A stretch of 64,000 nucleotides of DNA, taken from NCBI GenBank assembly GCA_015061465.1, contig SUWN01000003.1:1-64000 (forward strand). Reading direction: 5' to 3'. A model generated the notes under the pieces. That model saw nothing but the letters and a program-made list of their open reading frames with translations. It was not told where the DNA came from and did not search any database. Shown in pieces: positions 1-64,000 of this stretch. The first letter of the stretch is position 1; each line of letters begins with the position of its first letter. The DNA comes from Treponema bryantii. GTDB taxonomy: Bacteria > Spirochaetota > Spirochaetia > Treponematales > Treponemataceae. Both the position numbers and the translations under genes were made by a program.

Positions 1-194
1 TGTTAGTTGATACTTCGTTCCAAGATTGTAATATCAAAAAAGTTTTATTTTATGATGCAAAAAGACAAAATGTATCTTTTAAATATGCAAACACAAGAGA
101 AGCCGTTTTCTCTCAAAAAGGAAGCGCATTGGCTTTGGGCGAAGACCCAGATCAAGATTTGAACAATTCTACTACTGACGGAGTTGTATTATGA
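1..194 (+). CDS. C-terminal part of an unidentified protein (starts before window)
   Basis: Open frame 3 from the window edge ending at TGA 192-194 (…NNSTTDGVVL*), overlapping the ATG of the next gene (ATGA). Confidence 0.6.
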   Translation, partial: LVDTSFQDCNIKKVLFYDAKRQNVSFKYANTREAVFSQKGSALALGEDPDQDLNNSTTDGVVL

Positions 195-751
195 AAGTAT
201 ATTTCCATTTGAACGTTGCAGGATTTTCAAACTGCTATTTAGTTGTAAACGAAGAAACAAAAGAAGCAATTGTTGTAGATCCGGGCGAAATCACAGAAGA
301 ATTGATTTCTCAAATAGAAGAAAATTTTTTGACACTAAGCGGAATTTTAGTTACTCACAACCACGGAAGTCACGTAGATGGAATTAAAACTTTAAGAAAA
401 ATCTACTCACCAGAAATTTTCGCAGCAGATTGGGAAGTTGCAAAAAATCAAACTACAGTTATCAATGGCGATGGAAAAATCAAAGTTGCACACTTAAATG
501 TTCATTACATGGCAATTCCAGGTCACACATCTGATTCTGTAGTTTATAAAATAGAAAATCTTTTATTCACAGGCGACGTTTTATTTGCAGGCTCCCTCGG
601 AAGCACAAACTCAAGTTATTCCAAATTCATCTTGCAATCAAACATAAACCAAAAGATTTATTCACAGCAAGATGGATTGGTTTTAATGCCGGGCCACGGA
701 CCTCCAATCACGCTAGAAGCCGCAAAAATGTATTGCTCGACGTTTAAGTAA
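191..751 (+). CDS. MBL-fold hydrolase-like protein
   Basis: Metallo-beta-lactamase motifs VTHNHGSHVDG, IPGHTSDS, FTGDVLF, MPGHGP; length typical of small glyoxalase II-like MBL proteins. Confidence 0.85.
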   Translation: MKVYFHLNVAGFSNCYLVVNEETKEAIVVDPGEITEELISQIEENFLTLSGILVTHNHGSHVDGIKTLRKIYSPEIFAADWEVAKNQTTVINGDGKIKVAHLNVHYMAIPGHTSDSVVYKIENLLFTGDVLFAGSLGSTNSSYSKFILQSNINQKIYSQQDGLVLMPGHGPPITLEAAKMYCSTFK

Positions 752-858
752 GAGAAGATGAAAGAGAAGAATGTAGAACACTTTATTAAAGCGTGAATTA
801 CAAAACTTCTCTTACATGCATCAACATCTATTAGACTAAGTTTAAACTTTATTTATCA

Positions 859-1623
859 TTATTTATCTAAACAAACAACACGAAATCCAATCTGATTTGA
901 GGTAAAATTAATAAGTGATTTTTTTACCTTTTTTGTCATACAAGCAGTTTCTTTAGATTTAAATGAACCACCCAAAGTGGGAACAAATTCTGACATATCT
1001 TCTGTAAAAACTTCCCTATTCATAGGCCAATCCCAACACCATTCACTTACATTTCCAGTCATATCATACAAACCATATTCATTTGGTTTTTTTAACGCAA
1101 CTTGGTGAACTTTACTTTCACTATTTTCTGAATACCAAGCTACATCGTCAATGTTATTACTACCTGAATATAAATTTGTCTCGCCACCATTAGCTGCATA
1201 TTGCCATTCTTCTACAGTTGGCAAACGATAGCCATTTGCGTTCTTTTTTACCATAATCATTCCTGTTAAATACTCAGCTTTATGTATAGAAAATTTCCAG
1301 GTTTCTACATTTGTAGAACCATTAAAACTGTAAACTGGTTTTAAGCCACTAAGCTCACTCAACTTATTACAAAAAACTATAGCTTCATAAAAGCCAACAG
1401 CACATACAGGACGACTATCTTTATCTTCACCAATCATTGTTGCTTCACTCATAAATGTAGGTAATTCCCCCATAACACGCCTATATAAATTTTCTGAAAC
1501 CTCTGTTTCAAGCATTTTTATGTTCTTCCCGGGAATAGATTTCATTTTTAAAGCATTTCCTTGTCCAAACACATTCATAACTAATGTAAAAAATCCTAAA
1601 ACAAAAATTAATTTTTTTTTCAT
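859..1623 (-). CDS. SUMF1/FGE-sulfatase-fold secreted protein
   Basis: Signal peptide; NGYRLPTVEEWQYAANGG, EYGLYDMTGNVSEWCWDW, GGSF, IGFRVV. Confidence 0.85.
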   Translation of the reverse strand: MKKKLIFVLGFFTLVMNVFGQGNALKMKSIPGKNIKMLETEVSENLYRRVMGELPTFMSEATMIGEDKDSRPVCAVGFYEAIVFCNKLSELSGLKPVYSFNGSTNVETWKFSIHKAEYLTGMIMVKKNANGYRLPTVEEWQYAANGGETNLYSGSNNIDDVAWYSENSESKVHQVALKKPNEYGLYDMTGNVSEWCWDWPMNREVFTEDMSEFVPTLGGSFKSKETACMTKKVKKSLINFTSNQIGFRVVCLDK

Positions 1624-1647
1624 ATAAACATCCTCAAAAACTTATTA

Positions 1648-2457
1648 TTAATATCCAAAAACAAATCCTATAGAAGGACATATCTTCCAACTATCAACTA
1701 AAAAATCTAAGGCGCTAATTTCTTCAGGTTTTGATCTTCTGTACAACGCATCGACATTTAAATACAATCTAGAATTACCAATGAATTTAAATGCCATAGT
1801 TCCACTTGCGCCAATATTATATATTGAACTTTCATTTGCACATTCAAAACCTATTGTAAAATAATATCCAATCAAAAAATAATAATTGTGAACTGGAGTT
1901 CGTCCAAGCGAGCATGATAAAGAAATAATATCTAAATCTTCATTAACTAAGTCCCAATTCAAATTAGCTTTAAAAGACCATTTTTCTATTGATGATAGAG
2001 TTCCTATTGAAAATCCAAAAGGAATTGATGAGTTCTCTAAATATTCAGAATTAGGAAAATAAGTAAATGGAAGATTAAATCCTAATGTATAACATGAGAC
2101 TGAATCATTTTGTTTTTTATTGTCTGCAATTTTTCGTTTTACTTCATCAATTTCTTCATTTTTTTGAACTACATTATCTGTTCCTTCCTGTATAATATCT
2201 AAACTATCCAAACTACCATCATCATCATTTAAAATCTCTAAAAGTTGATTTTGAGCATCTTCCATAGAATTTTCTATATCATTAGAACCAGTTTCTACTT
2301 CTTCAGAGCCAATTTCTTCTTCTGAAATCTGTAAAAGTTGTTTCTGTGTATCTTCCATTGCTTGTTCTATACTAAAAATATCAAAAGCATCTTCGGCAGT
2401 CACAAGACAAATTGAAGACATTATAAATAAGATTAAAATAAATAAGATTTTCTTCAT
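1648..2457 (-). CDS. hypothetical secreted protein, possibly small outer-membrane beta-barrel
   Basis: Signal peptide; duplicated 'MEDxQxQLLxI' segment; C-terminal alternating strands ending GFVFGY*. Confidence 0.6.
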   Translation of the reverse strand: MKKILFILILFIMSSICLVTAEDAFDIFSIEQAMEDTQKQLLQISEEEIGSEEVETGSNDIENSMEDAQNQLLEILNDDDGSLDSLDIIQEGTDNVVQKNEEIDEVKRKIADNKKQNDSVSCYTLGFNLPFTYFPNSEYLENSSIPFGFSIGTLSSIEKWSFKANLNWDLVNEDLDIISLSCSLGRTPVHNYYFLIGYYFTIGFECANESSIYNIGASGTMAFKFIGNSRLYLNVDALYRRSKPEEISALDFLVDSWKICPSIGFVFGY

Positions 2458-2500
2458 TGGTTATAATCCTCATTAATTTATTTATTGAAAGTATATCTAT

Positions 2501-2542
2501 AAACAAAATATGGTACCAAAATTTTGGTACCATATTTTGTTT
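2501..2542. repeat. 42-bp perfect palindrome without spacer (possible bidirectional terminator)
   Basis: AAACAAAATATGGTACCAAAATTTTGGTACCATATTTTGTTT equals its reverse complement; abuts the stop codon of the 2542..3480 gene. Confidence 0.9.
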
Positions 2543-3480
2543 TATTCAATTATTGATCTAACGATTCGAAACCCTCTATCAATATCTTGACTATTACAAT
2601 CTACTAGCTTTTTACTATATAATATATTTTTGTATTTAGATGCTGAACTTCTAAAACTCTCCCCATCAACAGTTGTTCTTAATGGATCCTTTTCAATAAA
2701 CATATAACTAGCAATAAGTCCATCTTCAACTTGTTTATCTAGTTCCTTTTTTTTCTCTTTATTTTCCAAAACAATAGACTTATCAAAATTTGTTCTGAAA
2801 GTCCATTCTTCAACATTTCCTAACATATCATATAATCCAAAATCATTTGGTTTCTTTTGAGCAATTTCATGTGTACTCTTTTCACTATTATCTTTATACC
2901 AAGCGATATCTTCTATGCTGTCACTTTCTGGATATAAATTTTTTTTACCCTTTGCAGCATATAACCATTCAATTTGCATAGGTAATCTATATCCGTTTGA
3001 GTATTTATTTTGACTTATTTTTCCACTTATTATTTTTCCAGTATGAGGTATATAATCCCATTCTTCTACATCGAGTTTTCCATCCACAGAATATACAGGA
3101 ACCAAACCTTTTATTACACTAAGCTTATTGCAAAAATAAATGGCATCATAAAAAGAAACTCCAACTACAGGATGATTATCATGTATTCCAGATTCTTGAT
3201 AATAATATTTTTTCTCATTTTTCGTTTTTATACCAAAACTACCAAGCATGTTTTTAGCCAAATTCTTATTAGCCTTTTCAAAATTCTCAGGTTTTTCTTC
3301 CATTACAGCTTCATACAAACTTAATGTTACTTCATGCTCAAGCATTTCAATCTTATTAACCTTTGTTACATCAGCAATTGGTGTTGTTTCTATTTGAACC
3401 ATTCTTAACACAAATTCTTCTGCAAACAGATTCATTACTAAAATCGAAGTATAAAAAAACAATACAAATTTTTTTTTCAT
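2542..3480 (-). CDS. SUMF1/FGE-sulfatase-fold secreted protein
   Basis: Signal peptide; NGYRLPMQIEWLYAAKG, DFGLYDMLGNVEEW, RGFRIVR. Confidence 0.85.
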   Translation of the reverse strand: MKKKFVLFFYTSILVMNLFAEEFVLRMVQIETTPIADVTKVNKIEMLEHEVTLSLYEAVMEEKPENFEKANKNLAKNMLGSFGIKTKNEKKYYYQESGIHDNHPVVGVSFYDAIYFCNKLSVIKGLVPVYSVDGKLDVEEWDYIPHTGKIISGKISQNKYSNGYRLPMQIEWLYAAKGKKNLYPESDSIEDIAWYKDNSEKSTHEIAQKKPNDFGLYDMLGNVEEWTFRTNFDKSIVLENKEKKKELDKQVEDGLIASYMFIEKDPLRTTVDGESFRSSASKYKNILYSKKLVDCNSQDIDRGFRIVRSIIE

Positions 3481-3504
3481 TTTTATCTCCTAATTTTTAT
3501 TTCT

Positions 3505-4389
3505 TTATTTTATTGTTCGAACAAATCTAAACCCAATCACTTCAGATTGCATACTACAATTCCACATAGATTTTGTTTCTAAATTACAATATTCCAATTT
3601 AGTTGTGTAAGCCCCTCCCATAGGACGCCCAATATCCACACCTTCTGAGGCTGTTCCTACAGAATTTCCTCCAAGTGCTGTAGTTAACAATTTTAATGCA
3701 GCTTTTCCTGCAACTTTTCCTGCTGCTTTTTTTAAAGTTGTAGATTCAAAGCACCATTCTTCAACATTCCCAAACATATCATATAATCCATAAGCATTTG
3801 CTTTTTTTCCGCCTACAGGATGATGTGTATTGAAACTATTTTCTTTACACCAAATAAAATCACACAAATCTTCACTATTTAGGTTCATTTGATTTTCTCC
3901 ACCTTTAGCTGCATACGACCACTCTTCAATATTTGGTAAACGATATCCATTCTTAGTTGAATCTTGTTTTATTGATCCTTTTATTCCAAAAGATTCATGT
4001 GGAGTGTAATCCCATTTTCTAAAATCAGATTCACCATTTACAGAATATACGGGTTCTAATCCATTTAATATGCTCAATTTATTGCAAAAGTATATTGCAT
4101 CATAAGCACTTACAGCTATTACGGGATATTCGTAAAATTCATCTTCATCTTGAACATATTCTTTTTTGACAGTTTCTTCTTTTTCACCATTTTCATTAGT
4201 ATAAACAGTTCTTTCTGTTAAAACAGGTCTTTCTCCCATAACTTGTTCATACATTGATAACGTTACTTCATGTTCAAGCATTTCAAAATTTGCATTTGGA
4301 ATTTTTACCATTTTAAAAGTGACATTTTGTGCAAACAAATTTAATGAAAAACACATCATACACACAAAGCAAATAAATAATTTCTTCAT
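3505..4389 (-). CDS. SUMF1/FGE-sulfatase-fold secreted protein
   Basis: Signal peptide; NGYRLPNIEEWSYAAKGG, AYGLYDMFGNVEEWCFE, GGAY, IGFRFVR. Confidence 0.85.
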   Translation of the reverse strand: MKKLFICFVCMMCFSLNLFAQNVTFKMVKIPNANFEMLEHEVTLSMYEQVMGERPVLTERTVYTNENGEKEETVKKEYVQDEDEFYEYPVIAVSAYDAIYFCNKLSILNGLEPVYSVNGESDFRKWDYTPHESFGIKGSIKQDSTKNGYRLPNIEEWSYAAKGGENQMNLNSEDLCDFIWCKENSFNTHHPVGGKKANAYGLYDMFGNVEEWCFESTTLKKAAGKVAGKAALKLLTTALGGNSVGTASEGVDIGRPMGGAYTTKLEYCNLETKSMWNCSMQSEVIGFRFVRTIK

Positions 4390-4468
4390 AATAATACTCC
4401 TTAAAAAATCAAAAATAAATTTTTAATAAAAAAAGTTTTATATTTTTCTTATTTTTCCCCCAAATCAA

Positions 4469-6001
4469 TTAAAATTCTTCGCTTGCAATAGCAGCGTCAA
4501 TTTCTTCCCACGTAACTCCATATTCCGCCATCTTATCTAATAAGCCAGCAGTTTGAAATTTACGAACTAAGTTATCACGTCGGAAAGAAACAGTTTCGTT
4601 TTTTATAAATCTTTCTGTAAGAAGTCTTGAACCATCCTTTTGATTCCAAACAAACTTAAATTTTTCTTTTCCTGCTGAATCTAAATTATGCATCCATGCA
4701 TCTCTATAATTTATAGAGATGGTTCCTTCATCAGATTTAATATCGTATGTACCTGTAACATAAGAACTATTCTGATAGTCATAGCACTCACCCCAATGAA
4801 TTCCAGCAATTACTCTTGAATTTGCAGCAACATCACATTTTTTATAACTAACAAATACAAATCTATGATCTGTTGAAAATACTCTAAAAATATATTGTGT
4901 ATATCCATCAAAATCATCTCTGTATTTCACAACTTTCCATGCGTTATTTATTGATGGTGTAGTAATTGGCTTTTGTTGTGTATAATTTGCTTTATTAGTT
5001 GTTGTTTTTACAGAACTACTTACTGCTCCCACAGGACCTTGTGGCTGATCTGTCAAATAATCATCTTTTTTAATCGTAGCACGAGAGATCGCACACACTT
5101 CACCTGTTTCTACATCAACAACACGTGCATTAACAGTAATCTCTTCTCCTAAATCTTTTAAAGTACCGTAACAAACAAAATCAACACCTGCTATCATACC
5201 AATTGATTTTGCAGTTGCTTCATTTACAAGTCCACTTGCTTGAAATTTTTGTTCTTTCAAAATTGTTTCAAGATTTGCTCGTTCAATAATTTTAATTTTA
5301 CCTGTATTAAATAAAGCTTCGGTCAATGCATCTGTGACGTAATTGTCAACCAATGTATTTTTATAATCTGTTGTAAAAGCTGTAATTGCAAAACTTGGTT
5401 TTACTTTATAATAATTTTCTGGAATCAAATTATTTGCTAAAGGCACTAGTGATTCTGCTATTGTTTTCTGTTGTTTTTTTGCTAATTTTTGTCCAACATA
5501 GGAAATCTTTTTATATACATCCCAATCGTACATTATGGTAGAAATATTTCCTGCAGAATTAGATATCATAATGGATAAATAAGAAACTGTACCACCATCT
5601 TCTATTTTTGCATCCATGTATTGTTTACCAACCAAAAAGATTCCTTGTTGAGAAAAACTACCGTATCTACTCTCAAGTTTCTGAGGCGTAAAATCAGTTG
5701 AATTTAACATTTCTGTCACTGCAAACAATTTATTTTGAAAAAAATGAAATTGTAAAGCTTTAACATTTTTATCCTTAGAATCAACTTTATATCCATCTAC
5801 AGTTACATTATATAATTTTGACAAATATTCTTTATCAGAATTTGCTGTTAATTTAGTTAGACCATATCCAGCCTTTTTTGCATCTTCTACAGATGAGCCC
5901 CAAGATAATTCTTTATATCCATTATTTGAATTAATTGGAGCTGCAAAAAATAAATTAACAAAGCAAAACTGCACCAATAAAATACTAATAATTTTTTTCA
6001 T
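4469..6001 (-). CDS. CsgG/curli-assembly-like domain protein, secreted
   Basis: Signal peptide; FAITAFTTDYKNTLVDNYVTDALTEALFNTGKIKIIERANLETILKEQKFQ…AGVDFVCYGTLKDLGEEITVNARVVDVETGEV resembles CsgG/LpoB-type domains. Confidence 0.75.
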   Translation of the reverse strand: MKKIISILLVQFCFVNLFFAAPINSNNGYKELSWGSSVEDAKKAGYGLTKLTANSDKEYLSKLYNVTVDGYKVDSKDKNVKALQFHFFQNKLFAVTEMLNSTDFTPQKLESRYGSFSQQGIFLVGKQYMDAKIEDGGTVSYLSIMISNSAGNISTIMYDWDVYKKISYVGQKLAKKQQKTIAESLVPLANNLIPENYYKVKPSFAITAFTTDYKNTLVDNYVTDALTEALFNTGKIKIIERANLETILKEQKFQASGLVNEATAKSIGMIAGVDFVCYGTLKDLGEEITVNARVVDVETGEVCAISRATIKKDDYLTDQPQGPVGAVSSSVKTTTNKANYTQQKPITTPSINNAWKVVKYRDDFDGYTQYIFRVFSTDHRFVFVSYKKCDVAANSRVIAGIHWGECYDYQNSSYVTGTYDIKSDEGTISINYRDAWMHNLDSAGKEKFKFVWNQKDGSRLLTERFIKNETVSFRRDNLVRKFQTAGLLDKMAEYGVTWEEIDAAIASEEF

Positions 6002-6018
6002 AGTACCCTCTTAAATTT

Positions 6019-7053
6019 TTAAAAACACTCATCTAAAAAAGATGCTTTTATTTCATTTACTAATGCTAAATTAGTTCGCCTAACAACAGTTTCTTTATCG
6101 AATCCTGCAACTTTAGGCAATTTTTTTGAATAAGAAAGTTTCTCTTCACCTTTTTCTATTATCCTTATAGAAATTTCAGGATATGTTTCAAAAGTAGTTG
6201 GAGTTTCTGTTATTAATGATTTTACATCCACCAAAGTAATACAATTACTTTTTAAAGATTTTCCAATAACAAAACCTATTTTTTCAAACTGATTAGAAAG
6301 TTCTGCAATTATTCCAGCTTTTTCTAATAATTCTATATCTCCTGCACCTTCTATTTTCATTAAAACTGACGAGCAAATTTCTCTGAGTTTTACAAAAGAT
6401 TCATTTGCTAAGAAATCAACATCTTCGTAAATCTTGGCAGAATCACTCTTCATAGACCTTGCAAAATCATATACTTCATAGAATTCTACAAGTATATTCT
6501 GAGCATTTTTTATTCCAATAATTTTATCTATTAAGGATTCCTTATTTAAGGCTGCAGAATACGCTGAAGAAAAATTATTTTTTGCATTATCCAATTTTGG
6601 TTTTACAAAATTAAATGCTTGATTTCTGTTTATAAATGCTACACAAACAAACTGTCCTAAATCAGAATAAAAATATGGATTTGTATATTCTATTTTGAAC
6701 AAATCGTTTTCTGTAAATACAGAAACATCCTTCTGTAATTCTCTTGTTTCAGAAAATGAATTATTATTTTCTTGATATAAATAATGAGAAGATGTAGAAG
6801 ATACCACTGTTGCTTTTATATATTCAGAAATATTCGCACTTGCATTTTCTTTACTTTCTTGGGCAGAATTTCCATATGCAAGTTGAGACACAAATTGATT
6901 TTCTGGAAAAAGTTCTAATCTTCCTTGATCTGAAATCCATTTTGGCGCTTTTTCAACAACACTTTTCTCCGCGTCTTGGTCTACCTTGTTAGAAGCACAA
7001 GAAAGACCAAGCAAACATGACACCAAAATGAATAGAAGTTTTAATCTTTTCAT
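6019..7053 (-). CDS. LPP20-family-like lipoprotein
   Basis: Lipobox LSCAS; APKWISDQG…FVSQLAYGNSAQESKENASANISEYIKATVVSS, typical of the LPP20 arrangement. Confidence 0.7.
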   Translation of the reverse strand: MKRLKLLFILVSCLLGLSCASNKVDQDAEKSVVEKAPKWISDQGRLELFPENQFVSQLAYGNSAQESKENASANISEYIKATVVSSTSSHYLYQENNNSFSETRELQKDVSVFTENDLFKIEYTNPYFYSDLGQFVCVAFINRNQAFNFVKPKLDNAKNNFSSAYSAALNKESLIDKIIGIKNAQNILVEFYEVYDFARSMKSDSAKIYEDVDFLANESFVKLREICSSVLMKIEGAGDIELLEKAGIIAELSNQFEKIGFVIGKSLKSNCITLVDVKSLITETPTTFETYPEISIRIIEKGEEKLSYSKKLPKVAGFDKETVVRRTNLALVNEIKASFLDECF

Positions 7054-7072
7054 TTTGAAATCTCTCTTTATG

Positions 7073-7876
7073 TTAGAAAATAATATTACAAGCTGTTTCT
7101 AATACATCAAGCCATTCAATATCACTTGACTGTGGAGCGGGAGCCGCAGCCGTCTTTGAAGAAGTTTCTATTGCATCCAATTTTGCATTAATTTCATTCA
7201 AAGTATCAGATTCTGTTCTTTCAACTTCTGTAGTTGTATCTTCATACAAGCTTGTAATTGTAGCAGCCATTTTCTTTTGAGCATCTGAATCTGGAATACT
7301 AGGCAAAACTGATTTCATAAAACTTTTTAATGTTTCAAGCCAATTTTCTTTTGTAATTTTATATACAGAATAACAAATAAACTCTCTTGATTTTAATTCA
7401 GTTTCTGGGTCAAAAGTTTCAATTTCTTGCCAGAATTGAGTCACAAGTTCATGTCCACTTAAATCAACTTTAGCAAGAGTTGCAGCATTTGCAGTTGATT
7501 CAGTTAAACCTTCATCATTTAAAGTTGAAGCAGCTTCAGATACAACCTTTGTTCTAAGTTCTTCTGCACGCATTGCATTATAATTAACTCTAGAAGCAGC
7601 TTTTGCTAAATCACGTGTTTTTCCAGAAGCAATACTATATTTTATTACATACGATTTATCAATTCCAAAATCTGTTTTAAAAACTTCAGAATTACCTAAA
7701 ACTAATTTTTTTAACCACTCAGGTTTTGCAGGACCATCCAAACTTCTGTCTGCCCAATCTACAACTTCAGATGCCTTTCCATTTGTTTTCATTCCCTCTA
7801 TTTTTGTAGAAGCACAACCAACAAAGGATAATATTACACATACCAATAAAATTGTAAAAAAAGTGTTTTTTTTCAT
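7073..7876 (-). CDS. lipoprotein, LPP20-like
   Basis: Lipobox VGCAS; PEWLKK…GKTRDLAKAASRVNYNAMRAEELRTKV resembles its neighbour's LPP20-type segment. Confidence 0.6.
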   Translation of the reverse strand: MKKNTFFTILLVCVILSFVGCASTKIEGMKTNGKASEVVDWADRSLDGPAKPEWLKKLVLGNSEVFKTDFGIDKSYVIKYSIASGKTRDLAKAASRVNYNAMRAEELRTKVVSEAASTLNDEGLTESTANAATLAKVDLSGHELVTQFWQEIETFDPETELKSREFICYSVYKITKENWLETLKSFMKSVLPSIPDSDAQKKMAATITSLYEDTTTEVERTESDTLNEINAKLDAIETSSKTAAAPAPQSSDIEWLDVLETACNIIF

Positions 7877-7914
7877 TAAAAACCTCCAATTGCAGAATCA
7901 ATCTGCTTAAATAA

Positions 7915-7932
7915 ATATAGTATATACTATAT
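7915..7932. promoter_or_regulatory. 18-bp palindrome in divergent promoter region, candidate XRE operator
   Basis: ATATAGTATATACTATAT is self-complementary; lies between the lipoprotein start (7876, -) and XRE start (7982, +). Confidence 0.5.
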
Positions 7933-7981
7933 CACACTATTTTTATTTGCGCTAGAAAAATTTTTAATCAAAACTATTGTT

Positions 7982-8266
7982 ATGAATGAAGAAGATATCA
8001 CTTCTATTGAGAACGAAGTCTTAAAGCGTCTCAAAACTTTTAGAGAAGAACGAAATATTTCACAATTAGAATTATCCTTACAATCTGGAGTTTCCCAAAA
8101 TATGATTACCTACATTGAAACAGGAAAACGAACTCCGACTTTACGAACATTGATTAAATTATGTGAAGCACTTAAAATATCACCTGCAAAACTTTTTGAA
8201 GAAGATAATAAAGAAAAAGAGAAAGCAAAAGAATCAATTATTGAATTAGTAAAAAAATATATGTAA
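7982..8266 (+). CDS. XRE-family HTH transcriptional regulator
   Basis: RLKTFREERNISQLELSLQSGVSQNMITYIETGKRTPTLRTLIKLCEALKISPAKLFE. Confidence 0.9.
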   Translation: MNEEDITSIENEVLKRLKTFREERNISQLELSLQSGVSQNMITYIETGKRTPTLRTLIKLCEALKISPAKLFEEDNKEKEKAKESIIELVKKYM

Positions 8267-8278
8267 TCTCTAAAATAA

Positions 8279-10147
8279 CTATCTTCCAATTAACGCAATA
8301 TTTCCGCAGACGATGCCGTATTTATCAAAAACAAAGTCGTTGAGCATAATTGCGGCGTCTTCAAATGCGATTGCGTTGTTATTTCTGATGTATGCACTCA
8401 ATTCTGGAGTTGCTTCTCTTACAGAAAGTCGATTTGCCAAATGAACAAAATAAGAAGCAACGTTGCTCAAAGGTTGTTGCATAATATACGCCATAAATTC
8501 ATTTTGCATAAGATACAAATCATCTTGGCTATAACTTAAACCTGGTTGAGAATTAAAATAATCTGACAAAAATTGTAAAGATTTTGGCTCCATTGTAAAA
8601 TAAACTGCGGCAACATAATTACGGAATTCTTCGTCAGCAAAAAACAATGTGTGCCATCCTTCGTGAGCCAAAAATGTTGTTCTAAGCCACGCGGCAGATT
8701 CCTGACTCAACGAAACAATTCCGCCCTGCCCTGCTTTTACTTTTTGCCCGTCAGGAAGCAAGATTCCGTTGTATAACAAAATCAATTTTAAATCTTCTTC
8801 CTCTTTATTCAACGTAAAGTTCAAATCGTAAGCTTTATTAAAAAAGTTTGCTAAAGATTCTGGACTATAATCGTGAGCGTTGTATCCGTGTTTGCCTTCC
8901 AACTGATGATTTGTAAGAAGAGTTCCTCTGTAGCCCGCTTTTTCTACAAAATACGCTAGTCTTGTAAAAAATCTATCTTGCACGCCATAATCTTTTGTGT
9001 CAAAAAATAAAATATTTGGAAATCTATCCCACTGAAAAACTTCATAATCAGGATGACGCCAATTATCTTTTTTATATTTTAAAATTAATCCAGGTTCAAT
9101 TTTTATAGGATTCAAAACAACATCCTTACCAAAATCAGGAAGTTCTGGAGACGGAATTGCTTTTAGTAAAAATCGAGTGATACATTGTGGATTTTTAGAA
9201 ATTTCAACTTTTGTAAAAGGAGTTTTTAGCGCAGATGAAGGAATTGTTAATTCATCAGCATTTTTTACATTTTTTACACTGAGTTTTTCGCTTTCAAAAA
9301 CAATTTGCGAAGTTACAATTTGTTCCAAAGTTGATTGAAATTCTTCTTGCGAACTTAAACCAACAACAAATTGTGGCATTAATTGATTTTTAGAATTTTC
9401 TACAGAAAAAACAAAAGGAGCGCCTGAAAAATCTACACTTTGGCAAGAAAAATCAATAATTCCACCATTTGAAGCAAACGCCCACAAAGGAACTTCTGCC
9501 GATTTATCAAACCCAATCACACTTGGCAAAGTTGCAGCTGCCAAAATTTGACATTCTAAAGAAGAATAAACAAAAAATCCTACAGGAAGTTCTGCTTTCA
9601 TTCTTTCTTCAATTTTTGGTAACTTTGGAATTGCAAATGAAATATCAAAAGTTTGTTTTCCACTTTGAATTGCATCATAAAGATTGCATTTTACTAATTT
9701 ACGTTCTGAATCAACATATTCTTTCTTTTTAGATTCCAAATCGCTTTGATACAAAAATCCAACGTAGAGCGGAAAATCATTTTGAGAAAGAAGCATTTCA
9801 ACTTGTTTTTTACTTGGACGAACATTCAATCGAACAACAACAGACGCGTTTTGATTTTCTTGATAAATTTTTAAAATTTGGTCTTTTTGTTCATCAGAAA
9901 ATTTATAATTTGCATAGCCGCTTTTTTTTATTTTTCCGTTATGAGCCGCCCCGTTTAATGCGATTAATTTTTCAGTAGGATTTGGTTGTGCATATTCTAA
10001 ATTTATTGAAGCGACTTTTCTTCCTGAAGCAATCAAACAAACAAGAACCACATCTACAAGAATAAAAACAAATAGCGAAATTAATAAAATCTTTTGAACT
10101 TTTGTCAATTTTTTACAAAAATCTTTTATCTTGTTTATAAAATTCAT
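8279..10147 (-). CDS. membrane-anchored putative HExxH metalloprotease-like protein
   Basis: N-terminal TM segment; FLAHEGWHTLFFADEEF (HExxH) and downstream MQNEFMAY. Confidence 0.6.
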   Translation of the reverse strand: MNFINKIKDFCKKLTKVQKILLISLFVFILVDVVLVCLIASGRKVASINLEYAQPNPTEKLIALNGAAHNGKIKKSGYANYKFSDEQKDQILKIYQENQNASVVVRLNVRPSKKQVEMLLSQNDFPLYVGFLYQSDLESKKKEYVDSERKLVKCNLYDAIQSGKQTFDISFAIPKLPKIEERMKAELPVGFFVYSSLECQILAAATLPSVIGFDKSAEVPLWAFASNGGIIDFSCQSVDFSGAPFVFSVENSKNQLMPQFVVGLSSQEEFQSTLEQIVTSQIVFESEKLSVKNVKNADELTIPSSALKTPFTKVEISKNPQCITRFLLKAIPSPELPDFGKDVVLNPIKIEPGLILKYKKDNWRHPDYEVFQWDRFPNILFFDTKDYGVQDRFFTRLAYFVEKAGYRGTLLTNHQLEGKHGYNAHDYSPESLANFFNKAYDLNFTLNKEEEDLKLILLYNGILLPDGQKVKAGQGGIVSLSQESAAWLRTTFLAHEGWHTLFFADEEFRNYVAAVYFTMEPKSLQFLSDYFNSQPGLSYSQDDLYLMQNEFMAYIMQQPLSNVASYFVHLANRLSVREATPELSAYIRNNNAIAFEDAAIMLNDFVFDKYGIVCGNIALIGR

Positions 10148-10199
10148 TCAAATACCTCTGACAGTATATTATTTTATCAAAAATCAATATAATTACAAT

Positions 10200-10667
10200 A
10201 TGAAAGTAATCATTCCGCACCAAACTGAAGAATTAAAAATCATTCACGCTCAAAAACTCATTATTCAAAATTTGAATGTTTCTTCTCCGTTTTTGTACGC
10301 GCGTTCTCCATTGTGGATTGATTCATTTTTTGACGATGAATTGCCTTTAAAATCACAAATTAAACTTATAACAAAAATAACAATAAATCCGCCCAAAATT
10401 ACACAAAATCTTAAAAAAAACGAAAATCTTATTTATTGCGATGTTCAAATTCAGTTAAAAGATTCTGTTATCAATTCCAAACTTGAATTATGCAATTTGC
10501 TCCAAAATATAACAAATGATGATTTTTCTTCTATTAATAAGCAATTTTTGCAAGTCGATTTTTCAGATTTTCCATCCCACTTAAAAATTTTCAGACTTGG
10601 TGAACTTCAACATTTACAAAAAAATTCAATTGCAATTAGCGACTTTTGTTGGTGTAAACTACGTTGA
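10200..10667 (+). CDS. hypothetical protein
   Basis: Open frame with plausible ATG at 10200; the track's 10131 start is less likely. Confidence 0.55.
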   Translation: MKVIIPHQTEELKIIHAQKLIIQNLNVSSPFLYARSPLWIDSFFDDELPLKSQIKLITKITINPPKITQNLKKNENLIYCDVQIQLKDSVINSKLELCNLLQNITNDDFSSINKQFLQVDFSDFPSHLKIFRLGELQHLQKNSIAISDFCWCKLR

Positions 10668-10699
10668 TGTTATGTTTTTTTTTCTATATACTATAAGTT

Positions 10700-13267
10700 A
10701 TGGTTAAAATTAAGAAATCATTTATTGTGATTATCAGCCTTTTTGTTTTGTTTTCAGTTCTTTTAGGAATGGGAATTGGCTGGTGTCTTTCAGAAACAAA
10801 GAATATTATTAATTCAGAATATATTACAGAATTCAATACAGCGTTACCTACAAAACTTTTAGATATTAATGGTGAATTAATCACGGAATTTGCTTCGGAC
10901 GAAAAACGTGAAATCATCTCTTACCAAAAATTGCCACAACATCTAATCGACGCGCTCATCACCCGTGAAGACAGAATTTTCTTTTCTCACAACGGATTTA
11001 GTTTTAAAGCTGTGATGCGCGCAATCGTTGGTAAGCTTACAGGAAAATCCCTCGGTGGTGGTTCAACTTTAACACAACAAATTGCCGGAACTCTCTACTG
11101 CGACAGAACAGAAATGTCTATCAAACGTAAAATCAAAGAATTGTGGTGGGCAATTCAAATGGAACGTCGCTATTCTAAAAATGAAATTCTTGAATTATAT
11201 TTGAACAAGATTTATTTTGGTGGCGGAACTTACGGTGTAAACGCTGCTTCAAAATATTATTTTGGTCACGATGCAACTCATATTTCGCCAGCAGAATCTG
11301 CAATCCTTGTAATTCAACTTTCAAACCCAGCTTACTACAATCCGTTTGACCACACAAATAGAGCGATGGACAGACAGAAGAACGTTTTAACAGCAATGAT
11401 TGATTCAGGATTTATCACAAAAGAAGAAGCCGATACTTCATTTGATGATTTCTGGGCAAATTTTGACTACACAAGAACAAGTTCATCTGCATATATGTTG
11501 CGTGAAGATAAAGCACCTTGGTTTAGTGAATATGTGCGACGTGAATTAGGAAATATGATTTATGGTTCGGACGATATTTACACAAGTGGATTTACAGTAA
11601 ATACAACTCTTAATCTTGAACATCAACAATATGCTCAAGAAATTATGACAAAATATATTGAACAGGCAAACACAAAATATCAAAAAGAACAATCAAACCG
11701 CCAGAATGACGCATTTAGTAAATACGTTCCTCTTACAGAAATGCTTGCTCTTATGTTCAATATTCCGGGGTTAAAAGTAAGCGAACAACGTTCAGAATTT
11801 ATTGCAAATCAGACTTTCACAAACGAAATAAATCCTGTTTTGGATATTGTTTCTTTGATGTGTGGAATTGATTCATTAAAAATTGGTGTTGTAAATAAAG
11901 CAACTGCCGATTCCAAAAAAGCAGATAAACGAACAACAATCGAAGGAACAATGATTGCACTTGAAAACGACACTGGTTACATCGATGTTCTTGTTGGTGG
12001 TAGCAAGTTTGACAAAGAAAATGAATTTATCCGTGCGGTTCAAGCTAGGGTTCAGCCAGGTTCTACATTCAAACCTCTTTATTATTCAGCTGCAATCGAT
12101 TCTAAAAAATTTACACCAACTTCTCAAATTTCGGACACACCAGTTGTATTCAAAACAGCTGATGGAAAACCATATATTCCAACAAACTATTTGGGAGAAT
12201 GGATGGGAAGCGTTTCTTTGTATTATGCCCTCACTCGCTCTATGAACGTTCCTTCCTTAAATATTCTTGACGGAATTGGTTTTGACGCTGCAATTAATAG
12301 AGCCGTTGCTTTGTTAGGTATTCCAAGTGAAGAATTAGATTCACGTGGATTTGTTCCTGGTTATCCAATTGGTTTAGGTGTTTGTTCAGTTCGTCCAATA
12401 GAAATGGCACGTGCTTATGCGGTTTTTGCTAACGGTGGAAAAGAAGTAACTCCTATTGCAATCAGAACAGTAGAAGACAAAAACGGAAATATCAAATTTA
12501 ATCCAGAATTAGAAATTAGACAAAAACAACAAGCAAAAGGTGAAAAGATTCAAGTTATTTCTCCTCAAAATGCTTTTGTTATGACAAAACTTTTGGAACA
12601 AACTGTAAATGGAGGCGGAACTCTTTGGCGCCAAAAATGGAAGTTTGAATACAAAAACGATGAAGGCAAAAAATACGTAATGCCAGCGGCAGGAAAAACA
12701 GGTACAACACAAAACTGGGCTGATGCTTGGACTTGTGGTTTTACTCCATATTACACAGCAGCTTTGTGGTTTGGATTTGACAACGGCGGTCAATCTTTGG
12801 GTGTAAATTTAACAGGTGCAACACTTGCCGGTCACGCTTGGGGTGATTACTTTAGAAAAATACACGAAAATTTAATTCCAAAACCTTTCCCACAACCTTT
12901 GACTGGTGTAATTGAAGCGACAGTTTGTTCTACAAGTGGAATGATTCTTACAGATGCGTGTGGTGATCATAAAACAACACAATGGTTCATAGAAGGAACA
13001 CAACCAACAGAACTTTGTCCAACTCATTCAAATCAAACAGGTTCGATTATTGGAATTGCCCGTTTGGAAAAAGAAATGATAAAATCAGGATTGCGTTCTA
13101 CATTTGAATATGACACTACTCCGCTTACTTTAAATTTTGACTTTTTACAAGCTGGTTATATATTTGAAGAAGAAGAAAAAACTGATTTGGAAAGTATAGA
13201 AGAAGAACCTCAAACTTCTTTTGTAGACAACACAAAAGATTACGATTACAACTATTTAATGGAATAG
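10700..13267 (+). CDS. mrcA: penicillin-binding protein 1A (transglycosylase/transpeptidase)
   Basis: GT51 motifs EDRIFFSHNGF, GGGSTLTQQIAGTLY; transpeptidase STFKPL, SMNVPSL, KTGTT. Confidence 0.95.
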   Translation: MVKIKKSFIVIISLFVLFSVLLGMGIGWCLSETKNIINSEYITEFNTALPTKLLDINGELITEFASDEKREIISYQKLPQHLIDALITREDRIFFSHNGFSFKAVMRAIVGKLTGKSLGGGSTLTQQIAGTLYCDRTEMSIKRKIKELWWAIQMERRYSKNEILELYLNKIYFGGGTYGVNAASKYYFGHDATHISPAESAILVIQLSNPAYYNPFDHTNRAMDRQKNVLTAMIDSGFITKEEADTSFDDFWANFDYTRTSSSAYMLREDKAPWFSEYVRRELGNMIYGSDDIYTSGFTVNTTLNLEHQQYAQEIMTKYIEQANTKYQKEQSNRQNDAFSKYVPLTEMLALMFNIPGLKVSEQRSEFIANQTFTNEINPVLDIVSLMCGIDSLKIGVVNKATADSKKADKRTTIEGTMIALENDTGYIDVLVGGSKFDKENEFIRAVQARVQPGSTFKPLYYSAAIDSKKFTPTSQISDTPVVFKTADGKPYIPTNYLGEWMGSVSLYYALTRSMNVPSLNILDGIGFDAAINRAVALLGIPSEELDSRGFVPGYPIGLGVCSVRPIEMARAYAVFANGGKEVTPIAIRTVEDKNGNIKFNPELEIRQKQQAKGEKIQVISPQNAFVMTKLLEQTVNGGGTLWRQKWKFEYKNDEGKKYVMPAAGKTGTTQNWADAWTCGFTPYYTAALWFGFDNGGQSLGVNLTGATLAGHAWGDYFRKIHENLIPKPFPQPLTGVIEATVCSTSGMILTDACGDHKTTQWFIEGTQPTELCPTHSNQTGSIIGIARLEKEMIKSGLRSTFEYDTTPLTLNFDFLQAGYIFEEEEKTDLESIEEEPQTSFVDNTKDYDYNYLME

Positions 13268-13274
13268 AGGAAGA

Positions 13275-13682
13275 ATGTTAGTACCAATTAAAGATATAAA
13301 AATCAAACGCAGAGTAAGAAAAGATTTAGGCAACCTCGATGATTTAAAAGACAGTTTAAGATTGTACGGCTTGATGAATCCAATTACTTTGAACAGCAAA
13401 TATGAATTGATTGCTGGAGAAAGACGACTTCAAGCCGCAATTGCAATTGGTTGGACAAACATAAACGCAAATATAATCGACAATTTAAGTGAAGTTGAAC
13501 AATTAGAAATGGAACTTGAAGAAAACAATCAACGTAAAGAATTCACTGACCAAGAATTGTTAGAAGGTTACAAACGTTTAGAACGCTTAAGAAATCCATC
13601 TTTCTTTTACAAAATCTTTTTATTCTTCAAACGTCTTTGGGAAAAAATCAAAGAATTTTTTGAATCAAGAAGAAAGAAATAA
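13275..13682 (+). CDS. ParB N-terminal-domain protein without HTH
   Basis: VPIKDIKIKRRVRKDLGNLDDLKDSLRLYGLMNPITLN…LIAGERRLQAAIAIGW…VEQLEMELEENNQRKEFTDQE; ends with a basic/aromatic helix. Confidence 0.85.
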   Translation: MLVPIKDIKIKRRVRKDLGNLDDLKDSLRLYGLMNPITLNSKYELIAGERRLQAAIAIGWTNINANIIDNLSEVEQLEMELEENNQRKEFTDQELLEGYKRLERLRNPSFFYKIFLFFKRLWEKIKEFFESRRKK

Positions 13683-13745
13683 TCCTAGGATTAAATTAAA
13701 CAATTAAAAACAAAGAATTAATAAAAACAATTTAATATTGCTCCC

Positions 13746-13873
13746 GCATACGTAGGCTGGTTCAAAACCGCTCGATAACTCGCTACACGCTGCTTGTGGT
13801 ATAGAAACTATAGAACTAGCCACGCAGTGGCTGCCATAAGCAGAGTGTTTTTGACCAACCTCCGTTTGCTCGC
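13746..13873. repeat. multi-branched inverted-repeat element
   Basis: TGCTTGTGG 13791-13799 pairs CCATAAGCA 13834-13842; inner TATAG-AAA-CTATA 13800-13812 and AGCCAC-GCA-GTGGCT 13818-13832; outer imperfect stem. Confidence 0.65.
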
Positions 13874-14107
13874 GCAAAATCTATTTTTTTAATAAACTAT
13901 TTATAAATGTTCAATTTATCTAAACAGGCGGAATTATCTAAAAAACGAACGTTGGTATATGTAAAATTCATTTAAAAATTTCGGGCAAATTCGATAAAGT
14001 AAACATATAAAAAAATACGTCTGAAAAAGGCGGAGTGAATGTTCGTGCTTTGCGTAGCATTGAGCCCGATAAAACTGTTCGATATATTCACTCAAGCGAA
14101 GCGCGAG

Positions 14108-14153
14108 GGCTCTCGGCGGAGCATAAGTACGGTTATTCACGGGAGCCTTTTTT
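14108..14153 (+). terminator. Rho-independent terminator-like hairpin
   Basis: GGCTCTCG 14108-14115 pairs CGGGAGCC 14140-14147, followed by TTTTTT. Confidence 0.55.
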
Positions 14154-14188
14154 GCTCGATGTTTATTTGTTATATGTTTAATTTAATC

Positions 14189-15091
14189 CTACATTATTTC
14201 TACTTCCACACTTCCGCTTCCATTTTGTCCCAAAATTTCTGCAACTTTTTCCATTGCAATTTGACTTGATTCTGGAAGTTTCCACGGATAATTAATTACG
14301 AGCATAGAACTTCCATATAAACGTGGTGGATTGTTTTTAGATAGATTTTGTAAATCAACTTCCTGATGAGAATCTTTTGTATTTACGCACAAACTGATGT
14401 TGCAAATTTCAACGTTGGGAGAAATCTTTTTTATTTTAGAAACAATGTTGTTTTTCATATTTTGAATTACATTATCACGATGGGCTAAAAGTGGATACCA
14501 CAAAAGAAAGATTCCATTTGTCCATTTTTTATAAACCGATGTAATTGCTTTTTCAACATTTTGATAATCACTTAATTCTTCGTAGCTTGGATCAATTAAA
14601 ACAGCGCCCCGTTTTATTTGTGGAGGTGTAAGGGCGTTTAGCATTTCAAATCCATTTCTATAATGAACATTTATATTTTTGTTTTTTGCCGATTCCGATT
14701 TGTAAATATTTTGCTTCAAAAATTCATATTCAGTAGGATGAAGTTCCGACAAAACTAACGTGCTGTTTTCTTTTAATTTGTTGCATTCAATTTCTGGAGA
14801 CCCGGGATACAAGGATTTTTCAAGATATTTTTGAACTAAATCTAAATACGAATTTAATTCTAGTGGTAATTCGTCTTTTTTTTGTAAAAGCAACTGAATT
14901 CCACTTTGAGCTTCACCTGTTTTTAAAATGCGATTATCCAACAAATCATAAATTCCACTTCCAGAATGTGTATCAAAAAAAATATATGGTTTATCTTTTT
15001 TGTTTAATGAATCTAAAACGTAAGTCAAAACAAAATGTTTTAAAACATCAGCATGATTTCCTGCGTGAAAAGCGTGTTGGTAACTGAGCAT
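14189..15091 (-). CDS. rlmJ: 23S rRNA (adenine2030-N6)-methyltransferase
   Basis: MLSYQHAFHAGNHADVLKHFVL, FFDTHSGSGIYDL, GAVLIDPSYEE, LWYPL. Confidence 0.92.
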   Translation of the reverse strand: MLSYQHAFHAGNHADVLKHFVLTYVLDSLNKKDKPYIFFDTHSGSGIYDLLDNRILKTGEAQSGIQLLLQKKDELPLELNSYLDLVQKYLEKSLYPGSPEIECNKLKENSTLVLSELHPTEYEFLKQNIYKSESAKNKNINVHYRNGFEMLNALTPPQIKRGAVLIDPSYEELSDYQNVEKAITSVYKKWTNGIFLLWYPLLAHRDNVIQNMKNNIVSKIKKISPNVEICNISLCVNTKDSHQEVDLQNLSKNNPPRLYGSSMLVINYPWKLPESSQIAMEKVAEILGQNGSGSVEVEIM

Positions 15092-15093
15092 TT

Positions 15094-17043
15094 TTATTCA
15101 CCTTTTTCCAATTCTTCTATTTCTTTGAGCCAAACATTTGCGCTTGAATCTGTTGGCATTGTCCAACTTCCTCTTGGAGACAAACTTCCAAAACCAACGC
15201 TTATTCCATCAGGCATACAAGAACGTTTGAATTGTTGTGTAAAAAATCTTCTATAAAATATTTTGAGCCATTTGATTTTTTCTGCGCGTGAATATTTTAA
15301 ATCTGATTGTTCTGCAAGAAACAAAATTTTTGAAGGTGAAAATCCATATTTTAAAACATAATACAAATAAAAATCGTGCAATTCATAGGGACCTACAAGA
15401 TTTTCTGTTTTTTGAGAAATATTTCCTTCTTCTGGAGGTAGCAATTCCGGGCTCACTGGAGTTTCCAAAATATCGATTAAAACATCGCCCAAATCGTTTT
15501 TGTTATTTGATTTTGCATCTTGAGCAAACCAATTTACCAAATAGCGCATGAAGGTTTTTGGAATTCCTGCATTTACACCATACATTGACATATGGTCGCC
15601 ATTGTAAGTACACCAACCAAGTGCCAATTCAGATAAATCGCCAGTTCCAATTACAATTCCGTTTATTTTATTTGCAAAATCCATCAAAACTTGTGTTCGT
15701 TCTCTCGCCTGTGAATTTTCGTAAGTTACATCATGAACTTTTTCATCCTGGCCAATATCCTGAAAATGCATTTTTACACTTTGCGAAATATTGATTTCTT
15801 TAAGAGTTGTGCCACATTCATTTGCAAGTTTACACGCATTATTATAAGTTCTGTCCGTTGTTCCAAAACATGGCATTGTAATTGAATAAATGGATTTTCT
15901 AGGCAAATTGCACAAATCAAAAGCCATTGTTGTAATTAATAAAGCCAATGTTGAATCCAATCCGCCAGAAAGTCCAATCACTGCACTTTTGCAATTTGTA
16001 TGTTTTAATCTTTTTGCCAAAGCATTTGCCTGCATTTTTACAACTTGCAAACATCGTTCATTACATTCATCAATATTTTGCGGAATAAATGGAGAAGAAG
16101 GAATTTTTCTGTCCAATTGTGGATTTTTTTTGTTTGAAATATCAACTTGAATTTTTAAGAAGGAATCTTTATCTTCATTTTGAGGAAAATCTTCAAACTG
16201 ATTTTTTTGTCGCTCTAAAGCTAAAAGTCCCACATCAATATCCGAATAAAGAATTTGATTTTCGTATAGATTTGATTCTGCCAAAAGTTCGCCGTTTTCG
16301 TAAATTAATTTGGAAGAAGAAAAAACGACTTCTTGTGTAGATTCCGCATTTGACGCAGAAGAAAACAAATATGCACAACAACATTTTTTACTTTGTGTTT
16401 GAATCATATTTTTTCTAAAATTCTGTCTGTCAATTTTTTCTGCATCTGCGGCAAGATTCACAATGATATTTGCACCGTTTTTTACTTGCAAAACAGATGG
16501 CGCATTCATCATAAATAAATCTTGTCCAAGTTCACATCCAACTGCAAAATCGGAATTTGTTTTATCAGTAAAAATAATGTTATTTCCAAAAGGAACATTT
16601 TGGATTTTTTCATCGATTGAAATATAAATATTTTGATTTTTAGAAAATTTGCTAAATTGTCTTGCCTGATTAAAAACGTCGTAAGAAAGAATATTTGATT
16701 TAGGAATAAAAGCCAAGATTTCACCTTTGTATAAAGCACACGCACAATCATAAAGGCAATTATTTACACTTAAAGGCAATCCTACAAAAATAAGCGCGTT
16801 TACAGATTTTGTATTTTTTGCAATGTATAACAAAGATTGAATTGCTTGATTTTGTAAAGTTTTTTGAAAAAATAAATCACCACAAGAAAAACCTGTTATG
16901 CTTAATTCTGGAAAAACAATCAAAGAAGCGCCTTTTTTATTTGCGTTCTTTACATTTAAAATAATTTGTTCTGCATTGTAAAAACAATCAGCAACAACTA
17001 AATCTGGCGATACACAAGCCACTTTAAAAAAATCATAATTCAT
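15094..17043 (-). CDS. nadE: glutamine-dependent NAD+ synthetase
   Basis: Nitrilase domain (FPELSITGF) plus synthetase SGGLDSTLALLI, GTGDLSELALGWCTYNGDHMSMYGVNAGIPKT. Confidence 0.95.
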   Translation of the reverse strand: MNYDFFKVACVSPDLVVADCFYNAEQIILNVKNANKKGASLIVFPELSITGFSCGDLFFQKTLQNQAIQSLLYIAKNTKSVNALIFVGLPLSVNNCLYDCACALYKGEILAFIPKSNILSYDVFNQARQFSKFSKNQNIYISIDEKIQNVPFGNNIIFTDKTNSDFAVGCELGQDLFMMNAPSVLQVKNGANIIVNLAADAEKIDRQNFRKNMIQTQSKKCCCAYLFSSASNAESTQEVVFSSSKLIYENGELLAESNLYENQILYSDIDVGLLALERQKNQFEDFPQNEDKDSFLKIQVDISNKKNPQLDRKIPSSPFIPQNIDECNERCLQVVKMQANALAKRLKHTNCKSAVIGLSGGLDSTLALLITTMAFDLCNLPRKSIYSITMPCFGTTDRTYNNACKLANECGTTLKEINISQSVKMHFQDIGQDEKVHDVTYENSQARERTQVLMDFANKINGIVIGTGDLSELALGWCTYNGDHMSMYGVNAGIPKTFMRYLVNWFAQDAKSNNKNDLGDVLIDILETPVSPELLPPEEGNISQKTENLVGPYELHDFYLYYVLKYGFSPSKILFLAEQSDLKYSRAEKIKWLKIFYRRFFTQQFKRSCMPDGISVGFGSLSPRGSWTMPTDSSANVWLKEIEELEKGE

Positions 17044-17142
17044 ATTTTTATCATACTATAAAATAAATAAAGTTGCGATATAAATAAAACCGTTTTATAA
17101 TGATATAATATAAAACAATTTATTTTTATTTGAGAGCAAACA

Positions 17143-19686
17143 ATGAAAAAGAAAGAACCAAAAAAACTCCAATATGAACCGAATCTTTCAAGTTACAAAT
17201 ATCTATTTTTACAAGCAGAAGATAGTTTTGCTGACATTTTAGAAATAAATTTAAACGATTGGTCTACCAAAAGATACGCGGTAGAAGAATCCGGAATCAG
17301 TAAATTTTATTTACAAAAATCATGGCCAGAAATTGCAAAGATTTTTTCCGATTGTTCAATTCCAGAAGATCGCAAAGAGTTGGAAGAATCGTTTAGTCAG
17401 GAATTCTTACAATCTTTAGATCCATTAAATAGACATTCTGTAACGTTCAGATGTAATTCAGAAAAATTAACAAAAAAAGAATTAAAATGGTTTAGCGCAA
17501 AAATAAAAACAACTTGGACAGATACAAATAAAATTGCGACTATTTTTATTAAGGACATTACTCTTGAAGAAGAAAATCGTCAAAAAATGCGTGAATCTTC
17601 TGAAAAAGACAGCGTTACTCAATTACCAAATAAATTAAAATTTGAAGAAAAAGTAAATTCTGTTTATAAAAATTTAAATTCATGTGGAATCATCATCTTT
17701 GAAATTGGAAACTTAGATTTCTACATGAATATTTACGGTAAAAAAGTTGGAGAAATAGTTCTAAATAAATTTGCTGATGCAATTCACTCTGCTATTTCAA
17801 AAGATATAGATATTTACAAATATTCAGAAAAAGAAATTTTAATAATTGGATGTAATGTAAAAGATTATGATTCTAGGCTTGTTTTTGATTTAATTGCAGA
17901 ACGAATTGAACACATAAAAGAAACTGAAAATCTCAATTTGGTTATTTATTCAGGAAAATCATTTGCAAATAAACCTTTTAATATAGATGAATTGATTCAA
18001 AATGCACGGAATGAAGTAAAAAAAGACAAAATAAAAAACAGAATTGATTCTGATAACAAAAATTATCTTCAAAATGTCTTTTTTAAAAATCGTTTGGAAA
18101 AATTCCGTCGTTACCTAACAGAAATTTATTTAGTACTTGATGAAATAGATTTATTTGAAGATACTTTTTTGAGTCTTTTGCGCGTAGAAGATTCTTTTAA
18201 ACTCGCTTACAACTTAAAAGGAACTTTTTCTAGTTCCGTACGAATTTTTGCAGAAAATAATCTATCAGAAAAATACGTAAAACCTTATGTCAATTTTTGT
18301 TCTTTAGAAAATATTTCAGAATCATTAAAAAAAGAAAAATTTATAGAATTTATTTATGAAATGAAAGATCAAACTTTGGAAAATCCATGGCGAAAAGTTA
18401 TATTCAAAGTTGCAGAATGGAAAGATAAACGTCCATACAAAATCATTATGGCGCATTCTCTTGTTGATAAAAAATTCACGCAAGAATTACAAAATCAAAA
18501 AATCATTCAAGACGCTTATCTGTATGCAGAAAAAGCAAACGCTACAAAAACTGAATTTCTAGCAAGAATAAGTCATGACATTCGTACTCCATTGATTTCG
18601 ATTTTGGGTTCAACAAATATCGCACAAATTAATATTAATGATAAAGAAAAAGTAATTGATTGTCTAAATAAAATTTCGCAAGCATCAAATCAACTTCTTT
18701 CTCTAGTAAATGACCTTTTAGATTATAATAAAATTGAGTCAGATTCAGAAAAAGTAAATTCTGAACTTTTAGATTTGAACGAATTAATTCAATCAAACAT
18801 CGATATTTTGCAACCATTGGCAATAGAAAAAAAGCAATCTCTTTCTGTTAATTCTACGCTCAAATTTCCTCTAATTTATTCTGACAAATCAAAATTGAAT
18901 GAAATTGTAACAAATCTTGTTGGAAATGCTATTAAATATACGCAAGAAAAAGGAAAAATCCAAGTTACACTTCAACAATTTGATACGGACAGACCAAACA
19001 GAAAATTTATTGAAATTATTGTAAAAGATAACGGAAGAGGAATGTCTAAAGAATTCCAAAAGGATTTGTTCAAACCCTTTGCTCGTGAAAAAAAAGATTA
19101 TGTTGAATCAACAACGGGTTCTGGACTTGGAATGACAATTATTCAAAATTTGGTCAGATTATTGAACGGAACAATCACATATAAATCACAATTGCGTAAA
19201 GGAACAACATTTATTATTTCATTCCCCGCTTATGCTCAAATAGAAAACATTCCAAACAAAAAAGCAGAAGAAACAGAAGATTTCTCTTCTAAATTTATTG
19301 GAAAACAACTTTTGCTTGTAGAAGATAATCAGATAAATGCGGAAATTGCAAAAGAATTAATTTCTTTAGCAGGTCCATCTGTAAAAATTGCAAAAGATGG
19401 AGAAACAGCTTTACACATTATAAACACTTCTCCCGAATACACTTTTGACCTTATTTTGATGGATATTCAAATGCCGGGTCTAGATGGTTACGAAACAACA
19501 AAATTAATTAGAAAAATTGGTAGTGATTATGCAAAAAATATTCCGATTATTGCGCTTACAGCAAACACATTTGCAACAATTGATGCAAAAGCTCGGCATT
19601 GCGGAATGAACGATATAATCGTAAAACCAATAGAATTAGAAAAATTGACAAAACTTTTTCATAAATTTTTTAATAAAAGGATGTAG
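17143..19686 (+). CDS. hybrid sensor histidine kinase with degenerate GGDEF domain, HisKA, HATPase, REC
   Basis: DSVTQLPNKLKFE (GGDEF-like), RISHDIRTPLISILGS, NLVGNAIKYT, GSGLGMTI, REC LLVEDNQINAEIAKEL…LILMDIQMPGLDGYE. Confidence 0.92.
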   Translation: MKKKEPKKLQYEPNLSSYKYLFLQAEDSFADILEINLNDWSTKRYAVEESGISKFYLQKSWPEIAKIFSDCSIPEDRKELEESFSQEFLQSLDPLNRHSVTFRCNSEKLTKKELKWFSAKIKTTWTDTNKIATIFIKDITLEEENRQKMRESSEKDSVTQLPNKLKFEEKVNSVYKNLNSCGIIIFEIGNLDFYMNIYGKKVGEIVLNKFADAIHSAISKDIDIYKYSEKEILIIGCNVKDYDSRLVFDLIAERIEHIKETENLNLVIYSGKSFANKPFNIDELIQNARNEVKKDKIKNRIDSDNKNYLQNVFFKNRLEKFRRYLTEIYLVLDEIDLFEDTFLSLLRVEDSFKLAYNLKGTFSSSVRIFAENNLSEKYVKPYVNFCSLENISESLKKEKFIEFIYEMKDQTLENPWRKVIFKVAEWKDKRPYKIIMAHSLVDKKFTQELQNQKIIQDAYLYAEKANATKTEFLARISHDIRTPLISILGSTNIAQININDKEKVIDCLNKISQASNQLLSLVNDLLDYNKIESDSEKVNSELLDLNELIQSNIDILQPLAIEKKQSLSVNSTLKFPLIYSDKSKLNEIVTNLVGNAIKYTQEKGKIQVTLQQFDTDRPNRKFIEIIVKDNGRGMSKEFQKDLFKPFAREKKDYVESTTGSGLGMTIIQNLVRLLNGTITYKSQLRKGTTFIISFPAYAQIENIPNKKAEETEDFSSKFIGKQLLLVEDNQINAEIAKELISLAGPSVKIAKDGETALHIINTSPEYTFDLILMDIQMPGLDGYETTKLIRKIGSDYAKNIPIIALTANTFATIDAKARHCGMNDIIVKPIELEKLTKLFHKFFNKRM

Positions 19687-19690
19687 CTTC

Positions 19691-21226
19691 ATGGATAAAA
19701 CTTATAAAACCCTTTCAAAAATTACAAAAATTCTTTTAGTAGACGATTCTCTTATTAACCGTGCGTTATTAACAGATATTTTAAGTGATGAATATACAAT
19801 CGTCGAAGCAGAAAATGGAAAAACCGCGATAAAAATTATTCAGGAAGATTACAATGAATTGTCATTAATTTTGCTAGATTTATCTATGCCAGAAGTTGAC
19901 GGTTACGAAGTTCTAAAATTTTTAAACGAATCTGATTATATTAAAAACCTTCCTGTTATTATTATTTCTGCGGAAACGTCGCCAGAAAAAATAAAAGAAG
20001 CGTACGAACTTGGTGCAACAGATTTTATTTCGCGTCCGTTTGATAGTTTTATTGTTCACAAACGAATTAGTAACACAATTTTGTTGTACAATAAGCAAAA
20101 AAATCTTGTAAACATGGTTGTAAATCAAATTTCAAAAAATCAAAAAGACAATAATTTGATGGTTGCCATTTTGAGCCAACTTGTTGAATTTAGAAACGGC
20201 GAAAGTGGTTTACATGTTCAAAATATCAGAAAAATTACAAAATTATTGCTGACAAAACTTATTCAAAAAACAGATAAATATAAAATCACAGAAGATGATA
20301 TTTCTATGATTTGTTTAGCAAGTGCGTTGCATGATATTGGGAAAATTACAATTCCAGATGAAATTTTGAATAAACCGGGAAAACTTACAGACGATGAATT
20401 TTCAGTTATAAAAAAACACTCTGCAGCAGGTGCTGATTTACTAAATTCACTTGTTTCTATGCAAAACGAACCTCTTATTAAAATTGCGACTGAAATTTGT
20501 AGATGGCACCACGAACGATACGACGGTTGTGGTTATCCTGACAAATTATCTGGCGATAGTATTCCAATTAGTGTTCAAGTTGTTGCAATTGCCGATGTTT
20601 TTGATGCATTAACAAGCAAACGTTGTTATAAAAAAGCTTACGAACCACAAAAAGCACTAAAAATGATTTTAGAAGGAGAATGTGGTTCGTTTAATCCTCT
20701 TCTTTTGGAATGTTTGATTGAATTATCAGATGAAATTTGTAAATCTGTAAAAGAACCTATAACAGATAGTCTAGAAGCCGAAGATAAAACTTTATTAAAT
20801 CAAAAAGCGGTTGCAAAAGCAAATTCCTTCTCAGATTTAACGGATACTTTGGAACAACTTTCTACTGCAAAAACAAAAATTGAATTCCTAACAGAAAATA
20901 TTGATGAAATTGTTTTTTCTTACAATAAAAAACATCAATTAATCAAATTTTCTAAAAATGCTGCAAAACTTCTTAATTTACCAGAAGCGACATTCCAACA
21001 TCCTTTAGATAACAAAGAACTTTTGCAAGTTATAAACGAAGATTTTGCAGCAAAAATTATTACAAACGCAAGAAATTTATCACCAGAAAAACCACGTTTT
21101 GAAATGGATTGTTCAATTTTAATTCAAAATGAACTAAAACAAATGCACATACAAGGACTTGGAATTTTCTCGGTAGAAAATTCAGACGAATATTCAGATT
21201 TTATTTGTATTATGACAAAAAAATAA
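19691..21226 (+). CDS. response regulator with HD-GYP phosphodiesterase domain
   Basis: REC ILLVDDSLINRALL…LLDLSMPEVDGYE; ALHDIGKITIP, HHERYDGCGYPDKLSGDSIP, AIADVFDALTS. Confidence 0.93.
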   Translation: MDKTYKTLSKITKILLVDDSLINRALLTDILSDEYTIVEAENGKTAIKIIQEDYNELSLILLDLSMPEVDGYEVLKFLNESDYIKNLPVIIISAETSPEKIKEAYELGATDFISRPFDSFIVHKRISNTILLYNKQKNLVNMVVNQISKNQKDNNLMVAILSQLVEFRNGESGLHVQNIRKITKLLLTKLIQKTDKYKITEDDISMICLASALHDIGKITIPDEILNKPGKLTDDEFSVIKKHSAAGADLLNSLVSMQNEPLIKIATEICRWHHERYDGCGYPDKLSGDSIPISVQVVAIADVFDALTSKRCYKKAYEPQKALKMILEGECGSFNPLLLECLIELSDEICKSVKEPITDSLEAEDKTLLNQKAVAKANSFSDLTDTLEQLSTAKTKIEFLTENIDEIVFSYNKKHQLIKFSKNAAKLLNLPEATFQHPLDNKELLQVINEDFAAKIITNARNLSPEKPRFEMDCSILIQNELKQMHIQGLGIFSVENSDEYSDFICIMTKK

Positions 21227-21244
21227 TTGAGGAGAAATTTTATT

Positions 21245-21613
21245 ATGACATTACAAGTATTATTTCAAAAATTGGGTTCAAGTTATGATGATATCCTTTG
21301 CCGACTAGTATCAGAAGAAAGAATTATTAAATTCCTTAAAATGTTTTTACAAGATGATAGTTATGCCCAACTAAAAGAAAGCTTACAAAACAACGATATT
21401 GTAAATTCATTTATTTATGCACATAACATAAAAGGAATCTGCCAAAATTTAAATTTTCCACTTTTGGCGTCTTCATCTTCTGAATTAACAGAACAATTAA
21501 GAAAAGAAAACGTTCACAATTTTTCCATGAACGATTTTTTAAAAACTTTTGAAAAAGTAACAATTGATTACAACAACACAATAAATTACATAAAAGAATT
21601 TTTTGGCGAGTAA
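21245..21613 (+). CDS. Hpt (histidine phosphotransfer) domain protein
   Basis: IYAHNIKGICQNLNFPLLASSSSELTEQLR (Hpt AHxLKG-type motif); SD GGAG before ATG 21245. Confidence 0.8.
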   Translation: MTLQVLFQKLGSSYDDILCRLVSEERIIKFLKMFLQDDSYAQLKESLQNNDIVNSFIYAHNIKGICQNLNFPLLASSSSELTEQLRKENVHNFSMNDFLKTFEKVTIDYNNTINYIKEFFGE

Positions 21614-21638
21614 AAGAAACATATAAAGAATTTAGAGA

Positions 21639-21679
21639 TTGTCGTATCTTAACCAGACTTCGCTAGGTTAGTACGACAA
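21639..21679. terminator. strong inverted repeat between convergent genes
   Basis: TTGTCGTA(TC)TTAACC … GGTTAGTACGACAA near-perfect stem. Confidence 0.5.
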
Positions 21680-21724
21680 TGACATTTTAACCTTTTTAGG
21701 CATCCCCATGACAGTTTTTGGAGG

Positions 21725-21800
21725 CATGATCCCCGGTTCAAGAAATGATCCCCGGTTCAAGAAATGATCCCCGGCTCAAGGCATGATCCCCGGCTCAAGG
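21725..21800. repeat. four tandem 19-bp repeats
   Basis: (C/A)ATGATCCCCGG(T/C)TCAAG(A/G) at 21725, 21744, 21763, 21782. Confidence 0.95.
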
Positions 21801-21804
21801 CCGA

Positions 21805-21863
21805 GGATGACAGGCACATTGGTGGGGATGACAGGCACATGGGTGGGGATGACAAGTCTGGAG
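21805..21863. repeat. tandem 21-bp repeats (two full, one partial)
   Basis: GGATGACAGGCACAT(T/G)GGTGG at 21805 and 21826, partial GGATGACA at 21847. Confidence 0.9.
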
Positions 21864-21868
21864 CGGGG

Positions 21869-24451
21869 TTAATTAAATATCAATTCATCTTTGGTTGCTG
21901 TGATTGCAATTGTTGTTCCGTTTAGGATTTTTCCAGATAAAAGCTCTTTTGCAAGAGGATTTTCTACGTAGGTTTGAATTGCACGTTTTACAGGTCTTGC
22001 GCCCATTGCTGGCTCGTAACCTTTTTCTACAAGAAAATCAATTGCATTTTCATCAAAATTAAGATTGATTCTTCTATCCGCCAATCTTGCAGCAACTTTT
22101 TCAAGCTGATTTTTTACAATTTCTTTTATAAAATCTTTGCTTAATTGCTGGAACATTACAATTTCATCAATTCTGTTTAAAAATTCAGGTCTGAATGTCT
22201 GTTTTAAAAGCAAATCGATGCTACCTTTCAACGAATCTAATTTTTCTTGAGTGTCAGCTTCCAAAATTAAATCGCTACCAAGATTGCTTGTCATAATAAT
22301 GATTGTGTTTTTAAAATCGACAATTCTACCCTGCCCGTCTGTTAATCTTCCATCGTCCAAAACTTGGAGCAAAACGTTGAATACATCAGGATGCGCTTTT
22401 TCTACTTCGTCAAACAAAATTACGCTGTAAGGACGACGACGAACCGCCTCTGTAAGTTGGCCGCCTTCTTCATAACCAACGTATCCTGGAGGCGAACCAA
22501 TTAATCTTGTAACACTGAATTTTTCCATATATTCGGACATGTCAATTCGTGTAAGAGATTTTTCGTCGTTGAATAAAAAGTCAGCAAGGGTTTTTGCAAG
22601 TTCAGTTTTTCCGACCCCTGTTGGACCTATGAACATAAAAGTTCCAAGTGGTTTATTTGGGTCACTTAATCCAGAACGATTTCTACGGATTGCATCACTT
22701 ACAACTTGAACTGCGTTATTTTGACCAATTACCCTTTTGTGAAGAACATTTTCCAATTCAAGATATTTTTGTTTTTCGCCAGCCATCATTTTGCTCACAG
22801 GAATTCCTGTCCAAGAACTGACAACTTTTGCAATATCTTCTTCTGTAACCGCTTGCCTTAATAAAGAAATCTTTCCACTATCTTCTTTTTCAGATTCATT
22901 TTTTACTGCTTCGTCAAGTTTTTTTTCTAATTCAGGAATTACACTATATTTTAATTCAGCAGCTTTTTCTAAATTTCCTTCGCGAGTATATTTTTCTTGA
23001 TTGAATCTTGCAGTTTCCAATTCTTCTTTTAGTTTGCGTCCTAAATCGATGCTGTTTTTTTCATTTTGCCATTGCATTTTCATAACATCGCGAGTATTAC
23101 AAAGTTCCGAAAGTTCTTTTTCTAATTTTTCCAAACGTTCTTTACTTGCGCTGTCAGATTCTTTGCTCAATGATTGTTTTTCAATTTGAAGCTGAAGAAT
23201 TTTTCGTTCAATTTGGTCAAGTTCAGTTGGTTGGCTTTCAATTTCCATTTTTAAACGACTTGCTGCTTCATCTACCAAATCGATTGCTTTATCTGGCATA
23301 AATCTATTTGTGATATAGCGATTGCTCAACGTTGCAGCGGCTACAAGTGCTTCATCATCAATTCTAACCCCGTGATGGATTTCGTATTTTTCGCGTAAAC
23401 CTCGTAGAATTGCAATTGTATCTTCTACACTTGGTTCACCACAATAAACTTGTTGAAAACGACGTTCCAAAGCGGCATCTTTTTCTATATATTTGCGGTA
23501 TTCATCCAAAGTTGTCGCCCCAATCGCTCTAAGTTCACCACGAGCAAGAGCTGGTTTGAGCAAATTAGATGCGTCCATTGAACCTTCTGAAGCGCCTGCA
23601 CCAACCAATGTATGAAGTTCATCAATAAACAAAATGATTTGACCTTCAGATTTTTGAACTTCGTTTATCAAAGCTTTTAATCGCTCTTCAAATTCACCGC
23701 GGAATTTTGCGCCAGCGACAAGACTTCCTAAATCCAATGCAAGTAAACGTTTATTTTTTAAACTTTCAGGAACGTCGCCCACACTAATACGACGAGCAAG
23801 CCCTTCTACAATCGCAGTTTTACCAACACCCGGTTCTCCAATAATTACAGGATTATTTTTTGTACGACGACACAAAACTTGCATAACACGTCTAATTTCT
23901 TCATCACGTCCAATTACAGGGTCAATTTTATCTTGACGAGCAAGCGCTGTTAAATCTTTTGTATATTTTTCTAAAGTGCGAGTTTTGCTTTCTGGATCAT
24001 TTGAATCAACAGTTTGATTTCCGCGTACAGATTTTAGTGCATCAATAATTGATTTATGATTAATTCCTTTTGATTTTAAAATATCGTTTGCTTTATCATC
24101 ACATTCGCTGATTGCTAAAAGTAAATGTTCGGTAGATAAATATTGATCTTTTAAATTGGACATTTCTTTTTCTGCTTTTGCCAAAACTTTTTGCATATTG
24201 CTAGAAAAATAAACTTGGGCAGAACCTTGAACTTTTGGAAGAGAAATAATTAATTCATTTACTGATTTTTGTAAATCGGCACAAGAAACTCCAATCCGTT
24301 CTACAAGAGGCGGAACAATTCCATCTTCTTGTTGTAAAAGCGCCATTAAAACGTGCGAAACTCCAATTTCAGGAGAATCATTCTTTAACGCAATTGATGA
24401 TGCATCTTGGAGCGCTTCTTGAGTTTTTATAGTAAAATTTTCGTAAGCCAT
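21869..24451 (-). CDS. clpB: ATP-dependent chaperone ClpB
   Basis: Two AAA domains ([30 protein letters not shown]), middle coiled-coil, Clp_N; 860 aa. Confidence 0.97.
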
Positions 24452-24534
24452 AAAAATTCCCCCTATTTATGAATATGGATTAATTTATTACTAACAAAAA
24501 TAACTATAAAAACTCTAAAAAGCAACTTTTTTTA

Positions 24535-25368
24535 TTATTTTTCTAATCTAGAAACTAAATAAGGAATTGCTTTTTCAAATTTTGCGCCGTACCAGTGGTC
24601 ATCATCGCCCAAAGTATTTTTGATTGATTCAACAACAAAATCAGCAGCCAAACTTGCAGCTTCTAAAAGTGATTTTCCTCTACACAAAGCACCAACAACA
24701 ACAGAAGCGTAAATATCACCTGTTCCGTGCATTGAAACATCAAGTTTTTGTGTAAAATAATATTCAAAATCTTTTCCGTTAAAAGTAACACAACCTAATT
24801 TATCAGCTTCAAAACTTACACCAGTAATAATTACATTTTTTGCACCAAGACCGTACAAACCACGACATAAATCTTCAATATATGTTTTATCGTAACCGCT
24901 AGCAACATAAGGAACACCTAAAAGTAAAGATGCTTCAGTAAGATTTGGAATAAGAACGTCTGCTTTTGCACAAAGTTTTTTCATTTCGTTAGGAAAATCA
25001 TCGTCAAAACCAGCGTACAATTTTCCGTTGTCAGCCATTGCAGGATCAACAACTTTTAATGCATTTGGACGAGCAGTTTTTTCCATGATGTCCAAAATAT
25101 GTGGAATTTGAGATTTGCTTACATAACCAGTATAAAAAGCTGAAAAATCAATATTTTCTTTTTGCCAACGTTCCAAGATTTTTGGCATTTCATCTGTCAA
25201 ATCACAAAAAGTCCAACCAGAATAACCTTTTGCAGTGTGATTAGAAAGAACAGAACTTGGTAAAATTGCAGTTTCAATTCCACAAGCAGAAATAATTGGC
25301 AATGCTACAGTTAAAGAACATTGTCCCACACAAGAAATATCTTGAATTGTTAAAACACGTTTATCCAT
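24535..25368 (-). CDS. pdxY: pyridoxal/pyridoxamine kinase
   Basis: VLTIQDISCVGQCSLTVALPIISACGIETAILPSSVLSNHT; DPAMADNGKLY; MHGTGDIYASVVVGAL. Confidence 0.88.
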   Translation of the reverse strand: MDKRVLTIQDISCVGQCSLTVALPIISACGIETAILPSSVLSNHTAKGYSGWTFCDLTDEMPKILERWQKENIDFSAFYTGYVSKSQIPHILDIMEKTARPNALKVVDPAMADNGKLYAGFDDDFPNEMKKLCAKADVLIPNLTEASLLLGVPYVASGYDKTYIEDLCRGLYGLGAKNVIITGVSFEADKLGCVTFNGKDFEYYFTQKLDVSMHGTGDIYASVVVGALCRGKSLLEAASLAADFVVESIKNTLGDDDHWYGAKFEKAIPYLVSRLEK

Positions 25369-25462
25369 AAAAAACTCCCGAACATTTTATAAATAAAAAT
25401 ATATTTCATTTCTGGTATTATTCATATATCCATTTTTCATCTTTTTTGTTAATATCAGATTT

Positions 25463-26896
25463 ATGATTACGATTGATTTTGAAAAAAAAGGCAAATTTGG
25501 ATTAAGCGAATTCATTTATATTTCAATAAAAGAACAAATTCTAAACGGAAAATTAAATGCGAATTACAAACTTCCGTCCAAAAGAACATTTGCCGAACAT
25601 TTAGGTGTAAGCATAATCACAATTCAAAACGCATATAACCAACTCATTTGTGAAGGCTACATTTATTCACTAGAAAAAAAAGGATATTTTGTAACAGACA
25701 TTTCGTTAGAACCATCAATCAAACAAAATCACAAAAAAGACGTTATCAATCACGTAGAAACAAAAAAACAAAATGTAGAACTTAACAAAAAAGATGAAAT
25801 TATCATTGATTTTACAAACAATTCTACAAGCGTACAAAAATTTCCGTTCAATTTATGGGCGCATATTTTAAGACAAGTGTTAAATTCATCCGACGAAAAA
25901 TTACTTCAAAGAATTGACGCAAAAGGAATTTTTGAATTACGAAAAGCAATTTCTTCATATCTGTTGGAATTTAGAAATATGGATGTGAGCCCCGAACAAA
26001 TAATAATCGCTTCTGGAACTGAAACTTTGTACACAATTCTTTCACAATTATTGGATGAACAAACGATTTTTGCAGTAGAAAATCCAGGTTACCATAAGGT
26101 AGAAAAAATCTTTAGGATAAATCACAAAAATTGCTACCCTATTCAAATCGATGAGCAAGGAATCATCATTCAGGAATTAGAAAAATCAAAGGCAGAAGTT
26201 GTTCACGTTTGTCCAACTCATCATTTTCCCACAGGAATAATTATGCCAGTAAAAAGACGCTTAGAATTATTGACTTGGGCAGAAAATTCAAAAAATCACT
26301 ATATAATAGAAGATGATTACGACAGCGAATTCAGATTCAATGGAAAACCACTTCAAACATTATTTTCTTACGATAAAAACAACAAAGTAATTTATATAAA
26401 CACGTTTTCCAAAACACTTACGCCATCATTAAGAATAAGTTACATGATTTTACCACAACAATTGCTTGATTCATTCAACAAAAAACTTGGATTTTATTCG
26501 TGTACAGTTTCAGCATTTGAACAATTCGCACTCGCTAACTTTATAAACCAAGGATTTTTTGGAAAACACATTATCCGAATGAAAAACTATTACAGAAGTT
26601 TACGAAACGCATTGATTCAATCATTACAAAACAGCAAAATTGCGCCCAAAATTCAAATAAAAGAAGAAGATTCAGGACTTCATTTTTTGCTACAAATAGA
26701 TTCCATAAAAACAAAAGATGAATTACAAAAAGATTTATTATCGAAAGGAATAAAAATTTCATTATTGAGTGATTTTTATTATCCAGATTTAACAAAAAGC
26801 GATATTCAACAAGAAAAGATTTTTTTAATAAATTATTCGGGAATAAAAAAAGAACAGATTCCAATCTTTATAAAAAAATTAGAATCTGTTTTGTAA
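25463..26896 (+). CDS. MocR/PdxR-like GntR-family regulator with aminotransferase domain
   Basis: GntR wHTH YKLPSKRTFAEHLGVSIITIQNAYNQLICEGYI; aminotransferase EDDYDSEFRF, INTFSKTLTPSLRISYM. Confidence 0.9.
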   Translation: MITIDFEKKGKFGLSEFIYISIKEQILNGKLNANYKLPSKRTFAEHLGVSIITIQNAYNQLICEGYIYSLEKKGYFVTDISLEPSIKQNHKKDVINHVETKKQNVELNKKDEIIIDFTNNSTSVQKFPFNLWAHILRQVLNSSDEKLLQRIDAKGIFELRKAISSYLLEFRNMDVSPEQIIIASGTETLYTILSQLLDEQTIFAVENPGYHKVEKIFRINHKNCYPIQIDEQGIIIQELEKSKAEVVHVCPTHHFPTGIIMPVKRRLELLTWAENSKNHYIIEDDYDSEFRFNGKPLQTLFSYDKNNKVIYINTFSKTLTPSLRISYMILPQQLLDSFNKKLGFYSCTVSAFEQFALANFINQGFFGKHIIRMKNYYRSLRNALIQSLQNSKIAPKIQIKEEDSGLHFLLQIDSIKTKDELQKDLLSKGIKISLLSDFYYPDLTKSDIQQEKIFLINYSGIKKEQIPIFIKKLESVL

Positions 26897-26906
26897 AAAA
26901 GAAACT

Positions 26907-27584
26907 CTATCGTCTTCTTTTTGAGATAAAAATTAATCGGAATAAGTTTCCAATCGCTACTAATGCAGAAGCAACATAAGTCATTGCAGCAGCTTTTAGA
27001 ACTTTTTTTACACCACGCAATTCTTCATCAGAAAGAACATTGTATTGTTTTAAAATTTTGAGCGCTCTGTTCGATGCATTAAATTCAACAGGAAGAGTTA
27101 CAACATAAAAAAGAACTGAACCTGTAAAAAGCAAGATTCCAACGTTTATTAAAATTGGAAGACTCATGACAATTCCTGCAATTGCCAACAAAGGTCCGGC
27201 TTGTGACCCAAGATTTGCAACAGGAACTAAAAATCTTCTAAAATTCAACGGTCCGTATTTTTTGTTGTGTTGGATTGCGTGTCCAGTTTCGTGAGCTGCA
27301 ACTCCGATTGCCGCAATAGAAGTAGAATTATAAACTGAATCAGAAAGGCGCAAAACTTTTCCGCTTGGGTCATAATGGTCAGTCAAATTACCTGAAATTC
27401 TACCAAGTTTTACATCAGTAATACCATTTGCTTTTAGTAAAAAAGCCGCAGCTTGTGTTCCAGTGATATTTCGCTGACTCAATTTTTTGGAATATTTAGA
27501 AAATTTGGATTTAATTCCAAATTGCGCAAACAAAGAAAGAAGTAACGCTGGAACTACAAAAATAAGATAAGAATAATCGTACAT
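26907..27584 (-). CDS. zinc metallopeptidase, YugP/DUF neutral zinc metallopeptidase family
   Basis: AIGVAAHETGHAIQH; FNASNRALKIL; membrane segments. Confidence 0.88.
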   Translation of the reverse strand: MYDYSYLIFVVPALLLSLFAQFGIKSKFSKYSKKLSQRNITGTQAAAFLLKANGITDVKLGRISGNLTDHYDPSGKVLRLSDSVYNSTSIAAIGVAAHETGHAIQHNKKYGPLNFRRFLVPVANLGSQAGPLLAIAGIVMSLPILINVGILLFTGSVLFYVVTLPVEFNASNRALKILKQYNVLSDEELRGVKKVLKAAAMTYVASALVAIGNLFRLIFISKRRR

Positions 27585-27663
27585 AATTCACCTCGTGTTA
27601 CTTTATTTTAGCATAAGTTTAGACATAAGTGGTAAAAAAAATCCAATTTTCAACACTTTCTTA

Positions 27664-27692
27664 TTGACAAAAATAGATTTTACGTCTATTAT
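27664..27692 (+). promoter_or_regulatory. sigma70-type promoter for tRNA-fMet
   Basis: TTGACA 27664-27669, 17-bp spacer, TATTAT 27687-27692. Confidence 0.6.
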
Positions 27693-27704
27693 ACTTAAAC
27701 ACGA

Positions 27705-27777
27705 CGCGGGGTAGAGCAGTTGGCAGCTCGTCGGGCTCATAACCCGGAGGCCGCAGGTTCGAGTCCTGCCCCCGCTA
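27705..27777 (+). tRNA. initiator tRNA-Met (CAT)
   Basis: Cloverleaf CGCGGGG…GGGCTCATAACCC…GCAGGTTCGAGTCCTGC CCCCGCT A; three G:C anticodon-stem pairs; non-Watson-Crick 1:72; no encoded CCA. Confidence 0.93.
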
Positions 27778-27913
27778 TAATCTTAAATCCTTATGTTATA
27801 AGGAAATAAGTCACTTCTGACTTATCACTAGATAGGCTCAGCGTGGAACTACTTAATGAATGGTTGAAAGGTTTGGTAGAAAGCCTTTTGAACGGTAATT
27901 TAAGGTGGTAACC

Positions 27914-28099
27914 ATGGCTGAGCCTTTTTATTTATACACACGTTGGCACAGTGGAAATTATTATGTACAGTTCAGACTGGAAGATGGATCTCTTTCCAAT
28001 CACAAAAGTACAGGAACTCCCAATTACAATGAAGCAAGAAAACTTGCTATGCAATGGTATTCTTCAGGTCAAATCCCTGAAAGAATAAATTCTAAATAG
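27914..28099 (+). pseudogene. N-terminal remnant of a tyrosine-recombinase/phage integrase
   Basis: MAEPFYLYTRWHSGNYYVQFRLEDGSLSNHKSTGTPNYNEARKLAMQWYSSGQIP* resembles integrase arm-binding N-termini; stops after about 61 aa; adjacent to a tRNA. Confidence 0.55.
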
Positions 28100-28234
28100 A
28101 CCAGGTCGCAAGGTTGCAAGAATGACAATTTTATAACAGTGACCTTCCTTGTCACTATTAACTAGTATAATATCTACAAAAATGTAGCTTTGTATGTTAT
28201 AATAGAAGAAATAATAATACGTGGAGTTTTCAGA

Positions 28235-28335
28235 ATGAGTGATATTTTTGACATAAAAGACATGACAGAAGAAGATATCAAGCTTCAGTTCATTACGCCT
28301 GCTTTGCTGCAAAGTGGGATGTCAAAAAGATTACT
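28235..28335 (+). pseudogene. hsdR: HsdR N-terminal segment, out of frame with main hsdR ORF
   Basis: MSDIFDIKDMTEEDIKLQFITPALLQSG then frame change; SD GGAG upstream; continuation VKKITMETSP is in another frame. Confidence 0.75.
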
Positions 28336-30735
28336 ATGGAAACTTCTCCTGCCAACAAGTTTACAGACGGTAAAGTTCACATCAAAGGTAATATTCCAAG
28401 CCGCGATAAAGGTAAACGTTGCGACTATGTTCTCTGGTATAACAAAGGAACCCCTTTAGCAATTGTAGAAGCAAAAGATAACAATAAATCTTCTTCTTAT
28501 GGAATGCAGCAGGCAATCACTTATGGAATTATGATGAATGTTCCATTTGTTTATACTTCTAATGGTGACAGTTTTTTTGAGCATGACTTTACAACTGGTC
28601 TTGAAAGAGAGCTTCCACTTTCTGAATTTCCAACAGCTGACGAACTTATGGCCCGCTGGCGTGGAGTAAATGCAGAAAAGATAGTAGAAGTTGAAAACCG
28701 CATGGAATATGCAATCGATGGTAATACTAAGTTTTATGATGTTCCTCTTTGTTTTGAAGAGAACCTTATGAACACACCTTTTTATTCTGGAGCAGATTGT
28801 TATCCACCTCGTTATTATCAGCGTAATGCTGTAAACAGAACTCTTGAAGCAATTGCAAAACAGCAGGCTCGTATTCTGATTGCAATGGCTACAGGAACTG
28901 GAAAAACTTATACAGCCTTTCAGATTGTCTGGCGTTTGATTGAATCAGGAACAAAAAAGAAAGTTCTTTATCTGGCAGACAGAAATAATCTTGTGGATCA
29001 GTCTATTCAGCAGGACTTTAAACCTCTTGAAAAAGTAATTCACAAAATCAATTTTCAAAAAGAAGATAAATCTAAAATCTCTGCTTATCAGGTTTATTTT
29101 GCGTTATATCAGCAGTTAGATTCTGCAAAGCATCATGATGAAGATGAAGAAGAAACAGAAGAAGAAATTGAACTCGAGGTTTCAAAATATAAAGAATTCT
29201 TCACTCCTGATTTCTTTGATTTGATTATTGTTGATGAGTGTCACCGCGGTTCTGCAAAGGCTGATTCTCGATGGCGTAAGATTCTTGAATATTTTACTGG
29301 TGCAACACAAATTGGTATGACCGCAACTCCAAAGGAAACAAAATATGTTTCGAATATTGATTATTTTGGAGAGCCTGTTTATTCATACAGTTTAAAACAG
29401 GGAATTGAAGACGGATTCCTTGCTCCGTTCAAAGTAATTAATGTTCATACAAATATAGATGACGGCTGGCGACCAAAAAAAGGTCAAAAAGATATTCACG
29501 GTAACGAAATTGAAGACCGTGAATATAATCTTTCCGATTATGATTACAACATCATTATTCAAGACAGAATTGATGAGGTTGCAGCGGAAATTACAAAGTA
29601 TTTGAAAGAAACAGACCGTATGTCTAAAACGATTGTATTCTGTCCTACCGAAGATGCAGCAGACAGAATGCGAGTTACACTGAACAATTTGAATACCGAC
29701 ATGGTCCTAAAAGATAACCAGGGAAATGTAAAGGAACAATATGTTGTTCGCATTACAGGAAGTGATAAATATGGAAAAGATAAACTTGATTATTTTATTT
29801 CTGTTTCACAGCCTTATCCTGTAATTGCAACGACTTCAAAACTGCTTTCTACCGGTAGTGACTGTAAAATGGTAAAACTTATAGTCATTGATGAACTTAT
29901 TAATTCAATGACTGAGTTTAAGCAGATTATCGGCCGTGGTACACGACTTCGCTATGATGATGGAAAAACTCATTTTACAATTATGGACTTCCGCAGAGTG
30001 AGTCGTTTATTTGCTGATCCTGACTGGGATGGTGAAATTGAACAAGATGAAGATTTTGATCCAAATCCAGAACCTAAAATTCCTCCTGAATCAAAAGAAC
30101 CATCTGATGATACAGATGACGGTGGTGATGGCCCTGTTATTGTAGATCCTCCTGTGCCAAATCCAAAACCAATTATTGGAAAAGGTCAAATCAAAGTAGA
30201 TGTTCTTCAGCGTTTAGTTTCGATTTATGATACAGACGGAAAACTATTGAAACAGGAATCTATTGAAGATTATACAAAAGAAAGTATTCTTGGAACTTAC
30301 CAGACATTGGAAAACTTTATTCAGACCTGGAACGGTGAACAGAAAAAAGAAATCATCCGCAATATGCTTAAAGAAAAAGGTATTGACCTTGAACTGATTA
30401 AGAAAGACCAGAACATGACTGATGTAGATGACTTTGATTTTATCTGTCATATAGCATTTAATCAAAAGCCACTGACTAGACGAGAGCGTGCTGAAAATGT
30501 AAAGAAAAGAGACATCTTTGGAAAATACGGTGAAGCAGCTCGCGAAATAATTAATGCGCTTTTGGATAAATATGCTGAACTTGGCATTTATGATATTGAA
30601 TCAACAGAGATTCTTAAACAGAATCCATTTACTAAATATGGAAAACCAGCTCGTATTGCTGCATTGTTTGGTGGAAGTGATAAATACCGCGCCGCACTGA
30701 AAGAACTTGAGAACGAATTGTATAAGGTGGCGTAA
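28336..30735 (+). CDS. hsdR: Type I restriction enzyme R subunit (main ORF; probably frameshifted at N terminus)
   Basis: Nuclease motif CDYVLWYNKGTPLAIVEAKDN; helicase ATGTGKTYTAFQI, VDECHRG, MTATP, IIGRGTRLR. Confidence 0.93.
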   Translation: METSPANKFTDGKVHIKGNIPSRDKGKRCDYVLWYNKGTPLAIVEAKDNNKSSSYGMQQAITYGIMMNVPFVYTSNGDSFFEHDFTTGLERELPLSEFPTADELMARWRGVNAEKIVEVENRMEYAIDGNTKFYDVPLCFEENLMNTPFYSGADCYPPRYYQRNAVNRTLEAIAKQQARILIAMATGTGKTYTAFQIVWRLIESGTKKKVLYLADRNNLVDQSIQQDFKPLEKVIHKINFQKEDKSKISAYQVYFALYQQLDSAKHHDEDEEETEEEIELEVSKYKEFFTPDFFDLIIVDECHRGSAKADSRWRKILEYFTGATQIGMTATPKETKYVSNIDYFGEPVYSYSLKQGIEDGFLAPFKVINVHTNIDDGWRPKKGQKDIHGNEIEDREYNLSDYDYNIIIQDRIDEVAAEITKYLKETDRMSKTIVFCPTEDAADRMRVTLNNLNTDMVLKDNQGNVKEQYVVRITGSDKYGKDKLDYFISVSQPYPVIATTSKLLSTGSDCKMVKLIVIDELINSMTEFKQIIGRGTRLRYDDGKTHFTIMDFRRVSRLFADPDWDGEIEQDEDFDPNPEPKIPPESKEPSDDTDDGGDGPVIVDPPVPNPKPIIGKGQIKVDVLQRLVSIYDTDGKLLKQESIEDYTKESILGTYQTLENFIQTWNGEQKKEIIRNMLKEKGIDLELIKKDQNMTDVDDFDFICHIAFNQKPLTRRERAENVKKRDIFGKYGEAAREIINALLDKYAELGIYDIESTEILKQNPFTKYGKPARIAALFGGSDKYRAALKELENELYKVA

Positions 30736-31530
30736 ATGGGAGCAAAAGAATTAAAAGCAGCGATTTTACAGGAAGCGGTGTCTGGAAAACTCGTACCGCA
30801 GATAGCCAGCGAAGGAAACGCGCGGGATTTGCTGGAAGAAATTAGGAAAGAAAAACTGTCACACGGATTGGATTTTGCTAACGCAAAATCTGGAAAGAAG
30901 AAATCCAAAAAAGAGACAGCGTTAGCTGGCTCGAATCCGTGTGACATTACAGAAGATGAAATTCCCTTTGATATTCCAGAAAGCTGGTGTTGGTGTAGAT
31001 TGGGAGAGGTTTTTCAGCATAATACAGGAAAAACACAGAATTCCTCTGTTGTAACAAAAAACGGAACTCTAAGAAAATTTATAACGACATCGAATCTTTA
31101 TTGGAATGAATTTGATTTTTCAAAAGTAAAAGAAATGCTGTTTTCAGATTCGGAATTAGAACGTTGTACAGTTACAAAAGGTGATTTACTCGTTTGTGAA
31201 GGTGGAGATTATGGTCGTTCTGCTATTTGGAAATATGACTATGATGTATGTTTTCAAAATCATATTCACAGGCTTCGTCCTTTTAAGAAAGAAACACTGT
31301 GTATAGAGTTTTATTATTATGTTTTATTTATTTTCAAGAATAAAGGTTTTATTCAAGGCAAAGGAGTTGGTATAAAAAGTCTTTCAACTGAAACCCTACA
31401 TCAAGTTTTAATTCCTCTTCCTCCCCTTGCCGAACAAAAACGCATTGTCGCTGCTCTGGAAAAGTTCATGCCACTGTTTGAGCAATATGAGCAGAAGGAA
31501 AAGGAACTGGCAAATCTTTTGCTGAGGTAG
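30736..31530 (+). CDS. hsdS: Type I restriction specificity subunit, half-length (single TRD)
   Basis: ILQEAVSGKLVPQIASEGNARDLLEEI…ENP-type TRD…LIPLPPLAEQKRIVAALEKF; 264 aa. Confidence 0.88.
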   Translation: MGAKELKAAILQEAVSGKLVPQIASEGNARDLLEEIRKEKLSHGLDFANAKSGKKKSKKETALAGSNPCDITEDEIPFDIPESWCWCRLGEVFQHNTGKTQNSSVVTKNGTLRKFITTSNLYWNEFDFSKVKEMLFSDSELERCTVTKGDLLVCEGGDYGRSAIWKYDYDVCFQNHIHRLRPFKKETLCIEFYYYVLFIFKNKGFIQGKGVGIKSLSTETLHQVLIPLPPLAEQKRIVAALEKFMPLFEQYEQKEKELANLLLR

Positions 31531-31536
31531 GAATCT

Positions 31537-32547
31537 ATGCAGAATGAACTTGTAAAACAAATATCATACATTTTCTACACAAGCGCGGAGGAAGATGTAA
31601 AAATCAACGCGCTGGTAAAGGACGAATCAATATGGCTTACGCAAAAAGCCATGGCAGAGCTTTTTGATTGCTCTGCTGATAATATCAGTCTGCATCTAAA
31701 AAATATATATGAGACTGGCGAATTGGAAAAAAATCGAACCGCCGAGGAAATCTCGGCAGTTCAAAAGGAAGGAAATCGCTCCGTAAAACGAAATCTCACA
31801 TTCTATAATCTTGATGCAATCATTTCGGTTGGTTACAGAGTAAATTCTGCAAAGGCAACAAAATTCCGCATCTGGGCGACAAATGTTCTGAAGGAATACA
31901 TAAAAAAAGGCTTTGTTCTTGACGAAGACCGACTGAAGCAGGGCGAAAATGTTTTCGGAAAAGATTACTTTCGTGAGTTGCTGGAAAAAGTCCGCTCAAT
32001 TCGTGCAAGTGAACGTAGAATCTGGCAGCAAATAACGGATATTTTTGCAGAATGTTCAGTTGATTATGACAAAAACTCAGAAATTACGAAGCAATTCTAT
32101 GCAACTGTTCAAAATAAATTTCATTTTGCCATAACAGGGCAGACAGCGGCAGAAATCGTCTATGACAGGGCTGACCACAAAAAAGACCACATGGGTCTGA
32201 CAACGTGGAAAAATTCTCCTGACGGCAGAGTTTTAAAAAGCGACGTAAATATCGCGAAAAACTACCTTTCAGAAAAACAGATTAGGCAATTGGAGCGGGC
32301 TGTCAGCGGCTATTTTGATTACATAGAAGATTTGATTGAGCGGGAAATTCCCTTCGATATGAAAAGTTTTGCATCAAGTGTAAACGAATTTTTGGAATTC
32401 AGGAAATACGATATTCTTGATGGTAAGGGAAGGATTTCAAGAACACAGGCAGATGAAAAAGCCTTTGGAGAATACAAAATTTTTAATAGAACCCAAAAAA
32501 TCACTTCTGATTTTGATAAAATGATAAAGCAATTGGAGACAAAATAA
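31537..32547 (+). CDS. RhuM-family protein
   Basis: ESIWLTQKAMAELFDCSADNISLHLKNIYETGEL…VKRNLTFYNLDAIISVGYRVNSAKATKFRIWATNVLKEYIKKGFVLDEDRL. Confidence 0.9.
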   Translation: MQNELVKQISYIFYTSAEEDVKINALVKDESIWLTQKAMAELFDCSADNISLHLKNIYETGELEKNRTAEEISAVQKEGNRSVKRNLTFYNLDAIISVGYRVNSAKATKFRIWATNVLKEYIKKGFVLDEDRLKQGENVFGKDYFRELLEKVRSIRASERRIWQQITDIFAECSVDYDKNSEITKQFYATVQNKFHFAITGQTAAEIVYDRADHKKDHMGLTTWKNSPDGRVLKSDVNIAKNYLSEKQIRQLERAVSGYFDYIEDLIEREIPFDMKSFASSVNEFLEFRKYDILDGKGRISRTQADEKAFGEYKIFNRTQKITSDFDKMIKQLETK

Positions 32548-32548
32548 C

Positions 32549-34051
32549 ATGAGCAACTTAAGTAGTTTTGTAAAACGCATTCGCGATGTAATGCGCAATG
32601 ATGCCGGTATTAACGGTGATGCACAGAGAATTGAACAGATAGCCTGGATGCTTTTCTTAAAAGTATATGACGCTAAAGAAGAAGACTGGGAATTTGAAGA
32701 TGAAAAATATGAATCAATAATCCCGGAAGAACTTCGCTGGCGTATCTGGGCTCATACTGAAAATCAAGGTGATGGACTTACCGGCGACAAGCTCTTAAAC
32801 TTTGTAAATAATAAGCTTTTCCCAACCTTAAAAAATCTTGAAATCTCTCCTGATACTCCAATCCGCCAGAGCATTGTGCGTACAACTTTTGAAGATGCAA
32901 ACAACTACATGAAAGACGGTGTTCTTCTCCGCCAGATTGCAAATATAATAGATGAACTTGATTTTGGAAGCTACGAAGAAACACATGCCTTTGGAGAAAT
33001 CTACGAAACAATTCTTAAAGAGCTTCAGAGTGCAGGTAGTGCCGGTGAATTCTATACACCACGTGCCGTTACTCAGTTTATGGCAAAAATGATTAAGCCT
33101 CAGATTGGCGAAACAATGGCAGACTTTGCCTGTGGTACTGGAGGATTCCTTTCCAGCTGGATAAAAGAACTTGAAGAAGTAAAAGACGCTAAAGGCAGCA
33201 TTTCAAACGAAGAATCAGAAAAAATCTATAACTCAATTTATGCAGTAGAGAAAAAGCAGTTCCCTTACATGCTTTGTGTCACAAATATGCTTTTACATGG
33301 TCTGGATAGCCCAAAAGTTTATCACGGAAACTCTCTCATTTATAAACTTTTGGACTATACTCAGAAAGATGCCTTTGATGTAATTCTTATGAATCCACCA
33401 TACGGCGGAAGCGAAAAAGACGACATTAAACAGAACTTTCCGGCCGATTTGCGTTCGAGCGAAACTGCCGATTTGTTTATGGCAGTTATCATGTACCGCC
33501 TTAAGAAAGAAGGTCGTGCAGCTGTAATTGTTCCAGATGGATTTTTATTTGGAAACGATAATGCAAAGAATAATCTTAAGAAAAAGCTTCTTACAGATTT
33601 TAATCTTCACACAATAATTCGTTTACCAGGAAGTGTATTCAGCCCGTACACAAGCATTACAACAAACATTCTTTTCTTTAATAATGAAGAACCAACAGGA
33701 AAGACATGGTTCTACCGTGTAGACATACCAAGCGACCGTAAACACTTTAGCAAAACAAAGCCGATGGAACTAAAGCACTTTGACGACTGCATTGCCTGGT
33801 GGAATAACCGCAAGGAAATTACAGACGCAGAAGGAAATCCAAAAGCAAAATACTACACCGCACAGGAACTTATTGATTCAAATTACAATTTTGATGTATG
33901 CGGCTATCCTCACGAAGAAGAAGAAATCTTGAGCGTTGCAGAAACAATTCAGAATTACGAAGAAAAGCGTACAAAGCTTAATGCCGATATAGACAATATT
34001 CTTGCACAGATTACTGAACTTCATCAGAAAGCTCAGAAAGGGGAATTGTAG
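32549..34051 (+). CDS. hsdM: Type I DNA methyltransferase M subunit
   Basis: SAGEFYTPRAVTQFM, DFACGTGGFLSSW, ILMNPPYGG. Confidence 0.95.
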   Translation: MSNLSSFVKRIRDVMRNDAGINGDAQRIEQIAWMLFLKVYDAKEEDWEFEDEKYESIIPEELRWRIWAHTENQGDGLTGDKLLNFVNNKLFPTLKNLEISPDTPIRQSIVRTTFEDANNYMKDGVLLRQIANIIDELDFGSYEETHAFGEIYETILKELQSAGSAGEFYTPRAVTQFMAKMIKPQIGETMADFACGTGGFLSSWIKELEEVKDAKGSISNEESEKIYNSIYAVEKKQFPYMLCVTNMLLHGLDSPKVYHGNSLIYKLLDYTQKDAFDVILMNPPYGGSEKDDIKQNFPADLRSSETADLFMAVIMYRLKKEGRAAVIVPDGFLFGNDNAKNNLKKKLLTDFNLHTIIRLPGSVFSPYTSITTNILFFNNEEPTGKTWFYRVDIPSDRKHFSKTKPMELKHFDDCIAWWNNRKEITDAEGNPKAKYYTAQELIDSNYNFDVCGYPHEEEEILSVAETIQNYEEKRTKLNADIDNILAQITELHQKAQKGEL

Positions 34052-34060
34052 GAGAAAATT

Positions 34061-34930
34061 ATGGAAAAAACAGTAAAAGAAACAATTCATGCACAGGGAA
34101 TAGAAATTGGCATTTACACAACAGATTTTGAAAATGAGTTTATTTCTCTTACAGATATTGCAAAATATCGTAATGAAGATGACCCACGTTTTGTAATTCA
34201 AAACTGGATGCGAAATCGTAATACAATAGAATTTCTTGGGGTTTGGGAAACTTTACATAATCCAAGTTTTAACCGTGTGCAATTCGACACGGTTAAAAAT
34301 GAAGCTGGTGCAAACCGTTTTGTTATGACTCCAACTAAATGGATTGAACAGACAAATGCAATAGGTATTGTCTCAAAAGCAGGCCGTTATGGAGGGGGAA
34401 CTTTTGCACATACAGATATAGCAATGTCATTTGCAACCTGGCTTTCTCCTGAATTCCAGCTTTATATAATGAAAGATTATCGAAGATTAAAATCTGATGA
34501 AAATTCTCGTCTTTCATTAAACTGGAATCTTAACCGGGAACTTTCTAAACTCAATTACAAAATCCACACAGATGCCATTAAAGAAAATCTCATAATCCCG
34601 GAACTTACACCTGCCCAAAAATCTTTCGTTTATGCCGACGAAGCTGATTTGCTGAACGTGGCGTTATTTGGAATGACTGCAAAAGAATGGCGAAAGGGCA
34701 ATCCCGGCAAAAAAGGAAACATCCGCGATTATACAGACTTACATCATCTTCTAGTCCTTGCCAATCTTGAAAGTTATAACGCTATTCTTATAGAACAAAA
34801 TATCGGGCAGCCTCAACGTTTGGAAATGTTACGGGAAACGGCTCTTAAACAACTTAGAACAATTCAAGCCCTTGATTTTTCATCCTCAAAAATTCTGACC
34901 ATTTCCGATAAAGCAGAGGAAGCAAAATGA
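34061..34930 (+). CDS. KilA-N domain protein
   Basis: FISLTDIAKYRNEDDPRFVIQNWMRNRNTIEFLGVWE…GGTFAHTDIAMSFATWLSPEFQLYIMKDYRRLK. Confidence 0.88.
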   Translation: MEKTVKETIHAQGIEIGIYTTDFENEFISLTDIAKYRNEDDPRFVIQNWMRNRNTIEFLGVWETLHNPSFNRVQFDTVKNEAGANRFVMTPTKWIEQTNAIGIVSKAGRYGGGTFAHTDIAMSFATWLSPEFQLYIMKDYRRLKSDENSRLSLNWNLNRELSKLNYKIHTDAIKENLIIPELTPAQKSFVYADEADLLNVALFGMTAKEWRKGNPGKKGNIRDYTDLHHLLVLANLESYNAILIEQNIGQPQRLEMLRETALKQLRTIQALDFSSSKILTISDKAEEAK

Positions 34931-36483
34931 CCGCAAAGGATTTGAAAAACGCACTTTTACAGGAAGCGGTGCAAGGTAAATTAGTTCCTCAAATAGCAAG
35001 CGAAGGGAATGCAAGAGATTTACTGGAAGAAATACGAAAAGAAAGAGGGGAAAGCCTTCCCCTCGCTCCAGTTCGCAAGCGATCTTCCGCTACCCCTTCT
35101 GCGGGCTCAAACGCCGCCCGCAACGCCCGCTTTGCTCCAATTACAGAAGATGAAATACCGTTTGATATTCCAGAAAACTGGTGCTGGTGTAGATTAGGAG
35201 AAATTTGTAATGAAATTAAAAGAGGAAAATCACCAAAATACGCTGATAAAAGTAATTTCTTAGCATTTGCTCAAAAATGTAATGTCAAAACCGGCGGAAT
35301 TGATTTAAGTCTTGCGTTGTATCTTGATGAAAACTCAATTGGAAGATATTCAGAAGCAGATAATCTTATTCAAGACGATATAGTTATCAATTCAACAGGT
35401 GGTGGAACTATGGGGCGTGTCGGATTGTACGAAACAAAAGTTCCTGCTGGAATAAAGGGAGTTTATCCAGATAGCCATGTTACTGTTATTCGTTCCATTG
35501 GCAACATCAATCAACATTATCTTTATTACGTTCTAAAATTAAACCAACCTGTATTGGAAAAGAATGGAACTGGTTCTACAAATCAGACTGAACTAAAACC
35601 AGCAGTTCTTGCTGATTTTGTTATTCCTCTTCCTCCCCTTTCTGAACAAAAACGCATAGTTGCTGCACTTGAAAAGTTCATTCCGCTCATAGAAGAATAC
35701 GGCAAAAAAGAAACAGAACTCAAAGCCCTTAATGAACAAATCGGCACACTCACAAAAAAAGCAATCCTGCAGGAAGCCGTTCAGGGAAAAATTGTTCCAC
35801 AAATTGTCGCTGAAGGAAACGCAAAAGATTTACTGGAAGAAATAAAGAAAGAAAAAGCAAAAGTCGCTGGCAAAGCCAGCTCAACGAGTTTTGCAAGCAA
35901 AACTCGCTCAAAAGAATTTCCGCCCATCACAGACGATGAAATTCCTTTTGATATTCCAGAGAATTGGTGTTGGTGTAGATTGGGAGAAATTGTTAATTAT
36001 AAAATGGGAAAAACACCTCCTAGAGCTGAATCAGAATGGTGGGGAACCAAAGAAGATACACCATGGATTTCAATTGCAGATATGGTTGCTGATGGTCATA
36101 TAAATAAAACAAAAGAGTTTATGTCAAAGAAAGCTATCAAGGAAGTTTTTAATAATGCTGTTTCCAAAGCAGGAACTCTAATAATGAGTTTTAAACTAAC
36201 AGTTGGAAGAGTTTCTATTCTGGATATTGATGCTACCCACAATGAGGCAATTATTTCAATTTATCCTTATATTGATAATGATAACATCACAAGAAATTAT
36301 TTATTTAAATTACTACCTTTATTATCACAAAATGGAGATGCTAAAGATGCTATTAAAGGAAGAACATTAAATTCGACAAGTTTATCTAATATGATTATAC
36401 CATTACCACCACTTGCTGAACAAAAACGTATAGTGGCTGCAATTGAAAAAATGCTTCCATTGTGCGAAAAGCTTGGAGAATAA
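34927..36483 (+). CDS. hsdS: Type I restriction specificity subunit (two TRDs)
   Basis: Two TRD/conserved-repeat units each ending LPPL(S/A)EQKRIVAA; 518 aa. Confidence 0.92.
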   Translation: MTAKDLKNALLQEAVQGKLVPQIASEGNARDLLEEIRKERGESLPLAPVRKRSSATPSAGSNAARNARFAPITEDEIPFDIPENWCWCRLGEICNEIKRGKSPKYADKSNFLAFAQKCNVKTGGIDLSLALYLDENSIGRYSEADNLIQDDIVINSTGGGTMGRVGLYETKVPAGIKGVYPDSHVTVIRSIGNINQHYLYYVLKLNQPVLEKNGTGSTNQTELKPAVLADFVIPLPPLSEQKRIVAALEKFIPLIEEYGKKETELKALNEQIGTLTKKAILQEAVQGKIVPQIVAEGNAKDLLEEIKKEKAKVAGKASSTSFASKTRSKEFPPITDDEIPFDIPENWCWCRLGEIVNYKMGKTPPRAESEWWGTKEDTPWISIADMVADGHINKTKEFMSKKAIKEVFNNAVSKAGTLIMSFKLTVGRVSILDIDATHNEAIISIYPYIDNDNITRNYLFKLLPLLSQNGDAKDAIKGRTLNSTSLSNMIIPLPPLAEQKRIVAAIEKMLPLCEKLGE

Positions 36484-36486
36484 ATT

Positions 36487-37272
36487 ATGGATACAGAACA
36501 ATGTACTGAAATTACAAATAATTCAACACCTTTACGACAAGGAGATATTCTATATTTTTATGAAAACCAAGATGATGAAAAATATGGAATTGTTGTGACA
36601 GGAGATTGCGATATTGCTAGGAAAAAATGTCGAAGAATTATTTCCTATTGTACTATTACAACTGCAAAATTTTATCTTGCTACAGAAGTAATGTATGATG
36701 AATTTTTATCAAAGGAAATCAATAAGCTTGAAGAATCAGTGCTAAAAAATGTTTATAGAAAATTAAACGCTGAAAAATCGGAGACCTTTCTTTCAACATT
36801 ACTCAGTCTGGAATTAGATTACTTAATCAATTTATTAAAAGATAAAGATCTAATAACAAAAATAGAATTCCTAAAGTCAATCAAGGGTAAATCTGTATAT
36901 TCTATGGCAGATTGTATTAATATATATAAAATGAATACTAATAAAAATACTGTTACTGATGAAGAAATAAAGAAAATTAAAGGCAAATTTTTATCGAAAT
37001 TAGGTTCATTACCTGGCGATAAATATTATATTAGCGAAATACCAAATCAAAATGATAATTACGGTTATATAGTTCACTTAAGATTTATAAATACGATATC
37101 ACAAGATGATATTGCAAATCAAAATGGTTTATATCGTATCGGACATTTAGATGCACCGTATCTATATAAATTGACTCAAAAATTAGGTGCCGTTTTTTCA
37201 GATATTGGTGAACCTGAAGAATTTGAAAAGAACAGGACTGAAATAAATAATATTCTTATTAAGGAGTTATGA
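36487..37272 (+). CDS. uncharacterised protein with 'GIVVTGDCDIARKK' motif
   Basis: ATG 4 nt after hsdS stop; RQGDILYFYENQDDEKYGIVVTGDCDIARKKCRRIISYC; no family confidently recognised. Confidence 0.75.
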   Translation: MDTEQCTEITNNSTPLRQGDILYFYENQDDEKYGIVVTGDCDIARKKCRRIISYCTITTAKFYLATEVMYDEFLSKEINKLEESVLKNVYRKLNAEKSETFLSTLLSLELDYLINLLKDKDLITKIEFLKSIKGKSVYSMADCINIYKMNTNKNTVTDEEIKKIKGKFLSKLGSLPGDKYYISEIPNQNDNYGYIVHLRFINTISQDDIANQNGLYRIGHLDAPYLYKLTQKLGAVFSDIGEPEEFEKNRTEINNILIKEL

Positions 37273-37273
37273 G

Positions 37274-39445
37274 ATGAAAAATTTGGTATTAACAGAACAA
37301 TCAATATTATTAGTGGCAAATACAATAAACGAGACTGTTTTAAAAAATAATGAATTTCAAAATTCTGATAAATATTATAAAATATCTATATCCGATGAAA
37401 CGGATGTTATTCTTTCGGGAAAGTCAAAGGATTCTCATATACAAACACTGCCTTTTATAATTATAGATAAATGTTTTTTTGATGCATTTTGCAATAACTA
37501 TAATATTATTTCAGATGCATTGTTGGAAATACAAAGTCTTGTTGTAAGATATAATCAAAATCATAATTTACTTGGCTATATTCCTTCGAAAGCATTTTGT
37601 AAAAACAATCGCATAGTTTTAAACGTTGATAAATACCATATATTTATAATAGTTAATACAAATCAGACCGGAGCTTTCTTTGTTTTTAATGTAACAACTT
37701 CTAAAAATGAGCGCATTGAAGATGCAACTCCAAATATGGACTTATTTGATTCTGTATTAAATTCTCGTACAACTATTGAGGATTTATATAATAAACAAAA
37801 AACAGAACGAAAAGTTTTAGTAGAAGACGATATAAAATTTGATTTATATTTTAATGATGAGCAACAAAGAGCTTATACTTATGAGGATTGGGTAAAGCAT
37901 TTATCGCATTTGCAATCTGCATTCTTAAGTAAACCTGCCGAAAAGGCTATTAAACTACGGGGGCCTGCTGGAACTGGAAAAACTTTGGCTATGGAGCTTA
38001 AAGCGATAAAATTGATAAGAGAACATCCAGAATCAAGGATTCTTTTTACTTGTCATAGTTGGGCTGTTGCTTGTCAAGTCAGTGATTTTATCAGCAATTT
38101 GGATTATGAAGCTGGAACTAAAATTGATGCTTTCCCCTTGCTTTCGTTAGCAGAAAGTAAAGTCCCTATTGGAGATTATGACACTTTAATACTGGGAGAT
38201 GACAGCTATAGTGGAAAAATTGAACAAATAAAAATCTTGAATGAAATAATTCTTGAATATCAAAAAAGTGATTGGAAATTATTACAGGCAAAATGTTCAA
38301 AAGAATTTAGAGATCAATTTAATTCTATCTCAGATGTTAACAAAAATTTTACATGGGATATTATGATTGAAATTACATGCATTATTATGGCTAATGGATT
38401 TAAACCAATTCAAACAGATAAAGAAAAATATTTTGAACTTGAGCGTAGAAATTGGATGATTGCATTAAATTCTAAAACAGAAAAAGAAATTATTTTTAAT
38501 ATTTATGAAAAGTTAATATATAAACTAAATGCAGAAGGAAAAATAACCTCAGATCAGATTATTAACGATTATATAAATATACTAACTATGTTTACATGGT
38601 TTAGGGCAAGAAAAAATGAAGGCTATGATTATATTTTTGTAGACGAAATGCAATTGTTTAATGCACAGGAAAAAGCTGTTCTTCAATATTTAACTAGAGA
38701 TCCTCAAAAGTATCCTGTATTAATAATGGCAATGGATCCAAAACAATCTGTTGATGAAGTTTATTCAGAATACGGAGTAACCGATGTATTTAAAGGTATG
38801 AACCCAGAAATAGAAAAGGAACTTGGGAACCCTGTTGATATTTGTCTTACAGAAGCTTATAGATATACTAAACAAATATTGAAATTCTTAAAACATATAG
38901 ATTCTTCCTATCCTACACTTGATTTTGGAGAAGATTGGAATAACAAAATACGAACTATTTCTTCAAATCAAGAAGACGGGATTCTACCTAAATTCTATTA
39001 TTGCAAAAATAAGCACGATGAGATAAAAATGGCAATTAATAAAGCCAAAGAATTATCTGGAAGTACAAGGGTTGCAATACTTTCATTACAAGATGATTTA
39101 TTTACCTTTTTAATAGAAGAAACAAAAAAAGATTGTGATTTTAAGTTAATTGATTCTTCAAAAGTTACACATACTCTTAAACATGTAAGAAGAAATGTAT
39201 TTATTAGTAAACCATCATATGTTATTGGTTTACAATTCGAAGTCATTATTTTAGTTGGTTGCTACAGTATTTATAATGAGAATGCTCCAAATCAAAGTGG
39301 ATATAAACGAAGGTTTTTAAATGATTTATATTTAGGTGCCAGTAGAGCTAAAAAAGATTTGTATTTATATAGTAATAAAGAAGCCATTGCTATTCCAGAT
39401 GTTATAAAAACTGCATTGGATAATAAACTTCTTATACAAAAATAA
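37274..39445 (+). CDS. SF1/UvrD-like helicase/NTPase with unrecognised N-terminal domain
   Basis: Walker A KLRGPAGTGKTLAMELKA; Walker B DYIFVDEMQLF; AMDPKQSV; C-terminal VIGLQFEVIILVG and LYLGASRAKKDLYLY. Confidence 0.85.
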   Translation: MKNLVLTEQSILLVANTINETVLKNNEFQNSDKYYKISISDETDVILSGKSKDSHIQTLPFIIIDKCFFDAFCNNYNIISDALLEIQSLVVRYNQNHNLLGYIPSKAFCKNNRIVLNVDKYHIFIIVNTNQTGAFFVFNVTTSKNERIEDATPNMDLFDSVLNSRTTIEDLYNKQKTERKVLVEDDIKFDLYFNDEQQRAYTYEDWVKHLSHLQSAFLSKPAEKAIKLRGPAGTGKTLAMELKAIKLIREHPESRILFTCHSWAVACQVSDFISNLDYEAGTKIDAFPLLSLAESKVPIGDYDTLILGDDSYSGKIEQIKILNEIILEYQKSDWKLLQAKCSKEFRDQFNSISDVNKNFTWDIMIEITCIIMANGFKPIQTDKEKYFELERRNWMIALNSKTEKEIIFNIYEKLIYKLNAEGKITSDQIINDYINILTMFTWFRARKNEGYDYIFVDEMQLFNAQEKAVLQYLTRDPQKYPVLIMAMDPKQSVDEVYSEYGVTDVFKGMNPEIEKELGNPVDICLTEAYRYTKQILKFLKHIDSSYPTLDFGEDWNNKIRTISSNQEDGILPKFYYCKNKHDEIKMAINKAKELSGSTRVAILSLQDDLFTFLIEETKKDCDFKLIDSSKVTHTLKHVRRNVFISKPSYVIGLQFEVIILVGCYSIYNENAPNQSGYKRRFLNDLYLGASRAKKDLYLYSNKEAIAIPDVIKTALDNKLLIQK

Positions 39446-39454
39446 TACAAAAAT

Positions 39455-40378
39455 ATGGACCAAAAATTCCTAAAACGCTTTATTTCAGAATGTCCTCTTA
39501 CAGATTTTTCGGAAAACGGAAACATTACTGAAAGACAATTACAGCTTGATGAATATTTAGAACAATTCACAAACTTCCTTTATGCAAATGAAAATAAACT
39601 TATTCAACATTTCTGGCAAGAATATATTGCATCTTCAGAAATTGGATTACTCCAGAATTCAGAAATGCTCAGAAGGTGTTTTATTTTTCTGGATTGTGCT
39701 GCTGCAATTTATAACTATACGGCAAGAAAAAGCAAAGGTAAAAAGAACTCTCAAATTGCAGAACATATTTCTGTTCAGTTGCAAAATGATTTGAATCAAT
39801 ATAAAAGTATTCTGCTTCTTGCAATGAATGGCTGCTTTAATAGTGTGATTGTTGAATATCGTTCTCTATATGAAAGTTTTGTAATAGGACAGTATCTTGT
39901 TCAGAATCCAGACTTAGTTCCTGTTTATAAAGACCATCTTCAATTTCTTAGATATCATCTTACTCAGCTTGTTGGAAACAGCACACCGGAATGGGATAAA
40001 ATACACGATGATTATTTGAATAAATACGGGAAAGAGTTTGCAGAAAACTATGGCTGGACCAAAAGCAAAATTCCGAATAAAAAAGATAGAAAAATTGGAA
40101 CTTTGGCAAAAGAATGTAATTTGGAAAATTCATTCACCGTTCTATACAAGTATTCTAGTAGTTATGTTCATTCTTCGGCCTTTTCAGTATCGACGAGACC
40201 AGATTTATCTCAGATAAAAATATTCTTTCAGGTTGCTATGCACTTTATAAAATCAGAGATAACAGATTATCTTCGAGAAAGCAAGCTACCTGCAAAAGAT
40301 GAAGTTATTATGCGGAATATTCTGGTATTTTTATATCAGGATTTTGAAAAACTAGATAAAACAAATAATTCAATTTAA
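39455..40378 (+). CDS. DUF5677-like protein
   Basis: SVIVEYRSLYESFVIGQYL … LYKYSSSYVHSSAFSVSTRP resembles DUF5677-type helical proteins. Confidence 0.6.
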   Translation: MDQKFLKRFISECPLTDFSENGNITERQLQLDEYLEQFTNFLYANENKLIQHFWQEYIASSEIGLLQNSEMLRRCFIFLDCAAAIYNYTARKSKGKKNSQIAEHISVQLQNDLNQYKSILLLAMNGCFNSVIVEYRSLYESFVIGQYLVQNPDLVPVYKDHLQFLRYHLTQLVGNSTPEWDKIHDDYLNKYGKEFAENYGWTKSKIPNKKDRKIGTLAKECNLENSFTVLYKYSSSYVHSSAFSVSTRPDLSQIKIFFQVAMHFIKSEITDYLRESKLPAKDEVIMRNILVFLYQDFEKLDKTNNSI

Positions 40379-40406
40379 TATTAATGAAGTCGTAAGGAGT
40401 TTCTTT

Positions 40407-40946
40407 ATGTCTAACCTAAAACTAATCCACGGCAGTTGTGCCGATCAAACAGCAGATGCAGTTGTAAATGCTGCAAACTCAGGACTCTGGGAAGGCGGTG
40501 GCATCTGTGGCGTTATTTTTAGTAAATGCGGTCCTAAGGAATTAGCACAGGAATGTTCAAATTATCAAACTCCAATAAAGGATGGAAACGCAGTAATCAC
40601 ATCTGCCTGTAAGATGAAGAATGCAAAATACATTATACATGCAGTTGGTCCAGATTTCAGACAAACTCCAAAAGCCTTTCTTGAACTGTTTAATGCTTAT
40701 TACAATTCACTTGTGCTTTTGAAAGATAATAATTTACACAGTATCTCTTTTCCGCTAATCAGTTCAGGAATTTTTGCAGGAAACCTTCCTAATCCTGCAG
40801 AAGAATCAGCTAAACAGTGCTGCAGGGCTTATAAAAAATTCATTCAGGACTATCCTGAGTATGATATTGATGTTCTGCTTTGTGCATTTACCTCCGCAGA
40901 ATATAATGCTGCAAAAACTATATTCAATAATATAGAAAACAAATAG
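40407..40946 (+). CDS. macro-domain protein (ADP-ribose-binding/hydrolase)
   Basis: LIHGSCADQTADAVVNAANSGLWEGGGICGVIF; ISFPLISSGIFAG. Confidence 0.93.
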   Translation: MSNLKLIHGSCADQTADAVVNAANSGLWEGGGICGVIFSKCGPKELAQECSNYQTPIKDGNAVITSACKMKNAKYIIHAVGPDFRQTPKAFLELFNAYYNSLVLLKDNNLHSISFPLISSGIFAGNLPNPAEESAKQCCRAYKKFIQDYPEYDIDVLLCAFTSAEYNAAKTIFNNIENK

Positions 40947-40959
40947 AAGGATAATTAAT

Positions 40960-41142
40960 TTTTATCGGGCAGTTCAGCACGGAAAAGCTATTGTCATAGA
41001 TGCAACTTCAGAGATGCTTGCAGCTTTAACAGAAGACGATGCTGACATTGTAAATAGAATTAATTTGCTGTTTGATATGATGGCTGAAGCGCAGGAAAAA
41101 GTTTTTGGCCCTATCGTGGAAAAGACTCTTAAAAAAAATTAA
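40960..41142 (+). pseudogene. 5'-truncated ORF remnant
   Basis: Start-less frame FYRAVQHGKAIVIDATSEMLAALTEDDADIVNRINLLFDMMAEAQEKVFGPIVEKTLKKN*. Confidence 0.45.
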
Positions 41143-41340
41143 AATCTTCTATTAATATTAATACGGTGTTTATCGGGAACTTTTCCCGACTACCACAATT
41201 TGGTAGTAAAAATGGGTAGAAAAAAGTATTTTTCGTTATAGTTTGATATAGCGTTTTGCTTGACCAAACAGCAAAAACACCATAAAATTCAATTAAATTA
41301 AAAAGTTTCTACTCCAAAAGAAATTATTACGAAAGAAGAA

Positions 41341-41676
41341 ATGATAGCAAATCTTCATAAAAATCCATATTACAATTCGATTGTTTCAGTTGTTCCTGAT
41401 TTTGAAAAATACTGCGTTTTCCTGTTAATAAATGAATTACTTACTTATAACGGAAGCTGTCTTTGTCGTACTGATAACTGGTCCAAATACTATTATTCTA
41501 ATCTGCTCTATGATCCATTTTTAAAACTTCTTGAAGTAAGAAAATTGATTGAAGCTTCCTACAGAAAGTTGTTTGGTCTTCCAGAATCCATGAAACCAAA
41601 AGCCCAGTATGGTGACACTTACATGGGATATGAAATTTATGTTAGAGAACCATTAAGGAAGATTCTGAAAAGTTGA
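41341..41676 (+). CDS. hypothetical protein, possibly 5'-truncated
   Basis: 111 aa ORF; coding-like frame continues upstream without a start to TAA 41299. Confidence 0.45.
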   Translation: MIANLHKNPYYNSIVSVVPDFEKYCVFLLINELLTYNGSCLCRTDNWSKYYYSNLLYDPFLKLLEVRKLIEASYRKLFGLPESMKPKAQYGDTYMGYEIYVREPLRKILKS

Positions 41677-41718
41677 TAGGATTAAAATAAAACTTTACTT
41701 CAATTTGCTGACAGAACT

Positions 41719-42129
41719 TTACCAGATTTTCCCCCGATTCTTTTTAATTTCGCTTCTGATTTTCTTCAGTTTTAGTTTTCGTTCTTTGCTGGCAAGAGTA
41801 GGTTTTGTTTTTATCCGTTTTTTGGGAATAACTAAAGCCTGTACAATTTTTGCTTCAAGGCGGGAAAGTGCAATTTCACGATTTCGCTCCTGATAACGTT
41901 CATCGTCCACATCTAAAAAAAGACAATCTTCTTTGTTGATATTTGCTGAAAGTTTTTTGCGCAATCGTTCAATTTCAACATCACTAAGTCCATCAAGAGC
42001 CCCAATTGGCAAAATCAAATGAACTTTTGTGTTCACTTTATTCACATTTTGACCGCCATTCCCGCCACTCCTTGCAAAAGTCATTTGAGAATTATTGATT
42101 ATTGATTCATGAAGCTTTGTTCGTTCCAT
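41719..42129 (-). CDS. arfB: peptidyl-tRNA hydrolase ArfB/release-factor-like
   Basis: FARSGGNGGQNVNKVNTKVHL; basic C-terminal tail. Confidence 0.88.
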   Translation of the reverse strand: MERTKLHESIINNSQMTFARSGGNGGQNVNKVNTKVHLILPIGALDGLSDVEIERLRKKLSANINKEDCLFLDVDDERYQERNREIALSRLEAKIVQALVIPKKRIKTKPTLASKERKLKLKKIRSEIKKNRGKIW

Positions 42130-42969
42130 CTATTTTCCATTCATTATAACATTAAAAATTCTAAAATTAGAATCATCTCGTGGCGAACAATAAATTGCAA
42201 ATTCAATTGTTTCGAACGTATACTTAAATTCTTCTATTAATTTTTTATACGCACGAGCAACAACTTCAGGATTATTCATAAAAGCACCACACCCAAAAGC
42301 CCCTAGAATTACAACTTCATTTTTATTTGCCGCCGCAGTTTCTAAAATCTTTCTTCCACGTTTTATATGGATTTGTTCTAGTTCATCATCTGAAATCTTT
42401 GCAGTACTATTTCCATCACCAGAATTAAACGCATTGCTTGGACGTTCCCTAAGATTAGGCGCTGCACAAGTAATCACATTAACTTTTTTCCATTTATTTT
42501 CTGGCAAAAGACGTGGATAATTTGTATCAGATTTAAAAATCACCACATTAGGAGTATAAATCAAATCATCGTTATGAATAGGATTTGCATCACGCCTATG
42601 AGGTATATAAAAGTTTTTCCACATAAAATCTTCTGTAAGATTATAATAAAGGGTTGAACATCGACAAAGACTTTCTTCCTGAGCCGAAGAACCATTTACA
42701 ACTCCTCCCCCAGGGGTACTCGCCGATGCAAAATTCAACACTGCAACATTCTTGCCATCATACCCCATCGACGCTTCAAATGTTCTCTTTTTTGAAACAA
42801 TAATGTTTGCAGATTTTTCGTAAATCTGTTTTTCAAAAGCCACCGATTCATTTTCTAAAATCAACTTTTGTAATTTTGAAGACGATTTCCACGCCTGAAT
42901 CAAAAGCGGGTTTGTCTTACATAATTTTTCCGTATCTTGAAATATTTCTTTATTTTCTTCTCTACTCAT
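42130..42969 (-). CDS. TIGR02452-family PARG-like protein
   Basis: NTSA-type core VAVLNFASASTPGGGVVNGSSAQEESLCRCSTLY; VVILGAFGCGAFMNNPEVVA. Confidence 0.9.
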   Translation of the reverse strand: MSREENKEIFQDTEKLCKTNPLLIQAWKSSSKLQKLILENESVAFEKQIYEKSANIIVSKKRTFEASMGYDGKNVAVLNFASASTPGGGVVNGSSAQEESLCRCSTLYYNLTEDFMWKNFYIPHRRDANPIHNDDLIYTPNVVIFKSDTNYPRLLPENKWKKVNVITCAAPNLRERPSNAFNSGDGNSTAKISDDELEQIHIKRGRKILETAAANKNEVVILGAFGCGAFMNNPEVVARAYKKLIEEFKYTFETIEFAIYCSPRDDSNFRIFNVIMNGK

Positions 42970-43003
42970 TTTTCACCTGAATATTTTTCCACAATTTGTT
43001 ATA

Positions 43004-43063
43004 GATAAAAAAAGCGAGTTTTTGTTTTACGATAATGCAAAAATCGAAAAAACAAAACTCGCT
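43004..43063 (-). terminator. Rho-independent terminator for XRE gene
   Basis: AGCGAGTTTT…AAAACTCGCT stem with T-tract on minus strand. Confidence 0.65.
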
Positions 43064-43074
43064 AGGCACAAAGA

Positions 43075-43404
43075 TTATGCACTCAGACGATATTTGCAAT
43101 CGTTACAATTCTTGATACAGAGTTTTTCAATCTTGTTTGAAGAACATGGCACATCTATTTCTACCATGTGCTGAATTACTATGTCTTCAATTGTAACATC
43201 AAACAAGTGAGCAAGCACCAACAAGTTGTCGACTGTCGGGATGTTTTTTCCCTGTTCCCACGCATAAACAGCCTGAGGATATTCAAATCCAAAAATAGTC
43301 TGAATATCGTGTACAGAAAACCCATTTTTAATTCTGAGCAATTTAATTTGTGCACCAGTTGCCTTTAGATCAACAACCGGCTTTTGAATGGTTACGATCC
43401 TCAT
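43075..43404 (-). CDS. XRE-family HTH protein
   Basis: GAQIKLLRIKNGFSVHDIQTIFGFEYPQAVYAWEQGKNIPTVDNLLVLAHLFDVTIEDI. Confidence 0.88.
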   Translation of the reverse strand: MRIVTIQKPVVDLKATGAQIKLLRIKNGFSVHDIQTIFGFEYPQAVYAWEQGKNIPTVDNLLVLAHLFDVTIEDIVIQHMVEIDVPCSSNKIEKLCIKNCNDCKYRLSA

Positions 43405-43503
43405 TGTTCTTTTCTCCTAAAACGCTAAACAAATGCTTCTGTTTTCGCATTTTTAATTAACGTATTTTCGTTTTTCTTCCTCTTAACAAAAAACCAATTA
43501 TCT

Positions 43504-43550
43504 TTTGTGCTCTTCCTCTTTAAGCACAAAGCCAAGATGTGCGTTTTTTT
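43504..43550 (+). promoter_or_regulatory. overlapping alternative hairpins followed by T7 (attenuator-like)
   Basis: TTTGTGCT 43504-43511:AGCACAAA 43523-43530 competes with GCACA 43524-43528:TGTGC 43538-43542, followed by TTTTTTT. Confidence 0.35.
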
Positions 43551-43886
43551 ATTGAATAGCAATTATGTTTGCTAATTGACGCAGCAGATAATTTTATAAT
43601 GTCAAAAGAGTCTGTGCTCATTACGCACTCCTGTGTATAAGATAATTTCCACGCCAACGGCGCATTTTGGTTCTTTGTCTCAGGCTCTTTTAAACCAATG
43701 AGACTCGGCGATCGACTTTAAAAATATATTGTATATTAAATATAACTAGATAATTATTTTTTGTCATTAAACTTGTAGTTTAAAATTAAGAGAATATTAT
43801 CTGATTTCTCCTCCTATCATAAAATTTGCTTTATTTCCAATAATAGCCTAGAATTAAAATACAAAAACAATCTTAAGGAATAAACC

Positions 43887-44798
43887 ATGAAAGAAATAAA
43901 TATAAAGAAATTACAGGACGCAGGATTTAAACAATTCGATTCAGAATATATTGGCAAAGTAAACAATCATTTTTTTAGCATTAAAGACAATCAAGCTTCA
44001 GAAGATTTGCTTTATGTTACAATAAGCATCGCACCTTCTGAATCAAAAAATATTCTTTTCAAATACCTCGATGATTTGCAAAAAGATAATAAAATCGATG
44101 ACTATGAACTTACAAAAAACGAAATAAAAATCGCTCTTGTAGAAGATTCAATCTATACAATCGACATATTTTTAAGCGATTTATCAAAAGTTCTTGAAGA
44201 AATAGAAGCTAAAAATATTTGTAATTTCTGCGAAAATACAGAAAACATAGATTTATATGTTTCAAGCAAAGTTCATTCTTTTTTATGCCAGTCTTGTGGT
44301 GAAAAACTTTTAACAGATTTGCAGGAAGAAAAAAACATCAAGCCCAAATATTTGCTCGGATTTTTTGCAAGTTTAGTAGGAGCATTAATTGGTTCTGTGG
44401 TATGGGTTGTACTCGGAATGCTTGGTTTTATTGCTTCCCTTGCAGGTTACGCTATTGCATACGGTGCATTTTATGCTTACAAAAAAGTAAATTCTAAATA
44501 CACAAAATTAGCAATTATACTCAATGTTGTAGCAATAATAATCGCATTCCTTTTTGCACAATATTCTGGAATTGTTTTTGAAGTTTTACGTGAATATAAA
44601 GCAGACGGAATAACTTTCTCAGATGCAATTCTTTACACAAATTATCTTTTTACAAACAAAGAATTTATTGTTGCTTTATTGCCAGATTTTGGTTTTGGTA
44701 TTTTATTTGCATTTTTAGGTTCATTTAGAACTATAAAAGATAATTACACAAGCGCAAAAGAAGAAGAAAACTTCTATATCGAAAAAGTAGATTTCTAG
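43887..44798 (+). CDS. membrane protein with zinc-ribbon-like motif
   Basis: CNFC…CQSC, then multiple TM segments. Confidence 0.7.
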   Translation: MKEINIKKLQDAGFKQFDSEYIGKVNNHFFSIKDNQASEDLLYVTISIAPSESKNILFKYLDDLQKDNKIDDYELTKNEIKIALVEDSIYTIDIFLSDLSKVLEEIEAKNICNFCENTENIDLYVSSKVHSFLCQSCGEKLLTDLQEEKNIKPKYLLGFFASLVGALIGSVVWVVLGMLGFIASLAGYAIAYGAFYAYKKVNSKYTKLAIILNVVAIIIAFLFAQYSGIVFEVLREYKADGITFSDAILYTNYLFTNKEFIVALLPDFGFGILFAFLGSFRTIKDNYTSAKEEENFYIEKVDF

Positions 44799-44828
44799 CA
44801 TTTTTTTCACACAAATGAGGGGTAATCT

Positions 44829-45602
44829 ATGGAACATGAATTATTTATTAAAGAATTAAAGCCATCTATTTATCTTTTTGACGAAGCGCACATGTCTTCT
44901 GGTTATCTTGTTGTGGGAGAAAAAAAAGCTTGTTTAATAGATACAATGAACGGTTACAACAATCTTTATGAAGCAATTCGAAAAATTACAGATAAACCGA
45001 TTGTAGTTGTAAATACACACGGACATCCCGACCATATTTTTGGAAATGTTTATTTTGACAAAGCGTTTATGAATCCTGCAGACAATGAACTCGCAGAATC
45101 ATTCAAAAACATTCCAGAGTTTGCAGATGCCTGTAAAAAATACGGACTTTCTATGCCACCTTTTTCACCAATCGACGAAGGCGACATAATTGATTTGGGA
45201 GGAAAAACTCTTGAAATCTATAATATTCCGGGGCATACACAAGGTAGCATTCTACTTTTACTAAAAGAAGACAGAATCCTTTTTGCAGGTGATTCCATAA
45301 ATCATCATCTTTGGATGCAAATTCCGGGCGCTACAACAATGGAAGAATTTGTAAAATCTCTTGATAGAATTATGTTTTTAGAAGAAAAAGCAGATTTTAT
45401 TCTTCACGGTCACGCAAACGATTTTGATGATATTTCACTTATTCGTTGCTTAAGACAAGGTGCGTTAGAAATCTGTCAGGGAAAAACTCAAGATGATAAA
45501 CCTTACAATTGGTTTGGTGGGATTGCTTTACAACATCCGTTCAGTTTGGAAGAAGGTAAACACTACACCCAAACTGACAGCGTAATTTGTTACAATCGAT
45601 AA
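44829..45602 (+). CDS. MBL-fold metallohydrolase
   Basis: VVNTHGHPDHIFGN, IPGHTQGSI, FAGDS, LHGH. Confidence 0.9.
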   Translation: MEHELFIKELKPSIYLFDEAHMSSGYLVVGEKKACLIDTMNGYNNLYEAIRKITDKPIVVVNTHGHPDHIFGNVYFDKAFMNPADNELAESFKNIPEFADACKKYGLSMPPFSPIDEGDIIDLGGKTLEIYNIPGHTQGSILLLLKEDRILFAGDSINHHLWMQIPGATTMEEFVKSLDRIMFLEEKADFILHGHANDFDDISLIRCLRQGALEICQGKTQDDKPYNWFGGIALQHPFSLEEGKHYTQTDSVICYNR

Positions 45603-45603
45603 T

Positions 45604-45972
45604 TTATTCTTCCCCATACAACGCTTTTAGAATTTCATACGCATTCATTAATTCAATCATTTCTTCTGTGTTTTCTGATTTTTTTACGTTGCTTGTATCA
45701 GGATGAAGTTGCTTTAATTTTTGATGATATATTTTTTTTATTTCTTCAAATGAATTTTCAGGCGTACATTCCAATTTTGAAAATGCACGTTCTTCTTTGG
45801 GATTGGGATTTCTTTTTAATTTAAAAAAAATTGAACTATTTTTCTTTTGCTCATCGTGTTCTTCAACTTTGTTTTCAAAAGAAAAATAGTTCGCTTCGTA
45901 TTGTGGAATTTCACCTGAATCTAATGCATCTTTTAGAAAATCTCCTAATCTGTCGTACATCGATTCAGGCAT
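45604..45972 (-). CDS. J-domain protein (C-terminal J domain)
   Basis: FEEIKKIYHQKLKQLHPDTSN…MIELMNAYEILKALYG. Confidence 0.8.
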   Translation of the reverse strand: MPESMYDRLGDFLKDALDSGEIPQYEANYFSFENKVEEHDEQKKNSSIFFKLKRNPNPKEERAFSKLECTPENSFEEIKKIYHQKLKQLHPDTSNVKKSENTEEMIELMNAYEILKALYGEE

Positions 45973-45992
45973 AAATTAACAAATCTCTTCCA

Positions 45993-47288
45993 TTAAATAA
46001 TTGTTCCTGCAGGAATTGTAGCACCTTTACGAATAACAATAATTCCATCTGCACTATAGAATGAACCGTGGTCACCATCTTCGTAAACTTTGCCAGAAAT
46101 ACCGATTTGACAATTATCACCAATTTTTGCATTTTTATCGATGATTGTGTTAGCAATTTTACAGTTTTTACCAATTCCTGTGTTTGGCAAACCTTTTGCT
46201 GCATTTGCTTCTTTTTCTTCGTCCAAATCAAAGTAGTCAGCACCCATCATAATTACACCATTCAATTCTGTGCCTTCATTAATGATTGAGCGTACACCAA
46301 TTACAGATTTATTCAATTTTGCTTCTGAAATAATACAACCTTCAGAAGTTAAAGATGCATTAATTTCTGCTTTATTAATTTTTGAAGGAGGAAGATTTCT
46401 CATGTGTGTGTAAATTGGTTGTGTTTCACCAAAGAAATCAAATGTTGGATTTGGATCACAAAGAGCAATGTTTGCATCGTAGAAACTCTTAATTGTTCCG
46501 ATGTCTTCCCAATATCCGTCAAATACATAAGAATTGATTTTTTTCTTACCAATTGCTAAAGGTAAGATTTCTTTACCAAAGTCTGTGTATTTTTCGTTTT
46601 CACCAAGAAGAACTTCTTCCATTGTGTCTGCATTAAAAATGTAAATACCCATTGAAGCAAGATATTCTTTTTCTGCAGGAAGAGAACCGCGAGCTTCTGC
46701 TGGAATTTTCCATTCATCAATGTTTTGTGTTGGCTTTGGTTTTTCCTTGAATTCTTTTACACGATTTTCACCGTCAATTTTCATAATACCAAAACCAGAA
46801 GCGTCGTGACGATTTACAGCTGTTGTAGCAATTGTGATTTCAGCACCAGATTTGATGTGTTCATTCATGAATGCTTTCAAATCCATTTTGTAAAGTTGGT
46901 CACCAGAAAGAATGATGTAATGAGTTGGTTTTTGATTTTTGAAGTGAATAAAGTTTTTGCGTACAGCGTCAGCAGTTCCTTCATACCAACCTGAATGTTC
47001 CAATGTTTGTTCAGCAGCCAAAATTTCTACGAATCCGCCAGAGAATCTATCAAAGTTATATGAATTTGAAATGTGTAAGTGCAATGAAGCTGAGTTGAAC
47101 TGTGTTAAAAGATAAATCTTTTTATAGCCTGAATTTATACAGTTTGAAAGTGGAATATCAACGATTCTGTATTTTCCACCAAATGAAACAGCTGGTTTAG
47201 AACGTTCTTTTGTCAAAGGATAAAGACGAGTTCCTTTTCCACCACCTAAAATAATCGCCAAAACTCTTGGCTCTTCGCATGTTGCCAT
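45993..47288 (-). CDS. glgC: glucose-1-phosphate adenylyltransferase
   Basis: LAIILGGGKGTRLYPLTKERSKPAVSFGGKYRIVDIPLSNCINSG. Confidence 0.96.
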   Translation of the reverse strand: MATCEEPRVLAIILGGGKGTRLYPLTKERSKPAVSFGGKYRIVDIPLSNCINSGYKKIYLLTQFNSASLHLHISNSYNFDRFSGGFVEILAAEQTLEHSGWYEGTADAVRKNFIHFKNQKPTHYIILSGDQLYKMDLKAFMNEHIKSGAEITIATTAVNRHDASGFGIMKIDGENRVKEFKEKPKPTQNIDEWKIPAEARGSLPAEKEYLASMGIYIFNADTMEEVLLGENEKYTDFGKEILPLAIGKKKINSYVFDGYWEDIGTIKSFYDANIALCDPNPTFDFFGETQPIYTHMRNLPPSKINKAEINASLTSEGCIISEAKLNKSVIGVRSIINEGTELNGVIMMGADYFDLDEEKEANAAKGLPNTGIGKNCKIANTIIDKNAKIGDNCQIGISGKVYEDGDHGSFYSADGIIVIRKGATIPAGTII

Positions 47289-47423
47289 AATATTTCTCCT
47301 AAAAATTTATAAGTATATATATATTTTAAAACTACTTTTCTATACAAATATTATAGGTCTGAAAATTAGAATTTGCAACTTTATAAAATCTTTTTTTTGC
47401 AACAAGGATTGGAGTACCTTTAG

Positions 47424-47494
47424 TCCAAAATCTTGATTTTGGATGAGCGCTTAGCGAAGTACGGAAAGCCTGTTTTTTGCGTTTATCGCAAAAA
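47424..47494. repeat. two adjacent perfect hairpins in an intergenic element
   Basis: TCCAAAATC-TT-GATTTTGGA 47424-47443; TTTTTGCG-TTTAT-CGCAAAAA 47474-47494. Confidence 0.8.
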
Positions 47495-47543
47495 GTTGCC
47501 CTTATGGTTTGCAGAAGTTTTTGTTTTATCATAAAATAGAAGA

Positions 47544-48722
47544 ATGAAAAAGAATGAATTAGTTGTTGCTTTTACTGGTGGCGGAACTGCTGGCCATATT
47601 TACCCGGGACTTGCGATTGCGGACGAATTAAAAACTTTGTTCGGCGCTCAAAATAAAAAAATCAAAATCTGTTGGATCGGTTGCTCAAGTGGAATGGATA
47701 AAAAAATTGTTCAAACTGCTTTGTCGGCAGATGGCGAACTTTTGACAGATGAATTTCACGGAATTCCTTCTGGAAAATTACGACGCTATTTTTCTTTGCA
47801 AAATTTCTTGGACATTTTTAAGATTTTTGCAGGTTTTATAAAAGCGTTTTTCTATTTGAACAAAATTAAGCCAAGCATTTTATTTTCTAAAGGCGGTTTT
47901 GTAAGCGTTCCTCCTTGTTACGCAGCCAAATTATTAAAAATTCCTGTTTTTACTCACGAATGCGATTTTTCTATTGGTTTAGCAAACCGTTTAAACTTAA
48001 AAGTTGCGGACAATATTTTCTTATCGTACGAACAAACTAAAAAAAATCTTTCTAGCGTAAATTGCCAAAAATCAGTTGTGATGGGAAATCCTGTTCGACC
48101 AATTTTTTATAATACAAATGCAGAAATAGGTTACGATTTTTTAGGATTGCAAAAAGAATCTATCACAAAACCAATTTTACTTGTTTTGGGCGGAAGTTCC
48201 GGAGCTAGACAAATCAACGACTTAGTTTACCAGAATTTGGATTGGATTTGCCAAAATTACATTGTTGTTCATCAAACTGGAATGCTCAACAACGACGATT
48301 CCAAAGAAAAACAATTACAAGAAAAATTCGCCGGTTCATATTTTGCATTCCCATTCATCTACGAACAAATGCCTCACGTTTTATCTATTGCCGACGTAAT
48401 TTTATCTAGAGCGGGCGCAAATTCTATTTGGGAAGCGGCTGTTTTAAATAAACCGATGGTTTTAATTCCTTTGTGCGGAAGCGGAACTCGTGGCGACCAA
48501 GTTGATAACGCAAACTTCTTTGTAGAACAAAATGCATCTTGCATGTTATTAGGTGAACAAGCAAATTCAGAAAATTTGATTCAAGAACTTACAAAAATGT
48601 TAGACAAAGCACAAAGAGATGAGTATATTTTTAACTTGAAAAAGTTGATTGGAAACGAAAAACCTGCAAACAAAATTGCGAATTTCTTGTATAATAAAAT
48701 TAATAATAGGGAGATGTTATGA
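47544..48722 (+). CDS. murG: UDP-N-acetylglucosamine transferase MurG
   Basis: FTGGGTAGHIYPGLAIADEL; GGSSGARQIND; ILSRAGANSIWEAAVLNKPMVLIPL. Confidence 0.95.
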   Translation: MKKNELVVAFTGGGTAGHIYPGLAIADELKTLFGAQNKKIKICWIGCSSGMDKKIVQTALSADGELLTDEFHGIPSGKLRRYFSLQNFLDIFKIFAGFIKAFFYLNKIKPSILFSKGGFVSVPPCYAAKLLKIPVFTHECDFSIGLANRLNLKVADNIFLSYEQTKKNLSSVNCQKSVVMGNPVRPIFYNTNAEIGYDFLGLQKESITKPILLVLGGSSGARQINDLVYQNLDWICQNYIVVHQTGMLNNDDSKEKQLQEKFAGSYFAFPFIYEQMPHVLSIADVILSRAGANSIWEAAVLNKPMVLIPLCGSGTRGDQVDNANFFVEQNASCMLLGEQANSENLIQELTKMLDKAQRDEYIFNLKKLIGNEKPANKIANFLYNKINNREML

Positions 48723-49201
48723 CTTTTGCATTTATTGACGTAATTTTTATTATTATTCTTTTGATTTTTTCTCTTGTAGCAACTGCGAGAGGATTCATTA
48801 AAGAATTTTTTGGAAAAGCTTCTTGGGTTTTAGGTCTTTTATTTGGTGTTTTATTTTACGAAAAACTAACAACTCACATGACAAAATTAATTGAAAATTT
48901 GTTGATTTCGCAAATTTTATCGTTCCTTTTAATTTTTATTGTAACTTTCTTAATCGTAAAAATTATTCAAACAATTGTTTCTAAATTATTTGAAGGTGAA
49001 ATTATGAAAGGCCTTGATAAATCATTAGGATTTTTCTTTGGGCTCATTGAAGGTCTTGCAATCGTTTTTCTTATTATTTTCGTGCTTAAAAGCCAACCTT
49101 GGTTTAACGTTTCGCCTTTATTAGAAGGAAGTTTCTTTGCAAAAATTTCACTTCCTTTTATTCCACAAGCACAATCTATAATTCAAATGGATGCTGCCTA
49201 A
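48719..49201 (+). CDS. cvpA: CvpA-family membrane protein
   Basis: ARGFIKEFFGKASWVLGLLFGVLFY; four TM segments. Confidence 0.8.
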   Translation: MTFAFIDVIFIIILLIFSLVATARGFIKEFFGKASWVLGLLFGVLFYEKLTTHMTKLIENLLISQILSFLLIFIVTFLIVKIIQTIVSKLFEGEIMKGLDKSLGFFFGLIEGLAIVFLIIFVLKSQPWFNVSPLLEGSFFAKISLPFIPQAQSIIQMDAA

Positions 49202-50424
49202 TGTTTGAAAATCTTGTAAAACAGGAAGTTTCAACTCTCCTTGTAAATGATATAAAAAACAATACTCTACCCGGCTCAATTCTTTTTGCAGGTTCCGAAT
49301 CAAGTGGAAAATTAACAGCCGCTTTGGAACTAGCAAGAATTATGTCTTGTACTAGACCGAATAAAGCGGCTTGGAATTGTGCTTGTCCATCTTGTTTGCA
49401 ACACAAATCGCTTGTTTGTTCAAATTTATTGCTTTTAGGACCTAGAAACTGTTTTTTAGAAATTTCTGCGGCAAAAGAAACTTTTTTGAACGCTTATAAA
49501 GAAAATGCATCTTTTTTAATTGCCACACGATATTTATTTTTACGAAGTATCAGAAAATTGCTTTTACGTTTTTCAAGCATTTTGTGGCAAGGCGATGATA
49601 AAATCAATAAAATTGGCGCAATTGTAGAAGTAATAAACGAAGATTTAGAACAACTAGATTTTCCTCGTGAATTATTACCTTTTGAACAAACAAAAGAATT
49701 GTGCGATAAATTATGTGAAAAAGCGCAAGAATTAGAAAATTCATTTTTACCAGATTCCATTTCAATTAATCAAATCAGAAATATGGAACAATGGGCTCAC
49801 ATAAAAAGTGAAGAAGGCAAAAAAACTATCATCATAGAAAACGCTGACAGAATGCAAACTAGCGTAAGAAACGCTTTGCTTAAAATCTTGGAAGAACCAC
49901 CAGCTGATTGTTTATTCATTTTGCTTACAACAAGACGAAATGCTGTAATGCCAACAATTCTTTCTAGAGTCCGAACATATAATTTTAAAACTAGAACTCT
50001 CAGCGAACAAAACGAAGTTATTTCCCGCGTTTTCCACAACGATTTATTTAACGGAAGCATAAACGAATATTTATTAACATTTTTGCCAGTTTCTTTTTCA
50101 GAAATTCAACAAATTGCAGCCGATTTTTTTAAGACAATTGCGTCTTCAAATATTCCAAACGTAGCACAAACTGTAAAAAATTGCGCAAATTTTGAACCAC
50201 GCATTGAATTGCGTATTTTCTTAGAAACAATTGCATTATGTCAAAAACCACTTTTAACAAATCCAAACGGAACTGAAGCGGCGGCCGAATCTGTAAAAGT
50301 TTTGCGCCAATGCTGGGAAAACGTAACTTTATTTAATCAATCTCCTGTAAGTGCCTTAGAAATCCTTGTAAAAGACTTATCCAAAATAAACGTGATGAAT
50401 GACAGAATTTTTTCTAAAATATAA
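49201..50424 (+). CDS. holB: DNA polymerase III delta'/gamma-like subunit
   Basis: ILFAGSESSGKLTAALELARIMSC…CPSC…KTIIIENADRMQTSVRNALLKILEEPPADCLFILLTTR…ILSRVRTY. Confidence 0.88.
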   Translation: MFENLVKQEVSTLLVNDIKNNTLPGSILFAGSESSGKLTAALELARIMSCTRPNKAAWNCACPSCLQHKSLVCSNLLLLGPRNCFLEISAAKETFLNAYKENASFLIATRYLFLRSIRKLLLRFSSILWQGDDKINKIGAIVEVINEDLEQLDFPRELLPFEQTKELCDKLCEKAQELENSFLPDSISINQIRNMEQWAHIKSEEGKKTIIIENADRMQTSVRNALLKILEEPPADCLFILLTTRRNAVMPTILSRVRTYNFKTRTLSEQNEVISRVFHNDLFNGSINEYLLTFLPVSFSEIQQIAADFFKTIASSNIPNVAQTVKNCANFEPRIELRIFLETIALCQKPLLTNPNGTEAAAESVKVLRQCWENVTLFNQSPVSALEILVKDLSKINVMNDRIFSKI

Positions 50425-50436
50425 AAGAGGTTTAAA

Positions 50437-51678
50437 ATGAGATCTTATGTAAATCGAGTTGCCCAAATATCATCCAAATTAACAAAAGAGCAGATTATTT
50501 CGTTACTAGATAAATTAGTTGATGAAAATGAAGATTTACGTTCTATTTTAGAATCCATAAACTGTGGGTTATTAATTTTGGACAAAAATTTTTGCCTCAG
50601 ACAAAATAACACTGTAGTATTAAGTAAAATTCCATTTTCAGTACACCCCGAAGATTCAAAAACTTCACTCGTTCCAATTTGGGAAATAATTGATGATGAA
50701 GAAGTTTCAGCGTTTTTTAAAAAATGTTATGAAAAATCTGTAACAAATAGCACAGAAGAATTTACATTATCTAGTTCTACGGGTGTAAAATTTATAAGTA
50801 TAGTAATAAGTCCACTTGTTCATAATGGCAAACTTTCTGGAAGCGTTGTTTTAGTTCGAGACATCACAGAAAAGAAAAACCAAGAAGTTCTTGTTCGTCG
50901 TATGGAAAATCTTGCAAGCCTAACAAATTTAGCCGCAGGAATGGCGCACGAAATTAAAAATCCTCTTGGTGCAATCAGCATTCATATTCAGCTTGTACAA
51001 AAAGCATTAGAAAAAGCCAGAGAAAATAATGACATTTTGCCAGAAAAAAAATTTGTTGAAAAACATATTGATATTGTAAACGAAGAAATTGAAGCATTAA
51101 ACAAACTCGTCATTGATTTTTTATTTGCCGTTCGTCCACTAAAAGCTCAATTAGAATTAAAAAATCCAGCAAAAGTAATTAGAAAAATCGTAGAATTTTT
51201 TATTCCAGAATTTAATAGTTATCAAGTTGATATCGAGTGTAACTTTCCCAAAAACTCACCCAAAATTTTGCTTGATGAAAAATTAATGCGCGAATTAATA
51301 TTGAATTTATCCCAAAATTCTTTACATGCAATTCAAAAACGCTTTCCTGAATGTCAGGAACAAGTTTCTTCTTGCAAAAATTTTATTGGTCACTTTAGCA
51401 TCGAAGGTAACGTAAAAGACAACAGATATATTATTAAAATAAGTGATAACGGTTGTGGAATGGACGAAAAAACTATCGAAAAAGTTTTTGAACCTTACTA
51501 CACAACTACCGCAAGTGGAACAGGGCTCGGAATGACAATGGTATACAAAATCATCAAGGAATTTTCTGGCGATATTCAAGTAAACTCTGTTGTAGACAAA
51601 GGAACAACTTTTACATTATCCTTCCCTATTTCTCAAAAAGACAAAAAACTTATTACAGAAAGTTCTGAAAATATATAA
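50437..51678 (+). CDS. NtrB-like PAS sensor histidine kinase
   Basis: AAGMAHEIKNPLGAISIHIQL; ISDNGCGMDEKTIEKVFEPYYTTTASGTGLGM. Confidence 0.92.
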   Translation: MRSYVNRVAQISSKLTKEQIISLLDKLVDENEDLRSILESINCGLLILDKNFCLRQNNTVVLSKIPFSVHPEDSKTSLVPIWEIIDDEEVSAFFKKCYEKSVTNSTEEFTLSSSTGVKFISIVISPLVHNGKLSGSVVLVRDITEKKNQEVLVRRMENLASLTNLAAGMAHEIKNPLGAISIHIQLVQKALEKARENNDILPEKKFVEKHIDIVNEEIEALNKLVIDFLFAVRPLKAQLELKNPAKVIRKIVEFFIPEFNSYQVDIECNFPKNSPKILLDEKLMRELILNLSQNSLHAIQKRFPECQEQVSSCKNFIGHFSIEGNVKDNRYIIKISDNGCGMDEKTIEKVFEPYYTTTASGTGLGMTMVYKIIKEFSGDIQVNSVVDKGTTFTLSFPISQKDKKLITESSENI

Positions 51679-51699
51679 AATGTATATTTGAGGTGTTAT

Positions 51700-53073
51700 A
51701 TGAAATTTACAATTTTAACAATTGATGATGAAGAAAATATTCGTAACGGACTTGCAGACAATTTTGAATTAGAAGGCTACGAAGTAAAACAAGCTGCTAG
51801 CGGAAAAGAAGGTTTACAGCTCATAGAAAAAGGCGATATTGATTTAGTCATCACAGATTTAAGAATGGACGGCATTTCTGGTCAAGAAGTTGTAAATCAA
51901 GTAACATCCAAATATCCAGGGCTCCCAATTATTGTATTAACAGGACACGGAAGCATTGAAGATGCAACTTCTGCTATAAAAATGGGAGCATACGATTTTT
52001 TAACAAAACCGCTTGATTTAACACACTTAAATAAAATTGTAAAAAACGCACTTCAAGGTAGAGAATTAGCTCTTCAAAAAACTCAATTATTAAAAGAATT
52101 AAACAATTTTAAAACCTTAGACAAAATGGTTGGTAAAAGTGCAGAACTTAGAAAAGTTTCAGAAACTATTTCCAAAGTCGCACCTTCCAAAGCAACCGTT
52201 TTAATAACAGGTGAAAGCGGCGTTGGTAAAGAACTTGTTGCAGATGCAATTCACAATCTTTCTAACAGAAAAGACAAACCGTTTGTAAAAGTTCATTGTG
52301 CCGCATTATCAGAGTCCCTTCTAGAAAGTGAATTGTTTGGCCACGAAAAAGGTTCTTTTACAGGTGCGGACACAATGCAAAAAGGACGCTTTGAATTAGC
52401 ACATGGCGGAACAATCTTCTTAGATGAAATTGGTGAAATCAACCAAAGCATTCAAGTAAAGATTTTACGTGTTCTTCAAGAAAAGAAATTTGAACGTGTT
52501 GGTGGCGAAAAAACAATTGATGTTGATGTAAGAATTGTTGCCGCAACAAACAAAAATTTAGAAGAAGAAGTAAAAGCAGGTCGTTTTAGAGAAGATTTAT
52601 ACTACAGATTAAACGTTGTCAGAATCCAAATGCCATCTTTACGCGAAAGAAAAGACGACATTCCTCTACTTGTAAAATCTTTCTTAAGAGAATTCAACTT
52701 AGAAAACGAAAAAAACGTCACAGGTTTTGATGCAAAATCTAAAGCAGCAATTCTAAAATATAACTGGCCCGGAAACATTCGTGAATTAAGAAACTGTGTA
52801 GAATGCGCAGTTGTTATGTGTAATGGTGAAGAAATCACCTTAGAAGATTTGCCAGTTTCTGTCAGAGAATCTGTAGAAGACAAAAATATCATTATTCCAC
52901 ACGGAATTACTTTGGACGAAGCAGAAAAAATCATCATCCAAAACAGTCTTACAATAGCAGGCGGAAACAAAACTAAAGCTGCCCAAATTTTAGGCATTGG
53001 AAGAAAAACTCTTCACAGAAAACTTCAAGAATACGGAATGGAAAGTGAATCAACTGAAGAAATAGAAGATTAA
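51700..53073 (+). CDS. atoC: NtrC-family sigma54-dependent response regulator
   Basis: [44 protein letters not shown]-type HTH. Confidence 0.93.
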
Positions 53074-53498
53074 TTTTTTAATCCAAACATTTCTTTCATG
53101 GTACGCCAACCAAGCATTGCACATTTTACTCTGGCAGGCATGTGACTAATATCTTGCAAAGCAGCAGCTTCATCTAATTGTTCTAATTGTTCTTCTGTAA
53201 CAGTGCCCTTTATCATGTTATCAAAGATTTCTGCTAGAGCTAAAGCTTCTGTTTTTGTTTTTCCAATCAATAAATCAATCATCATATCAACAGATGCTTG
53301 AGAAATAGCACATCCATCACCTTCAAAGCCAGCGTCCACAATAACATCGTTTTCAAGTTTTAAGTGTAATGTAATATTATCGCCACAAGAAGGATTTACA
53401 CCATTTAAAGATAAAGTCGCATTATCAATAGGTTCTTTGTGTGAAGGATTTATATTATGTTCGTTTAAAATTTCTCTGTAAAGTTCTTTTGTATCCAT
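53070..53498 (-). CDS. sufU: SufU/IscU-like Fe-S scaffold
   Basis: NPSCGDNITLHL, GFEGDGCAISQASVDMM, PARVKCAMLGWRTMKEM. Confidence 0.93.
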   Translation of the reverse strand: MDTKELYREILNEHNINPSHKEPIDNATLSLNGVNPSCGDNITLHLKLENDVIVDAGFEGDGCAISQASVDMMIDLLIGKTKTEALALAEIFDNMIKGTVTEEQLEQLDEAAALQDISHMPARVKCAMLGWRTMKEMFGLKN

Positions 53499-53552
53499 AT
53501 TTATAAGATTAACTGAATTAAAAAAAAACTACAAGTAATTCAAGATTTTTTT

Positions 53553-54302
53553 CTAGTTATCATAAGAATTTGCGTCAATTGCAACAGTACCAAGATAAAG
53601 GATATTACTATAGATATCGTTAAAAGTTTCATCTATTCCAACACCTACAGCAAACATACACACGTACCAAATTCCTTCTTCAGTTGTTGTTGAATCATAT
53701 TTTACATCAATATCATCTTTTGTTGGAACAAGATCATTTTCACCATCACGACCAAAATTAAACGTCGACTTTCCATCAACTCTAACAGGAAGTGAATAAA
53801 AATTTCCATCTATTTCTATTCGTGCAGCTTGAGCTTCTTCTCCTTTTAATAATGCTTCTTGATAGTTTTCTACATAATAATCTGTAAGCCTAATTAATAC
53901 TTTTTGATCTTTTTTTCTTGACTGAACAAGAGGTATTCGATTATTTAATAAGCAATAATTGTATCCTTCAATCAATTGTGTAGGAGCACGAGAACTAGTT
54001 TTATCATCATTTGATAAAACTTTCAATTTATTTTTTTCAGAATCCATTGTCGAATAACTATTGTAAATCTTATAATAAATGCTAGTTCCAATAAATTCAG
54101 AAATATCAGCATTACCCCTTTCGTTTGTTAAAAACTCAAAATATCGATTTTCCCAATCAATATCAAAAATTTCGCCATAAAGTTCAGGTCTATAATTATA
54201 AACTTCAGGAGGTTCAATATAAATAATTACATCCAACCCGCACGAAAAAAAAAGGCAGATTGAAAAACAAAAAAACTTGATGAATTTACTTCTGTTTTTC
54301 AT
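53553..54302 (-). CDS. hypothetical lipoprotein
   Basis: Signal peptide with lipobox FFSCG. Confidence 0.65.
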   Translation of the reverse strand: MKNRSKFIKFFCFSICLFFSCGLDVIIYIEPPEVYNYRPELYGEIFDIDWENRYFEFLTNERGNADISEFIGTSIYYKIYNSYSTMDSEKNKLKVLSNDDKTSSRAPTQLIEGYNYCLLNNRIPLVQSRKKDQKVLIRLTDYYVENYQEALLKGEEAQAARIEIDGNFYSLPVRVDGKSTFNFGRDGENDLVPTKDDIDVKYDSTTTEEGIWYVCMFAVGVGIDETFNDIYSNILYLGTVAIDANSYDN

Positions 54303-54335
54303 ATCTACCCTTTAATTTTATAAAATTTTATATAA

Positions 54336-55013
54336 TTATTCAGCTTTATTTTCAACTTGAAGAGCGATTACTCTTGTTTTTGCCAAATTAGCCCATTTGT
54401 CCGAAGGATATTTATCACTTACTTCTTTGTATGCAGCAACTGCTTCTGTGTAATTTCCAAGTGTTTCGAGTACACGTGCATAATTGAACAAAGCGTGTGA
54501 TGCCAAAACAAAATCTTCATATTCTGCTGCGTCTTTGTATAATTTAGCAGCATCTTCTATTTTACCCAATTGTTCTAAACAAACAGCTTTATTGTAAAGT
54601 GCAAGAGGAGCTGTGTAAACTTTCTTACCTTTTGCAAAAGTTGCATCCCAATAATTAATTGCAGATTCATAATCTTTTTGCAAGAATGCAATTTCTGCAG
54701 CCAACATATTAGCTCTAACACCAGCAATTCCATTTTTCTTTAAGAATGGTTTTAATGCTTCTAAAGCAGCAGTTGCTCTTGTATCTAATTCAGCTTGTTC
54801 AAGAGTCGCAGAATTATTTGTCATCGAAAAAGAAATTTCATCGATTCTTGCAACATCTTTTGCTGCATTTTTTGAAGAAATAACACTAATACTAATAAAA
54901 GCAATAAGTGCAATAATAATTACTAAGAAAGAAACAAGTACAGCTTTTCTATTTTTTTCTAAAAAAGCATTCAATTTTGTTCCTGCTGATTTTTTAACTT
55001 CTGTTTCAGCCAT
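54336..55013 (-). CDS. membrane-anchored TPR protein
   Basis: N-terminal TM; repeated TPR-like units, PLALYNKAVCLEQLGKIEDAAKLYKDAAEYE. Confidence 0.8.
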   Translation of the reverse strand: MAETEVKKSAGTKLNAFLEKNRKAVLVSFLVIIIALIAFISISVISSKNAAKDVARIDEISFSMTNNSATLEQAELDTRATAALEALKPFLKKNGIAGVRANMLAAEIAFLQKDYESAINYWDATFAKGKKVYTAPLALYNKAVCLEQLGKIEDAAKLYKDAAEYEDFVLASHALFNYARVLETLGNYTEAVAAYKEVSDKYPSDKWANLAKTRVIALQVENKAE

Positions 55014-55022
55014 AATAAACCT

Positions 55023-55928
55023 CTATTTTTTATTAATTCTTATACCTAATTCGTTGATTAATTTTATCACATAAGTACGTTGAATTCCAAGTATCTTTGC
55101 AGTTTTTGTTTGATTCCAACCATTTTTTTCAAGCATTTTCGTCAAATACTCTTTCTTAAAAGAATCAATTGCTTGCTTTAAAGTTTTATCATTTTCAGAA
55201 TCATTCAATTTGATTTGAACATCAACAGAATTTCTAAAAACAATATCACTTGGGTTTACAATGTCATCTTTCGCAAAAATCAATGCTTGTTGAACAACAT
55301 TTTTCAATTCAAGAATATTGAATTTCCAAAAATGATTTTCCAAAATCTGCAAAGCCTCTTCCGAAAATCCTAAAAAATTTGTACTTTGTAAAAAATTGAA
55401 TTCTCTTACAAAAAAATTCGCTAATTCCCCAACATCCTCTTTACGCTGACGCAAAGGAATAAAATTCACAGGAATTGCACTTATGCAATAATACAAATCA
55501 GCATTAAAAGATAGATTTTCAACTTTTTCTTCCAAATTACTGTTAGAAGAAAAGAAAAATCTATGCTTTATTTTTACAGTTCTGGCATATTTTATAATTT
55601 CTAACAATGTATTTTGCAAATCTAAAGACAACAAATCCACATTATTAAAACAATATGTCACAACTTTTTTATTTGTATTTGAATTTTCCAACTTACTAAT
55701 GTTGCTTTGTAAATTTTCAAGGCTATTTTCAGTTAGATTTTTACAATTTATGATAAAAAAATCTCTTTCATTACCACTTAAATGTTTGTGAACAGATTTT
55801 GCAAAATGTTTTTTACCAACGCCCGTTTCACCAATCAATAAAACACAAACATCCAATAGAGAAACTTTGTCTACTAATGAATTCATTTCTTTAGCAAATG
55901 CACTTTTTCCTACAAAATGATTATTCAT
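55023..55928 (-). CDS. NtrC-like AAA+ protein lacking GAFTGA, with FIS-type HTH
   Basis: LLIGETGVGKKHFAKSVH; PLRQRKEDVGELANFF; NGWNQTKTAKILGIQRTYVIKLINELGI; no GAFTGA. Confidence 0.85.
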   Translation of the reverse strand: MNNHFVGKSAFAKEMNSLVDKVSLLDVCVLLIGETGVGKKHFAKSVHKHLSGNERDFFIINCKNLTENSLENLQSNISKLENSNTNKKVVTYCFNNVDLLSLDLQNTLLEIIKYARTVKIKHRFFFSSNSNLEEKVENLSFNADLYYCISAIPVNFIPLRQRKEDVGELANFFVREFNFLQSTNFLGFSEEALQILENHFWKFNILELKNVVQQALIFAKDDIVNPSDIVFRNSVDVQIKLNDSENDKTLKQAIDSFKKEYLTKMLEKNGWNQTKTAKILGIQRTYVIKLINELGIRINKK

Positions 55929-55985
55929 AAGATTAGATTCCCCTATTCAATTTTTAATTCAAATAGCAAATATCTTTACATAACA

Positions 55986-56028
55986 AAACGCATTGTAGCT
56001 CAAAAACAAATGAACTAACAATGCGTTT
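55986..56028 (-). terminator. inverted repeat downstream of rpsA
   Basis: AAACGCATTGT 55986-55996 / ACAATGCGTTT 56018-56028, 11-bp perfect stem. Confidence 0.65.
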
Positions 56029-56063
56029 ATTAAGAAAACAAAAATTATATTTTTTAAGAAATA

Positions 56064-57779
56064 TTATTCTTCATTTTTTGTTTTTAACAAATCACCAAGT
56101 GTGAATGCTCCGTCACCATCATCATTTGCGCTTGACATGTATTGAGAGATTTCATCACGTTGTTGTTTTCTCTTATATTCACGAACAGAGAAAGCAACTT
56201 TTTCCTTATTTGTATTTACATCTACAACATATACGTTGATTTTGTCACCAACATTATATTTTGTAATTGCTTCTTCATAAGGAACTTCACGATCATCACT
56301 TAAGTTTGCTTTGTTAATAAGTCCTTCAATACCGTATGGAGCTTTTACAAATACACCAAAATCAGTAATAGAAGTAATTTCACCTTCAAGTGTTGAACCT
56401 ACTTTGTATTCTTGAGCAAACTGAACCCAAGGATCATCTGTAAGCTGTTTAATTCCCACTTTAATTTTGTGAGATTCAGCATCGCATTCAATTACACAAA
56501 CTTCAACTTCTTGGTCTACAGAAAGTTCACTGCCTGGGTGTTTAATTTTCTTTGTCCAAGAAATATCTTCTGCATGTAAGAAACCATCAATTCCTTCTTC
56601 CAAAGCAACGAAAGCACCTACATTTGTAATTTTTACGATTTTTCCAGTTACTTTTGTTCCAACAGCATATTTTTCTTCAATTGAATCCCAAGGATTATCT
56701 GTTGTTTGTTTTAAACCAAGAGAAACACGACCAGCTTGAATATCATATCCAAGAATCATTGCTTCTACATCTTGACCAACATTAACCATATCAGAAGGTT
56801 TGCTTACTTTTTTTGTCCAAGAGAATTCACTAATGTGAACTAAACCTTCAATTCCTTTTTCTAATTCAACAAAAGCACCAAATTCTGTAAGTTTAGTAAC
56901 TTTTCCTTTAACAACATCATTTACATGATATTTTTCTTCAAAGTGAACCCAAGGATCTTCTGTAAAGTGTTTAAGAGAAAGATTAATTCTCTTATCAGCA
57001 GGATCAAGACGAATAACTTTTAATTCAATTTCCTGTCCTTTTTTTACAAAATCTTTTGGTCTAGCAACGTGTCCCCAACTCATATCATTGATATGAAGAA
57101 GACCATCAAAACCACCAAGGTCAATGAATGCACCAAAACTTGTAAAACTTTTTACAGTACCTTTTACAGAGTCACCAATATTTACTGTATTAAAGAAATT
57201 ATCTCTTTTTGAATCAATCTCTTCTTCAAGATACTTTCTGCGATTAACAACAGGATTAAGTTTGTTATCTGAATAAAGACGTTCAATATAAAATTTAGAT
57301 TTTAAACCAAGCAATGATTCTGGTTTTTCAACCTTTTCACTATCTGCTTGACTAATTGGCAAGAAAGCAGCTCTATCAATACCAAGATTAACTTCGTATC
57401 CACTTTTTACTACTTTAGAAATAACACCACTTACAGGAGTTTTATCCTTATAAGCTTGATTTACTTCTTTGAGCAAGCGTTTTGAATCAGCTTTCTTTTT
57501 AGATAGAACAGGACCATTTGAATTATGACCTGTCAACAATGCATGAACCTTATCCCCTTCTTTTGGCAGTCCTTCTGCAAACTCAATTGTAGGGATTAAT
57601 CCCTCTGATTTGTCTCCAATGTCCACATAAACATAATCATTTGTAATTTGAACTACTGTTCCTTCTACTAATTGACCAGCTTGTGGTGCACTAAACTCCT
57701 TGAGAGATTCCTCTAACTGTGTTTGGAAAGTCCCTTTGGAGCTCTGGGATGCTTCCTTTTCCACTTCCATTTCTTCCAT
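56064..57779 (-). CDS. rpsA: 30S ribosomal protein S1
   Basis: Multiple S1 domains, e.g. GDSVKGTVKSFTSFGAFIDLGGFDGLLHINDMSW. Confidence 0.96.
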   Translation of the reverse strand: MEEMEVEKEASQSSKGTFQTQLEESLKEFSAPQAGQLVEGTVVQITNDYVYVDIGDKSEGLIPTIEFAEGLPKEGDKVHALLTGHNSNGPVLSKKKADSKRLLKEVNQAYKDKTPVSGVISKVVKSGYEVNLGIDRAAFLPISQADSEKVEKPESLLGLKSKFYIERLYSDNKLNPVVNRRKYLEEEIDSKRDNFFNTVNIGDSVKGTVKSFTSFGAFIDLGGFDGLLHINDMSWGHVARPKDFVKKGQEIELKVIRLDPADKRINLSLKHFTEDPWVHFEEKYHVNDVVKGKVTKLTEFGAFVELEKGIEGLVHISEFSWTKKVSKPSDMVNVGQDVEAMILGYDIQAGRVSLGLKQTTDNPWDSIEEKYAVGTKVTGKIVKITNVGAFVALEEGIDGFLHAEDISWTKKIKHPGSELSVDQEVEVCVIECDAESHKIKVGIKQLTDDPWVQFAQEYKVGSTLEGEITSITDFGVFVKAPYGIEGLINKANLSDDREVPYEEAITKYNVGDKINVYVVDVNTNKEKVAFSVREYKRKQQRDEISQYMSSANDDGDGAFTLGDLLKTKNEE

Positions 57780-57788
57780 TTTAAACCC

Positions 57789-58424
57789 TTATTTATTAAT
57801 TTGTCTTAATATTATGTCACAAACATTATCTATCGTCAAGTCAGAAGTATCGATATACAAAGCGTCAGGAGCCACTTTAAGAGCACCTTCTTTTTTGTTT
57901 TTATCTATTTCATCACGTTTGGCAATAGATTCTTTTATTTGTTCATAAGTCATATCACTTACACCTTGGTCAAAGCGACGTTTTGCTCTAACTTCAACAG
58001 AGGCATCAAGATAAATTTTTACTTCAGCGTTAGGAAAAACAACCGTTGTCATATCACGACCTTCACAAACGATACTCAAAGATTTTGTTGTTTCTCTCAT
58101 CAAATCATTTACAAGATGTCTGATTGGAACAATTGCACTTACTTGAGCTGCATTTTCGCTTACAAAATCGTCGTGAAGATGATGAGTTATATCTTCCCCG
58201 TTCAAAATAAAATGTGCATTATCATAAATAATTTGTTGTTTTTTACAAAAATCTAATGTTTTTTCTTCATCAGAATAATCAATTTTAGCATTCATAATTG
58301 CATAAGTTAAAGTTCTGTAAAATCCACCACTATTCAAAAAAGTAATATTCAATTTTTCTGCTAAAATTGAAGCGATTGTACTTTTTCCAGTTCCAGCTGG
58401 ACCATCAATTGCAATAATCATCAA
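57789..58424 (-). CDS. cmk: cytidylate kinase
   Basis: IAIDGPAGTGKSTIASILAEKL; CEGRDMTTVVFPNAEVKIYLDAS. Confidence 0.95.
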   Translation of the reverse strand: MMIIAIDGPAGTGKSTIASILAEKLNITFLNSGGFYRTLTYAIMNAKIDYSDEEKTLDFCKKQQIIYDNAHFILNGEDITHHLHDDFVSENAAQVSAIVPIRHLVNDLMRETTKSLSIVCEGRDMTTVVFPNAEVKIYLDASVEVRAKRRFDQGVSDMTYEQIKESIAKRDEIDKNKKEGALKVAPDALYIDTSDLTIDNVCDIILRQINK

Positions 58425-59182
58425 TATACCTCTTTTTGTTTTGTTGTTAATGATAATAATTCAGAAACTTCATTTTGCGACAAATCTCTAAATTCACCGG
58501 GTTTCATATCTTGAATACTAACGTTTCCAATTCTTACACGAGTTAATGATTTTGTCCCAATATTAATTGAGTCTAAAACGTTTCGAATTTCACGATTTTT
58601 CCCTTCTATAAGAACAATTCTGATTTTTCTATCTTTTAAAATTTGGGCATCTCGACATTTATAAAAAACACCGTTTGCTCTTATTCCTCTTTTAAAATTT
58701 TCTGGAAATTCTGCAGGAATATTTTGACTTGTTTCTACTATATATTCTTTTTCTAATTCAGCAGAAGGATGAGATAATGTGGCCGCAAAATCGCCGTCAT
58801 TTGTAAAAATAATCAGTCCTTTGCTATACATATCAAGACGACCTACATTATAAAGTCGCTCTGAATATTTTTCTTTTAATAAATCTGCGGCAACAGGTCG
58901 TCCTTGTTCATCAGACATCGAGCAAACAAAACCTGCTGGTTTATTTAACAAAACATATCTTTTTTTATTTTCTAAAAAGATTTTTTTTCCATCCACAAGA
59001 ATTTCATCGTCGTCGCCAACTTTTATTCCCATTTCAGTTACAATTTGCCCATTTACACTTACTCTGCCATCTAAAATGATTTTTTCTGATGCACGACGAC
59101 TCGCAACACCACAATGAGCCAAAAAAACTTGTAAACGGATTTTTTCAGAATTATCTTGCAAGCTCAAATCTCTGTGCCTCAT
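58421..59182 (-). CDS. rluB: 23S rRNA pseudouridine synthase RluB-like
   Basis: RLQVFLAHCGVASRRASEKIILDGRVSVNG; LYNVGRLDMYSKGLIIFTNDGD. Confidence 0.92.
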   Translation of the reverse strand: MRHRDLSLQDNSEKIRLQVFLAHCGVASRRASEKIILDGRVSVNGQIVTEMGIKVGDDDEILVDGKKIFLENKKRYVLLNKPAGFVCSMSDEQGRPVAADLLKEKYSERLYNVGRLDMYSKGLIIFTNDGDFAATLSHPSAELEKEYIVETSQNIPAEFPENFKRGIRANGVFYKCRDAQILKDRKIRIVLIEGKNREIRNVLDSINIGTKSLTRVRIGNVSIQDMKPGEFRDLSQNEVSELLSLTTKQKEVY

Positions 59183-59690
59183 CTTCGTCAAGTTTTGGTA
59201 AATCAGCAATACTATTTAATCTGAATAATTTTAAAAATTCTTTTGTAGTTCCAAATTGAGTTGGTCTTCCTGGAACTTCTTTTCTTCCAACTTCCTTTAT
59301 TAAATTGCGTTCAACAAGCAATCTAATCATATTATCTACACCAACACCTCGAATCGATTCTATTTCTGCACGTGTAATTGGCTGAGAATATGCGATAATA
59401 GCAAGAGTTTCCATTGCAGAACGAGACAAACGCCCTTCTCTCTTTGAACCATATTGTTCTTTTAAAACATTCCAAAACTCTTTTTTCGGAACTAAACACC
59501 AACCGCCAGTAATCATTGATAATTCAATACCAGATGATTCTTCAGCATATTTTTCTTTAAGGTTTTCAAGAACTTTTTCTACAACTTCTTCCGATAATTC
59601 AGCTCTATTTGATATTGTTTTTACAGTTACAGGTTCACTTTCAAGAAATAAAACAGTTTCTACAAGTGCGGTTTCTTTTTCAAAATCCAT
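59151..59690 (-). CDS. scpB: segregation and condensation protein B
   Basis: ETLAIIAYSQPITRAEIESIRGVGVDNMIRLLVERNLI…GRPTQFGTTKEFL. Confidence 0.94.
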   Translation of the reverse strand: MDFEKETALVETVLFLESEPVTVKTISNRAELSEEVVEKVLENLKEKYAEESSGIELSMITGGWCLVPKKEFWNVLKEQYGSKREGRLSRSAMETLAIIAYSQPITRAEIESIRGVGVDNMIRLLVERNLIKEVGRKEVPGRPTQFGTTKEFLKLFRLNSIADLPKLDEDEAQRFELAR

Positions 59691-59706
59691 TTTTTCACCA
59701 CATTAA

Positions 59707-60528
59707 TTAATTTGTTGTTAATTCTTCTTCGGAAGGAATATACCCATCCGATTCATTGTTACAACATATCTTTATATCACCAAAAAGTTTATTTTGGAAG
59801 ATAGTTATCATTCTAAATTTTACAGCTTCAAGAATTGCCATAAATGCACAAATAATATCCATTGCATTTCCCGGTCTTGTCAATAAATCAGTGAACATAC
59901 ATTCTTTTTTATTATCAAGCAATTCGTTCATCAGCGTAATTTTTTCATTTACAGAAATTTCTTCATACATATTCAAAATTTTTTCATTTGAATATTTGCT
60001 CATCATTGATTTAAAAACAGACTGCATTTGTTGAAGCAGTTCCCATGTATCAACTTTTTCCCACATGCTTTCAGTTTCATCAAATGGTAATACACGCTGA
60101 ATTTTCTTACGTTCAAAGTTCCATTCAGAATCATCTTCTTGTTCTTCCATTAAAGAAGATAATTTCTTAAATTTCTGATATTCAATCAATTTATCTACCA
60201 ATTCTTGACGAGGGTCTTCCATTTCCTCACCATCAAATTCAACTTCAATAGGAAGAAGCATTCTACTTTTTATGTAAATTAATTTTGCAGCCCAGCTATA
60301 GAATTCAGAAAGGTTTGCTAAATCAGTCTCTACCGCGTAATCCAAATATTCCAAATATTGTTCTGTAATTTGCGCAATTGGAATGTCGTATATATTAATT
60401 TTACTTTCGTGAATTAATGTCCAAAGCAAATCTAATGGACCTTCAAATTCACCAACTTGATATATCTTTTTTATTTTTTCTTTGCAAGTAACATTAGACT
60501 CATTTTCAATTTTTACTTCTTGTTCCAT
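59707..60528 (-). CDS. scpA: segregation and condensation protein A
   Basis: FEGPLDLLWTLIHESKINIYDIPIAQITEQYLEYL. Confidence 0.94.
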   Translation of the reverse strand: MEQEVKIENESNVTCKEKIKKIYQVGEFEGPLDLLWTLIHESKINIYDIPIAQITEQYLEYLDYAVETDLANLSEFYSWAAKLIYIKSRMLLPIEVEFDGEEMEDPRQELVDKLIEYQKFKKLSSLMEEQEDDSEWNFERKKIQRVLPFDETESMWEKVDTWELLQQMQSVFKSMMSKYSNEKILNMYEEISVNEKITLMNELLDNKKECMFTDLLTRPGNAMDIICAFMAILEAVKFRMITIFQNKLFGDIKICCNNESDGYIPSEEELTTN

Positions 60529-61063
60529 AAAAACCACCATTCAAAGAAAACAATTCAGACGATAACATATATTTTTCAACATCATCGTGCTTCAAGTTTT
60601 CTAAAAAATTAATATATTCTTGTGCAATATTAACATCGGTAGTTTTTTGCAAAATCTCAATAGCAGGAATTAAAACAAATGGTCTTTCTTTTATTCTGAT
60701 ATGTGGAATTTGTAAATCGGGATGATTTATGACCTCGTCTCCAAATAATTCAATATCAATATCCAAGGAACGAGGTCCAAATCTGATTTCTTTTTCTCTA
60801 TTTCTTCCATATTTTTTTTCAATTGTATGGATTTTTTCTAATAAATCAAAAGCATTCAAATCATCAGCAACAAAACCATAAGCAACCATATTGTAAAAAT
60901 CATCTTGATTTTCCACATACATAGCTTTGGTTTTGTAAACTGATGAAAAAATAGAATTGGCTAAAATGGTATTCAATTCAAAGCAAGCATTTTTCAATAT
61001 CTCCAAAGGCGACATTTGATTAAAACTTTTGTTCGAACCCAATCCCAATAAAACTCTTTTCAA
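60506..61063 (-). CDS. folK: 2-amino-4-hydroxy-6-hydroxymethyldihydropteridine pyrophosphokinase
   Basis: LLGLGSNKSF; YGRNREKEIRFGPRSLDIDIELFGDEV; PHIRIKERPFVLIPAIEI. Confidence 0.94.
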   Translation of the reverse strand: MKRVLLGLGSNKSFNQMSPLEILKNACFELNTILANSIFSSVYKTKAMYVENQDDFYNMVAYGFVADDLNAFDLLEKIHTIEKKYGRNREKEIRFGPRSLDIDIELFGDEVINHPDLQIPHIRIKERPFVLIPAIEILQKTTDVNIAQEYINFLENLKHDDVEKYMLSSELFSLNGGFYGTRSKN

Positions 61064-61065
61064 AA

Positions 61066-62229
61066 CTAGAACAATCCTTCTGCCAAAGATTCTGGAGTTG
61101 GAGAAGTAGGTTTTGCAGTTGAATCTGAAACCTTTTCCACACTAGAATCTTGTTTTTTTACAGAATCACTTTTTGCAGCAACAGGTTTTCCATCTTTAGT
61201 TTTTAATACTTGTCCAGGAAAAACCTCTGCACGAATTTTCTGTTCAATTTCAATTGCAAGTTCCGGATGTTGCTCAATAAACATTAAAGCGTTTTCTTTA
61301 CCTTGACCAACTTTTATTTCACCCATTGTATACCAAGCACCACGTTTATCAATAATTCCGTGTTTTACAGCCGAATCCAACAAACTAGCTTTTGCAGAAA
61401 TTCCTTTTCCAAAGTAAATATCTAATTCACATTTTCTAAAAGGAGGTGCAACTTTATTTTTTACAACTTTTACACGAACTCTATTTCCAACTGCATCTTC
61501 ATCACCTTTAGAATCAATAGATTCAATTCTACGAATTTCAAGACGAACTGAAGAATAAAATTTCAATGCGTTTCCACCAGTTGTAGTTTCTGGATTACCA
61601 AACATAACACCTATTTTCATACGAATCTGATTGATAAACACAACAATACAATTAGATTTTCCAATAATCGCAGTTAATTTTCTCAAAGCCTGACTCATCA
61701 ATCTAGCCTGAAGTCCCATATGAGAATCTCCCATATCTCCTTCAATTTCAGCTTGAGGTGTCAAAGCAGCAACAGAGTCCACAACAATAATATCAACCGC
61801 ACCACTTCTAACAAGATTTTCTGTAATTTCTAAAGCCTGTTCCCCAGTATCTGGTTGAGAAACCCAAAGTTCATCAATATTTACACCAAGATTTTTAGCA
61901 TAAACAGGATCCAAAGCATGTTCTGCATCAACAAACGCTGCAACACCGCCTAATTTCTGTGCTTCAGCAATAGCGTGCAAAGCCAAAGTTGTTTTACCAG
62001 AACTTTCTGGTCCATACATTTCGATTACACGACCTTTTGGATAACCACCTATACCTAACGCTTCATCAAGTAAAATCGATCCCGAAGGAATTACTTCTAT
62101 TCCAGAAGCATTTGCCTTATCTCCAAGTTTCATCAAAGAACCTTGTCCAAACTGTTTTTCAATCTGAAGCCTAGCAGCTTCAAGTGCTTTCATTTTTTCC
62201 GACGTATCCATCGAAGTAGAATTTGCCAT
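61066..62229 (-). CDS. recA: recombinase RecA
   Basis: [62 protein letters not shown]. Confidence 0.98.
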
Positions 62230-62384
62230 TTAGCCATTCCTCCCTATATATAATATGGCTGATTTTGATTTTTTCGGACCACTGTTCTCAAAAAAAAATT
62301 CATTTTTTTTAAAAAAAACAGCAAAAATTCTTAATTAATCTGTATAATTGTATAGTATATCAGTATTTTTAAGAGTAGACAAGT

Positions 62385-63485
62385 CTATTTTAAACTATCA
62401 TGCACACTTTGATAAACTGCACGACCTTTTAAATAAATTTTGTTATCTTCAGCTTTTATTTGTCCCAAGATTTTCAATGGTTGTTCTGGAACAATGTTTG
62501 GATTTTCTGCAAATTTTACATCAATAATTCCATCCACTTTTACCATTGAATCATACCCAACTAAAAGTCTACATGAATATGAACCATCTTCATTTTGAAT
62601 TGCATCAGAAATTCTTCCTGACCAAACAACCCAACAATCCAAATATAAAGAAGATTCTTTTTCTACTTCTGAAAATAACGGAACATCAGAAATTGTATCA
62701 AAAGTTGGAACTGTCAAATAATTCATCAAGATTTGTGCTTTTTGTTTAATAGACAAAGCCGCATTTGAATTTAAAATTCTATTTATTTCAACTTGAACTG
62801 CATTATCCCGATGAACCTGATAATATTTTAACGCATCAGAATAACTTTTTGTAATTTCTGAATTAGATAAAATATATTTCATTGATTGTGAAGACAAATC
62901 TGTTTCTTGCGCATTGTTTTTTTCATCTGAATTTAAAACAAGTGAAGACAAATCACCACGCTCCCCTGTTGCATAATTATTTTTTGGTAAAAGAATTAAT
63001 GTTAGAACACACCCCAAAACGCCTGCGCAAAGAGGAATAAGAATTCTTGCTACTTTCTGTGGATTTACACCCAACGGCGGATAAAATTGTTCAATACGCC
63101 CCGAATCAACCCATCTGCAGATTGTATCATAATCACCACGAGTTCTAATAAATTCTATAGCATCTAGGGCAACCTGATTATTTGGATCCATATTTTTTAT
63201 ATCAACGTAATATTGAAGTGCTCGTTCAGTGTCTCCACGTCTTAAAAAAATTGCCGCTTGCCCCAAAAGAAGTCTAACATCTGTCAATTTTATATGACGT
63301 GCTTTTTGAAAATACGAAGAAGCAGTTCCAATATCACCAACGTACAAACATGAAATACCAAGCAAAAGATAATATTCAAAATTATCTTCATATATATCAC
63401 GCTTATTTTCCAAGAGTTTTATAGTGGTGTAAAATTTTCTTCTACGCAGGTATTTCCATGCAAGAGTTAAACTATCTTGTGTCAT
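62385..63485 (-). CDS. membrane-anchored TPR protein
   Basis: TPR-like repeats, internal TM segment LIPLCAGVLGCVLTLILL. Confidence 0.75.
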   Translation of the reverse strand: MTQDSLTLAWKYLRRRKFYTTIKLLENKRDIYEDNFEYYLLLGISCLYVGDIGTASSYFQKARHIKLTDVRLLLGQAAIFLRRGDTERALQYYVDIKNMDPNNQVALDAIEFIRTRGDYDTICRWVDSGRIEQFYPPLGVNPQKVARILIPLCAGVLGCVLTLILLPKNNYATGERGDLSSLVLNSDEKNNAQETDLSSQSMKYILSNSEITKSYSDALKYYQVHRDNAVQVEINRILNSNAALSIKQKAQILMNYLTVPTFDTISDVPLFSEVEKESSLYLDCWVVWSGRISDAIQNEDGSYSCRLLVGYDSMVKVDGIIDVKFAENPNIVPEQPLKILGQIKAEDNKIYLKGRAVYQSVHDSLK

Positions 63486-64000
63486 TTATTGCCTCAAAAC
63501 AGACAAAATAGCATCTAATTCAGCATTAAGTTGCAATAATTCAGTTCGATTCAAGGCTGTTCCAGATTGTTCCAAGTTAGCAATTTTATCTAAAAGATTT
63601 TGAATATATTCTGTTGTCAATTGCTCTTTTGATAATGAAGTTACATCAAATTTTACTTGAGGAACAACGTTATCTTCTTTTACTTCTTCAACAATTTCTT
63701 CTACTTGAACAGGAGTAATTTCTTCAATTGCCGGTTTAATTTCCTGAACATTTTCAGGTTCTTCTATTACTTGAACTTCAGATTCTTCTTTTACCTCAGG
63801 AACAACTTCAATCAATTCTATTACCTTTGGTTCATCTTTTTTCTTTTCAGTTGGAGCATTTTTTAAAAAATCAACTTCATTTTTTTTAGCAGGTCCCATA
63901 TATAACGCTCCTTTAGGAGAAGCATCACCAGTTGCAAATGCCATATAGAAAATTTCATCAAATGATTTTTCAGGCTCCAAATTTTTTGGAATCCAATTCA
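63486..64000 (-). CDS. hypothetical protein, N terminus outside window
   Basis: Frame stays open past the TTG called at 63980 to the window edge (…NWIPKNLEPEKSFDEIFYMAFATGDASPKGALYMG). Confidence 0.6.
   Translation of the reverse strand, partial: NWIPKNLEPEKSFDEIFYMAFATGDASPKGALYMGPAKKNEVDFLKNAPTEKKKDEPKVIELIEVVPEVKEESEVQVIEEPENVQEIKPAIEEITPVQVEEIVEEVKEDNVVPQVKFDVTSLSKEQLTTEYIQNLLDKIANLEQSGTALNRTELLQLNAELDAILSVLRQ

Follow-up and report, generated by a model that had tools for sequence, protein, structure and literature searches.

Two closely packed genes behind the specificity gene of a type I restriction-modification (RM) operon in Treponema bryantii, here called A and B, pose the question of whether they serve restriction or constitute an anti-phage module of their own. 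They lie in the window, the 64,000-nucleotide stretch of contig SUWN01000003.1 analysed here, which belongs to a draft genome of 2.06 Mb. The surrounding RM operon (28336-36483) comprises hsdR, hsdM and two hsdS genes, one half-size (264 aa) and one of 518 aa, together with the cargo genes RhuM (PDC-S05) and KilA-N (PDC-S22, 429 bits). The relevant features are the following:

34927-36483, plus strand: hsdS, 518 aa, directly upstream of A; part of the host operon, outside the conserved module.
36487-37272, plus strand: gene A, 261 aa; predicted MazF/PemK-like beta-barrel split by a helical insert.
36664-37008, plus strand: helical insert of A, residues ~60-174, from AlphaFold2 secondary structure; fast-evolving part of the protein.
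37274-39445, plus strand: gene B, 723 aa; UvrD/PcrA/Rep-like SF1A helicase.
39455-40378, plus strand: DUF5677 gene, beginning 9 nt after B.
40407-40946: macro-domain gene, after the DUF5677 gene.

Three nucleotides separate the hsdS stop from the ATG of A, and a single one the stop of A from the ATG of B. The close spacing noted by the sequence-only reading is confirmed, while its counts of 4 and 2 nt prove to be start-to-stop distances rather than gaps. The DUF5677 gene is a local passenger, present beside B in the window and at L005, the sister locus in Treponema, and missing from the third Treponema locus, L045; it and the macro-domain gene are left out of the module because the other loci lack them. 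Near the latter, the gene at 42130-42969 on the minus strand is one that we take, by eye, to be of the macro/PARG type (TIGR02452-like).

The earlier reading had staked its proposal on homologues of the two genes being adjacent elsewhere, and they are. Plasmid, phage and IMG/VR searches gave 18 distinct loci in which A immediately precedes B on the same strand, the spacing ranging from a short overlap to a gap of about 13 nt. Most of these loci were recovered with B as the sole query, A being used where possible. The 17-row alignment of A contains no stretch conserved enough for a pattern scan, the alignments of B did better, and an A-based single-protein pattern scan of viral contigs gave no match. 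Carriers include Treponema (the window, L005 and L045), Alpha- and Betaproteobacteria, E. coli plasmids, phages and prophages. Plasmids bearing the pair come from Agrobacterium, Undibacterium, Paraburkholderia, Leisingera, Rhizobium (where B is reduced to a fragment) and E. coli. Phage records hold a single relative, present as two records, and two lambda-type prophages (L018 and L021) have RusA on one side of the pair and the O/P replication genes on the other. Copies of B with no visible A are confined to contig edges and IS-cut genes: in three IMG/VR loci (L023-L025) B begins at the contig edge, so that A cannot be seen, and on one E. coli plasmid IS1 lies directly before a shortened B.

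Protein identity between branches is ~20-30% for the pair, which marks the pairing as an old association; among named relatives, the one nearest to A comes from an uncultured Treponema. Three of 200 genomes of the host genus carry both genes, and a phylum sample of 393 genomes yielded no further one. Among 5426 E. coli genomes the pair occurs in 113, in every case on a plasmid and never on the chromosome.

Protein A, in which the sequence-only reading recognised no family, likewise matches none in Pfam, NCBIfam, PADLOC or PHROGs. PDB sequence searches with A and B gave chance matches only, and PF02452 matched neither A nor its homologues at E<=1. Residues Q18, G19, C41, D42, R199, Q231 and G241 are invariant in all 17 non-identical homologues, and the segment GDILYF...GIVVTGDCDIARKK, singled out earlier as conserved-looking, is present and forms the most conserved N-terminal part of the protein. 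An AlphaFold2 model built on ten alignment rows (pLDDT 84.4, pTM 0.72) contains strands at residues 20-24, 33-36, 51-59, 179-182, 194-205 and 215-221, a helical block at 60-173 and C-terminal helices. In this model, residues of about 15-59 and 175-245 are predicted to form a barrel, with a helical insert of ~115 residues between the two segments. When the model is compared with the PDB by Foldseek, ranks 1-26 are all MazF chains (probability 0.35-1.0, with 25 of 26 at 0.84 or above; TM-score by target 0.58-0.75 for 25 of 26). The accompanying E values of 0.03-0.43 we attribute to the insert. Among viral structures, the top BFVD match of the model is labelled 'PemK-like'.

Profile comparison points in the same direction. 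With the insert cut from the A alignment and insert-less short homologues added, the A core scores 24.7 against 70 MazF/PemK ORFs of relatives over 98-103 collinear columns, above each of 200 shuffles (mean scores 11-13, maximum 19.5). In the alignment, QGDI of A falls on RGEI, GIVVT on the strand-2 segment of MazF, and VVxLRxI on its VIxxDQI strand. A small MazF profile of 11 ORFs gave no signal against A; the signal appeared once the 70 ORFs and the short homologues were used. The similarity is remote, with an hhalign probability for A against MazF/PemK of 9% and Foldseek E values of 0.03-0.5, and the claim is therefore one of a MazF-like fold with probable remote kinship, not of family membership. 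A is thus probably a MazF-like barrel as judged from its model, homology beyond fold likeness being less than certain.

The barrel also occurs in other settings. A profile search finds short A-like proteins of ~180-200 aa with the signature 'QGDI..CDL..RVGLP' in Spirochaetota (L030, L031, L032 and L079); these match no Pfam or PADLOC family, and their profile compares with the A core at 99% (E 1e-19). In L030-L032 their neighbours are, by eye, presumably TIGR04255-like. An A-like domain stands behind a response regulator, beside a histidine-kinase fragment, in L033 (463-1704). A Hymenobacter plasmid island encodes an A-like protein (L081, 4339-5496) that has a histidine kinase on one side and DUF3883/ATPase/Z1 genes on the other; Vsr and Dcm are located upstream.

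MazF enzymes rely for catalysis on an Arg before strand 2 and a Thr or Ser at the end of strand 3. In a tentative alignment these sites fall at positions of about 32-33 and 58-59 of A, which vary among homologues, and the apparent loss of the canonical residues speaks against ordinary MazF cleavage by A. Judged from the fold, as far as the model goes, A would act on nucleic acid or on a gyrase-like target. A thus shares with MazF/PemK mRNA interferases the predicted barrel and a collinear strand alignment by profile, but differs from them in its long insert, its own invariant C-D, R and Q, its unconserved catalytic positions and in having a helicase as partner instead of a small antitoxin.

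These differences also weigh on the idea that A and B are a toxin-antitoxin-like addiction pair, with A as a MazF-type toxin and B as the restraining partner, serving plasmid or prophage stability. The predicted fold of A and the frequent location of the pair on plasmids or prophages agree with such a role, yet we regard it as unlikely, given the unconserved catalytic positions and the size of B, a 2.2-kb SF1 helicase that would be an unusual antitoxin. E. coli plasmids (L083-L088), moreover, contain single-gene frameshifts in both directions: on some a recurring frameshifted A (WP_024130014/WP_024130013) accompanies an intact B, and on others B is frameshifted next to an intact A, with one B in three pieces. 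Neither gene, then, obviously needs the other, a weak argument against a toxin-antitoxin relationship, and the frameshifted copies may be sequencing errors.

The second protein is more readily placed. B was described earlier as an SF1 helicase following an unrecognised N-terminal region, and that description holds: residues 222-493 match UvrD-helicase PF00580 (E 4.7e-9; 36.8 bits against a cut-off of 23), the C-terminus is UvrD_C_2-like, and residues 1-202 have no Pfam match. The motifs comprise Walker A GPAGTGKT (230-237), the motif II DE (457-458), D488/Q491, R530, G652 and R691, and the complete SF1A set (Walker A, DE box, motifs III-VI) is invariant in a 12-row alignment. Because its catalytic motif residues are unchanged in these 12 sequences, B very likely has ATPase activity. 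The structural model is weak (pLDDT 71) and its N-terminal ~200 residues are poorly modelled; its top structural matches are PcrA, UvrD and Rep, with E values down to 1.8e-18.

The surroundings of the pair speak to its possible role. In the Klebsiella P2-like phage ST16-OXA48phi5.4 it is flanked by the portal gene and the gpA-like replication-nickase gene, and the gpA/portal site of P2-like phages is an anti-phage hotspot (Rousset et al., PMC9122126). A P4-like satellite (L026) has the order integrase, A, B, Psu-like gene and P4-type primase, and the int-psu site of P4 is the other anti-phage hotspot described in that study. In G019, the third Treponema genome, the neighbours of the pair are Avs4 (1273 bits, PDLC02169) and a DUF1016-type gene; in L022 it follows an integrase and a DUF262 gene matching PD-T4-2_A and NsnA. 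On two Agrobacterium plasmids and one from Undibacterium (L009-L011) it is found near multiubiquitin/ThiF/DUF6527 operons, an operon type for which literature searches found no paper. The pair recurs, in sum, in defence hotspots and islands and on mobile elements, which is a consistent association with defence and not proof of function.

A separate observation concerns the L018 prophage, which also carries, at 15436-16904, a Ser/Thr kinase (PD-T4-6/mad6-like) and a 246-aa protein with a weak PDC-M21C match; these two are possibly a second defence-type pair.

The resemblance of B to PcrA/UvrD would equally suit a UvrD/Rep-like helicase of repair or of plasmid or phage replication, regulated by A, and some loci do lie near imuA/imuB/dnaE2 or umuC remnants. 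Such a housekeeping role is improbable for a pair so patchily present, which in several hotspots occupies sites shared interchangeably with defence genes and has defence-type neighbours; the host genome, moreover, has other UvrD-family matches much stronger than B. That A and B are an accessory of type I RM, aiding HsdR translocation or targeting modified phage, has in its favour the close linkage of the pair to hsdS at two loci, the window and L005, but is very unlikely, as 16 of the 18 loci, including the third Treponema genome with its Avs4 neighbour, have no adjoining hsd genes and the same RM operon hosts other cargo (RhuM, KilA-N and, among the further cargo in L005, a 351-aa protein).

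The earlier suggestion of an RM-associated effector is thus not supported, the hsd link being confined to two Treponema operons. The companion proposal, of an accessory anti-phage module that stands alone, agrees with the genomic setting of RM-free loci, hotspots and Avs4, from which we infer a defence role.

Among the closest described systems, Gabija is likewise a cassette of two genes, the second of which encodes an SF1A UvrD-like helicase, and the GajB profile gives weak matches to B (32.7 bits, E 7.7e-9, a partial match over residues 398-546) and to its E. coli homologue (E 2.7e-14). The partner, however, is a 261-aa protein of predicted MazF fold, whereas GajA is an ABC-ATPase/TOPRIM OLD nuclease, and B has an extra N-terminal region of ~200 aa. 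The absence of GajA remarked on before extends from the window to all relatives read: no GajA-type OLD nuclease lies next to B, A has no nuclease match in Pfam or PADLOC, and the single OLD-like TOPRIM match in the host genome is on another contig. The Helicase + DUF2290 system (Rousset 2022, PMC9122126) resembles the pair in combining a helicase with one further gene and in being of the type found in P4/P2 hotspots but differs in its partner, A having no DUF2290 match in Pfam. AbiO, Nhi and NERD+UvrD resemble the pair through weak profile matches to B homologues, although their models cover parts of the helicase core only. No A-like protein is found among the PADLOC models. The pair is closest in kind to helicase-plus-partner systems and new in its partner.

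A further peculiarity is that A diverges unevenly. Between the window and L005, protein identity is 96% for B, 89-90% for the barrel of A and 48% for the insert. Sliding nucleotide identity falls to 0.53-0.72 at 36667-37026 and stands at 0.98-1.00 at the A-B border; within the aligned stretch, equally deep dips occur elsewhere in hsdS only, largely in its target-recognition regions. The insert is also less identical than the barrel in all ten pairs compared; in the other nine, some of which share a member, the barrel roughly tracks B. For the Treponema insert dN is 0.45 and dS 1.22, against a dS of about 0.5 in the flanks. This raised dS suggests, from a single close pair, that the insert was swapped with a diverged allele. 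Fast divergence of the insert may, on the other hand, reflect relaxed constraint rather than contact with a changing target.

We favour, and hold to be reasonably likely, the reading of A and B as a mobile anti-phage candidate system of two genes, in which B would be the sensor and motor and A either the effector or an adaptor, with its insert as a variable part for recognition. Carriage on mobile elements and at anti-phage sites gives the pair the look of an unnamed two-part defence system. It is real and conserved, and probably a defence module outside the libraries used (PADLOC 2.0.0, 2023). Literature searches, with partial journal coverage, turned up no paper describing it, and a recent name may exist, the PADLOC copy being from 2023.

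GajB is reported to sense DNA ends and to promote its partner (PMC10952713). By analogy, the most likely role of B is to sense the DNA of an invader or to move along it, and to switch A. In the mechanism proposed here, the two proteins would form a complex, and B would be an ATP-driven SF1A DNA translocase engaging unusual invader DNA, whether ends or intermediates of replication, in the way reported for GajB. The ATP cycle of B on phage DNA, the presumed trigger, would then switch A, whose barrel would have been retained with its canonical RNase residues replaced by an invariant set of its own. Once switched, the barrel would act on nucleic acid or on a host machine and thereby stop infection, and the helical insert may contact a variable partner.

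A more far-reaching form of this proposal is possible, though doubtful. A would be a helicase-controlled, non-canonical effector whose recombining insert is an exchangeable recognition cassette comparable to the target-recognition domains of HsdS, encoded in the same operon. The bare barrel would be a widespread unnamed defence domain, occurring also stand-alone by TIGR04255-like proteins and in response-regulator fusions.

The pair is short and cloneable, and its presence on E. coli plasmids, in a Klebsiella P2-like phage and in a P4-like satellite means that laboratory strains can be used to test it immediately. The unequal divergence along A provides a direct handle on the part that possibly meets the phage. 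If confirmed, the system would add a MazF-fold partner to helicase-led defence systems and would be an example of a toxin fold rebuilt for conditional use.
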